Source: Fimbriimonadaceae bacterium
GTDB taxonomy: Bacteria; Armatimonadota; Fimbriimonadia; Fimbriimonadales; Fimbriimonadaceae
Assembly: GCA_019638775.1 (NCBI GenBank)
Contig: JAHBTD010000001.1
Span: 1,178,001 to 1,242,000, forward strand
Length of the DNA: 64,000 nt
Reading direction: 5' to 3'
The position numbers and the translations under genes were made by a program. The notes below the pieces were generated by a model. It did no database searches. It was not told the origin of the DNA and worked only from the letters and a program-made list of their open reading frames with translations. Numbering within the stretch: position 1 is the stretch's first letter; every line of letters starts with the position of its first letter. Below are positions 1-64,000 of this stretch, piece by piece.

Positions 1-432
1 ATCACGGCTCCCGACCCTGAGGGCGACGGGGCACGTCGGGCGATGAAGGCGGCTTTGCGGTCGGCTGGATTAAAACCGGAAGATATCGGCTACATCAATG
101 CCCACGGGACGTCCACGCCCTATAACGACAAGTTTGAGACGATGGCGATCAAGAGCGCCTTTGGCGAACATGCTTACAAGGTGCCGGTGAGCTCGACAAA
201 GTCGATGATCGGGCATACTCTGGGTGCGGCCGGTGCGATTGAGGCGATGATCTGTCTGTTGGCGATGAAGGAAGGGGTTCTTCCTCCCACGGTCAACTAC
301 GAGAATCCCGATCCCGACTGTGATCTGGACTATGTGCCGAACGTTGCGCGAAAGGCTGACGTGGCGTATTCACTCTCGAACTCTTTCGGGTTCGGCGGGC
401 ATAACGTGAGCTTGATCTTTAAGCGGGTTTGA
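1..432 (+). CDS. fabF: 3-oxoacyl-[ACP] synthase II, C-terminal part
   Basis: This is the 3' part (143 residues) of a FabF-type condensing enzyme, which elongates acyl-ACP with malonyl-ACP in fatty acid synthesis in the cytoplasm. The frame is open from base 1 and starts with ITAPDPEG, a FabF-typical string. The two catalytic histidines are visible in NAHGTST and GHTLGAAGA, the Lys/Thr-containing STKSMIGH loop is intact, and the C-terminus [14 protein letters not shown] is canonical. The N-terminal half with the active-site cysteine lies outside the window, so completeness upstream cannot be judged. It ends at a normal TGA. Confidence is high from the motif set. Confidence 0.95.
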
Positions 433-453
433 GCCAAATCTCAGCGGTCGTTG

Positions 454-480
454 CGGCAACGACGGAGCGTTACCCTCCCC
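454..480 (+). repeat. Dispersed intergenic repeat, copy A
   Basis: The word cggcaacgacggagcgttac followed by cctcccc recurs with few changes at 694-719 and, inverted, at 40066-40092. Each copy lies between genes and contains an internal near-palindrome (caacg...cgttg), like REP-type elements. Function is unknown. Confidence 0.6.
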
Positions 481-693
481 CATCCTCTTTGTGCCTTCGT
501 GGTTCTTCGTGTCTTTGTGAGAGAGGCGTTTTTTTGTTTCACGCAAAGTTCACAAAGAACGCAGAGTTTGGGTTGAGGTCTTTGTGAGCTCTGCACCTCT
601 GCGTGAACTTCCGTGTTGGTTCTCGCCAAGTTGCAAAGCCTGTTCAACCGATTGTGGTGCAGGCGTCCTTGCCTGCACATTCGCTGTGTTGTA

Positions 694-719
694 CGGCAAC
701 GACAGAGCGTTGCCCTCCC
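694..719 (+). repeat. Dispersed intergenic repeat, copy B
   Basis: Second copy of the cggcaacgacagagcgttgc / cctccc word found at 454-480 and, inverted, at 40066-40092. It sits downstream of fabF in the same intergenic region as copy A. Confidence 0.6.
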
Positions 720-804
720 GGGTCTCTCGTAAAAACGCAGGATTTCTATGCCTGAATCCTCCCCTAGAATTGAGGCTAAATATGGGGGTGGAGGCATTGG
801 AGTA

Positions 805-2373
805 TCAGAAGAGACTATCGGTGTCTTCGTTCTTAGACTCGGAGGCTGCGGGCACTTGACCCGTTTGGAACACACGCCACTTGCTCAAACTCATCGACTT
901 CCAACCGCGTTTGTTCCCGGCAAAGCGATCAAGCCAGTCTTTGCGCAAGTCCGGGGAAGCGGCCTGAAGAGCGGGCCAAGCGTCAGCCCCGGCGTTGATG
1001 ATCATATCGCGGTCGAGGTTTTGCTTATCGGCACGGTTGAGATTAACCGATGCAATGACGGAATCTGGACGGATGACGTTTAGGCTGACGCCGACGGCAA
1101 AAAAAGCCGCCATGCAAGCAAGGCCAAACCGGGAGAGTTGCCAACTCACGCCCAACCACATGTAGAGGCCGATCACGACAGCAAGCCAGACAATCCCCGC
1201 ACAAACATAAAAGCGCATGGGCGAGAGGCCGTAGGCCTGCACATAGAGCGACATCCTGAATCCCGCCGATGCAAGCAGGCAAAGAAGGAGGATGGACATT
1301 CCGACAGCTACGGCATTAAAAAGCCTGCGGTGGGCAGCCTCGACCGATTTCAGCACACTCTGCGCACCGAGGAGGATCGGCAAACTCAGCGCAGTGACAG
1401 TGACGATCTCGAAGAATCCCCGACGAGCGTATTGGGCGTAGGTGAGCTCGGCAGTTTTGAGCACGACGTCGTTGCCCCCAAAAAGGTAGCGAACTTGCAC
1501 CAGGATGAATATCAGGAACATCAGACCGATCAGGCCAAAGAAGGTGGCAAAAGCGCTGATGGCATGGGTGGCGTCAATGCCAGCCTTTTGGGTCTCGATA
1601 GGCGGTGCGGCCGGATTTGTGGTTGTGTAGCCGGGGGGCGGATCGCCCATGCCCGTAGTTTCAAACGCCTTCTTGCGAAGTCGCGAGGACATCATCATCC
1701 ATGCCCCAGCCGTGAAAGATCCAACGATTCCGAATAGGAGCCCCCGCTCGACCACAGTGTCGGGGTCAATACTCCACTCCAGGGAGAACAGACGTCCAAA
1801 TACAGGATCGGCCTGGGCGAGAATCACGCCCAAGATGAACATCACAGGAATTGCGGCGACAATCCCGAGCATGACGCCGGAGGTCCGCTTAGATTGAGGA
1901 GCAGGCCGCAGCCGCTTCCAGTCGGCGAGAAACGGAAGAAAGAGCGAGATGAGCGGAAAGAGAACTGGGTAAAGCGCGGAAACGACGAAGGTGTGGAGAA
2001 TGTTCGGGGTGCCATCATCGGTTTCGATCACCACAATGAGCCCGATGGCAAAGAGGATGATCAGCACATTCAGAGCGGCAAGTCTACGAGAATCGTTTAG
2101 TCCGAGGCCGATCGCGGCGGCGACAATAGGAGCGAAAAGCCAGAGCGAACTGCGCTTTAGCTCAATCAGGCTTTGCCGTAGTAGGAGTAGCGTGATCGCT
2201 GTCCCAAGCAAGAGTAAAAGAGTGCTCGAGAATCCGGTAGCTGCATCGAACAACAGCTCTTGCCCGATGAGGGCCATGCCGGTCGCGGCGAGCATGATGC
2301 CGAGGGCGGACCGGGACCGAGTTTCTGAGCGCTCGGTGGCGGGAGGGTCACCAACGTTGGTGCTTACTGCCAT
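805..2373 (-). CDS. DUF4173-type polytopic membrane protein
   Basis: A 522-residue inner-membrane protein with roughly ten to twelve hydrophobic segments. A soluble stretch lies near residues 235-270 (proline-rich, GDPPPGYTTTNPAAPP). The block TYAQYARRGFFEI with the later QAYGLSPMRFY is typical of the DUF4173/DUF4153 family, whose biochemical role is not established. Start: the ATG at 2373 is preceded by GAGG four bases upstream. The gene is convergent with fabF and has no obvious operon partner; the GH109-like gene lies 234 bases upstream on the same strand. Family assignment is from motif memory; function is unknown. Confidence 0.75.
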   Translation of the reverse strand: MAVSTNVGDPPATERSETRSRSALGIMLAATGMALIGQELLFDAATGFSSTLLLLLGTAITLLLLRQSLIELKRSSLWLFAPIVAAAIGLGLNDSRRLAALNVLIILFAIGLIVVIETDDGTPNILHTFVVSALYPVLFPLISLFLPFLADWKRLRPAPQSKRTSGVMLGIVAAIPVMFILGVILAQADPVFGRLFSLEWSIDPDTVVERGLLFGIVGSFTAGAWMMMSSRLRKKAFETTGMGDPPPGYTTTNPAAPPIETQKAGIDATHAISAFATFFGLIGLMFLIFILVQVRYLFGGNDVVLKTAELTYAQYARRGFFEIVTVTALSLPILLGAQSVLKSVEAAHRRLFNAVAVGMSILLLCLLASAGFRMSLYVQAYGLSPMRFYVCAGIVWLAVVIGLYMWLGVSWQLSRFGLACMAAFFAVGVSLNVIRPDSVIASVNLNRADKQNLDRDMIINAGADAWPALQAASPDLRKDWLDRFAGNKRGWKSMSLSKWRVFQTGQVPAASESKNEDTDSLF

Positions 2374-2532
2374 ATAGCCTCACGATTTGACACGCACACA
2401 ATGAGGACGCTGTGCGATCTTACGTGATTCGTTCAACACTAAAAGATCTTGAGAGAATCCCGACTTGGCAAAGATTGGGAGAGTTGGGCCGTTCAGGCCG
2501 GGTAAGGGGGTTTAGGGGTGAGAAAGTTTCTC

Positions 2533-2603
2533 CGTATAAAGGTGCGGGCCCTCCGAGATTTGATTGGGGAGGCGAACCTCTTCGAACCACGCACCTTTAT
2601 ACG
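2533..2603. repeat. 14-bp perfect inverted repeat with 43-base spacer
   Basis: The arm cgtataaaggtgcg (2533-2546) is exactly inverted as cgcacctttatacg (2590-2603). The spacer itself contains a cctcc/ggagg pair. It lies just after the stop of the GH109-like gene and before the DUF4173 gene, so it may act as an RNA hairpin in the intergenic transcript or be a small palindromic element. Confidence 0.55.
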
Positions 2604-2606
2604 ACC

Positions 2607-3995
2607 TCAGGAAACTATTCCTAGAGGTTTCATTGTCTTCCATTGTCCACGAGTGAAGTCCGGAACATCAACTGATTTCCCCCGATTTTTTACCGAATTT
2701 TCAGAAAGTGGGGAAATCACCGACCAGGTCGCGGCATCGTACACATCCTGATCAAGCGGCTCACCGTTTCTCAGACAGTAGATTATTCTCCACATCATGA
2801 CAAAATCCATTCCGCCGTGACCGCCACCTACGGCAAGGTCGCCTATCTTTCTCCACAACGGATGATCGTACTGCTTAAACCACTCCGCAAGTTCCGTACC
2901 TTGAGCCCACGAGTCAGTGGATTTTGTCCCGTTTACCGCAACGTTTGGATCTTTCTCCACGACGAGACGGTTTGGGAAGCCTCCCCAGCACCCTCGAGTG
3001 CCTTGAATAAGATTATGACGTGTGTAGGGGCGTGGGAGTTGCTCATCCCATTGAATCATGAGTGTTTTGCCCTGTACAGTTCGCGCAATGGTTGTGTTAA
3101 TGTCTCCGCAGACGAACTTGAGCTTTTGGCGCTCATGTCCCTCTGGGAAGTGTTCTTTCGCATACATCTCGCGAACGCGGGCGGGTGAGCCCACCGAACT
3201 CATATAGTCCAGACGGTCACCGCGGTTGATGTTCATGTATTGGGCGACCGGCCCAAGGCCGTGGGTGGGATAAAGATTGCCGTTTCGCTTGGTGTAGTGA
3301 ATAGTTCTCCACGATCCGGTGCCATGTCCGATTTCGTGCATTTGCCCACGCAGGTCGTGGATATAGGCCGCCTCGCCGTGAAGCAGTTCGCCGAATAAAC
3401 CTTGTCGGCACATGTTGAGGACCATCAACTCTTCGCGCCCGTAGTTGACGTTTTCCATCATCATGCAATGCTTTTGCGTGCTTTCGGAGGTATCGACAAG
3501 CTCCCAGCACCCATCAACGGTGTAAGCGGCGGGGACTTCGAGAAAAGCGTGCTTGCCCGCTTTCATGGTGTCGACGGCCTGTCGAACGTGCCACTCCCAC
3601 GGCGTTGAGATGAAGACGGCGTCGATGTCGTCGCGCTCAAGCATCTTCTTGTAGTCGAGGTCGCCGTTGGTGTACATGGCGGGCTTGGGACGTCCAGCCT
3701 TGGTGACCATCGCGGCGGTACGGTCGGCTGAGGGGAGATGGGGGTCGCAGATGGCAGTGATCTCGACACCGTCGATCTTGAGGCAGTTGGCGACGTGTCC
3801 GGGGCCCCTTGCGCCTACACCGATGAAAGCGGCGCGCACTTTGTCCATTCTTGGAGCGGTGAGCCCAGCGGCAGACTTGCGCTGTCTGGCTTGGGGAGTT
3901 GATGACTCCGCTGCTTCGGCAGCTTTTGCGAGCGATCCGGTGGCAACGCCGATTCCTGCGGCGCCGACTGTCTTGAGAAAATCACGACGATTCAT
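2607..3995 (-). CDS. Tat-exported Gfo/Idh/MocA oxidoreductase, GH109-like
   Basis: A 462-residue NAD-dependent oxidoreductase-fold protein. It starts MNRRDFLKTVGAAG, a twin-arginine signal, so it is exported folded. A Rossmann motif follows (VRAAFIGVGARGPGH) and then the EVPAAYTVDGCWELV segment typical of the Gfo/Idh/MocA fold. The central ENVNYGREELMVLNM and HGLGPVAQYMNINRGD blocks match GH109 glycosidases (alpha-N-acetylgalactosaminidase type), which use NAD+ in a redox-assisted hydrolysis. The start at 3995 is preferred over an upstream in-frame ATG at 4037 because it places the Tat motif at the N-terminus and has AGGA about ten bases upstream. The exact sugar substrate cannot be read from the sequence. 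Confidence 0.85.
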   Translation of the reverse strand: MNRRDFLKTVGAAGIGVATGSLAKAAEAAESSTPQARQRKSAAGLTAPRMDKVRAAFIGVGARGPGHVANCLKIDGVEITAICDPHLPSADRTAAMVTKAGRPKPAMYTNGDLDYKKMLERDDIDAVFISTPWEWHVRQAVDTMKAGKHAFLEVPAAYTVDGCWELVDTSESTQKHCMMMENVNYGREELMVLNMCRQGLFGELLHGEAAYIHDLRGQMHEIGHGTGSWRTIHYTKRNGNLYPTHGLGPVAQYMNINRGDRLDYMSSVGSPARVREMYAKEHFPEGHERQKLKFVCGDINTTIARTVQGKTLMIQWDEQLPRPYTRHNLIQGTRGCWGGFPNRLVVEKDPNVAVNGTKSTDSWAQGTELAEWFKQYDHPLWRKIGDLAVGGGHGGMDFVMMWRIIYCLRNGEPLDQDVYDAATWSVISPLSENSVKNRGKSVDVPDFTRGQWKTMKPLGIVS

Positions 3996-4194
3996 AGTGT
4001 TGACTGTCCTCAATATAGCCGAGAAAATGGGCTTCATCGGCCCCTGAGGAGAACGTCACTCCAAAACTTGACCAAAATCAGCGAATGGCGTTTTGAACAC
4101 TATTTGACATGGTTTCTTGCTGTTTTGTGTGGTGAAGCGTGGTCTGTCCGGGCCTTCCGAGCCAGTAAAACCGCTCGGAGAGGGCGCTACCAAG

Positions 4195-4206
4195 TAAGCT
4201 CTATGG
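4195..4206 (+). promoter_or_regulatory. Leaderless -10 box, TAAGCT-N6-ATG
   Basis: TAAGCT (4195-4200) is followed by exactly six bases and then the ATG of the creatininase-family gene. No Shine-Dalgarno fits between, so transcription would start at or next to the start codon. The same geometry recurs before kynU, cinA, lipA, ppc and the terminal redoxin gene. Confidence 0.55.
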
Positions 4207-4971
4207 ATGGTTTTGCAATATGCTGAGGCTAATCCCGACCAGTTGCGAGGAGCGATCGACCGAAATTCACCTGCGATCGTTCCCCTTGGAGCGCTGGAGT
4301 GGCATGGCCCGCACCTTCCGTTAGGCTTAGATGGACTGCTCGCCGAGTTTTTCGGCTCGCAGCTCTGTGAAAAACTTGAAGGGGTCATCCTGCCGACGCA
4401 ATGGCGAGCGATGACAACTCTTCCCCACGAGGCTTCTCTTCAGATTTCGACGGAAACGTTCCGGCGAATCGTTGAGGAGACGACAAACGGTCTTGTCCAG
4501 GCCGGATTCAAGACAATCTGTTGGGTTTCTGGGCATTACGCTCAAGGCCACATGGCCGAGCTTTATCTCTATTCGCGATCCGTTTGTGAGAAGGGGGATG
4601 TGCGCGTTTTCGCCGCTTCTCCGCTGGAGCTATTGGGCAATCCGGCTCTGCTAGATCATGCGGGACGATCAGAGACCTCCCAGCTTTCCGCGATCCGGCC
4701 AGACCTGGTTCAGCTTGACCGTCTACCGAAGCAGATTAAGCCCAAGGTTCATGGCGTTTTGGGCGAGCACCCGAGCAAGGCGACCCCTGATGAAGGCCAC
4801 GACCTGCTCACTCGCGGGCTAGAGGCTTGGGTGGAATGGGTTCGGATGTCGGAAGCACAATCGCTTGTCGTGCACTATAACAAGGCAATCGCCTCTTATC
4901 AGTCCTATGTCGATACCTTTTTCAAGGAGTCGTGGGAGCAGGCGATTGTGGATTGGTGGGCGACTAAGTAA
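4207..4971 (+). CDS. Creatininase-family amidohydrolase
   Basis: A 254-residue cytosolic metallo-amidase of the creatininase/MftE superfamily. Visible motifs: PLGALEWHGPHLPLGLD supplies the Glu/His/Asp metal ligands, SGHYAQGH is the central histidine loop (NGHGGN in most members), and DHAGRSETSQ carries the late Glu. The NGH-to-SGH change and the lack of GGN make creatinine itself an unlikely substrate; the reaction is unassigned. The start is fixed by a leaderless-type -10 box six bases upstream. The 3' end overlaps the convergent kynureninase gene by eight bases (4964-4971). Confidence 0.85.
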   Translation: MVLQYAEANPDQLRGAIDRNSPAIVPLGALEWHGPHLPLGLDGLLAEFFGSQLCEKLEGVILPTQWRAMTTLPHEASLQISTETFRRIVEETTNGLVQAGFKTICWVSGHYAQGHMAELYLYSRSVCEKGDVRVFAASPLELLGNPALLDHAGRSETSQLSAIRPDLVQLDRLPKQIKPKVHGVLGEHPSKATPDEGHDLLTRGLEAWVEWVRMSEAQSLVVHYNKAIASYQSYVDTFFKESWEQAIVDWWATK

Positions 4972-6220
4972 CGGTGAGGCGCTCGGCGGGGATGCTCTCA
5001 TAGACCCTTTCCACCATCACATGATGCAGTCGTTCGCACGCAAGGGCGACGTCCTCGAAGCGCGTGTATAGAGGGGCGAATCCGAAGCGGATGTTATCGG
5101 GCGCGCGGAAGTCGGGCACAACGTTCATTTTCTCGATAAGGGCACGTGAGATGCGGTACGCCTCGTCATGGCCCATGGAGACATGGGCGCCGCGCCTTTG
5201 GGCTTCATGGGGAGATTGGAGCCGGAAGCCAAGTGGCGAAAGCTCGGCATCGAAGATCTGCAAGAAGAAATCAGTGAGGGCAGTGCTCTTCGCCCTTACT
5301 GAGCCCATGCCTGCATCAATGAGTAGATCAACTCCGCATTCGATAGGGACCATCGAGAGGATGGGCGGAGTGCCCACCAAGAACTTCGCGAGACCGGAAG
5401 CCGGGGAATATTCAAGGTCGAACTCGAACGGGCGCTCCTGCCCGAACCACCCCCAAAGCGGCTGGACAAGCGATTCTTGGAGGTCTTTGCGGACGTAGAG
5501 AAATGCTGGCGCGCCGGGGCCACCACTCAAATACTTGTAGGTGCATCCAATGGCGAGATCGGCGTTCCAGTGCCTGAGTGCAACTGCCACTGAACCCGCT
5601 GCATGGCTAAGATCCCACAACGCCATCGCCCCTACACCATGGGCAGCTTTTGTGAGACGCTCGCCATCATGCAGCCAACTGCTGCGGAAGCACACGAGGC
5701 TGAGCGACAGCAGCGCAGTTTCGGCATCCAGAGCCGCCTCTATTGCTTCGGGAGTGACGGTCAGGCCGTCTTCGGAGGATACGACGACAACCTCACCCCC
5801 GAACTGCTTGGCAACGGATTGAAGTGCGTAGAAATCGGACGGAAAGTTGAGCGTATCGGTGACGACTTTGGTTTTGCCCGGGTTTGCTTGAAGGACCGCG
5901 TGGGCAAGCTTGTAGAGGTTAATGGTCGTCGAGTCGGAAAGGATGACCTCTCCCGGTTCTGCCCCTATGATCTGGCTGATCTTGTCGCCAATACCTGAGG
6001 CAAGTTCGTACCAACCTTCATTCCAAGCTCGCACCAGCCTGCCCGCCCATTGCTCTTCGGTCGTGCGTCGAACCCTCTCTGCGGCTGGCTTTGGCATTCG
6101 CCCGAGTGAGTTGCCCTTGAGGTAGATGAGATTGGGATCCTCAATCACGAACGCGTCGCGAAAAGCCGCGATGGGGTCTTGCGCATCCAACTCCCGCGCA
6201 CGTTCGATCCACTGGCTCAT
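4964..6220 (-). CDS. kynU: Kynureninase
   Basis: A 418-residue PLP enzyme that cleaves L-kynurenine to anthranilate and alanine in tryptophan catabolism. Hallmarks: YLKGNSLGRMPKPA near the N-terminus, the FPSDFYALQS substrate loop, the aspartate of LWDLSHAAGS, and the PLP-binding lysine in CTYKYLSGGPG (about residue 229). The start at 6220 (MSQWIERAREL) is supported by TACAAT ending exactly six bases upstream; two earlier in-frame ATGs (6235, 6289) are less likely, and 6289 would overlap the GH3 gene. No other kynurenine-pathway gene (dioxygenase, formamidase) is in the window, so it may serve NAD or anthranilate supply with genes elsewhere. Confidence 0.93.
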   Translation of the reverse strand: MSQWIERARELDAQDPIAAFRDAFVIEDPNLIYLKGNSLGRMPKPAAERVRRTTEEQWAGRLVRAWNEGWYELASGIGDKISQIIGAEPGEVILSDSTTINLYKLAHAVLQANPGKTKVVTDTLNFPSDFYALQSVAKQFGGEVVVVSSEDGLTVTPEAIEAALDAETALLSLSLVCFRSSWLHDGERLTKAAHGVGAMALWDLSHAAGSVAVALRHWNADLAIGCTYKYLSGGPGAPAFLYVRKDLQESLVQPLWGWFGQERPFEFDLEYSPASGLAKFLVGTPPILSMVPIECGVDLLIDAGMGSVRAKSTALTDFFLQIFDAELSPLGFRLQSPHEAQRRGAHVSMGHDEAYRISRALIEKMNVVPDFRAPDNIRFGFAPLYTRFEDVALACERLHHVMVERVYESIPAERLTVT

Positions 6221-6232
6221 GCTGGGATTGTA
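6221..6232 (-). promoter_or_regulatory. Leaderless -10 box of kynU, TACAAT-N6-ATG
   Basis: On the minus strand TACAAT (6232-6227) is followed by cccagc and the kynU ATG at 6220. It lies in the 37-base gap after the GH3 stop, so kynU can be transcribed independently of the upstream glycosidase gene. Confidence 0.55.
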
Positions 6233-6257
6233 CATGCGACGCCGGGAATTCGCTTCA

Positions 6258-8822
6258 TCACTTGATGGTATACCGTACCCCGACCACAACTCCAGAATTC
6301 GCAGCGATCTTGTCGGCCTTTTCGGGCTGGCGGCCGCCCACCCAGACTTGGAGCATTCCAGGGATGCGCACGTTCTTGCCGCTTAGGTCGATCAGGCCGA
6401 CGTCGCGCTTGCGTACCTTGAGGACGACTTCCTGAGACTTTCCGGCGTCGAGGCGGATGCGGTCGAAAGCTTTCAGTTCTCGGATCGGCTTGGGGAAGGG
6501 GGCTTTCTCGTGAGCGAGATAGACCTGGACGACCTCGTCTCCTGCGCGCTTGCCGGTGTTGGTCACCCGCACACGAACCTCCAAACCGCCGTCTTTAGCG
6601 TTCGTTACACGGAGGCGATCATAGCGGAAGGAAGTGTAGCTGAGCCCGTGCCCGAACTTGTAGAGCGGGTCTTGGGCGAAGTAACGGTAGGTGCGGCCTT
6701 GCATGGCGTAGCTCTCGTAGGATGGGAGTTGGCTGAGCGAGCGGTAGACCGTCACAGGCAGGCGTCCGCCGGGGTTGTATTCGCCGAAGATGGCTTCGGC
6801 GATGGCACGCCCGCCGGATTCTCCGGGATACCAAGCCTCCAGGATGGCGGGGACGTTCTGGTGTGCCCAGAGGTCGGTGATGGGTCCGCCGTTGAGGAGG
6901 ACGAGAACAGTCGGCTTGCCCAGCTTGACGATCTCCTTCATGAGCCGCTGCTGGATGGCTGGGAGGCCGATGTCGAGGCGGTCCAACTCTTCTTCTTCGA
7001 TGCGCGGGCTGATGCCGAGGGCGAGTACGACGACGTCGGCGTTCTTGGCGGCGGCGATAGATTTGTCGAAGGGGTTGGAATCGGGGGTGACCCAGTCCAG
7101 AATCGCCACGGCTTCAAGCCCGTGGTCGTAGTATTCGATCTTGATCGGCACGGGACTGCCATCAGCGAGTTTGACCTTGGCGGAGCTTCGTCGGGCAGCG
7201 TCGTCGCGCCAATTGTCGATGATGAGCTTGCCATCCACCCAGACGCGAACACCGTCGTCGTGGGTGAATCCGATTTCGTACTCTCCGGTCTCTTCCGGGT
7301 AGAGGTACCCGGTCCAGCGGACACTGAAGTTGTCGGCGGGGACCCCGGGCTTCGGAGCGTTGCGAGCCCAGTTGAAGTTTACGGCCTCCTCGGTTTTGTG
7401 CGTCGGTTCGCCTTCGAGCTTGTCGTTGGAGAAGTACTCGGCGGTGAGCCCGCCACGGGCTGCGGTGGCGTCAAGGAGTGAGTCGGCGGGGATGGGGTTG
7501 GAGGGGGCTGAGGTGAGCCCGCAAGCCTGCTCATAGGCGAAGGCGATGCCTTTGGACTTGCAGTATTCGCGGAGTCCGCGCAGGGGCGTGATCGGGTCGC
7601 GCGGAGTGCCATGATAGTTGCCGACCAGCGCGTCGATGTTGTCGGCGTTGGGGCCGATAAGAGCAAGTTTCCTGACCTTTTTTGAATCGAACGGTAGAGT
7701 CTGCCTTGCGTTCTTGAGGAGGACGAGGGATTCGCGGGCGGCGTCGAGGGCGAGCTTTTGATGGGCGGTGTTGTTGACGACGGTCATTGGGATTTGGGTG
7801 TACTGCACGCGCTCGGGCGGATCGAACATCCCCAACCGAATCCTGGCCTCCATCAATCTCCGCACCGAACGGTCAATCTCGGCTTCGGTAATCAGACCCT
7901 TCTTGACGGCCTCAACCAGCGCGGGGTACGCCTCGCCGCATTCCAGATCGCAGCCCATCTTCACCGCCATCGCGACAGCCGCGACTTTGTCGTGGCTGAA
8001 CTTGTGCCCGCCCCAGAAATCGTTGATCGCCCAACAGTCGGAGACGACGTAGCCATTGAAGTTCCAATCCTTCCTCAGCACCTGCTCCAGAAGATAGGGG
8101 TGCGCGTTGGCGGGGTAGCCGTTGATGCGGTTGTACGCTCCCATGATCGACCAGGCCCCAGCCTCCACCATCGTGGCCTCGAAGTGCGGAAGGTAGGTGG
8201 CCCACATATCCTGCATGGTCGCCTTGGCGTCAAATTCGTGACGCATGGGGTCGGGACCGCTGTGGACGGCGTAATGCTTCGGCGTGGCAATGACCTTGAA
8301 GTAGGTCGGGTCGTTGCCTTGCAAGCCCTTGACAAACTGAACGCCAAGACGAGCTGTCAGGAATGGGTCTTCGCCGTAAGTTTCCTGACCACGTCCCCAG
8401 CGAGGGTCGCGGAAGATGTTGATGTTTGGGGACCAGAAGGTGAGCCCCTTGTAGATACCGAAGTCGCCCTTTCTCGCCGCGTCGTGGTGTTTGGCTCGGG
8501 CTTCGGTGCTGGTCGCGTCGGCAATCTTGAACATGAGGTCCTCGTTCCAGGTTGCGCCGAGTCCGATCGACTGGGGGAAAACGGTGGCGACACCAGCACG
8601 GGCAACGCCATGCAGGCACTCGTTCCACCAGTTGTAGGGGGCGACATCGAGCCTGGGAATACCGGCTGCGCCGTGAGTCATCTGGGACACCTTTTCTTGC
8701 AGCGTCATGCGTGAGACAAGGTCTTTGGCGCGGATTTCCGGGTCGATGCGGAAATTCTTGTACGGTGGGATCGTCTGTTGCGGGTGTACAAGGGTGACGG
8801 CAAGACAGAATGCGGCGAGCAT
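6258..8822 (-). CDS. Glycoside hydrolase family 3 with PA14 insert
   Basis: An 854-residue secreted glycosidase (beta-glucosidase/xylosidase type) with a signal peptide at residues 1-15. Domain order: the GH3 N-terminal barrel (KVSQMTHGAAGIPRL, NINIFRDPRWGRGQETYGEDP, KHYAVHSGPDPMRH), with the nucleophile Asp in GYVVSDCWAI (about residue 259); the GH3 C-terminal domain begins at SLVLLKNA; a PA14 domain is inserted around residues 460-570 (FSVRWTGYLYPEETGEYEIG, THDDGVRVWVDG); then the rest of the C-terminal domain (WYPGESGGRAIAEAIFGEYN) and a fibronectin-III-like tail (YKFGHGLSYTSF). PA14 inserts in GH3 enzymes usually shape the active-site pocket. The clade suggests beta-xyloside or beta-glucoside hydrolysis. 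Confidence 0.93.
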   Translation of the reverse strand: MLAAFCLAVTLVHPQQTIPPYKNFRIDPEIRAKDLVSRMTLQEKVSQMTHGAAGIPRLDVAPYNWWNECLHGVARAGVATVFPQSIGLGATWNEDLMFKIADATSTEARAKHHDAARKGDFGIYKGLTFWSPNINIFRDPRWGRGQETYGEDPFLTARLGVQFVKGLQGNDPTYFKVIATPKHYAVHSGPDPMRHEFDAKATMQDMWATYLPHFEATMVEAGAWSIMGAYNRINGYPANAHPYLLEQVLRKDWNFNGYVVSDCWAINDFWGGHKFSHDKVAAVAMAVKMGCDLECGEAYPALVEAVKKGLITEAEIDRSVRRLMEARIRLGMFDPPERVQYTQIPMTVVNNTAHQKLALDAARESLVLLKNARQTLPFDSKKVRKLALIGPNADNIDALVGNYHGTPRDPITPLRGLREYCKSKGIAFAYEQACGLTSAPSNPIPADSLLDATAARGGLTAEYFSNDKLEGEPTHKTEEAVNFNWARNAPKPGVPADNFSVRWTGYLYPEETGEYEIGFTHDDGVRVWVDGKLIIDNWRDDAARRSSAKVKLADGSPVPIKIEYYDHGLEAVAILDWVTPDSNPFDKSIAAAKNADVVVLALGISPRIEEEELDRLDIGLPAIQQRLMKEIVKLGKPTVLVLLNGGPITDLWAHQNVPAILEAWYPGESGGRAIAEAIFGEYNPGGRLPVTVYRSLSQLPSYESYAMQGRTYRYFAQDPLYKFGHGLSYTSFRYDRLRVTNAKDGGLEVRVRVTNTGKRAGDEVVQVYLAHEKAPFPKPIRELKAFDRIRLDAGKSQEVVLKVRKRDVGLIDLSGKNVRIPGMLQVWVGGRQPEKADKIAANSGVVVGVRYTIK

Positions 8823-9010
8823 GTGAGTTTATTTCGACGTCGGAGGATGGGTCCCTGCTGGGGTTAGCTAGGAGCTGGGAGCTGAGAGCTGGGTGTACTA
8901 CGATCAGACTCCCCAATGAAGCGGCGGAGAGATGGAGACAGAACAAAGGCTCAGCCTCAAGACTTACTGGCAGAAACCTTGGCAGGCGGTAGGCGTCGAA
9001 AAAGGTAGCT

Positions 9011-10111
9011 ATGAACCGAATTGGAAAAGCCCTATTTGTCTTGTTGATACTGGCCACAGCAATGGTTGCTTCTGCCCAGATCTCCGTTCGACGTGCACCG
9101 GAATGGTTCCCCGTGGACTATGGCTACGACAGCCAGGTCAGTTCGGAGCGACGGTTTGTGATCCAAAATCAGACCGAATACGAGGACTATCTACAGACCG
9201 CTTTCGGACGTCGGCGATCGCATCTGCGGTTTGACATTCCGTGGGATCGGGTGATGCTGGTGGCCTTTCACGTAGGCCCGACCCTCAATACGGGTTACGA
9301 AGTCTACGTCGAATCAATCCAGGTTGCAATTCCAAACGGCGTTACTATCAACTACGCCCACAAGAATCCCTATTTTGGCGAACCCACACAGATGGTGCGG
9401 ACAAGCCCGTACATGATCGTGATGCTGGAAAGACCGTCTGGACAGGTTGGTTTTATCAAGAAGCTGACCACAGTGCCGATGGACACCTATTACGGTCGTA
9501 ACCCGATTCGGGGATTTGGCTGTACCTACCCGGCTTACAATTCTTGGGGTTGTCCGCATAGCTGTGCCTGCTGCAACAACGAGCCGCGCCTGCTCTATAC
9601 CGAGGTGTACTACCCGAACCTGAGCAACTACTTCTCCGGAGCGACGGCGATGCCCGCAATCCAATGGCGAACCTACAAGGACGGCGGTTTTAGCAAGCAC
9701 AACGAACTGCACACACGGATCATCAACAACGAGGCGGAGTGGCAGAGCTATTGGAGCAAGGCTTTTGGCGAATCGCCAAGCCAAGCCCCGCGCGATATTC
9801 AGTGGGGTAAGGAGATGGCCGTAGCGATTCATGTTGGCGAGATGCGCGCAGGCGGAACGAAGGTTTATGTGGAATCGATCAGCCGTCCGCGTCCCCACGA
9901 TGTTGTGGTGAGCTATGTAGTGAGTTCACCGGCTCCGGGAACTCCAGTTGCGCAAGTGATCAGCCAGCCGTGGGTGATTATTCGGATGGACCGGTCGGCA
10001 GGAAACATCAGCTTTGCGCGTCGAAACGTTTCTCAAAGGGTGATCCCTGGTGGCGGCAACTGCAATTGCGGTGGCAAGTGCGGCTGCAAGTGCTGCGGGC
10101 GTGGGCAGTAA
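9011..10111 (+). CDS. Exported protein with two PrcB_C-like domains and Cys-rich tail
   Basis: A 366-residue protein with a signal peptide (residues 1-22, ending ASAQ). Two similar halves are visible. Each has an N-terminal strand region (about 40-75 and 225-260) leading into VMLVAFHVGP...NTGYEVYVESI or MAVAIHVGEMRAGGTKVYVES, then SPYMIVMLERP or QPWVIIRMDRS. This pattern fits the PrcB C-terminal (PF14343-like) fold. Between the halves is a five-cysteine cluster (GCTYPAYNSWGCPHSCACC), and the C-terminus ends with six cysteines (CNCGGKCGCKCC), metallothionein-like. AAGG lies about eight bases before the ATG. Binding of metal or crosslinking by the cysteines is inference; no function is known. 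Confidence 0.75.
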   Translation: MNRIGKALFVLLILATAMVASAQISVRRAPEWFPVDYGYDSQVSSERRFVIQNQTEYEDYLQTAFGRRRSHLRFDIPWDRVMLVAFHVGPTLNTGYEVYVESIQVAIPNGVTINYAHKNPYFGEPTQMVRTSPYMIVMLERPSGQVGFIKKLTTVPMDTYYGRNPIRGFGCTYPAYNSWGCPHSCACCNNEPRLLYTEVYYPNLSNYFSGATAMPAIQWRTYKDGGFSKHNELHTRIINNEAEWQSYWSKAFGESPSQAPRDIQWGKEMAVAIHVGEMRAGGTKVYVESISRPRPHDVVVSYVVSSPAPGTPVAQVISQPWVIIRMDRSAGNISFARRNVSQRVIPGGGNCNCGGKCGCKCCGRGQ

Positions 10112-10157
10112 GTAGTGAGTTGTAAGTGGGGAGGCGCTTTTTCTTCCCCAATCTTGG

Positions 10158-10194
10158 CTCCCTTGCCTCAAGCTTAAGGGTTGAGGCAAGGGAG
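10158..10194 (+). terminator. Strong hairpin, 14-bp stem
   Basis: ctcccttgcctcaa (10158-10171) pairs perfectly with ttgaggcaagggag (10181-10194) around a nine-base loop. It lies 46 bases after the stop of the PrcB_C gene and before the next start, fitting a terminator although no clear T-tract follows. Confidence 0.6.
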
Positions 10195-10234
10195 TAGCTT
10201 GGTTGTCGCGCTGGTGTAAGATACATATATCGCC

Positions 10235-10777
10235 ATGGCGGAGTATAAAGGCAAATTCCTGGGTGTCAATTGGGACTTCAAGCTGCCCCTTTGGCTGGAA
10301 GTTGCCGGATCAGTTTTTGCGGGCCTTTTCTGGCTTTTGGTCGCTCTGACCTATCTTACAGTCGATGCTTACCAGGCGGAATTTCAGGTTACCTATCGGG
10401 CAAATATTGAAGTTATAGGTTCGTCCCACCCTTGGTTTATGAATCTGGTCACGATTGCAAATGACCTTGTTCCATTCGTCCTCATTGTTGGCGCACTTTT
10501 CTGCTTTCGGAAGTATTCAAGGGTGGCCAGCTTTTCGTTTAGCCTATTCTTTGTGTTCTATTTACCAAGTGTGGCAAACGTCTTAACATTTTGGTGGATG
10601 GCAGAGATCTCGTTCTGGGCAAGTGCGTTTATGGCAGCCGTTTGGTACATCGGTGGGCTAGTTTCAATCCTCGCCTCAGTATTCGACGCCGCTCATTGGC
10701 TGTGCCTCAAGCTGGGCTGGTACAAGCATTACGTGCGGCGAAGCCCACGGGCTCATTCCAATGCCACCCTTACCTGA
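10235..10777 (+). CDS. Four-helix membrane protein of unknown function
   Basis: A 180-residue protein with four hydrophobic segments at about residues 20-43, 72-90, 96-115 and 122-147, with a basic C-terminal tail (RRSPRAHSNATLT). No family motif is recognised. The DNA has lower GC than the adjoining secreted-protein gene. An A/T-rich tract (taagatacatatatcgcc) directly precedes the ATG and could be a promoter with a very short leader. No operon partner is evident. Confidence 0.65.
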   Translation: MAEYKGKFLGVNWDFKLPLWLEVAGSVFAGLFWLLVALTYLTVDAYQAEFQVTYRANIEVIGSSHPWFMNLVTIANDLVPFVLIVGALFCFRKYSRVASFSFSLFFVFYLPSVANVLTFWWMAEISFWASAFMAAVWYIGGLVSILASVFDAAHWLCLKLGWYKHYVRRSPRAHSNATLT

Positions 10778-10907
10778 ACGACCGGTCGCTGCCTACAAAC
10801 GAGACAGTGTCGCTTCCCGCGCTATAGGCTTTGCGTGAACCAGTCCCAACTGACAAGAATGCTGGTTTTTCGGTCTTGGTTCTAAAGAATGCTGCGATCC
10901 CGCCGAT

Positions 10908-11165
10908 ATGAGGGTCGTGGGTAAGGCAATTCCATTCGAACCGGCCCTTAAGCTAAAGCAGATTGAGCGATTTTTGCTTGAGCTTCCGGGTGTGCTCGAT
11001 GCCTCAACCTGGCTCTCCGAAGGCGAGACCCAGGCTCACGTGACCTTGTCGGACAGGTCCGAACTCACGCCCAAGCTGATTCAGCGGCGCTGTATGGAAG
11101 GTCTGGGGCTCCACATGACGCCGAGGCGAGTCATTGTGATGCTTTCGCGGCAGCTTGCGGCTTAG
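10908..11165 (+). CDS. Small protein resembling an isolated ANL (AMP-binding) C-terminal domain
   Basis: An 85-residue protein, IERFLLELPGVLDASTWL...TQAHVTL...LTPKLIQRRCMEGLGLHMTPRRV. The order helix, PGV, strand, strand, LT-helix, then TPRRV resembles the C-terminal lid domain of acyl-CoA/aryl ligases (PF13193-type), but the large adenylation domain is absent and the catalytic Lys is not evident. It could be a free-standing domain, a gene remnant or an unrelated alpha-beta plait. It converges on the small minus-strand gene ending at 11178. Confidence 0.5.
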   Translation: MRVVGKAIPFEPALKLKQIERFLLELPGVLDASTWLSEGETQAHVTLSDRSELTPKLIQRRCMEGLGLHMTPRRVIVMLSRQLAA

Positions 11166-11177
11166 GCCACTTCAGGC

Positions 11178-11375
11178 TTAGTCTTCTTCTTCGTCGGCGA
11201 TCTTTTCGACGCCTTCTCCGATCGACATATTGGGGAGGTTGGGGGAAGCGTCCGCACCAAGGCCGCCATGCTTCTGCCTTCGGTTGGGGCAGTTGTTGCA
11301 GATAAATTCGACTTGAACTGCCTGGAACCAATCTGGAACCTTTTCAATCGCTTTTCCGCACTTACAGGTGATCAT
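11178..11375 (-). CDS. 65-residue zinc-ribbon-like protein
   Basis: The protein opens MITCKCGKAI and has a second pair FICNNCPNR, so Cys-x-Cys plus Cys-x-x-Cys can bind one zinc. The rest is acidic and probably flexible (GVEKIADEEED). Its ATG overlaps the stop of the upstream membrane-protein gene in an ATGA arrangement, which implies translational coupling. Function is not recognised. Confidence 0.65.
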   Translation of the reverse strand: MITCKCGKAIEKVPDWFQAVQVEFICNNCPNRRQKHGGLGADASPNLPNMSIGEGVEKIADEEED

Positions 11376-11701
11376 TCTACAGACTCCTTTTCGGCGCTCT
11401 CTTCCACCGTTTCAAGCTTGCTTGGTTTCTTTGCCGGCTTGGCGGCGTCGGGATCGTTGAGATGTTCTTCGTACGCCTTGACCGTCTGCCGATGGCTGAG
11501 AATGCCATTGATGAGCATGACGATGGCGCCGCCGAGATAGATGAGTACAAGGCCGCCTTCGCGCTTTTGTCCTGGATCGCGGATCGCTTCTGAACCGGCG
11601 AGGAAGGGCAATCCGAGGATGGCAATGACGACGAGGATGCCAGCGATCCAGAAATAGGTGTTCTTATACCAAACGGGTTTTGGGAAGGTTTTCCGGGTCA
11701 C
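11372..11701 (-). CDS. Small two-helix membrane protein
   Basis: A 109-residue protein from a GTG at 11701. Two transmembrane helices are clear (YFWIAGILVVIAILGLPFL and LVLIYLGGAIVMLINGIL), followed by a charged tail rich in Lys and Glu. The frame is open further upstream to 11947, but that part overlaps the better supported gene at 11721-11903 in another frame, so the later start is preferred. It is the middle gene of a three-gene minus-strand set and overlaps the next one by four bases. No family is recognised. Confidence 0.55.
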   Translation of the reverse strand: MTRKTFPKPVWYKNTYFWIAGILVVIAILGLPFLAGSEAIRDPGQKREGGLVLIYLGGAIVMLINGILSHRQTVKAYEEHLNDPDAAKPAKKPSKLETVEESAEKESVE

Positions 11702-11720
11702 AGCAAGCGCTATTGTACCT

Positions 11721-11903
11721 TTACACCCGGATATCGACGATCCGACCTTTGCCTTCCAGGAGCTTGAGAAGCTCGGTGGATTGGTCTTTCTCGCTTTCCA
11801 ACGCCTTTTTGAGCAAAGCCATTTGGAGCTTTGCTTTCGCCGGTTCGGCAGACTGAAGCGCTTGTAAGGCGGCATTGGCTGCGTTTGCGCCGGAGACTTC
11901 CAT
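11721..11903 (-). CDS. 60-residue YjfB-like (putative motility) protein
   Basis: An alpha-helical peptide (ANAALQALQSAEPAKAKLQM, KKALESEKDQSTELLKLLEG) ending KGRIVDIRV. Length, composition and the C-terminal G-x-IDI-type ending resemble the YjfB family of small putative motility proteins. No flagellar gene lies near, so the annotation rests on weak similarity. It heads the short minus-strand set with the membrane protein and zinc-ribbon gene. Confidence 0.5.
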   Translation of the reverse strand: MEVSGANAANAALQALQSAEPAKAKLQMALLKKALESEKDQSTELLKLLEGKGRIVDIRV

Positions 11904-11999
11904 ATTTGGAAGTATCGGCGGGGATGTGGGAATCTGGAGACTTGCAACTGATGGCTAGGGTAGTCAGGTTTAGCTTAGCTACGGGCTTTGGCTGGAGAA

Positions 12000-12248
12000 T
12001 CATCCTGACTTCCGGGTCTCTTCCTCAAAAGTCGCAACGATTTGAGTCAATTCGACCCGTAGGGCGCGTGCTATATCTAGCAACTCCACGAGATCGACTC
12101 GTTGGTAGCCCGCTTCGATCTTCCCGATGGAAGTTTCGGTCCGCCCCGTCTTACGGGCCAGCGCACGTTGACTTAGCCCGAAATTCTCACGCTCTTGACG
12201 GATGACGGCCCCCAACACCGCATATTCGGCTCTTTTTGTGGGCATCAC
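12000..12248 (-). CDS. XRE-family transcriptional regulator
   Basis: An 82-residue single-domain helix-turn-helix protein (VIRQERENFGLSQRALARKT, ETSIGKIEAGYQRVDLVELL), typical of Cro/cI-like repressors. It can start at GTG 12248 or ATG 12245. It is divergent from the exported-protein gene at 12351, and the space between holds two palindromic sites (12265-12305), so it probably represses itself and that gene. The surrounding DNA is AT-richer than the neighbouring chromosome. Confidence 0.88.
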   Translation of the reverse strand: MMPTKRAEYAVLGAVIRQERENFGLSQRALARKTGRTETSIGKIEAGYQRVDLVELLDIARALRVELTQIVATFEEETRKSG

Positions 12249-12264
12249 TCTTGACAGTGAGTAT

Positions 12265-12305
12265 GAGATTCAGTATGATTTCATGTGAGAATCATAATGA
12301 TTCTC
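12265..12305. promoter_or_regulatory. Tandem operator for the XRE regulator
   Basis: A perfect 19-base palindrome, gagaatcataatgattctc (12287-12305), is preceded by a related degenerate copy, gagattcagtatgatttca (12265-12283, 13 of 19 identical). Centres are 22 bases apart, two helical turns, so two dimers could bind the same face. The pair lies between divergent genes, upstream of the XRE start. Confidence 0.65.
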
Positions 12306-12350
12306 TGTTCGCGCCACTGAGTCTATCGGCGAAAAGTTGCTGTAGGATAT

Positions 12351-13955
12351 ATGTGCGTGAGTTTGGGAGGCAAATTGAAACGTACGATTAAAACCTTGTG
12401 CGGTGGAGTAGCAATCGCACTTTCGGCAACAAGCTTTGGCCAAGGGCCAAACCAAGTCTATGGCTGGCAAGTCCGGCTTCTCCAAATTGGACAAAGCTAC
12501 AAACTGCACCAATATGCGTCGGAAGGTTTCACGCCACTTACAGATTGGGCTACGTACCCTTCGGACTGGCACTGGGGCTCAGCTGCATTTGGAGATCATC
12601 TTTCGGACGGGCTAAACCAAGAAGACGACATTAATGTCGCTTATGCACTGGCAGTAACGCTCTCAGGTGGAGTAAAGCCACAGTTTCGATGGATTGCTGG
12701 ACCAAACAATATGCCCGCGCCGCGGTACGTCTACGTGCGAAACGCGGCAAGCGCGACGCGAAGCTCGATGGGGCAAACTCCGCAAGGCACGGTCAATAAC
12801 GGCCTTGGTTCGCCAACGTCATGGTCGAGTCATGGCTTTCGACAAGCGGGAAGCCGTGTCTACAAGTTGGAGGGCACGGGCTTGATCGAGATGCCGACAA
12901 ACATGTTGTTTGTGGACTCCTACTTATCATCGGTGGATGGCACACCAATGGGCAATGTCGCGTTCTCTTCTCAGGTCTTGCCCTATCCATACATTTCGGG
13001 CAATGAGGTCTTTCATGAAGATTCTGGGAACTTTGGCAAGGGTCCAAACGGTGAAAGAGTGCGAAATCTGTGGAACGCTGAAAAACTCATCCGCGTGGAT
13101 GCCGTTTTAGAGTGGCGTGATGCTACTTACAATCATCCTGCGGGATGGTATGCCGAACCTGTTCTTGAGGCTAAGCAGAGCATTTACGACTCAAACCGAG
13201 TCTACTGGACTCATCATCTACATGGCGACTGTGTCGAGCGTGGTGTGTATTTCAGCTCTGGCGGCGACTGGGGCACGATTCGTCCCTTAATGTACTACGA
13301 TGCCACGACTGGGCAAGCGTCGAATCAGTTCAGTCTCTTTATCGCGCATGTTGTTGACCGCGAGAACGAGAACAACCCCGAGATTGATATTCCTTTCGAG
13401 GTTCGTTGGCACTATCCGTTTGAGAACTGGACTAGGTTTAGCCCAGACGTTCAGCGTTATTTTCCCACTCTGACCCGCAATCCACAACCGTCTCCTGACG
13501 GCTGCGGTCCTGGCGACAGTTTTCAATGGGACTCATTCGACCAGAACGCCCGATGGATTGACTACGTAAATTGGGTTCCAGATTGGGCAGGCACAGGTGC
13601 TGACTTTGTCTCGATTCCTATTGTGGCGGGTCTGGTTTCGTTTGTTGGGCTCGCGACTGAGCAGATTATTGAGCAAGAGATGCAAGGGCACTCAGCCGCC
13701 TTTGAAATTCATTGGGGGAGAGAGACATCGAAATACCTGCCTACCTACAATCCACTAATGAAGGAGAGTTACAAAATGACAGCCGTTTACATGGTTGGCA
13801 AAACTGAACACTTTCTGGAAGCTGACGATTACCGAGGCAACAATGGCTATCAAGGTCCAATTCGTAAGGTTCTCAATCGACGAGATGGACGTACTGACGT
13901 TTGGGCCACGTTTACATTGGACGGAGGCGATCCTCCTGTCGGTCCACAGGTATAG
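12351..13955 (+). CDS. Exported protein of unknown function (534 residues)
   Basis: The N-terminus carries a signal peptide (KRTIKTLCGGVAIALSATSFGQ). No family motif is recognised in the mature part, which is aromatic-rich and has a central block with Cys (HGDCVERGVYFSSGGDWG). TAGGAT lies just before the ATG (12343-12348); an in-frame GTG at 12357 would fit a leaderless start equally well. The gene is followed after two bases by the next reading frame, so the two are probably co-translated. It is divergent from, and probably controlled by, the XRE regulator. The region is AT-rich relative to flanks, hinting at transfer. Confidence 0.7.
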   Translation: MCVSLGGKLKRTIKTLCGGVAIALSATSFGQGPNQVYGWQVRLLQIGQSYKLHQYASEGFTPLTDWATYPSDWHWGSAAFGDHLSDGLNQEDDINVAYALAVTLSGGVKPQFRWIAGPNNMPAPRYVYVRNAASATRSSMGQTPQGTVNNGLGSPTSWSSHGFRQAGSRVYKLEGTGLIEMPTNMLFVDSYLSSVDGTPMGNVAFSSQVLPYPYISGNEVFHEDSGNFGKGPNGERVRNLWNAEKLIRVDAVLEWRDATYNHPAGWYAEPVLEAKQSIYDSNRVYWTHHLHGDCVERGVYFSSGGDWGTIRPLMYYDATTGQASNQFSLFIAHVVDRENENNPEIDIPFEVRWHYPFENWTRFSPDVQRYFPTLTRNPQPSPDGCGPGDSFQWDSFDQNARWIDYVNWVPDWAGTGADFVSIPIVAGLVSFVGLATEQIIEQEMQGHSAAFEIHWGRETSKYLPTYNPLMKESYKMTAVYMVGKTEHFLEADDYRGNNGYQGPIRKVLNRRDGRTDVWATFTLDGGDPPVGPQV

Positions 13956-13957
13956 TA

Positions 13958-14743
13958 ATGAGAGCAATATTAGTTATTCCCACACTACTTGCTGTCGCCT
14001 TTGCGTTTGCTCAAGGATCAGGCCCCAATGCAGACCCAATAGGTAGCTACACTGATTTTCGATGGATGACGGAAGAATGGGCAGGTGATGAGCGCGCATA
14101 CAAACAGATAGCAAGCGAAGTAAAAGCCTCCATAAACAAGAAGTCTGATATTACAGATCTGTACACTAAGGTACGCAGTAAGGCCATTGAGAATCCAAAT
14201 GACCCCAAACACCTGTACAGATGGATGTTGCTCCTATCATCGGGCAATTATGAAAAAACGCTTAAGTATATCAATTTGAAGACCGATTTCCAGCACGAAG
14301 GCATTGCAGTATGGAAACTTGTGCGCAAAGCTCCGTCTCCGAAGAATAGGCTTTTCGCCAGAGCGCGGTTTGTGCTTGAGGCAGAGATAAGAATTCGAAT
14401 TGAACACTTGCCCATAGCTAAAAGATTGCATGAAACGGACAAGGGTGATGTATATGCTACACACAAATATGCTTTCCTGCTAGCATGCAACAGTAACATT
14501 GCGGATTGCCGAAAAGGCATTGCCGTTGCTAAGGAGTTGCTAAAGAAGACGGGGGAAACCTTGTCGACAATGAAGCTTCTTGCTCATTGTTATTCTTCGG
14601 CGTGGAGTATAGAAAAGCATAAGCCTGACGCGCGGGCAGCCATTAGCTACTACGAACGAGTAATTGCCCTATCTACTGATGACTATGACAAAAAAGTTAA
14701 GAGAAAAATAGTTGAGCAACTAAAACGGGAGATTGGAAATTAG
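13958..14743 (+). CDS. Exported helical-repeat protein of unknown function
   Basis: A 261-residue protein with a clear signal peptide (MRAILVIPTLLAVAFAFAQG). The mature part is almost all amphipathic helices (YRWMLLLSSGNYEKTLKYIN, AISYYERVIALSTDDYDKK), consistent with a TPR-like solenoid, although no canonical TPR consensus can be counted with certainty. The start follows the previous stop by two bases, so it is translationally coupled. Codon usage is AT-rich like its partner. Together they look like a two-gene transferred unit. Confidence 0.65.
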   Translation: MRAILVIPTLLAVAFAFAQGSGPNADPIGSYTDFRWMTEEWAGDERAYKQIASEVKASINKKSDITDLYTKVRSKAIENPNDPKHLYRWMLLLSSGNYEKTLKYINLKTDFQHEGIAVWKLVRKAPSPKNRLFARARFVLEAEIRIRIEHLPIAKRLHETDKGDVYATHKYAFLLACNSNIADCRKGIAVAKELLKKTGETLSTMKLLAHCYSSAWSIEKHKPDARAAISYYERVIALSTDDYDKKVKRKIVEQLKREIGN

Positions 14744-14798
14744 ATAGACAACTGCTAATTGACTCACCCGTTTAGAATGCGCAATGAATAGGTAGATA

Positions 14799-14942
14799 AT
14801 GCCAGACGACGATCTAAAGAAAGGCCTCAGGACCTTCGGATGGGGCGCTGATCTCATTGCAACCCGCGTTGACAAGGGTGCGTATGGGCTGACGGTCCTG
14901 CTGCCAGGCTCTTTTCATTACCGTGGGCACGCGGTCGGTTAG
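14799..14942 (+). CDS. Possible 47-residue ORF or remnant
   Basis: A short open frame (MPDDDLKKGLRTFGWGADLI...) lies in the gap before the tricorn-like gene and ends 29 bases before it. No ribosome-binding site is clear. The composition is protein-like but no family is recognised; it may be a real small gene or a degraded one. Confidence 0.25.
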   Translation: MPDDDLKKGLRTFGWGADLIATRVDKGAYGLTVLLPGSFHYRGHAVG

Positions 14943-14971
14943 ACTGGCAGAGACAGCCCGGAGGTAGCCCA

Positions 14972-17900
14972 ATGATGTATCTATTCCCCCTCGTGGCGCT
15001 TTCGGTGGGCGGAGGCTTGGTAAGTGCGAATTCTGCGGAATCGCCCTTGCTCATGAAGAATCCCACCGTGAATGCGTCTCACATTGTCTTCTCGTTTGGA
15101 GGAGACTTATGGTCCGTTCCCCGTGATGGCGGCACCGCCGTCCGACTGACAACCAGTCCCGGCAACGAAGACAATCCTTACTTCTCGCCGGATGGCAAGA
15201 CGATCGCCTTTACCGGTCAGTACGAAGGCAACACCGATGTTTATGTGATGCCAACTTCGGGCGGAGTGCCCAAGCGGCTGACCTATAACCCGGAGGGCGA
15301 CAGCGTGATCGGCTGGAGTCGCGATGGCAAAAGCGTCGTGTTTTCGTCGGGATATCGGCAGGCGCTGGGTATGCCCGCGATGTTTACCGTCGATCTGAAC
15401 GGGTCACTGCCCAAGCAGCTTCCGTTCCCAGAGGGCCATCAGGCCTCCTTTTCCCCCGATGGGGCGCGGCTTGCCTACGTGCCCAAATTCCAATTTCAAG
15501 CGGCTTGGAAGCGCTATCGCGGCGGCCAAACCTACCCGATCTGGATCGCCAAGATGAGCGATTCGACAGTGACCGAGATCCCAAGAAAGAACTCGAACGA
15601 CTTTATGCCGATGTGGGTGGAGGACAAGGTCTACTTCCTCTCTGACCGCGAAGGCAAGGTCAAGCTTTTTGACTACGACGTAAACAGCAAGCGAGTTGGG
15701 CGAGTGCTCGACAATACAGGCTTCGACTTTAAATCGGCAAGCGCAGGTCCTGGTGCGATTGTGTTGGAGCAGTTTGGCTCGATCAAGCTTTATGATCTGG
15801 CGACGAAGAAGCTCACCCATGTACCGGTAGAGATCAACGCCGACTTCCAAGAGGTCCGCACTCGCTACATCAATGTTGGCGACTCCATCACGGGCGGCTC
15901 GGTCTCTCCAAATGGCGTACGTCTTGCGGCGAGTGCACGGGGTGAGATTTTTACCGTTCCGGTTGGCAAAGGCACAACCCAGAACATCACGGGCAGCAGC
16001 GGCTCACACGAGCGAGCTCCTTCGTGGTCGCCAGACGGTAAGTCGATTGCCTTTCTGAGCGATTCCACCGGGGATTACGAGTTGGTCCTCGCCGATCCCG
16101 TCACCGGCAATGTGATCAAGCGATTAAAGCTCGGCTCCGGAGCCAGCTTCTACTACAACCCCACATGGTCGCCGGACAGTAAGAAGATTGCTTACACCGA
16201 CAAGAGCCAAAAGCTATGGGTGATCGACGTAGAGACGGGCGCGAACAAGGCGATCGACGAGCAGCCCTACTTGGCATCGGATTTCACAACACCGATGAAC
16301 CCCTCTTGGTCGCACGATAGCAAGTGGATTACTTACACTAGACAGCTCAAGAGCCGTTTGGGCGCGGTCTTTGTCTATTCGATGGAGAGTGGCAAGAGCA
16401 CCCAGATCACCGACGGGATGAGCGATGCCGCTTCCCCTTCTTTCGACCGAAACGGAAAGTATCTGTACTTCTACGCCAGTACGGATTCGGGCCAATCGAA
16501 GGGTTGGCTGGATATGTCGAGCCTCACTTCGATCAACGTCAATAGCTCGGTGTACCTTGTCGTGCTTCGCAACGATGAGCCCTCGCCGCTATCCGCTCCA
16601 AACGATCAAGAGAACGTGGTTCCTCAGAAGCCGGAGCCACCCGCCGACGTGCGGATCGACTTTGACGGAATCGGCCAGCGAACGCTTAGCCTTCCGATGC
16701 CACAAGGAAACTATGCGGCGCTGCATTCGGGACCAGCAGGCAGCTTCTTTGTGTTGCAAGTTGCCCCCATCGGCAGTCTGGTTGGGGCAGGTGCGATAAA
16801 CACCGTCTTGTTCAAGTTTGATCTCGCTTCGCGCCGGCCGATGCCGTTTGCGCAGGGCGTGACTGGCTTCGAAGTTGCGGCGGGCGGACAGCACATTCTC
16901 CTGCTTCAGGGTGCATCGCCCAGCGTTGTTTCGACGATGGCTCCGCCTCAGCCTGGGCAGGGCGCAGTCAGCGTGGCTGGGCTTCAGATGAAGCTTGAAC
17001 CTCGCGAAGAGTGGCGTCAGATCTTCGACGAAGCTTTGCGCATTCAGCGCGACTTCTTCTATGCCCCGAACTACCACGGCGTCGATCTCGCAGCTCTCAA
17101 GGCAAAGTACACGCCGTTCTTGGAGAATCTGGTCACCCGCGAAGACTTGAACTATCTTCTCGTCGACATGATGGGCGAACTGTGCATCGGCCACATGTAT
17201 ATCGGCGGGGGAGATCAGCCTTCCGTTTCGGGCACTCTGACAGGAGCGCTCGGCGCAGACTATGAGATCGTGAACGGGAAGTACCGGTTTGCCAAGGTCT
17301 ACAACGGTGAGAACTGGAATCCTGGCCTGCGCGCTCCCCTTACGGAGCCGGGCGTAAACGTGAAGGCAGGCGAGTATTTGCTGGAGATCAACGGCAAAGC
17401 GCTCAGCGCGTCGGATAACGTTTATGCTTTCCTGCAAGGCACTGCGGGCAAACACACTCGACTGAAGGTAGGCCCCAATCCTGACGGAACGGGCTCGCGT
17501 GAAGTTGTCGTTGTGCCGACCGGCGGTGAAGGTGGTCTGCGCCAGATCGCGTGGATCGAGGGCAACCGCCGAAAGGTGGAAGAAGCGACCGGCGGCAAGG
17601 CGGGCTACGTCTACCTGCCGAATACCGGCGTTCCCGGTTTTACGTTCTTCAATCGCTACTATTACGCGGCGATAGGAAAAGAGGGCGCGGTCATCGATGA
17701 GCGGTACAACGGCGGTGGATTCGTTGCAGATTACATCGTTGATATGATGCGGCGGCCTGTGGCGAGCGTGTGGACCGGGCGTCAGGGCGAAGACTTTGCG
17801 TCTCCGGCTCAGGCGATCAACGGACCCAAGGTGATGCTCATCAACGAGTACGCTGGTTCCGGTGGTGACTACCTTCCCTACCTGTTCCGATTCCATAAGG

Positions 17901-18211
17901 TTGGACAGTTGGTTGGAAAGCGGACATGGGGCGGCTTGGTCGGAATCGGCGGCACGCCGGACCTGATCGATGGCGGAACTCAGACTGCACCTGGATTTGC
18001 CGCGAGAACACCGGACGGCAAGTTCATGATCGAAAATGAGGGCACACCTCCCGACGTTGAAGTGGAGATGGACCCGGCGCTGTGGCGTCAGGGCCGTGAC
18101 CCACAGTTGGAAAAGGCGATTGAGATCTTGCTGAAGGAGATTGCCAATAATCCTGTGAAGCCGGTTGCAAAGCCATCCTGGCCCGATAAGACAAAGGTCG
18201 GGGGCGGTTAG
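14972..18211 (+). CDS. Tricorn-like S41 peptidase with beta-propellers
   Basis: A 1079-residue exported protease. After a signal peptide (to about residue 22) come WD40-like/PD40 repeats forming two propellers (FSPDGKTIAFTG, SWSPDGKSIAFLSD, TWSPDSKKIAYTD, up to about residue 500). A PDZ-like domain follows (EYLLEINGKALS), then the S41 catalytic core. Landmarks are GHMYIGGGD (histidine region), VIDERYNGGGF, the nucleophile Ser in NEYAGSGGDYLPY and the Glu in ENEGTPPDVEVE. Family members degrade peptides in a large oligomer. GGAGG lies seven bases before the ATG at 14972. A strong hairpin follows the stop. Confidence 0.92.
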   Translation: MMYLFPLVALSVGGGLVSANSAESPLLMKNPTVNASHIVFSFGGDLWSVPRDGGTAVRLTTSPGNEDNPYFSPDGKTIAFTGQYEGNTDVYVMPTSGGVPKRLTYNPEGDSVIGWSRDGKSVVFSSGYRQALGMPAMFTVDLNGSLPKQLPFPEGHQASFSPDGARLAYVPKFQFQAAWKRYRGGQTYPIWIAKMSDSTVTEIPRKNSNDFMPMWVEDKVYFLSDREGKVKLFDYDVNSKRVGRVLDNTGFDFKSASAGPGAIVLEQFGSIKLYDLATKKLTHVPVEINADFQEVRTRYINVGDSITGGSVSPNGVRLAASARGEIFTVPVGKGTTQNITGSSGSHERAPSWSPDGKSIAFLSDSTGDYELVLADPVTGNVIKRLKLGSGASFYYNPTWSPDSKKIAYTDKSQKLWVIDVETGANKAIDEQPYLASDFTTPMNPSWSHDSKWITYTRQLKSRLGAVFVYSMESGKSTQITDGMSDAASPSFDRNGKYLYFYASTDSGQSKGWLDMSSLTSINVNSSVYLVVLRNDEPSPLSAPNDQENVVPQKPEPPADVRIDFDGIGQRTLSLPMPQGNYAALHSGPAGSFFVLQVAPIGSLVGAGAINTVLFKFDLASRRPMPFAQGVTGFEVAAGGQHILLLQGASPSVVSTMAPPQPGQGAVSVAGLQMKLEPREEWRQIFDEALRIQRDFFYAPNYHGVDLAALKAKYTPFLENLVTREDLNYLLVDMMGELCIGHMYIGGGDQPSVSGTLTGALGADYEIVNGKYRFAKVYNGENWNPGLRAPLTEPGVNVKAGEYLLEINGKALSASDNVYAFLQGTAGKHTRLKVGPNPDGTGSREVVVVPTGGEGGLRQIAWIEGNRRKVEEATGGKAGYVYLPNTGVPGFTFFNRYYYAAIGKEGAVIDERYNGGGFVADYIVDMMRRPVASVWTGRQGEDFASPAQAINGPKVMLINEYAGSGGDYLPYLFRFHKVGQLVGKRTWGGLVGIGGTPDLIDGGTQTAPGFAARTPDGKFMIENEGTPPDVEVEMDPALWRQGRDPQLEKAIEILLKEIANNPVKPVAKPSWPDKTKVGGG

Positions 18212-18224
18212 CAGTTAAGGAACT

Positions 18225-18259
18225 GTTGTGGCTATCGGCTAATAGCCGATAGCCACAAC
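18225..18259 (+). terminator. 16-bp stem-loop after the tricorn-like gene
   Basis: gttgtggctatcggct (18225-18240) pairs perfectly with agccgatagccacaac (18244-18259) around a three-base loop, 14 bases after the stop. The stem is built from the word tagccgatagcc, which also recurs in tandem at about 23015-23040, so it may be repeat-derived as well as a terminator. Confidence 0.6.
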
Positions 18260-18465
18260 CTTCCTCCCCCTCCTTGGCTCTTACGCCGTCGAGACGCGGA
18301 GTGGGAGGCAGTGGGGATGAGCTGCAACAGAGCCTCGCCGCGATGATGCCGTGCGACCTACACATAAGAAACACTGACAGCTAAGAGAGTCCTGTGGGAC
18401 GGCTTTGCGCCATCTCGAGAAACAGGATCACAGTCGGTGCCCGCTGACCATTTAAACTTTCCGAC

Positions 18466-18477
18466 TAAACTCTCCAC
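18466..18477 (+). promoter_or_regulatory. Leaderless promoter of cinA, TAAACT-N6-ATG
   Basis: TAAACT (18466-18471) is followed by ctccac and the ATG. CTGACC (18444-18449) lies 16 bases further upstream as a possible -35. The -10 box and spacing are identical to those before lipA. Confidence 0.6.
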
Positions 18478-19719
18478 ATGACTGCCGAAATCGTCTCCGT
18501 AGGAACGGAGATTCTCATGGGCCAAATCGTCGACACGAATGCCCAGCACCTGGGACAGCTTCTCCCAGAATTCGGCATCGTGCATCGGTACCGCCAAACC
18601 GTCGGCGATAACGCCGAACGCCTTGCCGAGGCGCTTAAGCTAGCGCTGTCCCGCGCAGACATTGTCTTTACCATCGGCGGCCTCGGCCCAACCGAAGACG
18701 ATCTCACTCGCGACGGCATTGCTGCTGCCCTTCAGGAAGAGTTGATCTTGGATAAGGTGCTTGAAGAAAGGCTCCGTAAGCTCTTTGCGCTCCGCAATCT
18801 GCCCTGGATGGAGACTCAAATCCGGCAAGCCATGCTCCCCCCCAGCGCCGAGCCGATCAAGAATCCTAATGGAACCGCCCCTGGCCTCATCTGCCAAAAG
18901 GATGGAAAGATCGTCATCGCCCTGCCTGGACCCCGGGGTGAGTTCGTCCCGATGGTTGACGGTCCAGTTCACGAGTTCCTCACTTCTCTCGCTGCCGACG
19001 AGGTCATCCGCTCCCGATTCCTCAAGGTTGTCGGAATGGGCGAGAGCATCGTCGAAGACAGACTTCGCGACCTCATGTCGGTCGATAACCCAAGCGTTGC
19101 TCCCTACGCAAAGCCCGGTGAAGTTCATCTGAGGCTTACCGCAAAGGCGTCAAACAAGGTCGAAGCCGACATGATGCTGCGCCCCCTCGAAGCCGAAATC
19201 CGCAGTCGCATCGGAGACGCCATCTTTGGCAAGGGGAATCAAACGCTTGAAGAGGTCATTCTGGAACTGTTGCGGAAAGCGAAGCAGACCCTCTCCGTCG
19301 CAGAAAGCTGTACCGGCGGTGGGCTCGGTTCAAGACTCACCAACGTGCCCGGCTCTAGCGATGTGTTTGTCGGCGGCATCATCAGCTACGCCAACGAAGT
19401 CAAGACAAGCCATCTCGACGTCCATCCTGCGATGCTCAGCGAAGGCGGTCCCGGCGCGGTTTCAGCCGAATGCGCTGAAGCGATGGCCCAAGGAGCCGCC
19501 AAAAATCTCAAAACCGACTGGTCGCTCAGCATCACCGGAATCGCAGGACCGGGCGGGGCAACCCCTGGCAAACCTGTGGGTCTGGTCTATATCGGCCTGC
19601 AAAGCCCGAGAGGAGTGCAGGTCGAAGAGCACCGTTTTCGCGGAGATCGTTCAAGCGTTCGTGAAAGAAGCGTTCTATCCGCCCTTAGCCTGCTCTGGCG
19701 CGAACTCAAACACGGCTAA
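18478..19719 (+). CDS. cinA: CinA-family nicotinamide-nucleotide amidase / competence-damage protein
   Basis: A 413-residue two-domain cytosolic protein. The N-terminal MoaB/MogA-like domain (residues 1-165) opens AEIVSVGTEILMGQIVDTNA and has TIGGLGPTEDDLTRD. The C-terminal amidase domain (about 255-410) has SVAESCTGGGLGSRLTNVPG, SYANEVK and SITGIAGPGG, with the catalytic serine in the AESCTGG motif. It converts nicotinamide mononucleotide to nicotinate mononucleotide in pyridine-nucleotide salvage. Full length and both active-site motifs are intact. A leaderless-type promoter precedes the ATG. The DUF5916 gene converges on it with a three-base gap. Confidence 0.95.
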   Translation: MTAEIVSVGTEILMGQIVDTNAQHLGQLLPEFGIVHRYRQTVGDNAERLAEALKLALSRADIVFTIGGLGPTEDDLTRDGIAAALQEELILDKVLEERLRKLFALRNLPWMETQIRQAMLPPSAEPIKNPNGTAPGLICQKDGKIVIALPGPRGEFVPMVDGPVHEFLTSLAADEVIRSRFLKVVGMGESIVEDRLRDLMSVDNPSVAPYAKPGEVHLRLTAKASNKVEADMMLRPLEAEIRSRIGDAIFGKGNQTLEEVILELLRKAKQTLSVAESCTGGGLGSRLTNVPGSSDVFVGGIISYANEVKTSHLDVHPAMLSEGGPGAVSAECAEAMAQGAAKNLKTDWSLSITGIAGPGGATPGKPVGLVYIGLQSPRGVQVEEHRFRGDRSSVRERSVLSALSLLWRELKHG

Positions 19720-19722
19720 TCG

Positions 19723-21696
19723 CTACCCGACCGGAATCACAAGCTTGATCGCAAGCCGCTGACGAAACTCTGCCGTATTGGGGTCGCCCAAAATTACAAA
19801 GAGCTCCGCGCCTTTAAAGCCCGCGCTCCGAAAGGCCACATACCAGTTTGTGGTCCCATTGGTTTGTACTAGCCGCCCGCTTAACGATCGTTTTGCGTCG
19901 ATCTCCCAAGAAACCGTACCGACAAACTGGTCGTCAGTGCCGAAATACTCCTGCTTGTTGTACTGTGCGCCAACGTCGATCCTTCGCATCACCCGCAGGC
20001 TTCCCGAGGCGCTGTAGAGCTTGTAAGACTGATCGGCTCTCTTGCCGAATTGGTGGTAAATGTTAAACCTCTGGAAACGGTTGCTCTGACCGATGGTGTG
20101 CCCTACGCCCCAAACGGTATCCCTTGCACCTTCCCACACCCGATTCTCATAGCTCACCGACGTCCGCTGATCGTTGCGTGTGCGCAAGCCAAGGCTCAAA
20201 TCCCAGCCGTGCTCGTCTTCAGTCCCGTCGTAATGATCAAAGCTCGATGCAAAGAAGTTGGCGTCGTAACTCTGAATCCAAGAGTCGTTCAACTGCCTTC
20301 CATACTCGGAATACAGGTAAGTCCCTCGACGGTCGTTAAACGGAATAAAGGCCAGCGCCGGACGGAAGTCCGGATCAATCGCCATGTGCCTCAACGTCGC
20401 AAACAGCGTGGGCACCTGATAGTCGACGGAATACGAATATGCTGACGCGTTGTAGTTCGCATCCATCTCTCGAATCCCTTCACCGGACACAAACCAGTTG
20501 CCGAGCCTCTTCAAGACATTGGCGCCAACCGCCGAGTTCTGCCTGCCCGAACCGTTATGGGTGGTCCCAAATAAACCATATTGCGTCATTGCGTCGGCGT
20601 CGTAATCGAGATTAAACGCACCGTTCACCTCGTCGTCCTGTCCCAACGTCGCCAAAGCTCCGACAGCAATCTTGTCAGTCAGCTTGCCGTAGCCTTTCGT
20701 TCCCACGTCAAAATCAGCGATCCTCCGGCTGTAAAAAAGTCTGCCGATGCTGTGCTGCCAAGTCAGATTAAACAGGCTGCCACCTTCGGCAAAGAATGGC
20801 CTTGTATCGCCGAGGAAACGCTCTGACCGCGTGAACTCTATCCCCACAACTGATTGCTCGATATTCTTAAAGTCGGGGTTGAAGCTTGCAACTCCCGTCA
20901 ACTGCGACGAGATTGGAATCTTGACGTCCAAGCCAGCATCAAGGCCGATCTTGCTGTTCTCAAAATCCCATTCGCCAACGGTATACGGCAGAAGTTGAAT
21001 CTTAGGCTTCGAGCGCGAAGTCGGCATTTGCACACCCTGCCAGGTCGCATTCAGCTCGGGGCGTTCGCTGGAAGTTGTAAAGCTCCAAATGGAGAGCTTG
21101 CTTTGGCGTCCGTGCCAGCGCACAAAGTTAAAGTTCAAATCGCGCGGCTCGCCTCCGGTGGGGTGGTCGATGACCTCCCAAGGAATTCGCATCTCCACGA
21201 CGTAGCCAAAATCAGTTTTTTGAGCCGCCGCCTGCCAGTCACCCCGCCACTCGCGCTTGCTTGCGCGGCCTCCGGCAATCTCTTCACTCTGCGTCCCAAT
21301 CGCGTTCACGCGAAAGAAACTCGTGCTGCCGTACTGTTGGGTGTTGAAGGGGTCAATACGAAAGACAACGACGTCATCGCCACTCAAATCGACTCCCGGC
21401 TTGATTTCTCGGGCGACGATCTTCTGCGGCTCAGAATCGTAGCACTTGAACGCCACAAAGATCGCCTTGTCGTCGTAGCCGATCCATACCTCTGTCTTTT
21501 CAACAGGAGCCGAACCGTCGAACCGCTCGACAAAGCCGGTGCAATGAGAGGCCTGCTCCCATTCGCCATCGCCGAGCTTTCCGTCGATAACGGGCGGCGT
21601 CACAATCTTTGCCGCCGGCAGCTTCCTCGCCGACTCCTGACCCCACACAACACCATGCACGAGCATAAGGAGCCCGCCCACAACCGCAAATCGCAA
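19723..21696 (-). CDS. DUF5916 outer-membrane protein with CBM9-like domain
   Basis: A 657-residue exported protein. The signal peptide ends near VWGQ. A CBM9-like sandwich follows (PPVIDGKLGDGEWEQA, VWIGYDDKAIFVAFKCYDS, VVEMRIPWEVI). The rest (about 220-657) is a DUF5916 region with alternating aromatic strands typical of an outer-membrane beta-barrel. Members occur next to peptidases and sugar-active enzymes, but the substrate is unknown. The start is a TTG at 21696 with GGAGGA eight to nine bases before it; an ATG at residue 11 is an alternative but would truncate the signal. It converges on cinA. Confidence 0.82.
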   Translation of the reverse strand: MRFAVVGGLLMLVHGVVWGQESARKLPAAKIVTPPVIDGKLGDGEWEQASHCTGFVERFDGSAPVEKTEVWIGYDDKAIFVAFKCYDSEPQKIVAREIKPGVDLSGDDVVVFRIDPFNTQQYGSTSFFRVNAIGTQSEEIAGGRASKREWRGDWQAAAQKTDFGYVVEMRIPWEVIDHPTGGEPRDLNFNFVRWHGRQSKLSIWSFTTSSERPELNATWQGVQMPTSRSKPKIQLLPYTVGEWDFENSKIGLDAGLDVKIPISSQLTGVASFNPDFKNIEQSVVGIEFTRSERFLGDTRPFFAEGGSLFNLTWQHSIGRLFYSRRIADFDVGTKGYGKLTDKIAVGALATLGQDDEVNGAFNLDYDADAMTQYGLFGTTHNGSGRQNSAVGANVLKRLGNWFVSGEGIREMDANYNASAYSYSVDYQVPTLFATLRHMAIDPDFRPALAFIPFNDRRGTYLYSEYGRQLNDSWIQSYDANFFASSFDHYDGTEDEHGWDLSLGLRTRNDQRTSVSYENRVWEGARDTVWGVGHTIGQSNRFQRFNIYHQFGKRADQSYKLYSASGSLRVMRRIDVGAQYNKQEYFGTDDQFVGTVSWEIDAKRSLSGRLVQTNGTTNWYVAFRSAGFKGAELFVILGDPNTAEFRQRLAIKLVIPVG

Positions 21697-21891
21697 ATCC
21701 TTCCTCCAATTCCCCGCCGAACGTCATGCGTTCGGACTGATTACGACGGCCTCTTTCCCCTCAGTTCCAAAAGGATGATTTCTTTCAAAAGTGTGCACAT
21801 GCCAGCCAAAGAAACGAGCGCAAAGAGGCCCAAATCGCACTAAAATACTCAAGGTTGTAGAGAGGATTCACCTCACTGCAAACGGAGGTCG

Positions 21892-23010
21892 ATGATGAAA
21901 ATCAAAACCGTCGGCATTTTGGCCTTGGCGCTGCCGCTATTGATAGCGGCAACGCCCCAAAAGAAGCCGACAAGTGAACAACTCAAGCAGGAGTTTACGA
22001 AGCTCCAGCAAGAATTCTACAAAGCGCAAGAGGAGTACTACGCTCCCTACCAAAAGGCGGCCAAAGATGGCAAGCCCCCGCCTAAGCTCGACAAATCGAA
22101 GGACCCAGCCTTGCTGTTCCTCGCAAGGTTTAAGAGCTTTGCCAAGAGAGCCGAAGGCGATTTGAAAGCCGGGCCGCTCGCCGAAGGGATGGTCATCCAA
22201 GTTGCCGGCGATAGGGACAAGAAGGCTACCGAGGAATCCATCGGCAAGCTGCTCGGGATGTATATCACATCACCTGATCTGGCACAGCAGCTCTATCCGA
22301 TCTGTATGGGCTACGACATGATGCTGGGGTGGAACACGGAGGAATCGAACAAGGCAACGACGAAGGCGTTGATGACGATCGAAACCAAATCGCCCCACAA
22401 AGAGGTGCGGGTAGCCGCTCTCTATCAAAGGGGAGTACTACTAAGCTCGCCGTACGAAACGGAGAAGCCAGACATCGCCGCCGCCAAACGGGTTTTTAAC
22501 CGTGTGATCGAACAGTACGGAGATACCCAGTACGCCGAGCGCGCCAAAGGCGCTCTGTTCGAGATGGACAATCTCTCGATCGGCAAAGTGGCTCCCGACT
22601 TCGAACTCGAAGACGAGAATGGTGTCAAGTGGAAGCTCTCCGACTACCGAGGCAAAGTGGTGGTCTTGGACTTCTGGGGGTTCTGGTGAGGTCCCTGTAG
22701 AGCGATGTTGCCGCACGAGAAAGAGATGGTGGAGCGTCTGAAAGACAAACCTTTTGCTCTCCTCGGGCTCAACAGCGATGGCGACCGTGCAGTCGTCAAT
22801 AAAATCTTAAAGGAACAGGGAATCACATGGAGACAGGGCATCCTTGGTTCGACCAATGGTGACCTTCCCCGAAAGTGGAACGTTCGTGGCTGGCCCACGA
22901 TCTACATCATCGATCACAAGGGCGTCATCCGCTTCAAAGACCTTCGGGATGAGCAGATGGAAGACGCCGTCAATAAACTCCTCAAAGAGATGGAGTCCGG
23001 CAAGTCATAG
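21892..23010 (+). CDS. Thioredoxin-fold (TlpA-like) selenoprotein, UGPC active site
   Basis: One continuous frame of 372 codons interrupted only by TGA at 22687-22689. Upstream it encodes a signal peptide (IKTVGILALALPLLIAATPQ), a helical, Lys/Glu-rich domain of about 210 residues, and the start of a redoxin domain (SIGKVAPDFELEDENGVKWK, GKVVVLDFWGFW). Downstream the fold continues without shift: GPCRAMLPHEKEMVE, then the cis-Pro loop VRGWPTIYIIDHKGVI. TGA (codon 266) replaces the first Cys of the usual WCGPC motif, so selenocysteine is inferred, giving U-G-P-C. GGAGGT precedes the ATG. No strong SECIS hairpin is visible; a GCG/CGC stem at 22702-22714 is weak. The likely role is an extracytoplasmic disulfide or peroxide redox enzyme. 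Confidence 0.85.
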
Positions 23011-23064
23011 AACTGATAGCCGATAGCCGATAGCTGATAGCTACGGTTGGATGCTAACACCCAT

Positions 23065-23091
23065 GCCTCCACCCTCCCAAAGGGTGGAGGC
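23065..23091 (+). terminator. 11-bp stem-loop after the selenoprotein gene
   Basis: gcctccaccct (23065-23075) pairs perfectly with agggtggaggc (23081-23091) around cccaa. It lies 55 bases beyond the stop, after a short tandem of gatagccgatagc words, and separates the redoxin gene from RNase P RNA on the other strand. Confidence 0.6.
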
Positions 23092-23152
23092 TAAAAGAGC
23101 CACTCAGCGATTCCACACCCCGTTTCTCCACTCCTTACCCAAGTTTTACAAA

Positions 23153-23562
23153 TCTTCCGGAGCCAGCCTATAAGCCGGATTCTGTCTTTGTGCGACGATT
23201 TCTCTATGCGGCCAACCCGGAGGGTCGTCGGGCCGAGTCATCCCCTCCCTATTTGGCCTTGCTTCCGGCGGGGTTTGCCGAGCCGCATGGTTACCCAATG
23301 CGCTGGTGAGCTCTTGCCTCACCGTTTCACCCTTACCGGAAGGCATCGGGCGTTAGGCGTGTGGCGTTCGGGGATTTCCCGGTGCCTAAAGCCTAAAGCC
23401 CAACGCCAACCGGCGGTTTTCTTTCTGTTGCACTTTCCGTCGGGTCGCCCCGCCCCACCTTGCCGAAGCTTGATGGGCGCCGTGCCCTATGAAGTCCGGA
23501 CTTTCCTCTACCGGATGCGGTTGCCCGCATCACGATAGCCGTCGCCCAGCTGGCTCCAATCT
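23153..23562 (-). ncRNA. rnpB: RNase P RNA, bacterial type A
   Basis: The catalytic RNA that removes 5' leaders from pre-tRNAs. Read on the minus strand, it begins with the P1 strand GGAGCCAGCTGGGCGACGG and passes the conserved GAGGAAAGTCCGGACT. It then has the J11/12-type ACAGAAAGAAAACCGCC, GGTAAGGGTGAAACGGTG and the conserved AGACAGAATCCGGCTTATAG near the 3' end, and closes with GCTGGCTCC pairing back to P1. Ends are set by the P1 pairing and are approximate to a few bases. The P12 arm is long and made of ggcgttaggc-like words. It lies convergent with the redoxin gene. Confidence 0.93.
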
Positions 23563-23841
23563 GATTATGGGACCGTTTTGGCATCACGCGTTAGGCATCG
23601 CGCAATGAGAACGTATCTGACGGCATGCCTTGAAGGCTTGAGTCTTTACGATTCACGATTAACGACTCACAACCCATAGTGTTCCAGCATCCGTCCAAAC
23701 AAAATCTTCACGAACTGAAGATTTCTGATGCATTCAACGGGGTGATTCGGCTATTGTTGGAAGCACAAATGCGGAATTGTAATGGTCCCGATTCTGGTTA
23801 AGGACAGCAAACCGGGGTGAACTATCAACGACGTCAAACGT

Positions 23842-25068
23842 ATGAACGGATACATGCGATGGCGCTATCCCGACCCTGACGACCACGCTGAGAACGCGCG
23901 GCGTGAGGCGGTGATTGACAGGATCGATGGGTGGTGGAAAGCGTTTAAGGAGGCTACGCCGCTTATCCTGGGGCGACTCCAGAACCAAAACGAATTCGAT
24001 ATCCCGGCTTTCTTGCATGAATCGCTCCACGCCATCGACCCCAACTTGATGTGGGAGTTCGGGCCAAAAACACGGGGCAGCGGGCACCGACTCGTGATCA
24101 CATGCGAACACATTCACTGTCTCCGACCTATGGTTCGGGACATTATCCGAAGAGCGCCAAAGATGGACGGGTGGGAGTTCCTCCCTTGCCGTGTTGCCGA
24201 ATCTGCTGAGATGGCCGAGTCGATTGTCTATGCGCGCACTGGGCGCAAATCCACCTGCAAAGGCGTCGATGTTCGACCAAGCAAGCACGGCCAGATCGAC
24301 CTGGAGTTTTACTTCCCTACCATCGGATACAGCGAGCGAACCGCCTTCGAGGAGGCGTTTGTTCTCACCGAAACTCTTCTCGGCGAAGAGGTCTTGAATA
24401 TCTGGATTGGGCAGATTAGCGCCCGGTCCGCACTCGTCGGAAGCGGCAAGCTTAAGCTTGCCGGTCTGCATCCTGCCGTCGACAGCATCATCCATCGCTA
24501 TTGTGCCGATCTTCCGCAATCGCCACGATGGAAGAATCCAGGCGATGGGATCAACTATGGCATGTTTGACCTTGGAAAGCACACACGCGAGCAGACCGAC
24601 GACGTGTCCCGCGATGATCTCGTCACGCTCACCATCGACTCTCAGATCGGCGCTGCGTTCCTAACCGGTCCGCTCTTCTACTCGGTCCGTCACTCGCGCC
24701 ACGGAGAAACGTTCTGCTTCATACAGATCGACAACAGCGCCCAAGAGCTACCCCACAGCATCGCAACGCGCTCGACCATGGAGGACGCTCTCGACAACGC
24801 CCTCGTCCCCAAAGGGCTTGGCTGTGTCATAGGCAGCGGATTTGGCACAAAACATCTCTCAATAGAACTCGCCCTAACCAATGTCCCGGCGTGTCTTCCC
24901 ATCGTCCGCGACGTTCTCAGCAGCTTTAGCGTCCCCAAGAAAACCTGGCTGCTCTTCCACGATGTCGAACTCGCCGCCGAGTGGTACGGAATATGGCCCG
25001 ACACCCCCGAGCCCAGAGGAATAGCAAAGCCGGGAACCGAGATCAGCGCCACCGCCTTCAAACCATAA
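23842..25068 (+). CDS. Conserved-looking cytosolic protein of unknown function (408 residues)
   Basis: No signal peptide or membrane segment is seen. The N-terminal third (residues 1-110) has helices and the segment HESLHAIDPNLMWEFGPKT followed by RLVITCEHIH; the central part includes VDVRPSKHGQIDLEFYFPT; a C-terminal part has FCFIQIDNS and SGFGTKHLSIELALTN. I do not recognise a family. The codon bias matches the neighbouring core genes, and the gene sits alone between RNase P RNA and lipA, in the same direction as lipA but with its own spacing. It is probably a genuine protein because the frame is long and the composition ordinary. Confidence 0.75.
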   Translation: MNGYMRWRYPDPDDHAENARREAVIDRIDGWWKAFKEATPLILGRLQNQNEFDIPAFLHESLHAIDPNLMWEFGPKTRGSGHRLVITCEHIHCLRPMVRDIIRRAPKMDGWEFLPCRVAESAEMAESIVYARTGRKSTCKGVDVRPSKHGQIDLEFYFPTIGYSERTAFEEAFVLTETLLGEEVLNIWIGQISARSALVGSGKLKLAGLHPAVDSIIHRYCADLPQSPRWKNPGDGINYGMFDLGKHTREQTDDVSRDDLVTLTIDSQIGAAFLTGPLFYSVRHSRHGETFCFIQIDNSAQELPHSIATRSTMEDALDNALVPKGLGCVIGSGFGTKHLSIELALTNVPACLPIVRDVLSSFSVPKKTWLLFHDVELAAEWYGIWPDTPEPRGIAKPGTEISATAFKP

Positions 25069-25136
25069 GGCATACGTGTTTTCCCACCAGCAAATCCACG
25101 TAAGTCGCAGGTCCGCCTCACTGAGCATGCCGCTGG

Positions 25137-25148
25137 TAAACTGAACTC
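25137..25148 (+). promoter_or_regulatory. Leaderless promoter of lipA, TGGTAAACT-N6-ATG
   Basis: TAAACT (25137-25142), with an upstream TG making an extended -10, is followed by gaactc and the lipA ATG. It has the same -10 sequence and spacing as cinA. No Shine-Dalgarno is present. Confidence 0.6.
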
Positions 25149-26084
25149 ATGACGCAGCGTCTCCCCGAATGGCTCAAAATCCGCCTCCCAAGGCCGGAGG
25201 TCATCAAGGAAGTTGAGGGGATGATGCGCTCGAAAAACCTCCACACTGTTTGTGAGAGCGCCCGCTGCCCGAACCTTCCCGAATGCTGGAGCAAGAAAAC
25301 CGCGACCTTTATGATCCTGGGCGATACCTGCACCCGATCCTGTGGATTCTGTGCGATCAAGGTCGGTAAGGGGCTGGAGCTTGATCCGTTCGAGCCCGCC
25401 AATGTCGCCAAAGTCTCCGCCGACCTCGGACTGAAGCACGTTGTTGTCACCAGCGTAGCCCGTGACGATCTACCCGATGAGGGAGCGGAGCAGTTTGCCC
25501 AAACCATTCGTGCGATGCGGCACAAGTCGCCGCTTGCGATTGTCGAGGTGCTTACCCCCGACTTCAAAGCCAAGCCAGAACTCGTCAAGATCGTTTGCGA
25601 CGCACGCCCCGATATCTACAACCACAACATCGAAACGATCTCCCGTTTGCACAAGATCGTGCGCCCACAGGCAAAATACGGCCGGACGCTTCGAGTGCTC
25701 GAAATGGTCAAGGAGTACGACTCAACGATCTATACAAAATCGGGCATTATGCTCGGTCTCGGCGAAACGAGAGATGAGGTTTTGCAGGTCTTGAAAGACC
25801 TCCGGTCCGTCGGCGTCGATGCCGTCACCATCGGGCAGTATCTGCGCCCGACGATGAAGCACCTGCCCGTCCACTCCTTCATCCATCCCGACGAGTTCAA
25901 AGAGTACGAAACCATCGGTGAAGAGCTTGGCTTTGCGTTTGTCGCTAGCGGACCATTTATCCGCAGCTCCTACAACGCCATCGAATTCAGCAAGAAAGTC
26001 ATGGGCGAACGGCTCGCCGCGATGGATGCCCAGGAAGCCCGCAAGGGCGTCGGCAAGGGTATCCCCCTACCAATCGCTGAATGA
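25149..26084 (+). CDS. lipA: Lipoyl synthase
   Basis: A 311-residue radical-SAM enzyme that inserts two sulfurs at C6 and C8 of octanoyl groups on lipoyl-dependent enzymes. The auxiliary cluster cysteines are in CESARCPNLPEC, and the SAM-binding cluster is CTRSCGFCAIK. Further hallmarks are VVVTSVARDDLPDEGA, YNHNIETI, TKSGIMLGLGE and the C-terminal SSYNA with the conserved serine of the RSSY motif (IRSSYNAIEF). Length is normal. The start is supported by a leaderless-type promoter six bases upstream. lipB is not in the window. Confidence 0.97.
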   Translation: MTQRLPEWLKIRLPRPEVIKEVEGMMRSKNLHTVCESARCPNLPECWSKKTATFMILGDTCTRSCGFCAIKVGKGLELDPFEPANVAKVSADLGLKHVVVTSVARDDLPDEGAEQFAQTIRAMRHKSPLAIVEVLTPDFKAKPELVKIVCDARPDIYNHNIETISRLHKIVRPQAKYGRTLRVLEMVKEYDSTIYTKSGIMLGLGETRDEVLQVLKDLRSVGVDAVTIGQYLRPTMKHLPVHSFIHPDEFKEYETIGEELGFAFVASGPFIRSSYNAIEFSKKVMGERLAAMDAQEARKGVGKGIPLPIAE

Positions 26085-26170
26085 TCGCGAACCTTCGATC
26101 TGCCGCATCCAACCCCCGCTCCCAAACATTTTGCGAATAGCGCCCCCGCCTTTTGACGTCTTAAAGAGAT

Positions 26171-26221
26171 ACAGTTGGAGGAGTGGTGTCTCTTGCGCCC
26201 AAGAGTGCCTCCGCCAACTGT
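26171..26221 (+). promoter_or_regulatory. Nested stem-loop after lipA
   Basis: acagttgg / ccaactgt form an outer stem, ggag / ctcc a middle stem and ctctt / aagag an inner stem with a gcgccc loop, all colinear in 51 bases. It is directly followed by TTGACA (26223-26228). It could be a terminator for lipA (no T-tract), a protein-binding site or a leader element of the tamB cluster. The role is not established. Confidence 0.4.
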
Positions 26222-26362
26222 CTTGACAACCACCGTCTCAGGCTCATGTTGTAGGTATTTGCACGGTCGTTGAAGAACCTGATTATTACGAATGACCACC
26301 AGGGACCAAGCCACATATAGAAGAACCGATGTGGTTGCCGACGCCGCGAAAGGGAGGCCCGC

Positions 26363-29300
26363 ATGAAGCTGCTTACCCGCTTTGCTGGCTGGCTCACCCT
26401 CGTTGCCCCCATCCTGATATTCACTTTTTGGGGTGCAACCTACGTGTTTGCCTGTTTCGACCAGTTGCTCTCCCCTGGCAAGCCGCTTGATGTCTCCATA
26501 CCCACCCGCTCTGGCGACCTCCGGCTCAAGGCTGATCGCTACTCCATCAGTATTTGGCAAGGGGCTCTCATCGCCGACAAGGTGAGGATTTATGAAGCCG
26601 ACGGAAGCCTCCTTGCCGGAGCCGACCGCCTGACCGCGACGATGCCCGGCTCAGACCAACAGTGGAATGGGCCCGTAAACGTTCGCGTGCGCGGGTTGCA
26701 GGCCGTGCTCAAGCGCAACGCCGATCGCAGCTTCCCCGCCCTGAACTATCTGCCTGAGTCCACCGACGAACCGAGCACAACCCCGTTCTCCGTCGAGATC
26801 GAAGGGGCAAAGCTCACCGTAGAAGATGACGCCGATGGCGGGCTCCTCACCGGCGAATACAGAATCGGCTCTGCAAAAGTGGAGGGGCTCGGAGAGCAGT
26901 GGGTCGCCAAGCTCGACCTCGCCCGTTCGGGAGCCGCCGGTTCCATCCTCGCCTCGCTTCGGCAAGATCCAAGCTCCGCCCTCGTCGCCGAAGTGGAGTT
27001 CCTTGATGCCCAAGGCGCTGACATCGTGGGCAAACTCGCAGGCATTGAAGACTTTAAAGACGAAGAGTGGCCCCGGCTCATTTCGGCAAAAACACTTATT
27101 CTGAACGGTAAGGCCACCCTCATCTTCCCCAAAGATGGTGACTGGACAATGAAGTCAAGGCTCGATGTCCAGGCGCGTGGAGTGGCTTACGGCAAAGATT
27201 GGCAAGCGCAAGAAGCAAACTTCCTCGGTGAAGTTCGTGAGAGTGGCGCTACCGGTCAAATCAAAGCGGTCGCTGGTGGACAGCCCGCCAACTTCGACGG
27301 TCGTGCCGACTGGTCCGGCGACCTGCAGATCGCAGGCCGAGCCTCGGCAAGAGTCGCAAGCCTAAGCCGTTTGCCCGCAAGCCTCCGTAAAGATATCCCC
27401 GCCGGAGCCGACTTCAGCGATGCCTCTTTCGAGGGTTGGGTGGGTTATCACGCAAAGGATGGACCGAGCCTCACCGGCGAGGTGAAGGCGGCTGCCCTCC
27501 AGTGGCAAGACGAATCGCTTCGCTCCCCACGGGCCGATCTTGGCTATGCAAACGGCAGGCTCGTCGCCGATGTTCGCGGAGGTTCGGTGCTGGGCGGCAC
27601 GACGTCTGGAATCCTACAGTACGAAGAGAAGACGGGAAAGCTAAGCGGCGAACTTGACGTCAGCAATATCAACCTCTCCAGCGTCGGAAAGAAATATCTC
27701 GACCGAGGCATGAAAGGCACTGGGCAAGTCTCTGTACTTCTCAACGGCACCACGGATGCCCCTCTTATCGAACTCCGCGCCCACGGGCTCGGCAGTGTCG
27801 TCATCGCTGATAACCGCTACTCGCCGACATCGAATATCGAGTTCGGCGGAATGTTCACCGAAGCGGGCCTGGACATACGACGCCTCAAGGTCTACTACGG
27901 AGAGACTGCCGCGATGCTCACGGGGCAGTGGGACGCCAAAGACGGCAAGCTCTCAATCGATGGCAGCGTACGTCGTTTGCAGCTCGAAGACTGGCTTGAG
28001 AACACAACCGGAACCGCCAACGCAGAGATTACAATCGCCGGAACCGCCGAGAAGCCGGAGCTATCCGGATTCGCCGAGGTTTACGCCGCGAAGATCTACG
28101 ACTACGCACTCCCCTTCGCGAGCTCTGATTTCGTCATCGAAAAAGATCGTGTGCTTGCCAGCGATATGCTGCTCACCCGAGGCGCATCAAAGGTTCGGGG
28201 TGAGGTGGCATACGCTTTTGAGAGCGGCAAGCTCGACGGCACCCTTTCGGGTGAATCCATCCAGCTTGCCGAATGGGGCCCTGAAGAGATATCTGGCCTC
28301 GTCGACTTCGATAAAGCCAAAGTCGGTGGAACTCTCGAACACCCCCGCGTTGAAGGAAAGCTTCTCGTCGAAGCTCTCCTTCTGCACAGCGTCCCGCTGG
28401 ATTCGGGCGAGGCTACTGTCGTGCTTGACGGCAAGACGCTCGACGTTCTTTCCCTCAGTATTCAAGGTGACGCTGGAGCGGCAACTGGTAAAGGCTTCTA
28501 CAACTTGGAGACGCAGAGTGGACAGTTTGAGGCGACTTGCGACAAGGTCGTCCTCGCAGAAGTGTTGCCCGAACTCCCCGAGCAAACCCAGATCGACGGC
28601 ACCCTCCGACAGGTCCAAGCCGTTGCCACCATTCAAGACGGCAGAATCTCTGTGGCTACCGCCGAGGGAACCGTCAGCGCACTCAGTATCAACCGCACAC
28701 CGTTGGGGCAGGGGCAGTGGTCGGCAAGAATCGATGGGGACGATTATTCGGCCTCGGCAACCATTGGTCAAATCGACGCATATATAGAAGCTAACAATTT
28801 AAAGTACAACATATCGACGAAAGCGACCTCGGGCGAGGTCTACGTCAAGGGCTTCCCCGTTCGTGATCTCTACCGGCTGGGCAGACCCTATGTCACCGTA
28901 CAATCCGGTCAAGCCGCGCCCCCTAAATTCGAGATGCCTGCCGCGCTCATAGAGCAACTTGACCGGTTCCAGGGCACGCTCAACGCCGGTCTCATCCTTT
29001 CGGGAACGCTCGATAGCGTCAATATCGAGTGCCCCGACCTCACGCTCGAAAAAATGGAGCTTGACGGACAGACCGCCGGAGAGCTTGCCACTGCGTTCGT
29101 CCGCAAAGACCAGGTCTGGAATGTCGAAAAGTTCACGTGGAAAGGTGGCCCCGGAAACCTCACAATCACCGGAACAGTCGATGAGCACGGCGAAATGGAC
29201 CTTGACGGCGAAGTCAAGAACTTCAAACCGGCATGGCTCGCCACCGTTTTGAGGGATTTCCCCACCATCCCCGGCGAAGCCACGATGTCGTTTATCGCCA

Positions 29301-31006
29301 CCGGGCCGACCCAAAGCCCCGTCATCCACGCCAGCTTCGATGGTGAGATTGTGGCGGAGCGGGTCGCAAGCGCTGCGCTCGCGGGTGAAGAAGCCATCGC
29401 CGCCGAAACCAAAACCGGACGAGCGCCTCTTGGGTTGGTCCTCGACACCATCGAAGTCGAACAAGGCTCCATCACAGCCCAGGGTCGACTCAATTACGGA
29501 GGTTTCCAAGGCCGGATTGACGCCAAGGTACCGTTCGAATATCCCTTCACCATCCCCGAAGATCAGCCGATCTTTGCCAAACTCGACTTCGGAAAGCGAA
29601 GCTTGACCGAACTCAAAGAGCTGATTCCCTCGCTCGACGAGAAGCGAACGCAAGGCGAAGCGACGGCATCGCTCACGATCACTGGCACAAAGGCCGATAT
29701 CGTTGTCGATGGGTCGGTCCTCGTCAATGCCAAAGCTCTCGCCATCGATTCGATGCGAACTTATCTCACAGACCTTAATGCATCGGTAAAGATTGACGAG
29801 GACAGACTTCAGCTCAGCGCCACCGCACTTAGCAGTCGGGCTTCTTCCAACAAGAGCCAGGGCAGCGTTGACGTCGTTGCCGTAGTGGGTCTAAGTGAGC
29901 TCACTCAAGCCCTCTCCGCATCGCCCGACCTCGATTCCATCCCCGTGGATGCCAACGTCAAGCTTGCCAACTTTGCCGTTAGCGAGGACCTGCAAGAACG
30001 GATTGGTGGAAAGTCAGAGCCCCGGCTAAAAGGATCGGGAACGGTTGATGGAGAGGTCTTCGTTGGAGGAACGCTAGGAAACCTAGTGATCCAAACCAAC
30101 TCCCCACTGATCCTCTCAAATGTCGACGGCACGTTCATCAGTTCGTTCGAGGGTGGCGCGTATCAAGAGCCCTCCCCCAACGCTCCCAAACTCGGCATCG
30201 ACTTTGTGGTCGGCTCTGCCTCCAAGCCCGCCGACGTCAACGTCTCGAACGCGGTTTTTGCCATGTATGGTCAGGGCCGTATCGAAGGCACAACCGAGCA
30301 GCCCGACGCCCGCGCAAATCTGACGCTCTCATCAGGGACGATCCGCCTCCCCAACGCCCGAGTGATGATGGACGACGGCGGTACGATGCGGTTCATCTAC
30401 AAGGGTGGCCGCCCTGACCAAGCTGAGACGCGTCTGGATGTGGACCTCACCGGACGGACGAGCTTATCCGCACGAAGCTCAACGGGACTTGTCGAGCGAT
30501 ACGAAATCCGAATCGCCGTAACCGGAAACCTCCTTGAGCCGGAGGGGCAGCGTATTCTCGCCACCAGCGAACCCGCCGACCTCTCCCAGCAGAAGATTCT
30601 CGCCCTGCTCGGGCAAAGCCAAATCTTTGAGAACCTCGATCCAGGAGCGGATTCTCAGCAGCTCCAGCGCCAACTGCAAGAGGCTCTCGCTGGTGTGGCG
30701 CTGCCGGTCGTCTTCGACGCTGTTACAGGTGAACTGGCCCGCAGCCTTGGTCTCGACTTCCTTAACTTCGAGTACAACGGATACGAAGGCGCTGTGGTTG
30801 CCTTTGGAAAATCGCTCGGCAGAAATCTCACCCTGCAAGGTCGACGACAGCTGCAAGACCGCCCTGGCGAGATCATCCGGTACGACCTCAGCCTTGTCTA
30901 TCGCCCGTTCCAAAGGAGGGGCTCTTTCCGAAACGTCTCCTTCACAGCTGGAATGGATCAAGATAGGCCCTACAAGATCGGCATTGAGTACACGATCCGC
31001 TTCTAA
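26363..31006 (+). CDS. tamB: TamB-like translocation/assembly module protein (AsmA-like superfamily)
   Basis: A 1547-residue envelope-spanning protein. One N-terminal membrane anchor (WLTLVAPILIFTFWGATYVF) is followed by more than 1300 residues of repetitive beta-strand sequence typical of the lipid-transport groove of TamB/YdbH proteins. The C-terminal DUF490 domain (about residues 1250-1547) includes GTIRLPNARVMMDDGGTMRF, ILALLGQSQIF and the ending FGKSLGRNLTLQ...YTIRF. It is thought to carry phospholipids between the membranes. AGGGAGG lies about six bases before the ATG. It heads the cluster with bamA, ompH, a lipoprotein and lpxD; a TamA is not present, so BamA may be its outer-membrane partner. 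Confidence 0.9.
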   Translation: MKLLTRFAGWLTLVAPILIFTFWGATYVFACFDQLLSPGKPLDVSIPTRSGDLRLKADRYSISIWQGALIADKVRIYEADGSLLAGADRLTATMPGSDQQWNGPVNVRVRGLQAVLKRNADRSFPALNYLPESTDEPSTTPFSVEIEGAKLTVEDDADGGLLTGEYRIGSAKVEGLGEQWVAKLDLARSGAAGSILASLRQDPSSALVAEVEFLDAQGADIVGKLAGIEDFKDEEWPRLISAKTLILNGKATLIFPKDGDWTMKSRLDVQARGVAYGKDWQAQEANFLGEVRESGATGQIKAVAGGQPANFDGRADWSGDLQIAGRASARVASLSRLPASLRKDIPAGADFSDASFEGWVGYHAKDGPSLTGEVKAAALQWQDESLRSPRADLGYANGRLVADVRGGSVLGGTTSGILQYEEKTGKLSGELDVSNINLSSVGKKYLDRGMKGTGQVSVLLNGTTDAPLIELRAHGLGSVVIADNRYSPTSNIEFGGMFTEAGLDIRRLKVYYGETAAMLTGQWDAKDGKLSIDGSVRRLQLEDWLENTTGTANAEITIAGTAEKPELSGFAEVYAAKIYDYALPFASSDFVIEKDRVLASDMLLTRGASKVRGEVAYAFESGKLDGTLSGESIQLAEWGPEEISGLVDFDKAKVGGTLEHPRVEGKLLVEALLLHSVPLDSGEATVVLDGKTLDVLSLSIQGDAGAATGKGFYNLETQSGQFEATCDKVVLAEVLPELPEQTQIDGTLRQVQAVATIQDGRISVATAEGTVSALSINRTPLGQGQWSARIDGDDYSASATIGQIDAYIEANNLKYNISTKATSGEVYVKGFPVRDLYRLGRPYVTVQSGQAAPPKFEMPAALIEQLDRFQGTLNAGLILSGTLDSVNIECPDLTLEKMELDGQTAGELATAFVRKDQVWNVEKFTWKGGPGNLTITGTVDEHGEMDLDGEVKNFKPAWLATVLRDFPTIPGEATMSFIATGPTQSPVIHASFDGEIVAERVASAALAGEEAIAAETKTGRAPLGLVLDTIEVEQGSITAQGRLNYGGFQGRIDAKVPFEYPFTIPEDQPIFAKLDFGKRSLTELKELIPSLDEKRTQGEATASLTITGTKADIVVDGSVLVNAKALAIDSMRTYLTDLNASVKIDEDRLQLSATALSSRASSNKSQGSVDVVAVVGLSELTQALSASPDLDSIPVDANVKLANFAVSEDLQERIGGKSEPRLKGSGTVDGEVFVGGTLGNLVIQTNSPLILSNVDGTFISSFEGGAYQEPSPNAPKLGIDFVVGSASKPADVNVSNAVFAMYGQGRIEGTTEQPDARANLTLSSGTIRLPNARVMMDDGGTMRFIYKGGRPDQAETRLDVDLTGRTSLSARSSTGLVERYEIRIAVTGNLLEPEGQRILATSEPADLSQQKILALLGQSQIFENLDPGADSQQLQRQLQEALAGVALPVVFDAVTGELARSLGLDFLNFEYNGYEGAVVAFGKSLGRNLTLQGRRQLQDRPGEIIRYDLSLVYRPFQRRGSFRNVSFTAGMDQDRPYKIGIEYTIRF

Positions 31007-31226
31007 GGACCCATACGACGAAACGCAGTCAGGCGTGAATAGTCCAATCCGCGAAGGGTGAGAACGCCACGAAGTTCCAAGCTGGAAGCGCAAAAAACGC
31101 CCCCATTTTTGGATTTCAGGAGAATCCCGAGTGCGCCAGAGCGTACACTTTGCGGAGATACCGGTAGGCTTTCTTGCTATGCTAAGCGAGTGGGCTAGGA
31201 TTGCCCAATCAAAGGATACACACAGG

Positions 31227-33101
31227 ATGACTAGCAACGGATCAGCCCGAGCCATCAGCGTTTCTCTACTTCTGGTGACGCTACCTTCGGCCTTTGCGCA
31301 GAGCGAAGCCACAATCACCAAGGATTATGCGTTCACGCAAAACTCACGGGTTGCGCAAGCCAACAACGTGATCACCCAGATTGAGATCAAGGGTTTGGTC
31401 AACGTTAATCAAGAGATCATCGAAGCCACGATGCGCACGAAGGTGAGTCAGCCTTACATCGTCTCGCAGCTTGAAGCCGACAAGCGAGCGATTGAGGACC
31501 TGGGCTTCTTCCAAGCCGTTGACGTTCGCGCACGTGAGCAGGGCGACGGCTCTTGGATCGTCACCGTCGAAGTCATCGAATACCCAAAGATCAAAGAGAT
31601 TAGGGTCGTCGGAAACAAAGCGGTCAGCACCGAAGAGATTCTCAAAGTCCTCGAAACCGCGCCCGCCCTTCCCGTCATTCCCGGAAACCTTTTCAACTTA
31701 AAATCGGTACGCGCCTGCTCAGAAGGCATCCGCAATCTGTACGCCAAGAAAGGCTTCTTTGGACAAGTTGACGTCTTTGGGCCGCTCTCTGAAGCCCCCG
31801 AAGTCATCAACGTCCAGATCATCGAATTGACGGTCAACAGCGTATCCGTACAAAACGCAACTCGCACAAAGCCAAGCGTTCTCAACAAGCTCATTCGCAC
31901 CCGACCCAACGAACCGTTCAACGCCAACAAGTGGCGAAGCGACCTCCTCCGGCTCTACAACACGCAGTGGTTCGAGAAAGTAGACAGCCTTGAGAGAGCG
32001 ACCGACGATATCGGCCGCGTGGACCTTATCGCCGATGTCAAAGAGCAGCGAACCGGAATCATCAACTTTGGTCTTCAGCTCGACCCCAGAAACAACATCG
32101 CAGGGTTTGGACGCTACACCGATACAAACTTCAAAGGTTCGGGCCAAACCGTAGGCATCAGCCTGCTCCACGGATCAACCGGCGGAGCCAGCGTTGACCT
32201 CGACTACGCTAATCCGTTCATCGACAATCGTGAAACGAACTTCTCGGCCTCGGTCTATAGCCGCGTTCTCTTCCGATTCTCCGGTGTCGGCTTTGGTGGA
32301 AACGACACGCCCACAGAAGACAACCGATTCTACGAGAGACGCACCGGAACGACGATTGCGATCACCCGCCCGATCAAGTCTGGCGGAACATCATACTTCT
32401 CGACCGCTTTCCGGTTTGAGAACGTTGTTTCGAACAACCTCGACGACCTCAACCAAAACACAGGATTCATCCAACAGGACGGAGACGTCGCCTCCATCAT
32501 CTTTGCCGTGACGCGTAACCGTCGAGACACCGATATTGAGCCCTCACAGGGCGACTATCTCCGGGTCTCGCTGGAGCCGCTCTACAGCAACATCACAAAG
32601 ATTGGGGGCGATGCATTGAACGACAACATCCTCGGCTCCAACTTCTCGTTCAAGACAAGCTTGGAATACCGAAAATACTGGTCGCCGCAGCCAGCAAGAA
32701 CGAAGCTGGACGATCCTCGCAGAGTCGTTGCCTTCCGAGCCCGTCTCGGAGCCATCAGCGGTGAAGTGCCGTTCTTCGAGCAGTTCTTCGCCGGTGGAGC
32801 AGACTCACTCCGCGGCTATCCCGACGATCGCTTCTGGGGCAAGTATTTTGCGAACGCGACTGTCGAGTATCGACACCCCATCCAAAAAGCTTTCAATGCA
32901 ATCCTTTTCGTCGACTACGGCAGCGTTTGGGGCGGATACGGTTCCGTGAACGACTTCACCCAAACCAAGCGCCCAGACTTCCAGTTGGGCTACGGAATTG
33001 GATTTAGCTTCCGATCTCCGCTTGGTCCCATTCGACTCGACTTTGGTTTCCGCCAGGGCGGAGGCAGCAGAACGCACTTCCAGATCGGAACGTCGTTCTA
33101 A
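31227..33101 (+). CDS. bamA: Outer-membrane protein assembly factor BamA
   Basis: A 624-residue Omp85 protein that inserts beta-barrels into the outer membrane. The signal peptide (ISVSLLLVTLPSAFAQ) is followed by POTRA domains beginning at ITQIEIKGLVNVNQEII, KIKEIRVVGNKAVSTEEI and VNSVSVQNATRTKPSVL, i.e. three recognisable rather than the proteobacterial five. The barrel then starts near GIINFGLQLDPRN. The strand motif with L-R-G-Y (GGADSLRGYPDDRF) and the C-terminal aromatic signature GTSF are intact. The start at 31227 is chosen over an ATG 96 bases earlier because it places the signal peptide properly and has AAAGGA about ten bases upstream. Confidence 0.93.
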   Translation: MTSNGSARAISVSLLLVTLPSAFAQSEATITKDYAFTQNSRVAQANNVITQIEIKGLVNVNQEIIEATMRTKVSQPYIVSQLEADKRAIEDLGFFQAVDVRAREQGDGSWIVTVEVIEYPKIKEIRVVGNKAVSTEEILKVLETAPALPVIPGNLFNLKSVRACSEGIRNLYAKKGFFGQVDVFGPLSEAPEVINVQIIELTVNSVSVQNATRTKPSVLNKLIRTRPNEPFNANKWRSDLLRLYNTQWFEKVDSLERATDDIGRVDLIADVKEQRTGIINFGLQLDPRNNIAGFGRYTDTNFKGSGQTVGISLLHGSTGGASVDLDYANPFIDNRETNFSASVYSRVLFRFSGVGFGGNDTPTEDNRFYERRTGTTIAITRPIKSGGTSYFSTAFRFENVVSNNLDDLNQNTGFIQQDGDVASIIFAVTRNRRDTDIEPSQGDYLRVSLEPLYSNITKIGGDALNDNILGSNFSFKTSLEYRKYWSPQPARTKLDDPRRVVAFRARLGAISGEVPFFEQFFAGGADSLRGYPDDRFWGKYFANATVEYRHPIQKAFNAILFVDYGSVWGGYGSVNDFTQTKRPDFQLGYGIGFSFRSPLGPIRLDFGFRQGGGSRTHFQIGTSF

Positions 33102-33137
33102 TTAGGATTCATGAGAATAAGTTTCAAGGATAAAGCT

Positions 33138-33776
33138 ATGCAGAACAGTGGATTTATGAAAATGGGCTGGGTTGTTGCCGCAGCGATGGGAGCCGTCGTG
33201 CTCTTCAGCGGTTTCCAGGACAACACAAACAAGATGGGGGTCGTAAACCTCGCCACCGTCTTCAACGACAGCGAGTTTGGCAAGAAGCGCAAGATCGAAG
33301 GCGAAGCCCTCAAGCAAGCCCGCGAGGGCCTTCTTGAGTTTCTCGACACGTATCGTGTGATGACCATCGAGCAGGCGCAGAGGATTCGCGAACTCAGCCT
33401 CAAGCCGACGGTCACTGCCGCCGAAAAGGCCGAGCTTGAGCGCTTAAAGGCTGACGTGATCGCTGCCGACAAGAAGGCAAAGGAATACAGCCAGAAGGCC
33501 AGCCTCACGCCTGAAGAGCGCCAACTGCTGATCGAATACACCAATCGCAGCCAGCAGATCATCGAGCTCGCAAACCGCTGGCTCCGCGACTTCACCCAAG
33601 AACTTCAAACGTGGGACGACAAGACCCGCACCGAAGGACTGGATAAGACCCGCGTCGCCATTCAGCAAGCCGCAAAGCAGCAGGGCTACTCGATCGTGCT
33701 CGATGCGAGCATCGCTCCTTATGCCGCAAACGACATGACGGATGCCGCGCTTAAAGCGATGAATGCGAACAAATAA
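33138..33776 (+). CDS. OmpH/Skp-family periplasmic chaperone
   Basis: A 212-residue exported protein. A membrane-like signal segment (MGWVVAAAMGAVVLFSGF) precedes MGVVNLATVFNDSEFGKK, the strand that starts the OmpH/Skp fold. Two long helices of charged residues (about 75-165) form the tentacle coiled coil, and VAIQQAAKQQGYSIVLDAS closes the fold. It holds unfolded outer-membrane proteins for BamA. AAGGA lies seven bases before the ATG at 33138; an ATG at 33111 is less favoured. It follows bamA by 36 bases and overlaps the next gene by 14 bases. Confidence 0.88.
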   Translation: MQNSGFMKMGWVVAAAMGAVVLFSGFQDNTNKMGVVNLATVFNDSEFGKKRKIEGEALKQAREGLLEFLDTYRVMTIEQAQRIRELSLKPTVTAAEKAELERLKADVIAADKKAKEYSQKASLTPEERQLLIEYTNRSQQIIELANRWLRDFTQELQTWDDKTRTEGLDKTRVAIQQAAKQQGYSIVLDASIAPYAANDMTDAALKAMNANK

Positions 33777-34779
33777 ACTCGCCATCCTGGGAATATCGAT
33801 CTTGGCCGTCGGCTGCACATCGCAGAAGCCGACGGCCTTCGTCGATTTAGAGGCCGCGGCCTTGGCAGAGGCTCAGGTCGCCGCCCTCACGCCGACAGTT
33901 GTGGACGGCACCTCCGGATGGTCGGTGAACCGCGAGGTCGGAGCCGCCGAAATGGGCGCTGAGCAGTTGGCAGCAAGAACAAACACCGACGCCATCCGCG
34001 AAGCCCGTGCCGCCATCGAAAAGAACCTCGCCGACGCCAAACGTTCCGCCACCGATAGGCTCTTCCGGCACTACCTCAAGCAGGTCACGCAGTTCAGAAA
34101 GGACGAGACAAAGAAGATTGAGGAAGAGCACGACCTCACGCTTGCCAAAGCGGACGAACGCATCAGTGTCCTCCTCCACGAGCTTGCCGAAAAGCGACAC
34201 CCGCTCGTCGACGCCATCAACCCCTACACCGGATTTCCCCCACCCGCGCTCGAAAAGTTCTTGACGACCGAAGACGCTCCCCCCGCAGTCAAAAAGCTCA
34301 TGCTCTCCATCCGTACAAAGCTGGAGAAGATAATTGAGCTGGATAACGAGTTCGCTGCGAACAAGGCCGCCATCTATGCCGACGCCCGCAGTCAAGCTGC
34401 CCAGCGCCGAATCGAAATGGAGATTGAAATCCAAAACCGGATCGACGAACTGCAGCAGCAGGCAAAAAAGGAAACGGAGCAGATCTTTGAGAAAGACCAG
34501 AACCTGTACGAAGGAATCCTTGTCTCACGCCCAGGACAGGCTTCCAGAGGTCTTCCCGCAACGAACGACACCATTGGACTAAGTGTCCCTTCCACGACTC
34601 TGCCAAAATGGAGCGCAGAAGCTCCCAAAACGGAAGAAGTAAGACGGAGCGAGATGGAGCGCGACCTCAATATTTTCCTTTCCGTACGCAACTACGAGCG
34701 CACGACAGACAGGACTGTAGGCGTCGATCTCACAAAGGACTTTATCGAATGGAGAAGAGAACGCCGCCTTGGACGCTAA
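33763..34779 (+). CDS. Coiled-coil lipoprotein in the envelope cluster
   Basis: A 338-residue protein with a lipobox (ILAVGC, Cys18), so it should be lipid-anchored. The mature part is nearly all charged helix ([50 protein letters not shown]), predicting a long coiled coil, with a final Arg-rich end. It may be a second, membrane-tethered OmpH-like factor, but no family motif is clear. Its start overlaps ompH by 14 bases and its end overlaps lpxD by 31 bases, so the three are co-translated and probably act in envelope assembly. Confidence 0.72.
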
Positions 34780-35783
34780 GCCAAGTCGCCCTGATGGTTC
34801 AGGGCGAACTGCACGGACCGCCTGACGCGGTGATCGAGTCTCCTGTTTCTGCTGGAGACAGTCACCCATGCGGCATCACCTTCGCCCAAGACGACCACTA
34901 CTTGGAGCTTGCCGAAGCCTCTTCTATCGCTGCCGTGATCGTGGGCAGACAGATGGCAGCAAAACGCGTCCCTTACATCCGCGTTGACAATCCCAAGGTC
35001 GCATTCCTGGGACTCCTGCAGAACTGTGATTCGCCCACAAGGCTTGACCAGGGTATTCACTCAACCGCCGTGGTCCACCCCTCTGCCAAGATTGCACCCA
35101 CTGCACGGATCGGAGCACTCGCTGTCATCGCCGAAGGCAGCACCATCGGGGATGACACCGAGATCTACCCCCACAGCTACATCGGCGCGAACTGCAAAAT
35201 TGGCTCGGGCGGAACGATCCACGCAAATGTATCGATCTACGCCAACACCGAGATTGGGGACCGCGTCATCGTCCACAGCGGTACGGTCATCGCTTCCGAT
35301 GGTTTCGGATTTGTCTTCGATGGCAAACGCCAAATCAAAGTCCCCCAAATCGGACGTGTGATCATCGGCTCCGACGTCGAGATTGGGGCGAATACAACCA
35401 TCGACCGCGCCACAACGGGAGCGACGGTCATCGGCGATGGCGTGAAGCTCGATAACCAAATTCAGATCGGACACAACACAACGGTTGGCGATCACACCGT
35501 CATCGCTGGAGGAGTCGGAGTTGCTGGCAGCGTACACATTGGCGCGCGAAACATTATCGGCGGAGCAACCATCTTCCGCGACCACGTCAGCACCACCGAC
35601 GATGTGGTCCTCGGCGGGGCAACTGGTGTAGACCGAGATATCACCGAGCCCGGCATCTATTTTGGGCAGCCTGCCCAGCCGATCAGCCAGGCCAAAAGAG
35701 TCTTCCTGCTCATCCCAAAACTCCCCGAGCTCTTCAAACGTATCCGTGACCTCGAACGCAAAGTCGGCAAGGGCAACGACTAA
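34749..35783 (+). CDS. lpxD: UDP-3-O-acylglucosamine N-acyltransferase
   Basis: A 344-residue enzyme of lipid A synthesis that N-acylates UDP-3-O-acylglucosamine using acyl-ACP. The N-terminal UDP-binding domain (residues 1-100) has [12 protein letters not shown]. It is followed by a long left-handed hexapeptide beta-helix ([40 protein letters not shown]), with the catalytic His in [18 protein letters not shown] (about residue 242). A C-terminal helix ([15 protein letters not shown]) completes the trimer. The start at 34749 gives the normal N-terminus; upstream residues in the same frame belong to the overlapping lipoprotein gene. It shows that the organism makes lipid A. Confidence 0.94.
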
Positions 35784-35806
35784 GCGCAACAGCCCACCCC
35801 ACTTGT

Positions 35807-37225
35807 CTAAGGCGCTTGATTGAGAAGCACAATATCAAGTCGCGTGGCAGGATTATAGGAGTTTCCAGCGACCCAAAGGTTGCCGCTTGTGGCCTGAAGG
35901 ATATCGACAGCGTGATCGCCTTCACCAGCGGCACTTTGGTACTTCGTAACACCGAGGATGTTCCCGGCCCCGTTAAGCTTCACGGTGACGATGGACTCAG
36001 TCTCAAACGTCGTCCCAAACGCTAAATCCCAGCATGCACCCGTTGCATATATGAAGCCAGCTGAACTGACCATAATCGCCTCTGGCTGGTCCGGGCCAGG
36101 CACAGGCCCCGAGTATCGGGTGGTCCATGACAAAACGCCAGTTGAAGAAACCTTTGCTATAAGGAAGTCGTCGCCCGTTCCACCGCTGCTTGGGGGTCCT
36201 CCGTAAGAGTTTCCGAGCAAAATGACGTTGTTCGACGAATCAAGACACATTGAGATGCAAATCTCAGCTTTATCCGACCCACCATCAACGACAGTCGCCC
36301 ACTGCTGCGTTCCGGACGCATTGTATTTGACAGTGAACATGTCTGTCTGCGAAACCAAGACTCCGCTTAAATCCGGCTTCCAAGTAGTTCCAGCAATGTA
36401 AACGTTGCCTGTGGCATCAATCTGAAGAGACGTGGTGCACTCTCTGCGACCATTTCCACTGTCGTAGATCGCGGCCCACAAAACGGCACCGGCTGAACTT
36501 ACTTTTGCCACAAGTGCGTCTTCGCCGGAGCTTCCAGTCGCCATCGCTCCGCCGACGCATACATCGCCATTGGATAGAACTGCAAGCGCCGAAATAGTGT
36601 CATCCCCCAAACCGCTATCAAACACGATTTGCCAGAGAAGCGTCCCTGCTGAACTCAACTTAATCAGAAAAAGATCTGTTCCCGTGGCCGTCCTGCGTTC
36701 ACCTCCGATGTACAGCGTTCCTCCTGGCCCAACTGCGGCTGTGACTGGAGAATCCTCAACGTTGATCCCAGAATCCCAGCTAAAGGTCCACTGGAGAACC
36801 CCTCCTGAGGAGTACTTACGAGCAAAGACATCGGTGCCCGATACGGGATGAGGGGCGGCGCCAACTAGGTATGGGTTATCTGAAGAGTCTATGACGACTT
36901 GAGTCCCGTTATCGTAATTCGAGCCAGGTCCGTTGTAAGTTGCTTGCCATTGGAGGACACCGGCGCTACTGTATTTTGCAAGGAGCGCGTTGTACCTCTG
37001 CGCAGGAAGAGAAGGGTTTTCCGTAATCCCGGCTAGGTACACACTTCCTGCTGAGTCTCGAGCAATATCAACAACCTCGTCATGTGAAGTACTCGGCCCT
37101 ATGTAAACAAGCGCAGGCGGCACCGGAGCTGCTGAAGCCCTCTGCTGTGCGTAGCCCTTTGCAGAAGCTATCAAAGTACTAAAACAAGCTAAAACCGTGA
37201 ATGTTGCAGTAGTGAATCTTGTCAC
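35807..37225 (-). CDS. Exported beta-propeller (SBBP-repeat-like) protein
   Basis: A 472-residue protein with a signal peptide (TTATFTVLACFSTLIASAKG). The mature part is about eight repeats of roughly 50 residues built on D-x-x-G-N-V-Y-I-A-G-x-T ... F-x-V-K-Y-x-x-x-G-x-x-x-W (for example IDATGNVYIAGTTW, DMFTVKYNASGTQQWATV), as in SBBP/delta-60 propellers. Such proteins are cell-surface or extracellular; binding partners are unknown. The start is GTG 37225 with AGGGAG seven to eight bases upstream. It converges on lpxD (23-base gap) and is divergent from the Het-C-like gene. Confidence 0.8.
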   Translation of the reverse strand: MTRFTTATFTVLACFSTLIASAKGYAQQRASAAPVPPALVYIGPSTSHDEVVDIARDSAGSVYLAGITENPSLPAQRYNALLAKYSSAGVLQWQATYNGPGSNYDNGTQVVIDSSDNPYLVGAAPHPVSGTDVFARKYSSGGVLQWTFSWDSGINVEDSPVTAAVGPGGTLYIGGERRTATGTDLFLIKLSSAGTLLWQIVFDSGLGDDTISALAVLSNGDVCVGGAMATGSSGEDALVAKVSSAGAVLWAAIYDSGNGRRECTTSLQIDATGNVYIAGTTWKPDLSGVLVSQTDMFTVKYNASGTQQWATVVDGGSDKAEICISMCLDSSNNVILLGNSYGGPPSSGGTGDDFLIAKVSSTGVLSWTTRYSGPVPGPDQPEAIMVSSAGFIYATGACWDLAFGTTFETESIVTVKLNGAGNILGVTKYQSAAGEGDHAVDILQATSGNLWVAGNSYNPATRLDIVLLNQAP

Positions 37226-37358
37226 AGGCAGTCTCCCTTCTACTTTTTCATATCATATCCGCGATGAAAAAACTTCTCAAGCGCACAATTTTCTACTTGT
37301 TCTGAGTAGCCCATACTTGATATATAGATTATATTATACGAAACCGAAGGCAATTAAG

Positions 37359-38120
37359 ATGAACGTCACTTCGAGAATAATTCTGAGTTTAATAGTTCTA
37401 TATTTAACGATCCTAAGTGTGTCGTATGCCTCAATCTTTATTCCAGGGATTCATAAAGACATTACTGAAGAAGCTATGGATGGCTTTAACTTCTCGGCTG
37501 AAGCAACCAGGAAAGTTGTCAATGCAAACCTGCTTCAAGACACGGGAGAGATGAAGCTTGACCGCACGAAGAAGCCGCCACAAATCGTTCCGAACGAGAA
37601 GTACAATCCAGCGCACCACTTTGATCGGAATCCACCAAAGACGAATGCTCAAGCAGCGGCAGACGGAGCAGCTTACGTCAAGGGAAAGAAGGATGCCATC
37701 ATAGAAGCGATTCAGGCTTGCGACTTCGAAAAAGCTCTCAATTGCCTTGGCGCTGCCCTGCACGCCATTCAGGACTTCTATTCCCACTCGAACTATGTAG
37801 ACCTCAGCGCGGCAGATCAGGCTGCGGCCGACAAAGCTGTAACCGATCCCAATTCGCCAATGCCCGACAGTGTCCAACTCACCGGTTATGATAAGGGCAC
37901 CGGAAAGGACCCAGTAGGCGATCCGTATGGGCATGACGCCAAGTCGAAAGATAGCCCGAACAAAAACGACGAATCGAAGAAGAAGGATGCCAACGACAAG
38001 ACAAATCATGAGAAAGCCAAGGATGCGGCCACCAAAGCGAGCAAGGCCTTTATTCAGTGCATCAAGGACGAAGTCGATGCAAAAAAATGGGAGCAGTTTG
38101 TGAACTGGAAACCGGGCTAA
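37359..38120 (+). CDS. Het-C / phospholipase-C-like zinc protein
   Basis: A 253-residue exported protein (signal SRIILSLIVLYLTILSVSYA). Motifs FIPGIHKDITEEAM, NPAHHFDRNP and LGAALHAIQDFYSHSNYV place histidines and aspartates as in Het-C and the zinc-dependent phospholipase C / P1 nuclease superfamily. The C-terminal third is an extreme Lys/Asp/Asn-rich linker (DAKSKDSPNKNDESKKKDAN) and a final helix. Whether it is an active hydrolase is unknown. The upstream region is very AT-rich (37317-37340) and contains the divergent promoters with the propeller gene. The ATG at 37359 lacks a strong Shine-Dalgarno. Confidence 0.6.
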   Translation: MNVTSRIILSLIVLYLTILSVSYASIFIPGIHKDITEEAMDGFNFSAEATRKVVNANLLQDTGEMKLDRTKKPPQIVPNEKYNPAHHFDRNPPKTNAQAAADGAAYVKGKKDAIIEAIQACDFEKALNCLGAALHAIQDFYSHSNYVDLSAADQAAADKAVTDPNSPMPDSVQLTGYDKGTGKDPVGDPYGHDAKSKDSPNKNDESKKKDANDKTNHEKAKDAATKASKAFIQCIKDEVDAKKWEQFVNWKPG

Positions 38121-38177
38121 ACCCGCCCTGGACAGATAGTCAAGTATGAGGTTTCCGGGTAAACAGAGCAGACGCCC

Positions 38178-38861
38178 ATGAAACTCGCTGCCCTTATCTT
38201 GCTCTCCACGGTTATCGCAACGCCCCAGGACAAGCCCTCGCTCGACCGACACATCTACCCGCTGTCAAAGCCGCTCGCCTGTCCCGAGGTTGTCATTGAC
38301 ACCACCGACTTCCCCGAGGCGAAAGAATGGGCCGAGGCCGCCAAGAAAGTCGTAACGATGTGGTTTCCTAAGGTCACCGAACTGCTGTCCACGGCTGACT
38401 ACAAGGTCCCCGCAAAAATCACGCTCGTCTTTAAAAAGGAGATCAGCGCCCCTGCTTATGCCAGTGGCTCCACCATTACCGTCAACGGCAAGTGGATCAC
38501 CGAACACCCCGACGACCTTGGCATGATGGTGCACGAACTCACCCATGTCGTTCAGCAATATCCGGGCAGCCGCACTACGCCGGGCTGGCTGGTCGAAGGG
38601 ATCGCCGACTACGTGCGCTGGTGGCGATACGAACCGGAAGCGCCACGGCCCAAGATCAACTACGAAAAGGCCAGCTACAAAGATGCCTACCGCACCACCG
38701 CCTACTTCCTGGCCTGGACCTCCCGCAAATACAACATGGGGCTCGTCCCTGCGCTTGATGCCGCCTGCCGAACCCGAAAAGATCCGATGCCCGTATTCAA
38801 AGACCTCACCGGCAAAGACGCCGACGAGCTTTGGAAGGAGTTCATCGAAAACAAGCCGTGA
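38178..38861 (+). CDS. Basic-secretory-protein-family metallopeptidase
   Basis: A 227-residue exported protein (signal to about IATPQ). It has the zinc site HELTHVVQQYP and the following PGWLVEGIADYVRWW, the typical pair of motifs in the plant and bacterial basic secretory protein family (PF04450-like). The glutamate of VEGIADY would be the third ligand. A C-terminal helical stretch (AYFLAWTSRKY, DLTGKDADELWKEFI) matches the family. It probably cleaves peptides outside the cell. It lies 57 bases after the Het-C-like gene on the same strand. Confidence 0.85.
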   Translation: MKLAALILLSTVIATPQDKPSLDRHIYPLSKPLACPEVVIDTTDFPEAKEWAEAAKKVVTMWFPKVTELLSTADYKVPAKITLVFKKEISAPAYASGSTITVNGKWITEHPDDLGMMVHELTHVVQQYPGSRTTPGWLVEGIADYVRWWRYEPEAPRPKINYEKASYKDAYRTTAYFLAWTSRKYNMGLVPALDAACRTRKDPMPVFKDLTGKDADELWKEFIENKP

Positions 38862-38997
38862 CCTTCATTCCGCTTACTACCCCTCGCCCCAAGCGATTCG
38901 CACCCACACTCCTCAACGCTACCGTAGGGTTGAGGCTCGGATATCTCAATCCTAATGGTTTGCTGATCGCCACCCTCCTCCTTCATAATCCAGATCA

Positions 38998-39981
38998 ATG
39001 CTGATCTCCTTCCTCTGTCTTGCTGCACAGGCCACCCAACAATTCCCCGCACTCGACACTTCGTACCTCCAAATGAGGGTCCGTGAGATCGAGTCAGAGC
39101 TGCCAAAGGCCAAGCTAGGGGTCGCAATCAGAGATGAATCTACCGGGGAGAGCTGGCTTTATCGGGGTGATGAGCGATTCCCGATGCAAAGCACATTCAA
39201 GATGCCTCTCGGGGTGGTGCTCTTACGTACCGTCGAGAAGGGGAGTTATCAGCTCGCCACCAAGCTAACCATCCAAAAGTCGGACCTCAGTGTGCCTTAC
39301 AGTCAAATCAATCGCTGGTTCTTCGAAGGCAAGAAGGAGTACACACTCCAGAGGATATTGCAGCTCACGGTACAGTCCAGCGACAACACCGGCGCTGACA
39401 TCCTCATGAGGATGCTCGGCGGGCCAGCCGCTGTAACCAAAGAGCTGACAAGTATGGGTGTGAGGGGGATTCGGATCGACCGCTATGAACGCGATATGCA
39501 AAGGGATGCCTGTGGACTTGGCTCTTTCACCTATGCAATGGCTACGGATGATGGCTTTGCCGTAGCGATGAAAAAGGTATCCAAAGCCGAACAGAAGGCT
39601 GCAATGGACCGGTATCTGCTAGACCCGCAAGACACCGCGACGCCCAAGGGCATGATGGACTTTTTACGTCATTTTCGGGCAGGAGCGTATTTGAAACCTG
39701 GTTCCATGCAGATTCTAACCAAGATGTTAACCGAGACAACCACCGGTAAGAATCGCCTCATTTCCGGACTGCCCAAAGGCTCAACCCTTGCCCATAAAAC
39801 AGGGACCGGTCGAGATATCCAAGGAAGGGCCGGTGCGGTGAACGATCTAGGAATCGCGACTTTGCCAAACGGTCGTAAGATCATCATTGTTGCGTTGCTC
39901 GCTGGGGCCGGAGGCACAGATGCACAACGTGAACGCGCAATCGCAGAAGTTGCCCGTGCGGCGGTAAATGCCCTGCGCTAA
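38998..39981 (+). CDS. Class A beta-lactamase
   Basis: A 327-residue serine beta-lactamase exported to the periplasm. The active-site Ser65-Thr-Phe-Lys68, Ser128-Asp-Asn130 and Lys267-Thr-Gly triads are present. In the omega loop the sequence is DRYERDMQRD, which keeps the general-base glutamate (Glu164) but has Gln168 where most class A enzymes have Asn170. Several divergent class A subgroups also vary here. It could hydrolyse penicillins or cephalosporins, or be a housekeeping penicillin-recognising enzyme; spectrum cannot be read. No mobile element or regulator (ampR/blaI) is adjacent, so it looks intrinsic. Confidence 0.9.
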   Translation: MLISFLCLAAQATQQFPALDTSYLQMRVREIESELPKAKLGVAIRDESTGESWLYRGDERFPMQSTFKMPLGVVLLRTVEKGSYQLATKLTIQKSDLSVPYSQINRWFFEGKKEYTLQRILQLTVQSSDNTGADILMRMLGGPAAVTKELTSMGVRGIRIDRYERDMQRDACGLGSFTYAMATDDGFAVAMKKVSKAEQKAAMDRYLLDPQDTATPKGMMDFLRHFRAGAYLKPGSMQILTKMLTETTTGKNRLISGLPKGSTLAHKTGTGRDIQGRAGAVNDLGIATLPNGRKIIIVALLAGAGGTDAQRERAIAEVARAAVNALR

Positions 39982-40326
39982 AGCTGCCCTCCGCTTACCC
40001 CACGTTTCGCCCCTGTACTTGCATTCTTCCAGGAGGGGGCTCCGAAATATTGGGCGGTCTAAACCGGGGAGGGCAACGCTTTGTCGTTGCCGGTTTGAAT
40101 GGTCGCGCTCCGATTGCCCCATAACTGAAGTTATGGAAGGTCATTCTTGGGAGTGCGCGAATTCATTCGCGCTTTCGACGGGAACACGCAACGCAACTAT
40201 GTACAAGGGCATAGTAGCCGATGTTTCAAGAACTTTCGTCTTTGCAATGAATAGATGAACACTCAGAGATTCAAGAGGGAGCTATGCCTTGGTGGGAGAT
40301 ACATTCTTATGGTCAGATGACGATAC
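39982..40326. other. Intergenic region with clustered hairpins
   Basis: These 345 bases between convergent genes hold no supported gene. They contain the inverted dispersed repeat (40066-40092) and two perfect short hairpins: ccataac-tgaa-gttatgg (40119-40136) and gcgcgaa-ttca-ttcgcgc (40155-40172). Either could end transcription of the beta-lactamase gene. Confidence 0.55.
40066..40092 (-). repeat. Dispersed intergenic repeat, copy C (inverted)
   Basis: The reverse complement reads cggcaacgacaaagcgttgc followed by cctcccc, the same word as at 454-480 and 694-719, some 40 kb away. Its position between convergent genes is again intergenic. Confidence 0.6.
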
Positions 40327-42111
40327 TCAGGTACTCGTTACCGCACGGATAGCATTAACTAAAACCTCCGTACCTCCGTAATCGACAACAGTTACACCGT
40401 CGCGCTCGCCTAGTCCACACTGCCGCGTCGCAATCACAGGAATCCCCAGAGCCAGTGCCTCTAAAAGCTTGCGCGGTTGGTCCTCCAGCAACGCCGGTTG
40501 CACAACCAGTCCCACCCCGTCGAGCCAGCTTTTGCCCGAATCCGGCCTGCGCACATCCACCTCATCCCAAAAGTCGTCCCCCTCGTGATTAGCCGCAGTA
40601 AGACTTAGGCTAATGCCAAGCCGAAGAGCCGCGTCCCGAACCTCGTAAGCCCCTTTTCGCGCAATCGAAGGGCCCGGAAACGCCACTCGGTTTCCGGCCT
40701 GAATGTTGGCAGGTGCGTTAGGCATGTGCCAATTCAACAGCACCGCCTTATCTGGAAACAGCGATGCGATGTAGGCATGGGGCGTGATGATCCGATCCGC
40801 TGCCTCCAGAGCTTCCCGCTCGGCCTTGACGACCCAATCCGGAGCGCGGTAATCGGCAAGCAACCGCCGTTCGGGATGCTTGGCAAACTCCTCGTCGAGA
40901 ATCTCCTGGAGGGCAAAAATCGGCAACCTCTGCATAAGAACATCGAAAGTACGCCCGCCCAGCACTCCGTCACGCCAGAGAAACGGTAAGAGCGATTGGT
41001 AGACGCAGAGCCTCCGAACGTCAAACATGAGCTGACCTGCATAGCATCGGGCTAGCTCTTCGTCAAACCGGAATGCCGCCTTCCGCAGTTCCGGACCTTG
41101 GCTTGCTAACTTTCGTGAAATCCAAGAACGACGAAGTGTTGGAAGTGTCGCCGTGACTTGATGTACATCGGCATGGGCGGACCAAGAGTATCGTGCCATC
41201 CGAAACCGCTCTGCGTCTATCGGCGCGCAAAGGGTGTCTTCCGGCTGGATCGCGTCGCGGATATAGGCGTTGTATTCGGGCCAACGCTGATCGACAAGAT
41301 ACGCGGTTTTCCCCGATATCGGAGTGTGATCATGCGCACCATGCCGGTAGCAATCGTCCTGCCCGCACGTCTCACAGCTATTCGCAATCACGCCATTCGC
41401 GCGAAACGCCTTCCTCTCCAACAGGCTCACCAGCGTCGCCTCCTGCTTCTTCGTTCCCAAAATGCGAACGACCATTTCGTCGGCCGTGAGAAAAGCCTGA
41501 ATGTAAAAGTCAGCCTTGGCCTTGAATCGAAGGTCGATGTAGTTCCACGCCACTGTCGCATCGCGGCCAGCTGCCACGGAAGAGTTCGGGACTTGGCGCG
41601 AGTGCCCGTGCCTCTCCACAATCTCCAATCCCGTCTGTAGTGCAAGATCGTGCAGAGCGTTGGAGAGTTGGCAGATACCCCCGGCAATGGCAGGCACGAT
41701 GCAGCCTTCCTGCAGCTGCCGCCCTGACACAAAGCCGCGCCCCCGCCCGGGGTAGCCGACCTGCTTCCAAAAGCTAAACGTCTCTCCAGCAGGAACGCAA
41801 ATGTTGTGAACGGCTCGGCACACGATGCGCAGGTTCTGCACTTTGCCCATTTGGAGCCGCTGCTCGGCGGGGTCGGTTTCCGACCACAGCGGCGTGCGAG
41901 ATTCGGCAAGGGCAACTGCGCCCTTCGGAATGTCCAATGGTTCAAACCGGGCGATCTTCAGCCTAGAATCCAGTAAGCGACGCCGCCATCGAAAAGCCTG
42001 AACGGCGATCCGATATTTGAGGTTGCTCACTGGTGTGGGAAAACGGTTGTTAGGGTGAGATTGCTCACCCGCCTCATCGGCTTCTGACGAACGCGATGGC
42101 TGTGTTTTCAC
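40327..42111 (-). CDS. VanW-domain protein fused to a glycosyltransferase
   Basis: A 594-residue protein. Residues about 60-260 are a VanW domain (AGETFSFWKQVGYPGRGRGF, GGICQLSNALHDLALQTGLE, IVERHGHSRQVPNSSVAAGR), known from vancomycin-resistance and cell-wall loci but of uncertain activity. Residues about 320-594 resemble the C-terminal half of a GT4-type transferase (AADRIITPHAYIASLF, VVQPALLEDQPRKLLEALAL, GIPVIATRQCGLGE). No signal peptide is seen. A CETCGQDDC cysteine cluster sits between the parts. The start is GTG 42111 with TATTAT nearby. Fusion of these two domains suggests a role in surface glycan or peptidoglycan-linked assembly; this is inference. Confidence 0.8.
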   Translation of the reverse strand: MKTQPSRSSEADEAGEQSHPNNRFPTPVSNLKYRIAVQAFRWRRRLLDSRLKIARFEPLDIPKGAVALAESRTPLWSETDPAEQRLQMGKVQNLRIVCRAVHNICVPAGETFSFWKQVGYPGRGRGFVSGRQLQEGCIVPAIAGGICQLSNALHDLALQTGLEIVERHGHSRQVPNSSVAAGRDATVAWNYIDLRFKAKADFYIQAFLTADEMVVRILGTKKQEATLVSLLERKAFRANGVIANSCETCGQDDCYRHGAHDHTPISGKTAYLVDQRWPEYNAYIRDAIQPEDTLCAPIDAERFRMARYSWSAHADVHQVTATLPTLRRSWISRKLASQGPELRKAAFRFDEELARCYAGQLMFDVRRLCVYQSLLPFLWRDGVLGGRTFDVLMQRLPIFALQEILDEEFAKHPERRLLADYRAPDWVVKAEREALEAADRIITPHAYIASLFPDKAVLLNWHMPNAPANIQAGNRVAFPGPSIARKGAYEVRDAALRLGISLSLTAANHEGDDFWDEVDVRRPDSGKSWLDGVGLVVQPALLEDQPRKLLEALALGIPVIATRQCGLGERDGVTVVDYGGTEVLVNAIRAVTST

Positions 42112-42369
42112 CGGCTATGCATAATACGCGCCACTAGGTTCGGGGTTTCAGCGAACCTCCATCCCTTCCGCATACACTTACTGTGTCCCAAAGCCCCAGA
42201 CGCCCCTTTCGGTACAATTTCTACCGTCCGTCCAATAGACCGACTTCGACAAAACCGCGTGAGGATCTCAGTTAAAGCGAGAAAGCGCTTACGCACAGGC
42301 CACCGACCATTGCCCCGGCCCCTGCCTGTCACGATCCCAGCGGCAAGCGCGAGACGCGCTCAATCACAC

Positions 42370-44382
42370 ATGTCACAAGAGTTAAATATGGGCTTCGCCG
42401 CCCTCAATGTCGCTAGCAGGCTCTGTAATCTGCTCGCCCGACACGGTATCGTCACCCCCACTCCCATCCAAGCTCTGGCCATTCCGCCCGTGCTGGAAGG
42501 GAAAGACCTCATCGGTGTTGCCCAAACCGGCACCGGCAAGACGCTCGCCTTTGGCCTCCCCATGGCCGAAAGGCTTGGCCAGGGAGACCTCGGCCTCGTC
42601 CTCGCCCCTACCCGTGAGCTCGCCCAACAGATTTGCGAAACTTACGATAAGCTCGGCGTTCAAAGCGTCCTCATCGTTGGAGGCGCATCCATCGCCCAAC
42701 AGGTTCGCCAACTGCGCGGACGGTATGCCGTCATCGTCGCCACCCCCGGCCGCCTGATCGACCACCTTGCTCGCAATACGGTTCGACTCAGAAACGTCTC
42801 TATCGTCGTGCTCGACGAGGCTGACCGGATGCTGGATATGGGCTTTGCCCCCGCCATTAAGCGCATCCTCGACCAAGTCCCCACCAACCGCCAAACGCTC
42901 CTCTTTAGCGCGACCATGCCGAAAGCCATCGTCGAGCTCTCCGCTGAGTATATGAGAGACCCGCAGCGCGTGCAGACGGAATCGGGCGGCGCAGGCGCCG
43001 ATCTCGTGGAGCAGGAACTGTTCTATGTAAAGCACGAAGAGAAGCAGCCGCTCCTCTGGGATCTGCTGCACGAGCACGAAGGCACCGTCCTTATCTTCTC
43101 TCGTACCCGACACGGAGCCAGAAAGCTCGCGAAGGCCACGCGCGATAACGGACACACCGCCGCCGAAATCCACGCCGACCGCAGTCTGGCCCAACGCCGC
43201 GAAGCCCTCCACGGCTTCAAAGTAGGCCACTACCGCGTCCTCGTCGCCACCGATATCGCCGCGCGAGGAATCGACGTCAAGGACATCTCCCTCGTCGTCA
43301 ACTACGACGTTCCTGAGTGCCCCGACGACTATATCCACCGCATCGGCCGCACCGGACGAGCCGGAGCCCTCGGCAAGGCGATCACGTTTGCCATGCCCCA
43401 ACAATCCCGCGACGTCCGCGACATCGAAAACCTCTTGCGAAAGCCCCTTCCGATCTCCGACCGCAGCACATCGCTGCCCAAGGGCATCAGCCCCGTAGGC
43501 AAGGCATCGCGCCCGAGCAGAAACGCTCCCCGTGTCGAGCGCAAGCACGAGTCGCTGAGACACCTCGACGCTCCCCCCGCTCCTCGGCACCACAACTACG
43601 ATGATCGTGGAACGCAGAGAAGGTTCGAGTCGCCCGACGCGCCCCGTGCCGCCCGCCAAGATAACCGCGACAATCGTGGCTACACCTCAAACCGAGGCGG
43701 CTACAGTGGAGACCGAAACGACGCTCCCCGACAGGACAACCGCGACAATCGCGGCTACAGCTCAAACCGGGGCGGCTACAGTGGAGACCGAAACGACGCT
43801 CCCCGACAGGACAACCGCGACAATCGCGGCTACAGCTCAAACCGGGGCAACTTCAGCAGAGATCGAAACGACGCTCCTCGACAGGACAACCGCGACAACC
43901 GTGGCTACCACTCCGACCGGCCGTACCGCCCCGGGCAATCGAACGATCGGCCCTACAATTCGGATCGCCCTCAAAGGCCCGGACATTCGGACGACCGCGG
44001 TTACAAGGGCAACAAGCGATTCGACTCCCGAAGTCAGGATGGACCTCGCCCGCCGAAGCCCGCCCGCAGCGCCGACTCCAAGCCGTGGGAAAGAAAGAGT
44101 GGCCCACCGCCGAAGCACTCTAAGCCCGTCCACAAAGATGGCGAGCGCGCCCCACGACGTGTGATCGACCCCAAATCGGCAGAAACCCCGAAGCGGCACC
44201 GCGACACCTTCAGCGAGCCTTTTCCCGTTCCCACGAAACGGTCGAAGTCAACTACGAGCAGCAAGTCGGCCAAGCCCAAGAAGCGAAAGACAGCCGCCGC
44301 GACGATCCCAACGGAAGCCCCATCGGTGAGAAAAACCCACCGAGGCTGGTCCGGCAAAGGCAAGCCAAAGCGCAACGTCTAA
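42370..44382 (+). CDS. DEAD-box RNA helicase with repeat-rich basic tail
   Basis: A 670-residue ATP-dependent RNA helicase (RhlE/DeaD type). The core (residues 1-375) has the Q motif (IVTPTPIQ), AQTGTGKT, PTRELAQQ, DEAD in VLDEADRMLDMGF, SATMP, and HRIGRTGRAG. The tail (about 380-670) is low-complexity: 25-residue repeats of DNRDNRGYSSNRGGYSGDRN, then a Pro/Lys/Ser-rich end. It resembles the RGG-like RNA-binding tails of cold-shock helicases. The start at 42370 (MSQELNMGFAAL) is preferred over 42259, which adds an Arg/Pro-rich stretch before the normal N-terminus. Confidence 0.9.
   Translation: MSQELNMGFAALNVASRLCNLLARHGIVTPTPIQALAIPPVLEGKDLIGVAQTGTGKTLAFGLPMAERLGQGDLGLVLAPTRELAQQICETYDKLGVQSVLIVGGASIAQQVRQLRGRYAVIVATPGRLIDHLARNTVRLRNVSIVVLDEADRMLDMGFAPAIKRILDQVPTNRQTLLFSATMPKAIVELSAEYMRDPQRVQTESGGAGADLVEQELFYVKHEEKQPLLWDLLHEHEGTVLIFSRTRHGARKLAKATRDNGHTAAEIHADRSLAQRREALHGFKVGHYRVLVATDIAARGIDVKDISLVVNYDVPECPDDYIHRIGRTGRAGALGKAITFAMPQQSRDVRDIENLLRKPLPISDRSTSLPKGISPVGKASRPSRNAPRVERKHESLRHLDAPPAPRHHNYDDRGTQRRFESPDAPRAARQDNRDNRGYTSNRGGYSGDRNDAPRQDNRDNRGYSSNRGGYSGDRNDAPRQDNRDNRGYSSNRGNFSRDRNDAPRQDNRDNRGYHSDRPYRPGQSNDRPYNSDRPQRPGHSDDRGYKGNKRFDSRSQDGPRPPKPARSADSKPWERKSGPPPKHSKPVHKDGERAPRRVIDPKSAETPKRHRDTFSEPFPVPTKRSKSTTSSKSAKPKKRKTAAATIPTEAPSVRKTHRGWSGKGKPKRNV
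43663..43887 (+). repeat. Three 75-bp tandem repeats inside the helicase gene
   Basis: Units begin at 43663, 43738 and 43813, with the start of a fourth at 43888. Each encodes a 25-residue Arg/Asn/Gly/Asp-rich block. Units two and three are almost identical in DNA, so repeat number could vary by slippage without breaking the frame. Confidence 0.8.
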
Positions 44383-44400
44383 TCGGCGACGAACCAATTC

Positions 44401-44434
44401 CCTCCCTTCCATTTTTCTGGAAATGGAGGGGAGG
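44401..44434 (+). terminator. G/C-rich stem-loop after the helicase gene; dispersed motif
   Basis: cctcccttccattt (44401-44414) pairs with aaatggaggggagg (44421-44434) with one G-T wobble, around ttctgg, 18 bases after the stop. The hairpin and the trailing gggtggggaggt recur in altered form at 60347-60420, so it is both a likely terminator and a repeat family. Confidence 0.6.
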
Positions 44435-44462
44435 GTTAGGGTGGGGAGGTCCCGGCTCCGAG

Positions 44463-45002
44463 CTACTTAACTCCCTCTAAGCTCCGAGCGACTTTATTCC
44501 AAGGCATCGCCCCAAAAAGCGCCGCCATGCCGCAAACATTCGTCAAGCCTGCAAACGTGAGTCCTGCCCCCACAAACATCGCCAGATAGATCCAAGCTGG
44601 TGACACCATAATCGAGAGCGCCGTGCCCATAAGAACCAGCAGCCCTGCCGCAAGGCGTACTTGCCGCTCAATAGCCCAACGGCTAGCCGTCGAACTCACA
44701 GCTGGAAGCCCCTCTGCCATCCACGCGGACGTGCCCCCTTCAAGGACAAAAAGGTCGTCGCGATAGCCCTTTAGGTTCTCATAACACATGCTGGCCCGGC
44801 CTCCGCTCTGGCAGACAATCACGACCGGATCGGCGCTGTGCAGGTCGTCCAGGCGTGTATCCACCTGCTCAAGGGGCATGTTCACCGTACCGGGAATATG
44901 CCCGGACGCGTATTCGCCGGGGGACCGGACGTCAATAAGCTGCAGCCGCTCCCCAGTGGAGAGCTTGTCTTTCAATTCAGTTGGCTTGATCATGCGAATC
45001 AT
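44463..45002 (-). CDS. Rhodanese-domain membrane protein (YgaP-like)
   Basis: A 179-residue protein joining a rhodanese domain (LQLIDVRSPGEYASGHIPGT, active Cys in VIVCQSGGRASM) to two transmembrane helices (AAGLLVLMGTALSIMVS, WIYLAMFVGAGLTFAGLTNV), the DUF2892-type tail of YgaP sulfurtransferases. It transfers sulfane sulfur at the inner membrane. The start at 45002 has AGGTGA about ten bases upstream; an ATG nine bases later and one at 45044 are alternatives. It is the last chromosomal gene before the tRNA-Ala and the integrated element. Confidence 0.85.
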   Translation of the reverse strand: MIRMIKPTELKDKLSTGERLQLIDVRSPGEYASGHIPGTVNMPLEQVDTRLDDLHSADPVVIVCQSGGRASMCYENLKGYRDDLFVLEGGTSAWMAEGLPAVSSTASRWAIERQVRLAAGLLVLMGTALSIMVSPAWIYLAMFVGAGLTFAGLTNVCGMAALFGAMPWNKVARSLEGVK

Positions 45003-45156
45003 ACGGAGTTCACCTGACAAGACAGAGTCGAGGCCGCTCAACAAGGATTCAAGTTCCCGATCCCAAAATCCTTACAACCCCTTACGGCCCTTACAATCCG
45101 TACCAACCCCATAATCCCCTCTCTCCTCCCCCTTGGGTAGAATCTTGTTCCTCCAT

Positions 45157-45232
45157 GGGGATGTAGCTCAGCTGGGAGAGCGCTGCAATCGCACTGCAGA
45201 GGTCGTGGGTTCGAATCCCATCATCTCCACCA
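45157..45232 (+). tRNA. tRNA-Ala (anticodon CGC)
   Basis: A 76-base tRNA with CCA encoded. The acceptor GGGGATG pairs with CATCTCC and includes G3-T70, the alanine identity pair. The anticodon stem CTGCA/TGCAG encloses the loop ATCGCAC (anticodon CGC), and the T arm GTGGG TTCGAAT CCCAT is normal. TAGAAT at 45138-45143 may be the -10 box. The 3' end is the left attachment site of the integrated element: the stop codon and last codons of the recombinase overlap it on the opposite strand. Confidence 0.97.
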
Positions 45233-46753
45233 ATCTACAGATTTGACGAATACGAGCCGCTTTTCCTCGGCTTCAGCTTCTTTCGGAAGCTCAGAAATCA
45301 CCGTATTTAGCATCAAATCGAAGAACTCATGAAGCTCGACTTCGAGTTTTCCGTCCTTCCAGACCGAGTTCGAACACATATATCCTACAAGTTCGTGCTT
45401 TTGGTTGGAGTCTGCGTTTTTGAATCTAAGATGGGCGGTTGAGGCCAGTTCGAACAATCGCATCGTTTGGTCGATGGAAGCGGTCTCCACACGGTCGATG
45501 GCGGCAAGCTCGATCTTCTTCTCATTGACCTCGGCTTCCCATTTCATGCGAGTTGCCCGATAGAAATCGGTGGTGATGTCCCCAGCGATCTTGTCGAGAT
45601 AGAGTTGCTCAAGGCGTCCTTCGATCTCGGCGATGGATTTCGTTAAATCTCTCTCGTGGATAGCTCGCCTCGCATGACGGTCTTTGTCGGCTTCCGCGAG
45701 TCCCTGGGTGATCCAGGGCATTGCGAAATCGGGAATGTGAAGACCTCGGAGAAGCTGGGTGAAGGCTTCTGTGATCTTAGACTCAGCGATGTACGGGCGT
45801 CCACAGATTTCGCGCTTGCGTCCCGTGCAGTGGTAGTAAACGTATTTGCCCTTTTTGCGTTCGGCAGTGAGCAGTTCGCCGCAGGCGCACCGAATGAGTC
45901 CGCGATAGGCGAACTCTCTGCCACCGAATCCGGTGTTCGTTGTTCGCCCCTCACGGATATCCTGCGCCCGTTTCCAAGTGTCCATCGACACAAGCGGTTC
46001 ATGGATGCCGACAGATTCTTTGCCCTGCCAGCGTATCAAGCCGCAATAGGCGGGATGTTTGATAATCTGTTCAATCGTGCTCCTCACCAAGGGTTTGCCT
46101 TTCTTGGTGGTGAGCCCTGCCTTACGCGCCCACTTGGTTAAGGTGTCGTAGCTTTCAAGTCCCGATGCATACCTCTCAAGGAGTTCTTTGATGAGATGCG
46201 CCCGTGCTGGATCGGGAACAATGATCTTCCGTTTCGTCCCCGGTTCTTGAGCATTGAGGTAGCCGAGCGGCGCGTGGGTGGGATAGATGCCCTGCGCCGC
46301 CTTCTCATTCAGCCCTTTGCGGATTTCCTCGGAGAGGTTATCCACGTAGTTCTTGGCCATCAGTACGCGGATTCCGTGCATAAACTTGTCTTGACTCTTC
46401 GAGCCTTCGCCAATGACCATCCCATCCTTGACGAAGTGGAGCTCTACGCCGAGGTGATCCACCTTCACGTAGTCGGCGAAGTTCCGGTAGAGGCGGTCAA
46501 CCTTCTCAACGAGAATGACATGGCCGGGATTGGCTTCCAAGAAGCGGAGCATTTCTCCAAAGGCGCGTCGTCCTGACTGTTTGGCCGTCTCGGCTTCGGT
46601 GAACTCACTAACCACGTCTACCTGCTGTTCGGCGGCATAAGCTCTCAAGAGGCGGAGTTGGGCATCGACACTGAACCCTTCCACTTCCTGCTCTTTGGAA
46701 CTGACGCGAGCATAGATCACTGCCTTGACCCGCGTCAGCGTCTTCTTCCTCAT
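45221..46753 (-). CDS. Large serine recombinase (integrase)
   Basis: A 510-residue site-specific recombinase. The resolvase domain (1-140) has the catalytic serine in IYARVSSKEQ (Ser18) and GRRAFGEML, DRLYRNFADY. The recombinase domain (about 150-260) has APLGYLNAQ and STIEQIIKHPAYCGLIRWQG, and a zinc ribbon (GLIRCACGELLTAERK ... YYHCTGRKREICGRPY) precedes a coiled coil. It starts after TAGGAGG. The last codons (VDWWR, stop) lie inside the tRNA-Ala 3' end, so integration supplies its C-terminus. It should insert and excise the element through the tRNA terminus. Confidence 0.93.
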   Translation of the reverse strand: MRKKTLTRVKAVIYARVSSKEQEVEGFSVDAQLRLLRAYAAEQQVDVVSEFTEAETAKQSGRRAFGEMLRFLEANPGHVILVEKVDRLYRNFADYVKVDHLGVELHFVKDGMVIGEGSKSQDKFMHGIRVLMAKNYVDNLSEEIRKGLNEKAAQGIYPTHAPLGYLNAQEPGTKRKIIVPDPARAHLIKELLERYASGLESYDTLTKWARKAGLTTKKGKPLVRSTIEQIIKHPAYCGLIRWQGKESVGIHEPLVSMDTWKRAQDIREGRTTNTGFGGREFAYRGLIRCACGELLTAERKKGKYVYYHCTGRKREICGRPYIAESKITEAFTQLLRGLHIPDFAMPWITQGLAEADKDRHARRAIHERDLTKSIAEIEGRLEQLYLDKIAGDITTDFYRATRMKWEAEVNEKKIELAAIDRVETASIDQTMRLFELASTAHLRFKNADSNQKHELVGYMCSNSVWKDGKLEVELHEFFDLMLNTVISELPKEAEAEEKRLVFVKSVDWWR

Positions 46754-46823
46754 CCAATCCTCCTACGGTTGACCATTGTGACCGGAAGAAGGGAATCGTC
46801 TTTGCTCACTACGTTCATCTGTG

Positions 46824-47042
46824 TTACGCTCCGGTTTGACTCGCTTCGAGGGAAGCAAGTCGGTCGAGAAGGACTTGGTAGCTCTCGGTATCCTGAATGA
46901 TAAGGGCAGGCTTGCCATTGACCGTGAGCACAGACGGCTTTCCACTCTCTGTTAGGCGGTCGATATGTCGACGGTGATGGCGTAGAAAGTCGGTGAGGGA
47001 AAAGACTTGCCGGAGGTCAATCAACGCACCTTTTGCCATCAT
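46824..47042 (-). CDS. Phd/YefM-family antitoxin-like protein
   Basis: A 72-residue protein with the Phd/YefM pattern: FSLTDFLRHHRRHIDRLTES, KPSVLTVNGKPALIIQDTES, YQVLLDRLASLEAS. These antitoxins bind DNA through the N-terminus and neutralise a RelE/Doc-type toxin through the C-terminus. No toxin reading frame lies on either side, so it is an orphan antitoxin or a repressor of the element. It is 70 bases upstream of the recombinase gene in the same direction and may regulate it. Confidence 0.8.
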   Translation of the reverse strand: MMAKGALIDLRQVFSLTDFLRHHRRHIDRLTESGKPSVLTVNGKPALIIQDTESYQVLLDRLASLEASQTGA

Positions 47043-47092
47043 AGGATTCTATGATAGCAGGTGGCTCACAAGCCTGGCCACCGAATGATTAG

Positions 47093-48244
47093 CTACCAGC
47101 GACGTTCTGAATAAAGGTCTTCATATTCCGGCTCGGACGGGTCTTTCCCTTGGTTCAAAGTCTCGGCAATGCCACTGACCGGATCAAGACTATCTGCGAC
47201 ATGAGTTGCCCAGGAAAGCCACTTCTCTGTGGCTTCGTGCGCTTCGCCTTGCGAAGAATTCCGAACCCGTTCAATCAGTAGGCGAATATCCTCGGCTTGA
47301 CGAAGCGAACCAGCCTGACGTAACAGTCGCTTTGCACGCCCATGCGCCTTCCTTTGCCGCTCCTGTTCCTCATATCGAAGCCGCTCTTCTTCATGCCGCC
47401 GAATCTCAGCTTCCTTCATCTCAACCTCCCGCTGAGCTTTGCGCTGAAGGAGTTTGACAAGGCACTCTGCTATCTCGGAAATCTTCTCATCCAAAGAGGT
47501 TGAAGCTGAATCAGACCATTGTTTCGGACACGGGGCACCATAGATATCCTCGGCTCGGAACTGAAGAAACCCTGTCGGCGCATATTCTGGGGTTGGCCCC
47601 GTTCGTTCGGATAGATAAAGGCGCGGATAGGGATCATCACGCACTTTCGGCTTGTCCGCCATATATCGCCCAGTCTTTTCTTTTAGCTCAATCGTGACCG
47701 TCTGCTTGCCGTCTGTGAAAGCGGTTCCAGCATCTTTGACGAGGCTGAGACCAGACCCTTTGCACGCTTCAATCAGTTCGTTCCAAAGCCAGATCGCGCG
47801 GTCAATATTCGGGGGAGCAATTTTGGTTCGGAGAACTCCCTGTTGCCAGACATCGGAGAGACCGTAATCGAAGTTCGGCTTCTGCTTGAGCAACGCCTTC
47901 TTTGTTGCCGCCACAATGGGAGGTAGCTTCTCTAGTGAATAATCGCGCTCTGGCGGTGTGTACTTCTTCAGATCATCCGCGCTCTTGGGAATCCTTTTCT
48001 TCTTTCTCACAACTGACCAACTTGCAGGCAAAGGCTCTTTCTTGACCTTCTTACCATTCTGCAACTTGGCCCAATACCCTCGCATTGGCGTCGGAATCCC
48101 AAGGTTGTTGCACCGCTTCTTGAGCCCCACATCGCTGATGCCAAGCTTAGGAGCGAGGGTTGCCATTGCCTCGGACCAAACCGCCTCGTAAAGCTCTTCC
48201 CGGCTCATTTTGTTGAGCGTAAGGGCACCTTCAGATTCTGTCAT
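47093..48244 (-). CDS. Element-borne protein with N-terminal HTH-like domain
   Basis: A 383-residue protein. Residues 13-60 (MSREELYEAVWSEAMATLAP, LGISDVGLKKRCNNLGIPTP) look like a DNA-binding helix-turn-helix followed by RGYWAKLQNGKKV; this N-terminus occurs in many uncharacterised mobile-element proteins. The centre has a beta-rich part (TVTIELKEKTGRYM, YPRLYLSE), and residues 275-325 form a strongly charged coiled coil (AQREVEMKEAEIRRHEEERL). No enzymatic motif is seen. It is separated from the ImmA/IrrE gene by 35 bases and may be co-transcribed. Confidence 0.6.
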   Translation of the reverse strand: MTESEGALTLNKMSREELYEAVWSEAMATLAPKLGISDVGLKKRCNNLGIPTPMRGYWAKLQNGKKVKKEPLPASWSVVRKKKRIPKSADDLKKYTPPERDYSLEKLPPIVAATKKALLKQKPNFDYGLSDVWQQGVLRTKIAPPNIDRAIWLWNELIEACKGSGLSLVKDAGTAFTDGKQTVTIELKEKTGRYMADKPKVRDDPYPRLYLSERTGPTPEYAPTGFLQFRAEDIYGAPCPKQWSDSASTSLDEKISEIAECLVKLLQRKAQREVEMKEAEIRRHEEERLRYEEQERQRKAHGRAKRLLRQAGSLRQAEDIRLLIERVRNSSQGEAHEATEKWLSWATHVADSLDPVSGIAETLNQGKDPSEPEYEDLYSERRW

Positions 48245-48279
48245 ACATAACTATGGCTTACTCACCTTATGGTGGGCAA

Positions 48280-49053
48280 TCAGTCATCTACGGTCACGAT
48301 GCTGACTGTAACGCCGTAATCTCCTAGCTCGACCGACTGCTCAATCACACTGAAGCGATCACGATTGAAATCATCGGGAAACCACGCAGAAGTTTCGACC
48401 GTCTCGGGCGCGACAGCATCATCTATACCGTCAGTGCAATAACGAGCTAGACTGTCACCATCCAACTCAGTGCCAATCTGCTTGAAGAAGTAGCTTTCGG
48501 CCCTCTTACTGCGTTGATACCATTTAATTTTTCCATCGACGCTGAAAACTGCAAAAACCGGAAGGTCAGAAAATTGCACCATGCGAAGCAGGGCAGCAGT
48601 AAATGAAGTTTGAAAACGCTCAGCTAGTCGCTTAGCGTCGTCAACTATCGGTGCTTTGTAGCGCATAGCTTCCGTAAAAAGAAAACCAGGCATCAAGAGT
48701 TCGGCGGCGAAGGCGTTTGCTTCCAACTCGTGGGAACTGCCTCGATAAGCCTGAATGTCTTCCGCCGTGCAAAGCACATGCTCAAGACCGGGGTGTAGCT
48801 CCCAATGACCTAACTCATGCGCAATGGTAAAACGTTGCTTACCTATCTCGGGAATATCGGCGTTGTATACGATGAGGCGGCGATGGCGTATCAGCACCCC
48901 GTGTAGACTTCGAAGGCTCTCCGCCCGTACAGCCACTCCCCTCATTGCACAAAGCTCTTCGATGCGTTGCAATGACTCTATCGCAGTTATGTCGAGAGCA
49001 TCAAGAACCTCAATCGCTTTTTTCCTTGCGAGGTCAATCCTCGGTGCCATCAT
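48280..49053 (-). CDS. ImmA/IrrE-family metallo-endopeptidase
   Basis: A 257-residue protease with the zinc motif IAHELGHWELHPG (His79, Glu80, His83) and the following AYRGSSHELEANAFAAELLM, where the second glutamate completes the site. Family members cleave repressors or signalling partners on stress, phage induction or transfer signals. A C-terminal domain (about 150-257) contains VFAVFSVDGKIKWYQRS. Its start overlaps the upstream small gene by 20 bases, suggesting that the small protein is the partner or substrate. It belongs to the minus-strand arm of the Ubl-bearing element. Confidence 0.92.
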   Translation of the reverse strand: MMAPRIDLARKKAIEVLDALDITAIESLQRIEELCAMRGVAVRAESLRSLHGVLIRHRRLIVYNADIPEIGKQRFTIAHELGHWELHPGLEHVLCTAEDIQAYRGSSHELEANAFAAELLMPGFLFTEAMRYKAPIVDDAKRLAERFQTSFTAALLRMVQFSDLPVFAVFSVDGKIKWYQRSKRAESYFFKQIGTELDGDSLARYCTDGIDDAVAPETVETSAWFPDDFNRDRFSVIEQSVELGDYGVTVSIVTVDD

Positions 49054-49393
49054 CCTCTATATCTGGCTGGGCAAGTCGCTGTAGCAGTTCCTTATCCTCC
49101 TGATCCACCACGATATCCGTGCGGGCAGCAAATGCAAAACCGTTGGAAATGGGTTTGGCGGTTCGCAATGAGTTCACCTCCGCTTGCTCTGCGGCTCGGG
49201 CCGCTTCGAATTTGTTGCGAATGATTTGAAGGCGTTTATTGGTAGCCTTTTCGAGTGCTTGGGGGTTGATCCCTTGAGACTGGAGCCTTTCTCCCACTTC
49301 CTCCTTTGAAAGCGACGCGATATCGCCCTCAGTGGCTGATGCGAATGAAAGCAACTCACGGACCACTTTGTAATTCGTTTGCTTCTCGCTCAT
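49034..49393 (-). CDS. Small helical partner of the ImmA/IrrE peptidase
   Basis: A 119-residue protein with helical N-terminal half (YKVVRELLSFASATEGDIAS, LSKEEVGERLQSQGINPQAL) and an acidic end (QPDIEDDGTED). No known family is recognised. The 20-base overlap with ImmA/IrrE and its position between that peptidase and the sigma-like gene suggest a regulator or cleavage substrate, for example an anti-sigma-like factor. This is inference from arrangement only. Confidence 0.6.
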   Translation of the reverse strand: MSEKQTNYKVVRELLSFASATEGDIASLSKEEVGERLQSQGINPQALEKATNKRLQIIRNKFEAARAAEQAEVNSLRTAKPISNGFAFAARTDIVVDQEDKELLQRLAQPDIEDDGTED

Positions 49394-49406
49394 TAGTAAA
49401 TCCTTG

Positions 49407-49988
49407 TCATGTGGCGGTTTCCTTGATTTTCTGGAATAGATCGTGTTTTTCTAAAAGTGCTTGCAGGTGAGTGCGTCGTTTGTTGAGTTCGTGTTTGGAT
49501 ATTTTTAGTGCGGTTTGAACCTCTCCCCAATTTACCGAGCCGTCGTTTCCGACTTGCTCTTGGAGGGCCAGGATAAGTTCCTGGGTTCCATCGTCGGCGT
49601 CATCATAGAGAGCATTGAGAAGCTCTGCGGTTGCCTGGTCGGTCGCTACGTCCACTTCTTCTGTTTCGTAGCTGATGGTAGTGGGGCATTTCGTGTACTT
49701 CTTCTTATCATCGGTGATAAGGCGTCGCACCAGAACCTCAAGAAAAGGAAACAAGTCCCCACGGTCAGGCTCCCATTTGTTCTTTCCGGTCATGCAGCCT
49801 TCATAAGCTTTTTCGATGGCTGTAAGGGCGTAGTCCTCAGCAGAGCATCCAGAAGGGGCGGCGGTGCCATCTTTTGTCCGGCTACAGTAGCCGCAGAGCT
49901 TAAGTTGGTTCAAGGCCACAAGAGTAAGCCTGCCCACAATATCCAGCCAATCCTGTTGGTCTAGTTGCGCTTTCAGTTGGTCGTCCAA
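49407..49988 (-). CDS. Sigma-factor-like protein
   Basis: A 193-residue protein. Residues about 48-100 (GCSAEDYALTAIEKAYEGCM, WEPDRGDLFPFLEVLVRRLI) follow the pattern of sigma-70 region 2 (helix entering the clade, W-x-P-x-R-G-x-L-F-x-F-L). Near the C-terminus VNWGEVQTALKISKHELNKR could be a region-4-like HTH. A CGYCSRTKDG segment may bind metal. It is divergent from the Ubl gene across 179 bases, so it may control that promoter. A plain DNA-binding protein without sigma activity is also possible. Confidence 0.6.
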   Translation of the reverse strand: MDDQLKAQLDQQDWLDIVGRLTLVALNQLKLCGYCSRTKDGTAAPSGCSAEDYALTAIEKAYEGCMTGKNKWEPDRGDLFPFLEVLVRRLITDDKKKYTKCPTTISYETEEVDVATDQATAELLNALYDDADDGTQELILALQEQVGNDGSVNWGEVQTALKISKHELNKRRTHLQALLEKHDLFQKIKETAT

Positions 49989-50167
49989 GATGGGTTCCCT
50001 TTACGTCGCGTGCCAGCGTTCACGGAGCAGTGCAAGCCTCCTCATATATCTCTTATGCGCTCGACTCTTAAATTTTGGACGAAAAAAGTTATGAAAAACA
50101 ATTCGGCCAATTCCGCGTCGCCAAGCGCATGAGAGATGTAGGAGTCCCCGAGAGGGGCAATTGAATC

Positions 50168-50662
50168 ATGAGCGAAGATAAAGCGCAAATCAATCCGGGA
50201 CGGCGGCAATACCCGATCCAAATCGACGAAACGACCCATCAGGTGGATGGCCCAAGTATCACAGGGCGAACCATCCTCGACCTTGCCAAGAAAGATGCGG
50301 AAACGCACTTCGTGACCCAAATCATCGTGGGTGAGGATGACATCGTAGTTCAACTTGACGACAAGGTAGACATCAGCGCGCCAGGTAAGGAGCGGTTCAC
50401 CATCGTCGCGAAGCCCGAGCAGCCTTGCCAGGTCATCGTGAATACACACCATCACGACTGGAATGCCCGAACAATCAGCTTCGAGCAGGTGGTGAGTTGG
50501 GCATTTCCAGACTGGCGTCAAGATGATCCGAATACGACGGAGTACACCGTCACATACGATTGTGGAGTTCCTGAGCAGCCTGAAGGCTCGCTCGTGGCTG
50601 GGGGCAGCGTGAAAGTCCGCTGTGGGATGGTGTTCGATGTTGACCGAACTAATCGCTCGTAA
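50168..50662 (+). CDS. Double ubiquitin-like (multiubiquitin-domain) protein
   Basis: A 164-residue protein with two beta-grasp-like units. The first is YPIQIDETTHQVDGPSITGR, TILDLAKKDAE, then IIVGEDDIVVQLDDKVDISA (residues 14-80). The second is CQVIVNTHHHDWNARTISFE, QVVSWAFPDW, then TVTYDCGVPEQPEGSLVAGG ending VRCGMVFDVDRTNRS (85-164). Both fit the multiubiquitin (PF14452-like) pattern. Neither unit ends in Gly-Gly, unlike classical ubiquitin. It is the first gene of the plus-strand cassette and overlaps the E1 gene by 26 bases. Covalent attachment to targets is inferred, not shown. Confidence 0.82.
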   Translation: MSEDKAQINPGRRQYPIQIDETTHQVDGPSITGRTILDLAKKDAETHFVTQIIVGEDDIVVQLDDKVDISAPGKERFTIVAKPEQPCQVIVNTHHHDWNARTISFEQVVSWAFPDWRQDDPNTTEYTVTYDCGVPEQPEGSLVAGGSVKVRCGMVFDVDRTNRS

Positions 50663-51821
50663 CCCTGACCTGCAACGGTTGCGCAACGAGGGCTACGACA
50701 TCGCTGTCGTAGCCGACCACCTTGTTATGCGAGATGTACCGTATGTTAACGACAAAAAGGAAGTGAAGCGCGGAACCCTCGTCTCGGTCTTGGAACTGTC
50801 GGGGAATTCAACGGTAAAGCCTCAGCAGCACGTCATCATGTTTTCAGGGGACTATCCATGCCGTCAGGATGGCCAGCCAATTGAGACAATCCGCCATCAA
50901 ACCAGTTCCCAGCAAATCGGGGATTTCCACGTTCAGCACTCATTCTCGAATAAGCCAGAAGGTGGATATGCGGACTATCACGAAAAGATGACTCGCTACG
51001 CGGCAATCCTATCTGCTCCAGCAGCAGCGATTGACCCAGAGGTTACGTCCAAGACTTTTCCTGCATTGCCCAACGATGACCCTGAAAGTGTCTTTGTCTA
51101 CATGGATACGGCATCGAGTCGAGCTGGAATCACGGAACTACCCGACCGTTTGCGCCTTGGGCGAATTGCGATCATTGGACTCGGTGGGACTGGTTCATAC
51201 ACACTTGACCTGGTTGCTAAAACGCCCGTAAAGGAGATTCACCTCTTTGATAAAGATATGTTTCAGAACCATAACGCATTTCGCTCTCCTGGTGCGGCAT
51301 CGCTCTCCGATCTGGAAGGAAGGCCCAGCAAGGTCGCTTACCATGCGGCGATGTACTCGGCAATGCATCGAGGGATCGTTCCGCATGAGGTGCACGTTAC
51401 TGAAACCAATGTCACTGACCTAGAAGGTATGGATTTTGTGTTTGTTTGCATAGACCGTAACGAACCGAAACGAGTGATTTTTGACTGGCTCAAGTCCAAC
51501 GGGATTTCGTTCATTGATGTAGGAATGGGTGTCACGCTTGAGAATGGGAAGCTACGCGGGACTCTTCGCACGACCACCGTCACCGAGGAGCTGAGCGGCC
51601 ATGTTAATAATCGTGTGTCGTTCGTGGACAGGCATGAGGATGCAGCTTATGATCAGAACATTCAGATTGCGGACTTGAACGCGCTCAATGCGGCTATGGC
51701 CGTCCTTAAGTGGAAGAAGCTTTTCGGCTTCTACCACGATCAGCAGAGGGAACACCACTCGACCTTCAGGATTGGCCAGAACAAGGTTCTGAATGAGGAT
51801 ATCGTTGCGAATGAACCATGA
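50637..51821 (+). CDS. E1-like ThiF-family adenylyltransferase with DUF6791 N-terminus
   Basis: A 394-residue protein. The N-terminal DUF6791 region (residues 1-140) reads LIARNPDLQRLRNEGYDIAV, RDVPYVNDKKEVKRGTLVSV, SFSNKPEGGYADYHEKM. The Rossmann E1 core follows with IAIIGLGGTGSYTLD, the Mg/ATP loop HLFDKDMFQNHNAFRSPGA and FVFVCIDRN. It should adenylate a Ubl C-terminus. Only two cysteines are present (YPCRQ and VFVCID), so a usual downstream thioester cysteine and a zinc-binding CxxC pair are missing. The start at 50637 overlaps the Ubl gene; the end overlaps the DUF6527 gene by 11 bases. Confidence 0.88.
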   Translation: MLTELIARNPDLQRLRNEGYDIAVVADHLVMRDVPYVNDKKEVKRGTLVSVLELSGNSTVKPQQHVIMFSGDYPCRQDGQPIETIRHQTSSQQIGDFHVQHSFSNKPEGGYADYHEKMTRYAAILSAPAAAIDPEVTSKTFPALPNDDPESVFVYMDTASSRAGITELPDRLRLGRIAIIGLGGTGSYTLDLVAKTPVKEIHLFDKDMFQNHNAFRSPGAASLSDLEGRPSKVAYHAAMYSAMHRGIVPHEVHVTETNVTDLEGMDFVFVCIDRNEPKRVIFDWLKSNGISFIDVGMGVTLENGKLRGTLRTTTVTEELSGHVNNRVSFVDRHEDAAYDQNIQIADLNALNAAMAVLKWKKLFGFYHDQQREHHSTFRIGQNKVLNEDIVANEP

Positions 51822-52203
51822 ATTCGTAGAGAGCTTCCCAGAATCTTTGGAGCATGGGAAGCTTTATGTGTCGATGCGCTATAGGACAGCGGCCCACCTT
51901 TGTGCCTGTGGATGTGGCCGCAAGGTTGTTACGCCGATCCGAAGAGGAGCTTGGAAGCTGGAGTTTGACGGGGAGAGCATCACACTGTTCCCGTCGATAG
52001 GGAGCAGCAACCTTCCTTGTCGCTCGCATTACTTCATCCGCGATGGGCTTGTGAAGTGGCTACCAGAAATGGAAGATATCAAGGAGAAAAAGGCGACGCA
52101 AGCCGAGCCGCTAAAAGCAGAACCTGAGCCTTTGCCTTCCAACGAAGAGAAAACTTGGTGGAAAAAGTGGTTCGGGTGGCTGGTGTTTTGGGGTCGGCTA
52201 TAA
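51811..52203 (+). CDS. DUF6527 zinc protein of the Ubl cassette
   Basis: A 130-residue protein. HLCACGCGRKVVTPI and LPCRSHYFIRDGLVKWLP give four cysteines plus histidine, enough for a structural zinc site. A Pro/Lys-rich linker leads to a Trp-rich amphipathic end (TWWKKWFGWLVFWGRL), which could touch membrane. DUF6527 proteins recur beside multiubiquitin and ThiF genes, and their role (E2/E3 substitute, protease or adaptor) is unknown. The ATG at 51811 overlaps the E1 stop. No E2 or JAB/JAMM peptidase gene is present nearby. Confidence 0.82.
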   Translation: MNHEFVESFPESLEHGKLYVSMRYRTAAHLCACGCGRKVVTPIRRGAWKLEFDGESITLFPSIGSSNLPCRSHYFIRDGLVKWLPEMEDIKEKKATQAEPLKAEPEPLPSNEEKTWWKKWFGWLVFWGRL

Positions 52204-52365
52204 GCTCAGTCAAAAATGACCCGCAATCGATCTGCGGTTGATGCCCGGATCAAGAGTGGCAGGAGCTTAGGTGATCTGTCCTAATTCCGCCACTCCATGA
52301 TTTGCAAATCGCAGCCAAGCTTACATACCAGATTGAAGTAGAGTATTTCGAGAAGAGATTGCACT

Positions 52366-52968
52366 GTGCACATAAGGACTCCGCCGATTGACCAATCCAT
52401 ATCAGAGTTTGCTAATAGCCTATTTATCGGCGGCACATTGCAGTATCTCGACATAGAGGAAATTGACGGCGCACTCACTGCTTCATGTAACGTTAACGTC
52501 ACAAGCTTGGTTGATCGTTACGGGGGTGAAGGCGTCAGCGGATGGGCATTGTGGTCAGACGCTGATAAATATTTGACGGCGGAGGCCCACGTTGTATGGC
52601 GAACACCGGATGGACAACTAATAGATGTTACGCCTAGGCAAGATGGCCTTAGGAAAACCCTTTTTCTAGCTCAACCATATGACTGGCCTCCAGAAGGGTT
52701 CATGCCAGAGTCGCGCCACTGGATACTTGATGACTCTAAGGTAGTAAGGGCTACCATAATGTTTCACCGTGGCTACTATCACCTAAGAATTCGCAACGGT
52801 GGTACTCCTAAAGAAGACGAATTGCTGTCACTGAAGAAGAGTGTAATCATGGTGAGAGACGGAAACTTTAAAGGCGATTTATGCCCGTGCATGTCAGGCT
52901 TACGATTCTCCGAGTGTTGCGGTCGGCCCCTAGGTGTTCCAGACTCGTATGCTTATCCGCCGCTATGA
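52366..52968 (+). CDS. SEC-C-motif protein at the element edge
   Basis: A 200-residue protein from a GTG. The C-terminus has CPCMSGLRFSECCGRP, the SEC-C zinc motif found at the end of SecA and many uncharacterised proteins. The middle has WALWSDADKYLTAEAHVVWR and TPDGQLIDVTPRQDG, a pattern seen in other SEC-C partners of unknown function. It lies 162 bases after the DUF6527 gene, so it may or may not belong to the cassette. It is the last gene before the proposed right attachment site. Confidence 0.65.
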   Translation: MHIRTPPIDQSISEFANSLFIGGTLQYLDIEEIDGALTASCNVNVTSLVDRYGGEGVSGWALWSDADKYLTAEAHVVWRTPDGQLIDVTPRQDGLRKTLFLAQPYDWPPEGFMPESRHWILDDSKVVRATIMFHRGYYHLRIRNGGTPKEDELLSLKKSVIMVRDGNFKGDLCPCMSGLRFSECCGRPLGVPDSYAYPPL

Positions 52969-53061
52969 GGTGATGCGCGGTAGAACCTCAATGTGGTTCC
53001 CTTTGGAAAGTTGCAAATCGCGTCCAGGAACCTCCACCATTCAACAACCCTTTAACGCAAA

Positions 53062-53092
53062 TTTGGGGCGTCGGCAATGCCAACGCCCCAAA
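53062..53092 (-). terminator. 10-bp stem-loop after the exported-protein gene
   Basis: tttggggcgt (53062-53071) pairs with acgccccaaa (53083-53092), with an inner ggc/gcc pair. Read on the minus strand it lies 22 bases beyond the stop of the gene ending at 53114. It marks the first core sequence to the right of the element. Confidence 0.65.
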
Positions 53093-53113
53093 GCTCCTGC
53101 TCCAAAGCAGAGA

Positions 53114-54235
53114 CTATCGCGGACGAACCCCGATATCCTCCATCTTCTTCCCACCAAGCATCAGCATGAGCGATGTTTTGGTCTGAATCCTTGGCAAAGG
53201 CTGCGCCTTATCCAGCGCTGCCCCGGGGCCATAGCCGACCATGTTCATCATCACAAAGTCCGCGTTCTGGAAAATCCCCGCCGGAACATCGACGCTCGTG
53301 CGGTCGCTTCCCATAAACATCGTCTTGCCCACATAGTCACGGACCTCTGCCATCTGCAAAAAGCCCATATCCGCCATCAAGCCCTCGGTAAACACTTCGG
53401 AGGAGCTCCAGATCACCATCGTGTTCTGTCCCTCCATGCTAAAGATCGAGGCGTACTGCCCCAGCACATTGGGAATCGACTTCCACTTAAAGCTGATCGA
53501 CTTTTTCAGGTCCACTTTGTTTTCAAGGTTTGGCGCCGTGATATCGATTGGCGCAAGGAAGTTCACGTTCGACGGCGCTTCAATCTCCACGTTGCCAGTG
53601 TAGTTCGTCGTCAGGGTGTATTTGCCAACGAGCGAGGCATCCTTGTCGATATTCCCAGCCTGTTTCTTTGTCGGCCAATATCCAGTTGTCCAGTTCGGCT
53701 TATAGAAGTAAGAGCCACCCCCGCCCCGGACGTTCATCTGGCTTGCCGTCTGCCGCATCGCCTCCTGCTGTTCGGGTGTGATCCCCTTCCATTCGATCAC
53801 CTTCGGCTGGCCCTCTTTCACAGTCTTGGAAGAACCCCAATAAATCTTGATCGTAAAGTTCGGGTTCGCATCCGGATTAAACTCGCGCGATGATCCTCCC
53901 GTGGTCTGAGAAGGCTCGGGGCGATAAAGCTCCAGATCAAGCTTTGGCCCTTGCTTCAATCCCGCTGGTGGAGCCACCGAAGCCGTCGCATTCGCCGGAG
54001 CAATGCTGGGCGACCACAGTCGCATGTTCACCACCCGAGCGGGCGCACCGGCAAACATCATCGCCTCCGGCGGGAGCTTAAACCCCGGCGGGAGTTCACT
54101 CATATCGATGACGGGCATGCCCACCATGCGCCCAACCTTCGTCTCGACGAGAATTGCGAAGTAGGCCTGATCTTCGACCGACGTGGAGGTCACCACTCCA
54201 CCGATTGCTGCAAGCATAAACAGAGGTTTGATCAC
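53114..54235 (-). CDS. Exported protein of unknown function (373 residues)
   Basis: A signal peptide (LFMLAAIGGVVTSTSVED) starts at GTG 54235, with AAGGAG about eight bases upstream. The mature protein is rich in Pro, Ala and Gly and has the glycine patch RGGGGSYFYKPNW; near the end, TMVIWSSSEVFTEGLMADMG and LPRIQTKTSLMLMLGGKKME. No known domain is recognised. It is the core gene reached after the integrated element and ends in a strong terminator. Confidence 0.7.
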   Translation of the reverse strand: MIKPLFMLAAIGGVVTSTSVEDQAYFAILVETKVGRMVGMPVIDMSELPPGFKLPPEAMMFAGAPARVVNMRLWSPSIAPANATASVAPPAGLKQGPKLDLELYRPEPSQTTGGSSREFNPDANPNFTIKIYWGSSKTVKEGQPKVIEWKGITPEQQEAMRQTASQMNVRGGGGSYFYKPNWTTGYWPTKKQAGNIDKDASLVGKYTLTTNYTGNVEIEAPSNVNFLAPIDITAPNLENKVDLKKSISFKWKSIPNVLGQYASIFSMEGQNTMVIWSSSEVFTEGLMADMGFLQMAEVRDYVGKTMFMGSDRTSVDVPAGIFQNADFVMMNMVGYGPGAALDKAQPLPRIQTKTSLMLMLGGKKMEDIGVRPR

Positions 54236-54306
54236 AATAGAATCTCCTTGCTAAACAGCGCTATCATACTCCACCTTCGAGGGGTTCGAGTAGGTTAAAT
54301 TTGAGG

Positions 54307-55049
54307 CTATTTTTGCAACACGGGAGTGGGCTCAATCCAACCCGAGGCCATCCTTATCTCCCTCTCGCTTACCGCCTCAGCAACCGCATACCTCGCCAGC
54401 AGCCGCGTGGAATCCAAAACCGGCAGCGAAGAGTTCTCATCGCTGACAATCAGCGGTATCTCCGTACAGCCCAAAATCACGCACTCCGCCCCCGCTGCCC
54501 GCAAGTCCTCAATCACCCCCAAAAACATCGCTGTCGTCGGCTCAGGCGTAAGGCCCTGGCAAAGCTCGTCGAAGATGGCAGTGTTGATCCGCTCCCGGGT
54601 CGGCTCGTCAGGAATGATGCGCTCCAGCCCACGCTCCGCCAAAGCCTTCGCATAAACCGGACCGGTCATCGTCCACTTCGTGCCCAGCAGCCCAACCCGG
54701 GTCCACCCTCTCGCGACAATCTCCGAACACACCACATCGGCAATGTGCAACCCTGGAATCGGCAGTTCACCGGCGATCTGTTCAAGCACGATGTGCGCTG
54801 TATTGTCCGGGCAGATATAAAAATCCGCACCCCCAGCCGCGACCTGCCGCACCCCTTGTGCCAAGTACTTCCCGACCTCGGAATAGTCTCCCGACTCCCA
54901 ACCCGACATGCTCAAACCCATCGGGATCGCGCTCAAAACGATGGTCGGGTGCATATGGACGCCCAGAGGTTCAGCCCCCGCCCGACAAGCTGTCAAAAGC
55001 AAAGCGCCCCGCCCTCAGCGCTGTGAGCCACAATCCCGATCGTCTTCAT
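54307..55049 (-). CDS. Aspartate/glutamate racemase family protein, frameshifted
   Basis: The long frame (54307-55002) encodes LTACRAGAEPLGVHMHPTIV, the substrate-binding PDNTAH and the catalytic-Cys segment ECVILGCTEIPLI of the Asp/Glu racemase superfamily. The missing N-terminus (MKTIGIVAHSAEGGALCF) is encoded directly upstream from ATG 55049 in another frame, which stops at TGA 54993-54995. One extra T in the four-T run near 54995-54998 would join them and restore the family N-terminus. It is either a recent mutation, a sequence error or slippage. The enzyme would interconvert amino-acid enantiomers. Confidence 0.75.
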
Positions 55050-55159
55050 TCCCTACTGCTTACCTGAGGAGAACCCAAGCACAACTCCAAGATGGACAAA
55101 AAAGCCGTCAACGGAGCGTTGATGCACCCCGTTGACGGCTTCGATTACCGCGTTGCGCG

Positions 55160-57061
55160 TTACTTCTTCGGCAAGGTTTGCAACAGCGCCATCGTTGCCC
55201 AGCACCCACCATTAAAGGATGAATACTGCGATTCGCCGTGCGGATAGCCCGCATTCAGATAGTTGTTGGCTGGCAGTGCCCGCTTGGGCACAAACCAAGT
55301 TCCGTCCGCATCCTGCGTCCGCAACAGATATTGGACACCGCGCTGATACACAGGGTCCGTCGTCGGCATCCCGCCACCAATGTGCAGCGCATAAAGCGCA
55401 AGACCAGTGGCATAGGAGTCGGAGCTAACGCCCGGAACCTGCGACCAACCGCCGTCGGACCGCTGTGCCGCCTGCAGCTCCTTCATCGCAGCGCTCTTTT
55501 CATCAAGCGTGGCGCTGCACCACTTCAAGCCGAGAAGCCGGAAAGCAAGGTCGTCCGCCGTCTTGGCCGGGGCCGACATCATCCAACTCTTGGCTCGACC
55601 GATGCGCTCCTTCATCTCGCTGGCATGTGCCCTTGGACCATAAAAGTTCAACGACTGAACCGAAAGCGCCGTCAAGGTAAACACGCTCGACTGCATCGGC
55701 ACGCGCGGCAGGGAGAATGCCCAGAACCCCTCAGGGGACTGCTGCTTAGCAAGGACCATGGCCATCGCCGCAGAAGCCGCATTCGCAGGCTCCTTCTGTG
55801 CTGCCATGCCGGCAAGCAGCCAGGAATCCACCGGAGCGACCTCGTTCATCTCAATAAGAGGAATCTGCTTCATTGCTTCTTCGCTCTTGAGAGCCATCTC
55901 ATGCAGAGGCTTCATCGCATCCAGCATGCCGCTCACGCGTCCACTGTGAATCTTCTGAAGGTTCTCATCCATCTTGAAGCCGCGGTCTTTCGCCGAGGCC
56001 ATCACCATCCGTCCAAGCCCCTCGTGGTGGCAAGAGACACAAAGCGCCCTTCTCGTGAAGTCCGTCATTGAAGACTGCAGCGCAATCACCGACAGCGTCG
56101 CCGCCTGCTTGACCGACTGCGGATGCTTCATCGCCACCAAAGCAGCGGAGCTCGGCTTGCCAAGTAGATCAATATTTCCCTTGTTGCCTCTCACCGATGC
56201 AAATGCAGCGGCGGTTCGGCCCTGCTTATCGCTCACGCTTGCGTCTGCACCCGCGTCCAAAAGGGCTTTCGTCACTTCGGGATTGTCGCCATAAGCCGCT
56301 GCCAAAATCAGCGCCGTCTGGCCCTTTGCGTTGCGAACGTTGGGCTTTGCTCCTCGCTGGAGAAGCATCTTCACGTAGTCGGCATGTCCCGACATCGCTG
56401 CGGTCATCAGCGCTGTCTGCCCTTCTTCGTCAGCAGCTTCGATGGAAGCACCGGCTTCCAATAGCTCCTTCGCCGCATCCATATGCCCCGAACGCGCTGT
56501 GTAGATCAAAGCGGTGGAACCACTGGCGCTCTTGGCGTTGATGTCTGCTTTGCGCTTGATTAACTCCGCGACAAGCTCGGGCGATCCCGAATTGGCCGCC
56601 ATCATCAGAACGGTGTAGCCGTCTTGGCGCACACTGTTGACCTTCGCTCCATGAGAAAGAAGGATGCCTGCCCCCGGCATATTCCCAGACATCGCCGCGA
56701 ACGCGAGCGGTGTGCCATAAATCGTGTCCAAGTCGGGCTTTGCCCCCGCTGCGATCAACGCCTGCATCACTTCCGGCTGGAACGATGCAGAAGCGATGTG
56801 CAGTGGCGAAAGCTCAAGGCCGTTGCGAGAATTCGGATCGGCGCCCTTCTTGAGCAGGGACTCAACTTCAGCGACGTCCCGACGATCTACGGCAAAGAAC
56901 AGATCCTGTCCAAACTTTCCGCGAGCGGCAACCGGTGGCTCTGTAGAACTTCGCCCCGATCTCTCCTGACTGTGCCCAAGCCCGATCGTGATCATCGCCA
57001 GACCCGCAGCCAACACGCCCGATGAAACCAGACGCGATGCACCCATGAATTTGTTGCTCAT
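55160..57061 (-). CDS. Ankyrin-repeat protein with haem motif and prenyltransferase-like barrel
   Basis: A 633-residue exported protein (signal to about GHSQ). Seven or so ankyrin repeats follow (residues 50-310: LSPLHIASASFQPEVMQALI, GQTALMTAAMSGHADYVKML). The next part has a Cys-x-x-Cys-His motif (CVSCHHEG, about residue 340), able to attach haem c or bind metal. The C-terminal 230 residues resemble an alpha/alpha prenyltransferase-squalene-cyclase repeat fold (RSDGGWSQVPG, TQDADGTWF, FNGGCWATMALL). AAGGAG lies eight bases before the ATG. The combination is unusual and the function is not known. Confidence 0.8.
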   Translation of the reverse strand: MSNKFMGASRLVSSGVLAAGLAMITIGLGHSQERSGRSSTEPPVAARGKFGQDLFFAVDRRDVAEVESLLKKGADPNSRNGLELSPLHIASASFQPEVMQALIAAGAKPDLDTIYGTPLAFAAMSGNMPGAGILLSHGAKVNSVRQDGYTVLMMAANSGSPELVAELIKRKADINAKSASGSTALIYTARSGHMDAAKELLEAGASIEAADEEGQTALMTAAMSGHADYVKMLLQRGAKPNVRNAKGQTALILAAAYGDNPEVTKALLDAGADASVSDKQGRTAAAFASVRGNKGNIDLLGKPSSAALVAMKHPQSVKQAATLSVIALQSSMTDFTRRALCVSCHHEGLGRMVMASAKDRGFKMDENLQKIHSGRVSGMLDAMKPLHEMALKSEEAMKQIPLIEMNEVAPVDSWLLAGMAAQKEPANAASAAMAMVLAKQQSPEGFWAFSLPRVPMQSSVFTLTALSVQSLNFYGPRAHASEMKERIGRAKSWMMSAPAKTADDLAFRLLGLKWCSATLDEKSAAMKELQAAQRSDGGWSQVPGVSSDSYATGLALYALHIGGGMPTTDPVYQRGVQYLLRTQDADGTWFVPKRALPANNYLNAGYPHGESQYSSFNGGCWATMALLQTLPKK

Positions 57062-57358
57062 GTTTCACTCCTTTTACCTATTTAGGTTAATGTAAATTAG
57101 CACGTACAAAGATGTTTAAATCTTCCCGCACAGTATAATCGCTGGCTTGCGGGCCTTGAACAGATGTCCTAGCCCAACCCGCTCAGGGGCCGTTTTCTAG
57201 CAGTCCAATGGGCCCAATTTGAACGACGAGCTTTCGCGTCTCCTGAATAGGTCCTTCCTAGAGCAAAACCTGATCCAACGGAAACCCGACCGCGAATCGG
57301 CTAAGAGTTCGAGTTTGAACCCACAACACCATCCAACCCATATGCTAATGTCTACTTT

Positions 57359-58381
57359 GTGACGGCGGGCACCTACACCAGACGGCTTCATTTAGCGGCT
57401 CAGCAACCGTGGCGCGCCCTCCTGAATCGCCTCCTGCTTGTTACGGCGCTCCTCATCGTCGCTTGGGTGTTGCTGTGGGTCGAGCGCGACGGCCTGCGCG
57501 ACAACGGAGGTGCCGAGCTTGGAGCGATGGACGTCCTCTACTTCGCCGTCGTCACCGTCACCACGCTCGGCTACGGCGACATTGTCCCTGTCTCACCCGA
57601 AGCCCGCGCCATGGTCGCCTTCGGCATCACCCCGCTTCGTGTGCTTATCTGGCTGCTCCTCCTCAGCACAGCCTACGAACTCACGTTGCGAAAGTCCATC
57701 GAGAAGATTGAAATGCGAAAGCTCAAACGCTCGCTCAAAAACCACATCGTTATTTGCGGATTCGGCGTCAAAGGCCGTTCCGCGATGCTCGAACTCCTCG
57801 AGCGCGGTGTTGCGCCCGAATCCATCATCGTCATCGACTCCGAGCCGATGGCTATCGCCGAAGCCAATCGAATGGGCGCGAACGCCTTTCTTGGCAATGC
57901 TGCAAGCGAAGATATGCTCCGGGATGTCGCCATCGACAAAGCTTCTGAAGCTATCGTCGTCCCGAACAACGACGAGGCCTGCGTTCTGATCTGTCTCACC
58001 ATACGTGAGCTCGCCCCTACAGTCAAAATCCGCGCAGCCGCCCGCCAAGATGAAAACGTCAAGCTTATCGAACGTTGCGGAGCCGACACCGTCATCGCCC
58101 CATCGGTAAGCGCAGGCAGGCTGCTCGCCTCGGCAACTATCGCTCCCCTTGCGACCGGCATTATCGAAGAGCTACTAGCTCACGGTCAGGGAGCTGATCT
58201 CGTCGATCACGCCATCACCGAAGCTGAATTGGGCTTAACCCTGCGACAAATTCAAACTCAACGAGACTGGCAGATCCTCGCCGTCCGCACCGCCGAAGGA
58301 AAGATGCTTTCGTTCTCAGACGCCGTAAATCGCAAGCTGGAGCTCGGGGATAAGGTCGTCGCGTTTAGACCGTCACAGTAG
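57359..58381 (+). CDS. Potassium channel with RCK/TrkA-N domain
   Basis: A 340-residue protein. Helix 1 (LLLVTALLIVAWVLLWVE), the pore loop TVTTLGYGD (K+ selectivity filter) and helix 2 (LRVLIWLLLLSTAYELTLRK) form a two-helix channel subunit. The TrkA-N domain follows (HIVICGFGVKGRSAMLELLE, IVIDSEPMAIAEANRMGANA) and a C-terminal TrkA-C region (WQILAVRTAEGKML ... LGDKVVAF). It should form a ligand-gated K+ channel in the inner membrane. The start is GTG 57359; TAATGT, with upstream TG, lies eight bases before it, compatible with a very short leader. Confidence 0.92.
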   Translation: MTAGTYTRRLHLAAQQPWRALLNRLLLVTALLIVAWVLLWVERDGLRDNGGAELGAMDVLYFAVVTVTTLGYGDIVPVSPEARAMVAFGITPLRVLIWLLLLSTAYELTLRKSIEKIEMRKLKRSLKNHIVICGFGVKGRSAMLELLERGVAPESIIVIDSEPMAIAEANRMGANAFLGNAASEDMLRDVAIDKASEAIVVPNNDEACVLICLTIRELAPTVKIRAAARQDENVKLIERCGADTVIAPSVSAGRLLASATIAPLATGIIEELLAHGQGADLVDHAITEAELGLTLRQIQTQRDWQILAVRTAEGKMLSFSDAVNRKLELGDKVVAFRPSQ

Positions 58382-58394
58382 CCCAAATCGAAGC

Positions 58395-59348
58395 TCACCT
58401 CATCCAATGAGCAGCCTGAAGAAAGAGCGGAATCCCGATGATCAAGTTGAACGGAAACGTGATCGCCATGGCCGCAGAAAGCGAGAGGCTCAGGTTGGCC
58501 TTAGGCAACGCCACCCGTACCGCCGCCGGAGCCGCGATATAGGATGCGCTCGCCGCCATCGCCCCAAGCACGCCCGCACCACCAATCGACATACCAGCCA
58601 AGGTGCCCGCAAAGACCCCCAACATCCCGTTCACCAGCGGAACAAATACTCCGAACCCGCACAAGAACAGTCCGTGCTTGCGTAGATCGCCCACGCGCTG
58701 AGCGGCGACAATGCCCATCTCAAGAAGGAAGATCGTCAGAGCGCCCTTAAAGAGGTCTCCAAAAAGCGGCTTCACCTGAGCCATCCCTGACGTCCCCGAT
58801 ACTAGCCCGATCAACATTCCACCGAGGAGAAGCATGACGGTCTTTCCCGTGAACAACTCCCGCAAAAGCTTGCTTGCCTCCGCATGCTGCGACCGTGGAG
58901 CCAGCGTTAGCGCAAGGAGAATAGCCGGAATCTCCAGCACCGCCACCAATGCTGGCATGAACCCTTCGGTGGTGATCTTTTGAGTCTCGGCGAAAGACAC
59001 CGCCGCGATAAACGTCACGGCCGAAACCGAACCGTAGTGCGCTGCAAGCGAGGCCGCATCGACCCGCTCAATCTTTCCAAGCTTTAGTGCAACGAGAAAG
59101 CTCAGGTAAGCGGTCAAGACACCCAAGAGTAAAGTTGCCACACCAGGCTTCCACAAATCTTGAATCGAAGACTCCGAAAGCGCAACGCCACCCTTCAACC
59201 CAATCGCAAAGAGAAGGTAGATCGAAAGCGCTGTGTAAAGCCCATCCGGCAGCTTCATGTCGCTCTTCAATAGTGTCGCGATTGCCCCCAGGACAAACGC
59301 AAGAACCATCGGCGTCAACAGATTCGCACTCAAAAGCTCAACAGACAT
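58395..59348 (-). CDS. Sodium-dependent bicarbonate transporter (SbtA family)
   Basis: A 317-residue permease with about ten transmembrane segments. It has the SbtA-type blocks LKGGVALSESSIQDLWKPG, HYGSVSAVTFIAA and SASYIAAPAAVRVALPKANL. SbtA proteins import bicarbonate with sodium; in this genome bicarbonate could feed PEP carboxylase, encoded about 2 kb away. No SbtB regulator is next to it. The start at 59348 (MSVELLSANLLTP) has AAGGGG upstream and is preferred over 59399, which adds a charged stretch before the first helix. It converges on the K+ channel gene (13-base gap). Confidence 0.85.
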   Translation of the reverse strand: MSVELLSANLLTPMVLAFVLGAIATLLKSDMKLPDGLYTALSIYLLFAIGLKGGVALSESSIQDLWKPGVATLLLGVLTAYLSFLVALKLGKIERVDAASLAAHYGSVSAVTFIAAVSFAETQKITTEGFMPALVAVLEIPAILLALTLAPRSQHAEASKLLRELFTGKTVMLLLGGMLIGLVSGTSGMAQVKPLFGDLFKGALTIFLLEMGIVAAQRVGDLRKHGLFLCGFGVFVPLVNGMLGVFAGTLAGMSIGGAGVLGAMAASASYIAAPAAVRVALPKANLSLSLSAAMAITFPFNLIIGIPLFLQAAHWMR

Positions 59349-59511
59349 GCTTGCTTGGTCACCCCTTTCTTTTGAGACACTGCCGGAAACTGCCGTCACG
59401 CAAGACGAAGCCTTCCAGAGCCCCCGCGATTATCCCTACTTCTCGCCCTAAGGACGACTCAAAGCGACGAGAGGCCTACCGTGGGGATGAAATGAGTAGA
59501 CTTTTTGGACC

Positions 59512-60327
59512 ATGCGCATCGCCCTCATTCAGCAGTTTGCCGGACTATCAAAACCAGAAAACGTCGAAAAGGGTCTGCGAAATCTGTACAAAGCAAAGGA
59601 GCAAGGCGCAGAGTTGGTCTGTTTCGCCGAACTCGCTTTCGAGAGGTTCTATCCACAAAACATCGCAGGCCCCAATCGGGCAGACCTTGCCGAACCCATC
59701 CCCGGGCCCACAACGATGGCCTTCCAACAGGCTGCAAAAGAGTGTGGAATCGTTACTATCATCAATCTTTATGAGCAGGATGGAAGCCAATTCTATGACA
59801 CATCGCCCGTAATCGACGCCGATGGAAAGCTACTTGGCCGCACGCGTATGGTCCACATCACCGACTATCCCTGCTTTCATGAGAAGGGTTACTACACCCC
59901 CGGCGATACTGGCGCACCCGTTTACGAGACCGCGGTTGGAAGAGTAGGGGTTGCGATCTGTTACGACCGGCACTACCCGGAATACATGCGTGCCCTTGCC
60001 ATTGGCGGTGCCGACCTCGTCATCGTCCCCCAAGCCGGAGCCATGGATGAGTGGCCCGATGGACTCTATGAAGCCGAAATGAGGGTAGCTGCATTCCAGA
60101 ACGGCTATTTCACGGCACTTTGCAACCGGGTAGGCAAAGAGGAGCGGCTGCACTTTGCCGGGGAGTCGTTCGTTTGCGGGCCGGATGGCGTGGTGACCGC
60201 CCGCGCACCCAAAGGCGAAGAACACATCCTTATCGCCGATATCGATCTCACCGCCAATGCCGAAAGCTCGGCGCGACGGCTCTTCCTCCCCGACCGCCGG
60301 CCCGAACTCTACAAAGACTGGATTTGA
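59512..60327 (+). CDS. Nitrilase-superfamily amidohydrolase with altered lysine position
   Basis: A 271-residue carbon-nitrogen hydrolase, closest in pattern to N-carbamoylputrescine amidases. The general-base Glu40 (CFAELAFE) and nucleophile Cys150 (VGVAICYDRHYPEYMR) are present. The loop that normally carries the catalytic lysine (RK-x-HIP) reads LGRTRMVHITDYPCF, with Met113 at the lysine site. Related sequences with the RMVHITDY loop occur as a subgroup to my knowledge, so the change may be a clade trait. Substrate is unknown. TAGACT lies nine bases before the ATG. Confidence 0.85.
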   Translation: MRIALIQQFAGLSKPENVEKGLRNLYKAKEQGAELVCFAELAFERFYPQNIAGPNRADLAEPIPGPTTMAFQQAAKECGIVTIINLYEQDGSQFYDTSPVIDADGKLLGRTRMVHITDYPCFHEKGYYTPGDTGAPVYETAVGRVGVAICYDRHYPEYMRALAIGGADLVIVPQAGAMDEWPDGLYEAEMRVAAFQNGYFTALCNRVGKEERLHFAGESFVCGPDGVVTARAPKGEEHILIADIDLTANAESSARRLFLPDRRPELYKDWI

Positions 60328-60346
60328 CCAGGGAGGGAAACCAGAT

Positions 60347-60420
60347 TCCCTCCCCTTCCATTTTCTGGAAATGTCGAAGATCCCGACTGGTCGTGGAGAG
60401 GGGAGGGTGGGGAGGTCGCG
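60347..60420. repeat. Second copy of the helicase-terminator repeat
   Basis: cctccccttccattttctgg and ggagaggggagggtggggag match the words at 44401-44450, but a 20-base insertion separates the two halves of the hairpin. It follows the nitrilase stop and may serve as its terminator. Confidence 0.5.
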
Positions 60421-60502
60421 GGATTTTAGATTTTGGATTTTGGATTGCCGTTTGCTGATTGCAGATTGCCGATTGCTGCTCCCCGCTACTCACTCCCAGC
60501 TA

Positions 60503-63256
60503 CTACCCCGTACTCTGCATCGCCGCCGCTAGCCCTGCAATCGTCTGCAGCACCGCCTCACGCCAAACTCCATCCTGCTCATCCTCCGGCAGATCAGCCC
60601 AGCGGTCCATCAAAGCCACCTGCATTCGGTTTAATGGCAACACCATCGGATTCCGAAACTCCACCGTTGCCCTCACCGTTTTCGCACTATCCAGCAGCTC
60701 CTGCGAACCCGAAAGCTCCAAGATAGATTCCACGCTCCGTCCATATTCGGCCTCAATATCCCCTTGCATCCGTGTGCCAAGAGCCACCGGCTGCACCCGT
60801 GCCGAATACATTCGCGACGTTGGTAGATGCGCCCGTACAAGCTCAAGCTGAGCGTTGTCCATGACTGTGCGGAAGAACGGCCACCGGCTGTGCATGTCCG
60901 CCAACAGCGGCTTATTGGCATACCCCTGCAAGCCCGTGCCCATCCCATACCAGCCGACCAACACGTGTCGACTCTGCACCCAAGCAAAGTTCCACGGGAT
61001 CGCCCGAAGCTGGGACATCCCGCCAAGCATCTTGCCCGGACGGAAAACGGGACGAGACGCAATGGTCAGGAGTGAAATGAACTCAATCGGCGTGGCCTGA
61101 GAGTAGAAGCTCCAAAAATCCGAATCGTCGTAAACCATCTTTCGATAGGCGTCTCGGGCATCGGCAGAGATCGTTCGCATCGCCTCATGAAACTCGGGCG
61201 GATCAGAAACCGCATCTCGCGCCGAAGCGATGATCACCGCGTTGACAATCTGCTCCAGATGTCTATGCGCAATGGGCCGTAACGCGTATCGGAACGAGAT
61301 CACTTCACCCTGCTCGGTAAAGCGCACCTGCCCTTGGAACGACCCTGGTGGCTGAGAAAGGATGGCCCGGTTCGCGCGGCCCCCTCCTCGCCCAACTGTT
61401 CCGCCGCGCCCATGAAAGAGCCGTAGTTTGATCCCAGCCTCGCTGCTCGCCTTTGCAAGTTCGCTTTGCGCCGAGTACAACGCCCAGTTCGCGGCGAGGT
61501 AGCCACCGTCTTTGCTGGAGTCGGAATAGCCGAGCATGACTTCCTGACAGCCGCCCCGAGAGCTCAAATGCGAACGATAGATCGGTTGCGCGTAAAGCTC
61601 AGCCATCAGCGCCCCTCCCCGCTCAAGATCGCCGACCGTCTCAAAAAGCGGTACCGAATCGATCTCACTGCGCAGGCTCCCATCGGGCTGAACATGGACC
61701 AGACCTGCCTCCTTTGCCAGAAGCAGAACCTCAAGAATGTCGCTGATCCCGTGCGTCATTGAGATGACATAAGCTTGGATGCTGTCCTTTGAGAGTAGGC
61801 GCTTCGCCCGCTTGATCACGTCGAACACATCCAGTACGTTCCGAACCCTATCATCTGTCGTGAAATCGGCAGGAACCAGCGGCCTCGGGTTCGCAAGCTC
61901 CTGCGTTAGAAGCGCCACTCGGTCCGCTTCGCTGAGTTCGGAATAAGCGGGTGTCACCCCCGCCGCAGCCAGCAACGCCGAAACCGCGCGCTCATGCTCT
62001 TCCGAGTGCTGTCGAATATCCAGCGTGGCCAGATGGAACCCATAAACCTCGACGCGTCGAAGCAACAGCGGCAACTCGCCAAACTCGGCGGCAAGCTCGC
62101 CCTGGTTCTCGCGGAAGCTCTCCATCATCAGTCGAAGGTCGTCGGCAAAGGCTTCGGCGCTGCTGTATCCGATAAGGCTCTCGTGTGGGTGCCCCTTTCG
62201 AAGCTCTTCAAGGTCGGTGTGCATCGACCGTAGTCGCGCCAACATCGTGTGGATTTTCAGCACATACCGCTCTTGTGCGTATCGCTCTTGAATCCAAGTC
62301 GAAACTTTCGTTTCTTGAATGTCTGCGGCAAGAACTTGCTCAAATCGCTCACTCACCGGGACTAGCCGACTGCTGTTTGTGAGTTGCATCCGAAGTCGGT
62401 CGAGGGCGTTGATGTGGTTTTCAAGGATCGCTTGACGGTGATCTAGCAAGGTCTGCCAAGTGACTTCTGGCGTGACCTTGGGGTTACCATCGCGGTCCCC
62501 GCCGACCCACGACCGATAGGCAATCAGGTTCGGAATTGTCCAGTCTTTTTCGGGATAGTGCTTGCGGAGGGCGCGGGCAAGGTCGTCATACAGCCACGGC
62601 ACAACTTCAAAAATCGTCCGCTCAAAGAAGTAAAGCGCGTTCCGAACCTCCTCACGAACCGTGAGCGAGGTGGTGCGCATCTCGTCGGTCTGCCATAGCT
62701 GGGTGAGAGCCAGCCGAATCCTGTCGGTGTGTCTCCCCGTCGCGTCCAGCGGGTCTTTGAGGTTACAGCCCTCCCCCGCATCCTCCTCGGCAAGCTCCAG
62801 CGCCACCCGCAAAATCTTGTCGAGAACGGCCCTGCGTCGAGCCTCGGTCGGGTGAGCGGTTAGAGTCGGGCAAATCCAAATCTCTTGCAAGAGCGTTTCG
62901 ACTTCCTCGGCGGTTTTGCCCTGCTGCTTGAGCCACCCAATCGCCTCCGAGATCGACTCGTTGCGGCCCTCCGCGCGGCGAACCCGGTTGATGCGCACAA
63001 TCTCCTTCTGTTCGGCGACGTTGATGAGCTGAAAAACGACCGTGTAGGCCCGGGCCAAACGCAAAATCCGCTCCGGTGCTTCCGGGAGAGGTGCGCTTGG
63101 GTCAGCTACCAACTGCCTTGCCTGAGCCACAAACTCAGGCCCTTCCTGATCCTCCAAGACAGCGCCCAATGCCGCGTCGAGAATCTCAATATCCCGCGAC
63201 AAAGATTCCGACAGCCCATACTGCCGCGCATTCAAACCAAGAAAGGGTCCAGACAT
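60503..63256 (-). CDS. ppc: Phosphoenolpyruvate carboxylase
   Basis: A 917-residue enzyme that carboxylates PEP with bicarbonate to oxaloacetate, replenishing the TCA cycle. Motifs: catalytic His in PTLTAHPTEARRR (about residue 134), GGDRDGNPKV, GYSDSSKDGGYLAANW, LFHGRGGTVGRGGG and the arginine of FRYALRPIAHRHLEQ. Length is normal and the C-terminal regulatory-type ending TIAGLAAAMQSTG is present. The ATG at 63256 is preceded by a TAAGCT-N6 leaderless promoter. It is divergent from the truncated selenoprotein gene (80-base gap), so the two promoters share that space. Confidence 0.97.
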   Translation of the reverse strand: MSGPFLGLNARQYGLSESLSRDIEILDAALGAVLEDQEGPEFVAQARQLVADPSAPLPEAPERILRLARAYTVVFQLINVAEQKEIVRINRVRRAEGRNESISEAIGWLKQQGKTAEEVETLLQEIWICPTLTAHPTEARRRAVLDKILRVALELAEEDAGEGCNLKDPLDATGRHTDRIRLALTQLWQTDEMRTTSLTVREEVRNALYFFERTIFEVVPWLYDDLARALRKHYPEKDWTIPNLIAYRSWVGGDRDGNPKVTPEVTWQTLLDHRQAILENHINALDRLRMQLTNSSRLVPVSERFEQVLAADIQETKVSTWIQERYAQERYVLKIHTMLARLRSMHTDLEELRKGHPHESLIGYSSAEAFADDLRLMMESFRENQGELAAEFGELPLLLRRVEVYGFHLATLDIRQHSEEHERAVSALLAAAGVTPAYSELSEADRVALLTQELANPRPLVPADFTTDDRVRNVLDVFDVIKRAKRLLSKDSIQAYVISMTHGISDILEVLLLAKEAGLVHVQPDGSLRSEIDSVPLFETVGDLERGGALMAELYAQPIYRSHLSSRGGCQEVMLGYSDSSKDGGYLAANWALYSAQSELAKASSEAGIKLRLFHGRGGTVGRGGGRANRAILSQPPGSFQGQVRFTEQGEVISFRYALRPIAHRHLEQIVNAVIIASARDAVSDPPEFHEAMRTISADARDAYRKMVYDDSDFWSFYSQATPIEFISLLTIASRPVFRPGKMLGGMSQLRAIPWNFAWVQSRHVLVGWYGMGTGLQGYANKPLLADMHSRWPFFRTVMDNAQLELVRAHLPTSRMYSARVQPVALGTRMQGDIEAEYGRSVESILELSGSQELLDSAKTVRATVEFRNPMVLPLNRMQVALMDRWADLPEDEQDGVWREAVLQTIAGLAAAMQSTG

Positions 63257-63268
63257 ATATGGAGCTTA
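63257..63268 (-). promoter_or_regulatory. Leaderless -10 box of ppc, TAAGCT-N6-ATG
   Basis: On the minus strand TAAGCT (63268-63263) is followed by ccatat and the ppc ATG at 63256. It is the same -10 sequence and spacing as before the creatininase-family gene. Confidence 0.6.
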
Positions 63269-63324
63269 CTATCTTGGTCGAAGCGTCGGCATGGCGGATT
63301 GATTCTCAGAAAATGAGGTTGCTG

Positions 63325-63336
63325 TACAATGGTTCT
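63325..63336 (+). promoter_or_regulatory. Leaderless -10 box of the terminal redoxin gene, TACAAT-N6-ATG
   Basis: TACAAT (63325-63330) is followed by ggttct and ATG 63337, the same box and spacing as kynU. It argues for the start at 63337 rather than the ATG at 63313. Confidence 0.55.
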
Positions 63337-64000
63337 ATGCTTGCCGCCCTTTTCATGACCGTTCTCGCGCAGACCCCGGCGAAGATCGAGGTCGGGAAGC
63401 CGATCCCCGACGTTGCCATCCAGGACATGAACGGCAAGACCGTTCGCCTCTCCCAGTTCCGAGGGAAAAAGCTGATCCTCTTCAATTGGGCCTCGTGGTG
63501 AGGCTGCCGAGAGCAGCTGCCCGGGTGGCAGGCCTTCGTAGAATTGAACAAGAACCGCGACTTCGTTTTCGCTGCCGTGGCGATGGACGTTGGCGGAATC
63601 CCCGCAGCCAAACCCCATTACGACAAGGCAAAAGCAACCTATCTGACGCTGGTCGATTCGCAGAACGCCCTCGCGGATGCCTTCGGTTTCCAGCTCATCC
63701 CCAACGGGTTCCTCATCGATGAAGCCGGAGTTCTGCGCTATCAAAAGGTCGGTGGGTTTGAAGTGCGAAGCCCAGCCACTCAAAAAGAGATCGACGCTTT
63801 CTTGGCCCTTCCATCCGTAAAGAGCGATGGAACCGGTGTTGAGCCAGTTGATGATCGCGCGATTGAGAGTGATCTGCGCGACGCACTATCGCAAACTCCC
63901 AATGACGGTCACGCCAATCTTGAGCTTGGTCGATTCCTGCACCGGCAAGGCAAGTCCCGCGAAGCGCTGCTCTACCTCCGCAGAGCAGCTACCGAGATGC
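63337..64000 (+). CDS. Redoxin-domain selenoprotein, U-G-C active site, cut by window end
   Basis: One frame runs from 63337 to the end of the window apart from TGA at 63499-63501. Before it: a short signal-like segment (MLAALFMTVLAQ) and a redoxin start (KIEVGKPIPDVAIQDMNGKT, KKLILFNWASW). After it: GCREQLPGWQAFVELN, AFGFQLIPNGFLIDEAGVL (cis-Pro loop) and a helical, possibly TPR-like segment (NLELGRFLHRQGKSREALLY) up to the edge. TGA falls where the first active-site Cys is expected, giving Sec55-Gly-Cys57. A hairpin with the geometry of a bacterial SECIS follows the UGA. The likely role is a secreted redox enzyme; the C-terminus is outside the window. Confidence 0.83.
63517..63531 (+). promoter_or_regulatory. 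Candidate bacterial SECIS hairpin
   Basis: ctgcc (63517-63521) pairs with ggcag (63527-63531) around cgggt, starting 15 bases after the UGA and with G as the second loop base, within the known spacing range of bacterial SECIS elements. An alternative, larger stem (ggctgcc with ggcaggcc, one bulge) uses the same right arm. Confidence 0.55.

Follow-up and report, generated by a model that had tools for sequence, protein, structure and literature searches.

A conserved and widespread three-gene bacterial cassette of a tandem ubiquitin-like protein, a DUF6791-type E1-like enzyme and a DUF6527 protein, with a constant dual-coding overlap

Gene content of the locus

The window analysed here, a stretch of 64,000 nucleotides from the genome of a Fimbriimonadaceae bacterium (contig JAHBTD010000001.1, positions 1,178,001 to 1,242,000), carries three genes on the + strand between positions 50168 and 52203. 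According to Pfam, they encode a double ubiquitin-like protein (Ubl; Multi_ubiq), an E1-like enzyme composed of DUF6791 and ThiF, and a DUF6527 protein. The cassette and its parts are laid out as follows.

50168..50662, + strand: Ubl gene, 164 aa, two beta-grasp (Multi_ubiq) domains, tail -TNRS (Pfam PF14452, E 5.5e-28, in two stretches)
50637..50662, + strand: dual-coding overlap of 26 nt, with the Ubl tail and stop in one frame and E1 residues 1-8 in the +1 frame (register in 106/106 rows, start in 102/106)
50637..51821, + strand: E1-like activating enzyme, DUF6791 + ThiF, 394 aa (NCBIfam NF004805 PRK06153, E 1.9e-170; AlphaFold2 mean pLDDT 92.8)
50664..51110, + strand: DUF6791 domain, E1 residues 10-158 (Pfam PF20590, E 7.8e-59), in the position that JAB occupies in related operons
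51144..51527, + strand: ThiF adenylation core, E1 residues 170-297 (Pfam E 1.8e-13; the fold match reaches residue 391)
51648..51650, + strand: codon of the invariant Tyr338, aligned with BubC Tyr370 (68/68 and 14/14; profile alignment)
51811..52203, + strand: DUF6527 protein, 130 aa (136 aa if started at 51793), with a probable metal site C31-x3-C35...C70-x2-H73 (Pfam E 2.8e-23)

An earlier note, made from the letters of this DNA alone, had described an overlapping cassette with a tandem Ubl that lacks a C-terminal Gly-Gly, and with neither an E2 nor a JAB peptidase. The present analysis agrees on each of these points. The Ubl and E1 genes overlap by 26 nt, and the E1 and DUF6527 genes by 11 nt or 29 nt, depending on whether the latter starts at 51811 or at 51793. 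The two Multi_ubiq stretches and the -TNRS tail match the description of the Ubl. No Prok-E2_E was present anywhere in the window's genome, in a search that detected the family in 23 of the 291 genomes covered from the phylum, and the single Prok-JAB match in the genome fell below the cut-off and lay on another contig. Prok-E2_E was likewise absent from 20/20 cassette-bearing genomes, in a search that had no positive control match.

Distribution of the cassette

A scan of genome contigs with a 14-sequence profile recovered at least 532 relatives among the 593 pattern matches listed, and the best 80 of these were taken as loci L015-L094. A DUF6527-like frame lay downstream on the same strand in 95/95 rows (94 distinct loci). 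Because 532 of the 593 listed stretches proved to be relatives, and because the third gene was present in every row, the cassette is beyond chance; it is real, well conserved and widespread. The titles of the best 80 name Nitrospira, Proteobacteria, Acidobacteria, Bacteroidota, Cyanobacteria, Actinobacteria, Chloroflexi, Verrucomicrobia, Kiritimatiellae, Lentisphaerae, Phycisphaerae, Elusimicrobia, Ignavibacteria and two archaeal records, but many relatives are MAGs, so individual labels, and especially the archaeal ones, may reflect binning errors. By tblastn, 115 plasmid records contained an E1 relative, 109 of them covering at least 80% of the query and all with less than 60% identity; these records add Bacillota.

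Presence is sporadic. Of 101 relatives of the window's genome, 4 have the cassette; in another phylum it occurs in 3 of 396 genomes, a count that includes the centre genome. A close copy occurs in E. coli, as in CP61_Sichuan (3 of 5,426 genomes), which makes laboratory tests easy. A single-sequence query of IMG/VR gave no relative, and no relative of the Ubl or the E1 was found in phages.

The cassette is not new in kind, and the novelty that the earlier note implied was overstated. The cassette is common, structures of relatives of its Ubl and E1 have been solved, and its layout was published in 2006, in the portions of PMC1779556 that deal with this operon type.

Two protein ends encoded in one fixed overlap

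The tail of the Ubl is strongly conserved. Among the 81 non-redundant loci, whose Ubls range from 81 to 274 aa, the C-terminal residue was Ser in all 81, position −4 was Thr in 77 and position −2 was Lys, Gln or Arg in 80. The 'multi-ubiquitin domain protein' of PDB 9cd2 aligned with Ubl residues 15-164, that is, up to the C-terminus (E 8.7e-13), and shares the final T-x-[KR]-S. Because both the tail and the stop are invariant, the Ubl would be synthesized with its final C-terminus, always Ser, and should need no maturation protease.

The extent of the overlap depends on the start of the E1. The open reading frame list placed it at GTG 50622; this start was rejected, as the position of ATG 50637 holds a start codon in 94 of 95 aligned rows (ATG in 91, TTG in 2, GTG in 1, and GAG in L012). 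With the start at 50637, the Ubl/E1 overlap is 26 nt. In all 95 rows, which represent 94 distinct loci with the window entered twice, there is an open frame of the Ubl type, and its stop ends 26 nt past the first aligned E1 position. To these we added 11 loci picked as divergent or from another phylum (one of them, L153, shares its genome with L047). The register was kept in 11/11 and a start codon stood at the E1 position in 8/11. In L145, L146, L148 and L012 the start lies 15 nt earlier. One register from Ubl stop to E1 start thus holds in 106/106 rows, with an overlap of 26 nt in 102 and of 41 nt in 4. The 26-nt form is also present in E. coli CP61_Sichuan and Acinetobacter soli, and pairwise E1 identity falls as low as 40% in alignment A2 (68 E1s) and 29% in alignment A1. 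By contrast, the E1/DUF6527 overlap is variable, being 4 nt in 46 loci, 11 nt in 11 and between −8 and 35 nt in the others.

Whether the Ubl protein alone accounts for the E1 residues was determined by resampling. A redundancy filter based on the sharing of four-letter words between E1s reduced the 95 rows to 81, and synonymous Ubl codons were redrawn at each gene's own usage in 300 rounds. The observed counts far exceeded the expected ones at E1 Ser2 (70/81 loci against 24.9), Leu5 (69/81 against 14.3), Ile/Val6 (67/81 against 33.9) and Asn/Ser9 (79/81 against 54.1). Since the Ubl tail is conserved and the E1 residues are found far above the resampling expectation, we conclude that the overlap encodes two selected ends, with both frames under constraint.

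A dedicated Shine-Dalgarno sequence within the overlap was considered and rejected; such stretches before the E1 start were as frequent as in the resampled genes (31/81 against 29.8). The lack of enrichment fits translation of the E1 being coupled to that of the Ubl gene, and the fixed overlap, which by its sequence constraint locks the two termini, may serve to effect this coupling. In the searchable literature, whose coverage lacks the two most relevant papers, we found no description of the Ubl/E1 overlap.

A separate codon bias was observed just ahead of the overlap. The Phe codon directly before the E1 ATG (50633-50635 in the window) was TTC in 74 of 78 Phe cases (43.8 expected, sd 3.8), including 28 of 30 genes that otherwise prefer TTT.

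The E1-like enzyme and its invariant tyrosine

An AlphaFold2 model of the E1 was built on 68 sequences. These 68 of the 81 E1s, namely that of the window and those from the related-locus search, also make up alignment A2. The catalytic signature is invariant (GxGGTG, D205, D207, R216, K232, D273 in 67/68). The best Foldseek matches of the model were the Citrobacter BubCD entries (E 3.0e-14), and VIA-align superposed residues 165..391 on BubCD 9ea4 with Z 24.2 and rmsd 2.4 over 220 residues at 20% identity. The fold also resembles ThiF, MoeB and MccB. In both searches the matches were filled by the ThiF domain rather than by DUF6791.

The earlier note had counted only two cysteines in the E1, neither at the usual transthiolation position. 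The window's enzyme has exactly two, C75 and C271, and the second observation extends to the whole family. C75 is present in 65/68 and C271 in 52/68 of the aligned E1s, so neither is invariant; the E1 of L010 has no Cys at all (1/81), and 3/81 E1s have none after residue 165. C271 appears to sit in the F-V-F-x-C-x-D strand of the nucleotide pocket and not in the crossover loop. Judged by their sequences, the cysteines of these enzymes lack the conservation expected of a catalytic residue, and C75 or C271 could nonetheless carry a thioester in most family members.

Tyr338, on the other hand, is invariant in 68/68 aligned E1s and in 14/14 of the 14-sequence set. When its profile was compared with that of five JAB-type E1s (probability 98.9, E 2.7e-17), it aligned with a Tyr that is invariant in all five, at a position near the weaker end of the alignment. 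Traced through L113, the equivalent residue of the BubCD chain has index 372. As the D104A change of BubCD is found at index 106, the offset is 2 and index 372 corresponds to Tyr370, the residue changed to Phe in 9eav. This Y370F change, as given in the PDB title, probably marks a catalytic role for Tyr370 of BubC. Ye et al. are said to have found that Bub uses oxyester rather than thioester intermediates. Because BubC was crystallised with Y370F and Tyr370 aligns with the invariant Tyr338, the suggestion of the earlier note that the chemistry may differ from known bacterial Ubl conjugation is plausible.

The DUF6791 domain and the DUF6527 protein

In 29 diverse members, DUF6791 has nine invariant residues: G19, P35, H65, G71, P74, S104, K106, Y121 and A129. 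Profile comparison by hhalign revealed no significant homology of the domain to Prok-E2_E (32 rows) or JAB, and in the shuffle test against Prok-E2_E 5 of 100 shuffles scored as high. In six JAB-type loci from the same phylum, Prok-E2_E is present between Ubl and E1, either as a gene or as a fusion, and DUF6791-type loci have neither Prok-E2_E nor JAB. DUF6791 may be a concealed domain of the E2 kind, a hydrolase or yet another type of protein.

The DUF6527 sequences were aligned in A3 (67 of 78 sequences, from 81 loci). Invariant in all 67 are H29, C31, G34, C35, W48, P61, S62, G64, C70, H73 and Y74, which include the residues of the probable metal site. The model of this protein (mean pLDDT 82.3) gave no Foldseek match at E ≤ 0.001 and no VIA row at Z ≥ 5 among 930 aligned. 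Several of the weak fold matches were USP-type DUBs and were not used. DUF6527 is not confined to the DUF6791 type, as it also follows the JAB-E1 in L113 and L114, 2 of the 5 JAB-type loci whose sequence was read beyond that gene. A literature search found no papers on DUF6527, and none on DUF6791/PRK06153/PF20590.

Possible regulatory neighbours and a probable surrounding element

Upstream of the cassette lie three genes on the opposite strand and, further out, a recombinase gene beside a tRNA gene.

45157..45232, + strand: tRNA-Ala(cgc), likely attachment site beside the recombinase gene (ARAGORN)
45221..46753, − strand: large serine recombinase (Pfam Resolvase, Recombinase, Zn_ribbon_recom)
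48280..49053, − strand: CapP-like ImmA/IrrE (M78) metallopeptidase (PADLOC capP E 1.2e-54, profile positions 6-241 of 242; Pfam M78 E 8.7e-20)
49034..49393, − strand: 119-aa protein between the sigma-like gene and CapP, anti-sigma by guess from its position; similar small genes are likewise placed elsewhere
49407..49988, − strand: diverged sigma-70-like protein, 193 aa, divergent from the cassette, with no useful Pfam match of its own

Seven comparable sigma-like neighbours from other loci were scanned; five of them match Sigma70_r2/r4 with E values of 6e-5 to 0.05, all below the cut-off, and two have no match. The order CapP, small gene, sigma-like gene recurs in L036, L038, L048, L051, L060, L062, L071 and L079. 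Among the 67 loci with 3 kb of upstream sequence, 43 have a CapP-like M78 frame within 2.5 kb upstream, divergent in 39. The other 24 have no separate CapP-like neighbour, and seven of these (L005, L037, L039, L066, L067, L070, L092) carry immediately upstream a relative of an E. coli M78-UvrD-PDDEXK fusion protein. WYL regulators adjoin L149 and L082. Neither CapP-neighbour protein of the window matched an HTH family such as CapH would show.

CapP is described, in the portions of PMC13373217 and PMC10904395 consulted, as an ssDNA-activated protease that cleaves a repressor, the target being CapH according to the former. From this family role and the position of the gene, DNA damage may induce transcription of the cassette via CapP. 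The cassette may serve in phage defence or in a stress response. Phage protection by Bub operons had not been demonstrated as of PMC13373217, in the portions consulted.

The earlier note had placed the cassette on a recombinase-borne island, which was supported in part. The recombinase gene overlaps the 3' end of the tRNA-Ala, and GC drops from 0.56-0.63 to 0.50-0.55 across 45-53 kb, whereas a search for a distal attachment repeat that matches the tRNA end over at least 14 nt found none. We hold with moderate confidence that the cassette is borne on a mobile element.

Proposed mechanism and alternative readings

The best overall account, which we put forward tentatively and at somewhat less than even chances, is a DUF6791-type, Bub-like ubiquitin-like activation cassette that combines Ubl adenylation, transfer through Tyr338 and induction by DNA damage. 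By family and fold, the ThiF half of the E1 would adenylate the C-terminus of the Ubl with ATP. The Ubl would next move without a conserved cysteine, most likely as an ester on Tyr338, in the place of BubC Tyr370. DUF6791, which is fused to the E1 where sister operons have JAB with an E2 beside it, might then perform the hand-over or substrate step in cis; this is the weakest step. DUF6527, a probable metal protein common to E2/JAB-type operons, may recognise targets or remove the Ubl, which is our guess. A bolder form of this mechanism makes the E1 a single-polypeptide Ubl ligase without catalytic cysteine or separate E2, in which a tyrosyl ester at Tyr338 and delivery by DUF6791 in cis are joined to a cross-phyla dual-coding overlap holding the Ubl tail and the E1 start, and to a relay from CapP to a sigma factor in place of the CapH repressor. 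We regard it as doubtful.

Conventional thioester chemistry, with C271 or C75 as the cysteine employed by the E1 and with lysine conjugation completed by an E2-like host protein from outside the cassette, would accord with the presence of these cysteines in most E1s and with the existence of sister operons that have an E2. It appears unlikely, given that neither cysteine is invariant or present in every enzyme, that C271 seems to belong to the nucleotide pocket, and that Prok-E2_E was found neither in the window's genome nor, in the search without a control match, in the 20 cassette genomes. The E1 might instead adenylate for small-molecule or sulfur-carrier chemistry of the ThiS/MoaD or MccB kind and not for protein conjugation, as its resemblance to ThiF, MoeB and MccB, which have no transthiolation step, would allow. 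But the best fold match is a Bub conjugation E1, no rhodanese or biosynthetic genes adjoin the cassette in the loci read, and the Ubls are tandem and end in Ser, not Gly-Gly; we consider this reading quite improbable.

The same low standing is given to the view that the locus is a selfish toxin-antitoxin-like or island-maintenance module, with an Xre/M78 pair as the TA that stabilises the cassette. Plasmids and islands are common homes, and 70% of PF14452 proteins adjoin such loci, for which stabilisation was proposed in the portions of PMC4963859 consulted. Nevertheless, the window's M78 protein has a full-length match to capP, whose product the papers cited above describe as an ssDNA-activated, repressor-cleaving protease. 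Finally, the overlap could be a programmed +1 frameshift site (UCN-UAR) that yields some Ubl-E1 fusion protein. The E1 frame is indeed +1 relative to that of the Ubl, the last sense codon of the Ubl is always TCN and the stop is TAR in 79/81. This is hardly credible, however: the start codon at the E1 position, superfluous for a pure frameshift, is kept in 80/81, TAR is also explained by Asn/Ser at E1 residue 9 in 79/81, and no fused frame was seen among the 106 rows.

Ubiquitin-type chemistry is here reduced to a modifier, a single activating enzyme and a small metal protein, and the cassette is among the smallest conjugation-like systems known from sequence. If the E1 acts via Tyr338 without cysteine or E2, non-thioester transfer would be extended, with a bearing on the origin of ubiquitination. 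The 26-nt constant overlap is an unusual and testable case of bacterial dual coding. The overlap, the Tyr338 prediction and the CapP/sigma-like variant seem worth following.

Comparison with known systems

Type II CBASS Cap2 (PDB 7to3) and Bil share with the cassette the prokaryotic E1 adenylation fold. PADLOC E1-E2 models match the E1 core only (best E 1.7e-6), and unlike those systems the cassette and its neighbours have no CD-NTase gene, recognised E2 domain or separate DUB. The CapH+CapP regulators share the CapP peptidase divergent from the operon, but where the HTH protein CapH would be, the window has a small protein and a sigma-like one.

The layout corresponds to the one that Iyer, Burroughs and Aravind (2006) classed as operon type 6e, 'domain X' variant, as given in the portions of PMC1779556 on that type. 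Common to both are a polyUbl of one to three domains (two Multi_ubiq stretches here), an E1 whose uncharacterised N-terminal domain replaces JAB, a separate putative Zn protein, and a sporadic, mobile distribution; 'domain X' is probably Pfam DUF6791. The metal signature is similar but differs in order and spacing, being C31-x3-C35-x34-C70-x2-H73 here and C-x3-C-x(35-38)-H-x2-C in type 6e. Those portions mention neither the fixed overlap nor the invariant Ser tail nor Tyr338.

Bub (Citrobacter BubA-BubB-BubCD; PDB 9ea4, 9ea5, 9ea8, 9eae, 9eav) also has a multi-Ubl and a BubC-like E1 core fold, with Tyr370 of BubC aligned to Tyr338 of the cassette E1. A DUF6527-like gene lies 3' of the E1 in the BubCD-like loci L113 and L114. 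Bub operons share CapP or CapW neighbours as well; CapW or CapH+CapP was reported for 219 of 544 of them, in the portions of PMC13373217 consulted. Bub, however, has the E2 BubB (Prok-E2_E) and the JAB domain BubD fused to its E1, whereas the cassette has DUF6791 instead of both. Set against Bub, the features that are the cassette's own are the Ubl tail T-x-[KRQ]-S and the constant overlap.

Related cassettes headed by an M78-UvrD-PDDEXK fusion

One subtype of the cassette forms an operon headed by a gene for an M78-UvrD-PDDEXK fusion (for example, locus L159, 786-4196). In 16 of the 94 loci (L005, L037, L073 and L092 among them) the fusion gene adjoins the Ubl gene on its 5' side, and it is itself preceded by a gene for a protein of about 193 aa. 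The E. coli fusion is 1136 aa long, and the Ubl tail in most members of the subtype reads -TVQS. Certain cassettes (L009, L014, L147, L151) have small DUF1508 (YegP-like), DUF2188 or DUF3892 genes immediately upstream.

The Phe codon at window positions 50633-50635, preceding the E1 start, is kept as TTC among the relatives, which amounts to a synonymous constraint.

Partial Prok-E2_E matches were found in numerous genomes of a single family within the window's phylum, with two in each of G065, G079, G080 and G082 and one in each of G067, G069 and G073. The matching proteins are 148-200 aa long and share conserved W and CC motifs.

Neighbouring genes

A weakly matching antitoxin-like gene adjoins the recombinase gene:

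46824-47042, minus strand, Phd/YefM-like antitoxin (Pfam E-value 2.6e-4, below the cut-off)

Divergent to the Ubl cassette, a three-gene set at 48280-49988 (minus strand) encodes a CapP peptidase and two further proteins, one small and the other diverged and sigma-70-like. Equivalent sets are present in loci L036, L038, L048, L051, L060, L062, L071 and L079. The sigma-70-like protein is possibly a sigma factor released by proteolysis. In CapH+CapP systems CapP is paired with the CapH repressor, whose place is taken here by the small protein and the diverged sigma-70-like protein.

Follow-up and report, generated by a model that had tools for sequence, protein, structure and literature searches.

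The window, i.e. the whole stretch of 64,000 nucleotides that was analysed, contains at its end a plus-strand gene which begins with the ATG at 63337 and, when read through an in-frame TGA at 63499-63501, ends with the TAG at 64240-64242. The deduced protein has 301 residues with a predicted selenocysteine (Sec, U) at position 55, and this TGA is the only one in the 63337-64242 frame. An alternative in-frame ATG is located at 63313, and the orthologues begin at a methionine equivalent to ATG 63337, which supports the chosen start. The gene overruns the window by 242 nt and was followed on an extension of the contig (L002, corresponding to G000:C1:1238001-1252000, where window position equals L002 position + 60000) to its stop codon at L002:4240-4242. 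A large minus-strand gene (60503-63256) is oriented divergently from it. From the N- to the C-terminus the protein comprises a hydrophobic N-terminus, a redoxin/AhpC-TSA domain (residues 19-144), tetratricopeptide-type (TPR) repeats (residues 180-258) and a conserved C-terminal block. The original prediction, made from the window alone, had suggested a larger fusion with a TPR-like part beyond the window, and the extended frame to 64242 with its Pfam TPR repeats bears this out. The features are as follows:

63337 to 64000, continuing to 64242 beyond the window, plus strand: predicted selenoprotein gene (frame reading, orthologue starts)
63391 to 63768, plus strand: redoxin/AhpC-TSA domain, residues 19-144 (Pfam, AlphaFold model, fold search)
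63499 to 63501, plus strand: TGA, predicted U55 in WASW-U-G-C-R (TGA in 49 of 49 distinct relatives)
63505 to 63507, plus strand: codon of the putative resolving Cys57 (sequence reading)
63517 to 63531, plus strand: candidate SECIS-type hairpin CUGCC-CGGGU-GGCAG (all pairs intact in the 49 sequences, compensatory changes)
63874 to 64000 within the window, plus strand: onset of the TPR repeats, residues 180-258 (Pfam TPR_2/TPR_19, model helices)
Running past the window to about 64206, plus strand: TPR and RKQIW...DWxWQREQ block, residues 262-290 (invariant alignment columns)

With respect to the in-frame TGA in the WASW-x-GC site of the redoxin, the same codon is present at the motif position in all 49 distinct relatives, which come from at least six phyla, and a Cys codon in none of them; these 49 represent every distinct locus with a readable motif, L133 and L146 having been left out as the motif pattern is absent from both (the sequence of L146 starts within the redoxin domain). 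A base-call error at the TGA, which the original prediction had named as a possible source of failure, is therefore contradicted by 49 distinct sequences. Among 200 relatives, seven are full-length orthologues with 41-60% identity, each having one internal TGA. If the TGA were an ordinary stop, the downstream frame would constitute either a separate gene for the C-terminal part of the redoxin and the TPR part or the remnant of a pseudogene, and ORF calling with Table 11 does break the gene into a frame that terminates at the TGA and a second one that starts from a TTG at L002:3544. However, such a stop would split the redoxin domain between the active-site Trp and the resolving Cys in every relative, and in every relative the redoxin homology continues beyond it. 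In addition, in eight Armatimonadota orthologues the frame is conserved on both sides of the TGA, with third codon positions varying most on either side and with no other stop. An ordinary stop at the TGA is highly improbable.

The same genome encodes selB (377 bits), selA (491 bits) and selD (358 bits), all above the curated cut-offs, as well as a tRNA-Sec that scores 70.8 bits with the covariance model, again over the cut-off, and is likewise identified by ARAGORN with the anticodon TCA. Amongst the carrier genomes from other phyla, 21 of 23 have selB above the cut-off, and in the Armatimonadota sample selB is present in 6 of 8 carriers (G000, G004, G030, G046, G098 and G179) as compared to 99 of 201 genomes; no selB above the cut-off was found in the Armatimonadota carriers G096 and G102, which are 88% and 73% complete, respectively, nor in two other carriers, G291 and G293. 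A decoding of the TGA as Trp, Gly or Cys by an altered genetic code or by suppression would leave the frame open just as well, but it is hard to reconcile with full-length selA, selB and selD and a tRNA-Sec in the genome, with the position of the codon at the attacking-Cys place of redoxins, with the other in-frame TGAs of this genome, which mark the redox sites WGFWUGPC, WAHWUGPC and that of SelD, and with the conservation of an RNA stem beyond the needs of the protein (see below), and has a very small probability.

These other TGAs comprise, first, the selD gene itself (G000:C3:202514-203419, L152, outside the window), where the codon lies in the context CAG-U-ASK, making SelD here a probable selenoprotein in its own right. 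Second, a redoxin at 22573-22950 of the window has a TGA at about 22687 in a WGFWUGPC motif of the UxxC type and is presumably the one that had been counted as the first of two such redoxins. An in-frame TGA is also present in a third redoxin (WAHWUGPC), which lies outside the window at G000:C1:696254-696583 (L026, L060). While the redoxin at about 22.6 kb shares with the present protein a Sec in the attacking position, its UxxC motif differs from UxC and no TPR part was seen after it, in agreement with the proposed assignment of the two to different subfamilies.

Downstream of the TGA, the original prediction had placed a hairpin at a bacterial SECIS spacing, and this arrangement was confirmed: 15 nt (GGCTGCCGAGAGCAG) separate the TGA from a 5-bp stem CTGCC/GGCAG, in which 63517-63521 pair with 63527-63531 around the loop CGGGT (63522-63526). 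The bacterial SECIS model requires a loop of 3-9 nt, an upper stem of 4-16 bp, a G at one of the first two nucleotides of the loop, a distance of 16-37 nt from UGA to loop, and a minimum free energy of at most -7.5 kcal/mol (PMC13188914). With a loop of 5 nt, a stem of 5 bp and 20 nt from UGA to loop the hairpin lies within the geometric limits, and a G occupies one of the first two loop positions here (CGGGU) and in 48 of 49 sequences overall. The exception is a SAR202 copy (L093:2971-3690), which has the sole loop without G (UAUAU) and also an extra in-frame TAA; this copy is possibly decaying, or its sequence is in error. Depending on where the ends are set, the free energy is borderline, with -7.4 kcal/mol in 21 nt or -9.0 kcal/mol in 28 nt against the limit of -7.5 kcal/mol, stretches of 42-71 nt fold no better than shuffled sequences (z 0.1 to 0.7), and longer stretches around the hairpin favour other folds. 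The search against Rfam gave a chance RsmW match alone, far under the gathering score. Since the free energy is thus unremarkable, the support for the hairpin is comparative.

All five base pairs were intact in the first 31 of 31 sequences and later in 49 of 49. As the stem arms sit on the codons for the conserved L-P-[GV]-W-Q, this conservation is partly owed to the protein; codon use alone, however, predicts only 17.3 of 49 intact stems, a figure that overstates the independence of these mutually related sequences but leaves the direction clear. The joint codon counts point the same way: CTG/CAG occurs 41 times, TTG/CAA four times, TTG/CAG three times and CTG/CGG once, and the absent combination CTG/CAA is the one that would disrupt the first pair. 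Paired synonymous changes from CTG..CAG to TTG..CAA are seen in two sets of sequences with different motif types, L093 on the one hand and L135-L137 on the other. Moreover, in the first 31 sequences the Gln of the stem is encoded by CAG in 30 of 31 cases, as opposed to CAA in 16 of 28 cases for the Gln five codons upstream (p 4e-6). Because the TGA is conserved, the decoding genes are present and the pairs of the hairpin are kept, the UGA at 63499-63501 is, as judged from these sequence comparisons, very probably read as selenocysteine and the gene a Sec-x-Cys selenoprotein.

The redoxin domain is recognised by Pfam as PF08534 (68 bits, 8.5e-19) and PF00578 (58 bits, 1.1e-15; redoxin/AhpC-TSA), and the AlphaFold model of the protein has a pLDDT of 93.8 and a pTM of 0.89. 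In the fold search, the rows of which were taken up by matches to the redoxin domain such that the C-terminal part was barely covered, ResA, DsbE, TlpA and CcmG align over about 140 residues with Z of about 16-19, ResA and DsbE being at the top. Alignment with the CxxC and UxxC redoxins of the same genome places Sec55 at the first and Cys57 at the second Cys position, the UxC motif corresponding to WCGPC minus one residue, and Pro122 is conserved in the cis-Pro position. The WASW ahead of the attacking residue and the fold are likewise shared with TlpA, ResA and CcmG/DsbE, whereas these have CxxC and the present protein has a Sec-x-Cys that is one residue shorter, plus the TPR/KQIW module. The motif itself, WASW-U-GCR with one residue between Sec and Cys, reads as originally predicted, and across the relatives this residue is G, A, S, R or V. 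In a 29-row alignment, the invariant positions of the redoxin part are W51, S53, W54, U55, C57, R58, L61, W64, Q65, D107 and P122.

The product is most likely a thiol-disulfide oxidoreductase or a reductant-dependent peroxidase, and of these two functions the former is the probable one. Action as a peroxiredoxin-type peroxidase would be in keeping with the Pfam AhpC-TSA/Redoxin domain, with Prx and Bcp structures that align with Z of about 16-18, and with the designation of UGC-containing members as 'Prx-like' in the literature (PMC2398784). It is nevertheless rather unlikely, as the active site WASW-U-x-C-R is that of ResA/TlpA and stands where the PxxxT/SxxC motif of peroxiredoxins would be expected, and as the best structural matches are ResA and DsbE.

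The TPR repeats are matched by Pfam TPR_2/TPR_19 and are helical in the AlphaFold model. They are followed by the C-terminal block, NFVIRKQIWMVEHPERFHPEIDWNWQREQLKKE in the window protein, with the consensus RKQIWxxEHPE[KR]FHPEIDWxWQREQ, in which K263, Q264, W266, P271, F274, D279, W282, Q283 and Q286 are invariant in the 29-row alignment. Stand-alone TPR/KQIW genes without a redoxin domain are present at L061:4881-5372 and L036:1381-1869 in G066 and G068, which belong to the family of the window genome and in which no UxC redoxin was found, and this suggests that the module may act alone.

In named genomes, an alignment-based scan revealed carrier loci in Armatimonadota, Chloroflexota/Dehalococcoidia/SAR202, Poribacteria, Planctomycetales, Verrucomicrobia and Nitrospinota, as well as in a bin labelled Akkermansia muciniphila; a scan with the single protein had yielded no matches, and the C-terminal pattern used biases the result towards proteins having that block. 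By profile search, 10 members were recovered from 291 Armatimonadota genomes; Chloroflexota contributed matches in 19 of the 400 genomes sampled, and the phylum to which the Verrucomicrobia carrier belongs in one of 388. A scan covering these three phyla in the same numbers of genomes found no Cys homologue that could have served for the alignment with W-C-x-C-R proteins suggested in the original prediction, and in Armatimonadota the lowest family member scores 238 bits, the ordinary redoxins following at 106 bits. A shared gene neighbourhood was found among close relatives only, and none hints at a substrate. Plasmid records gave 10 matches, none reaching 80% of the query, and the five listed are ordinary redoxins or TlpA proteins with about 46% query coverage.

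Some members deviate in architecture. Those from Poribacteria (L094-L096) and L107 from Armatimonadota have additional N-terminal sequence before the Sec redoxin, which in L094 matches Cu_amine_oxidN1 (copper amine oxidase N-terminal domain), and L076, L077 and L079 from Chloroflexota are extended at the C-terminus by CGPDGCP[VL]P, which contributes two further cysteines.

'UGC-containing' Prx-like selenoproteins have been described in the GOS survey with 46 sequences (PMC2398784) and are also covered in two reviews (PMC13188914, PMC9312934). With these Prx-like/TlpA selenoproteins of environmental bacteria the present protein has in common the AhpC-TSA/TlpA domain, the Sec-Gly-Cys motif and a hairpin of the bacterial SECIS type; the redoxin domain, the conserved in-frame TGA motif and the Sec decoding system of the host assign it to the UGC-type TlpA/Prx-like proteins, and it is a further, previously uncurated example of a known bacterial selenoprotein type. 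In its main text, the GOS study reports 855 Cys homologues for its UGC family and makes no reference to a TPR part (PMC2398784), whereas in the present group no Cys form was found and position x can be taken by G, A, S, R or V. The closest curated model is NCBIfam NF041054 (WAxxUGC_long; ResA-like WAxxUGC motif-containing protein), whose motif is present as WASWUGC and which aligns to the redoxin (84-196) and to the C-terminal part (276-333). However, it describes a longer type, of which about 80 N-terminal model positions are missing in the window protein. As the window protein (145.8 bits) and seven diverse relatives (132-181 bits) all score under the curated cut-off of 300, the window gene represents a sister group to NF041054 for which the libraries searched contain no dedicated curated model. 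Literature searches on WAxxUGC, Armatimonadetes selenoproteins and TPR-redoxin selenoproteins did not retrieve a description of the present architecture. It is conceivable, although this is put forward tentatively, that the family forms a separate, apparently Sec-only UxC subfamily fused to a TPR/KQIW docking module which none of the libraries searched describes as a unit.

According to the mechanism that we propose, SelA, SelB, SelD and tRNA-Sec of the cell would decode the UGA as Sec, with the hairpin 15 nt downstream acting as the SECIS recognised by SelB. Sec55 might then attack a disulfide or an oxidised substrate and be resolved by Cys57 with formation of a selenenylsulfide, from which a cellular reductant would regenerate the Sec55/Cys57 pair, while the TPR/KQIW module may dock a partner or substrate. 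The Armatimonadota forms might be exported given their hydrophobic N-terminus, a signal peptide having been judged by eye only.

As standard gene calling splits the protein at the TGA, and as searches for Cys/Sec pairs would tend to miss the family because no Cys partner was found, its members are likely to be misannotated. The C-terminal block offers a handle on the partner of the redoxin. The retention of Sec across several phyla makes this family well suited to studying which functions selenium, unlike sulfur, can perform, and if no Cys form exists, its chemistry may truly require selenium.
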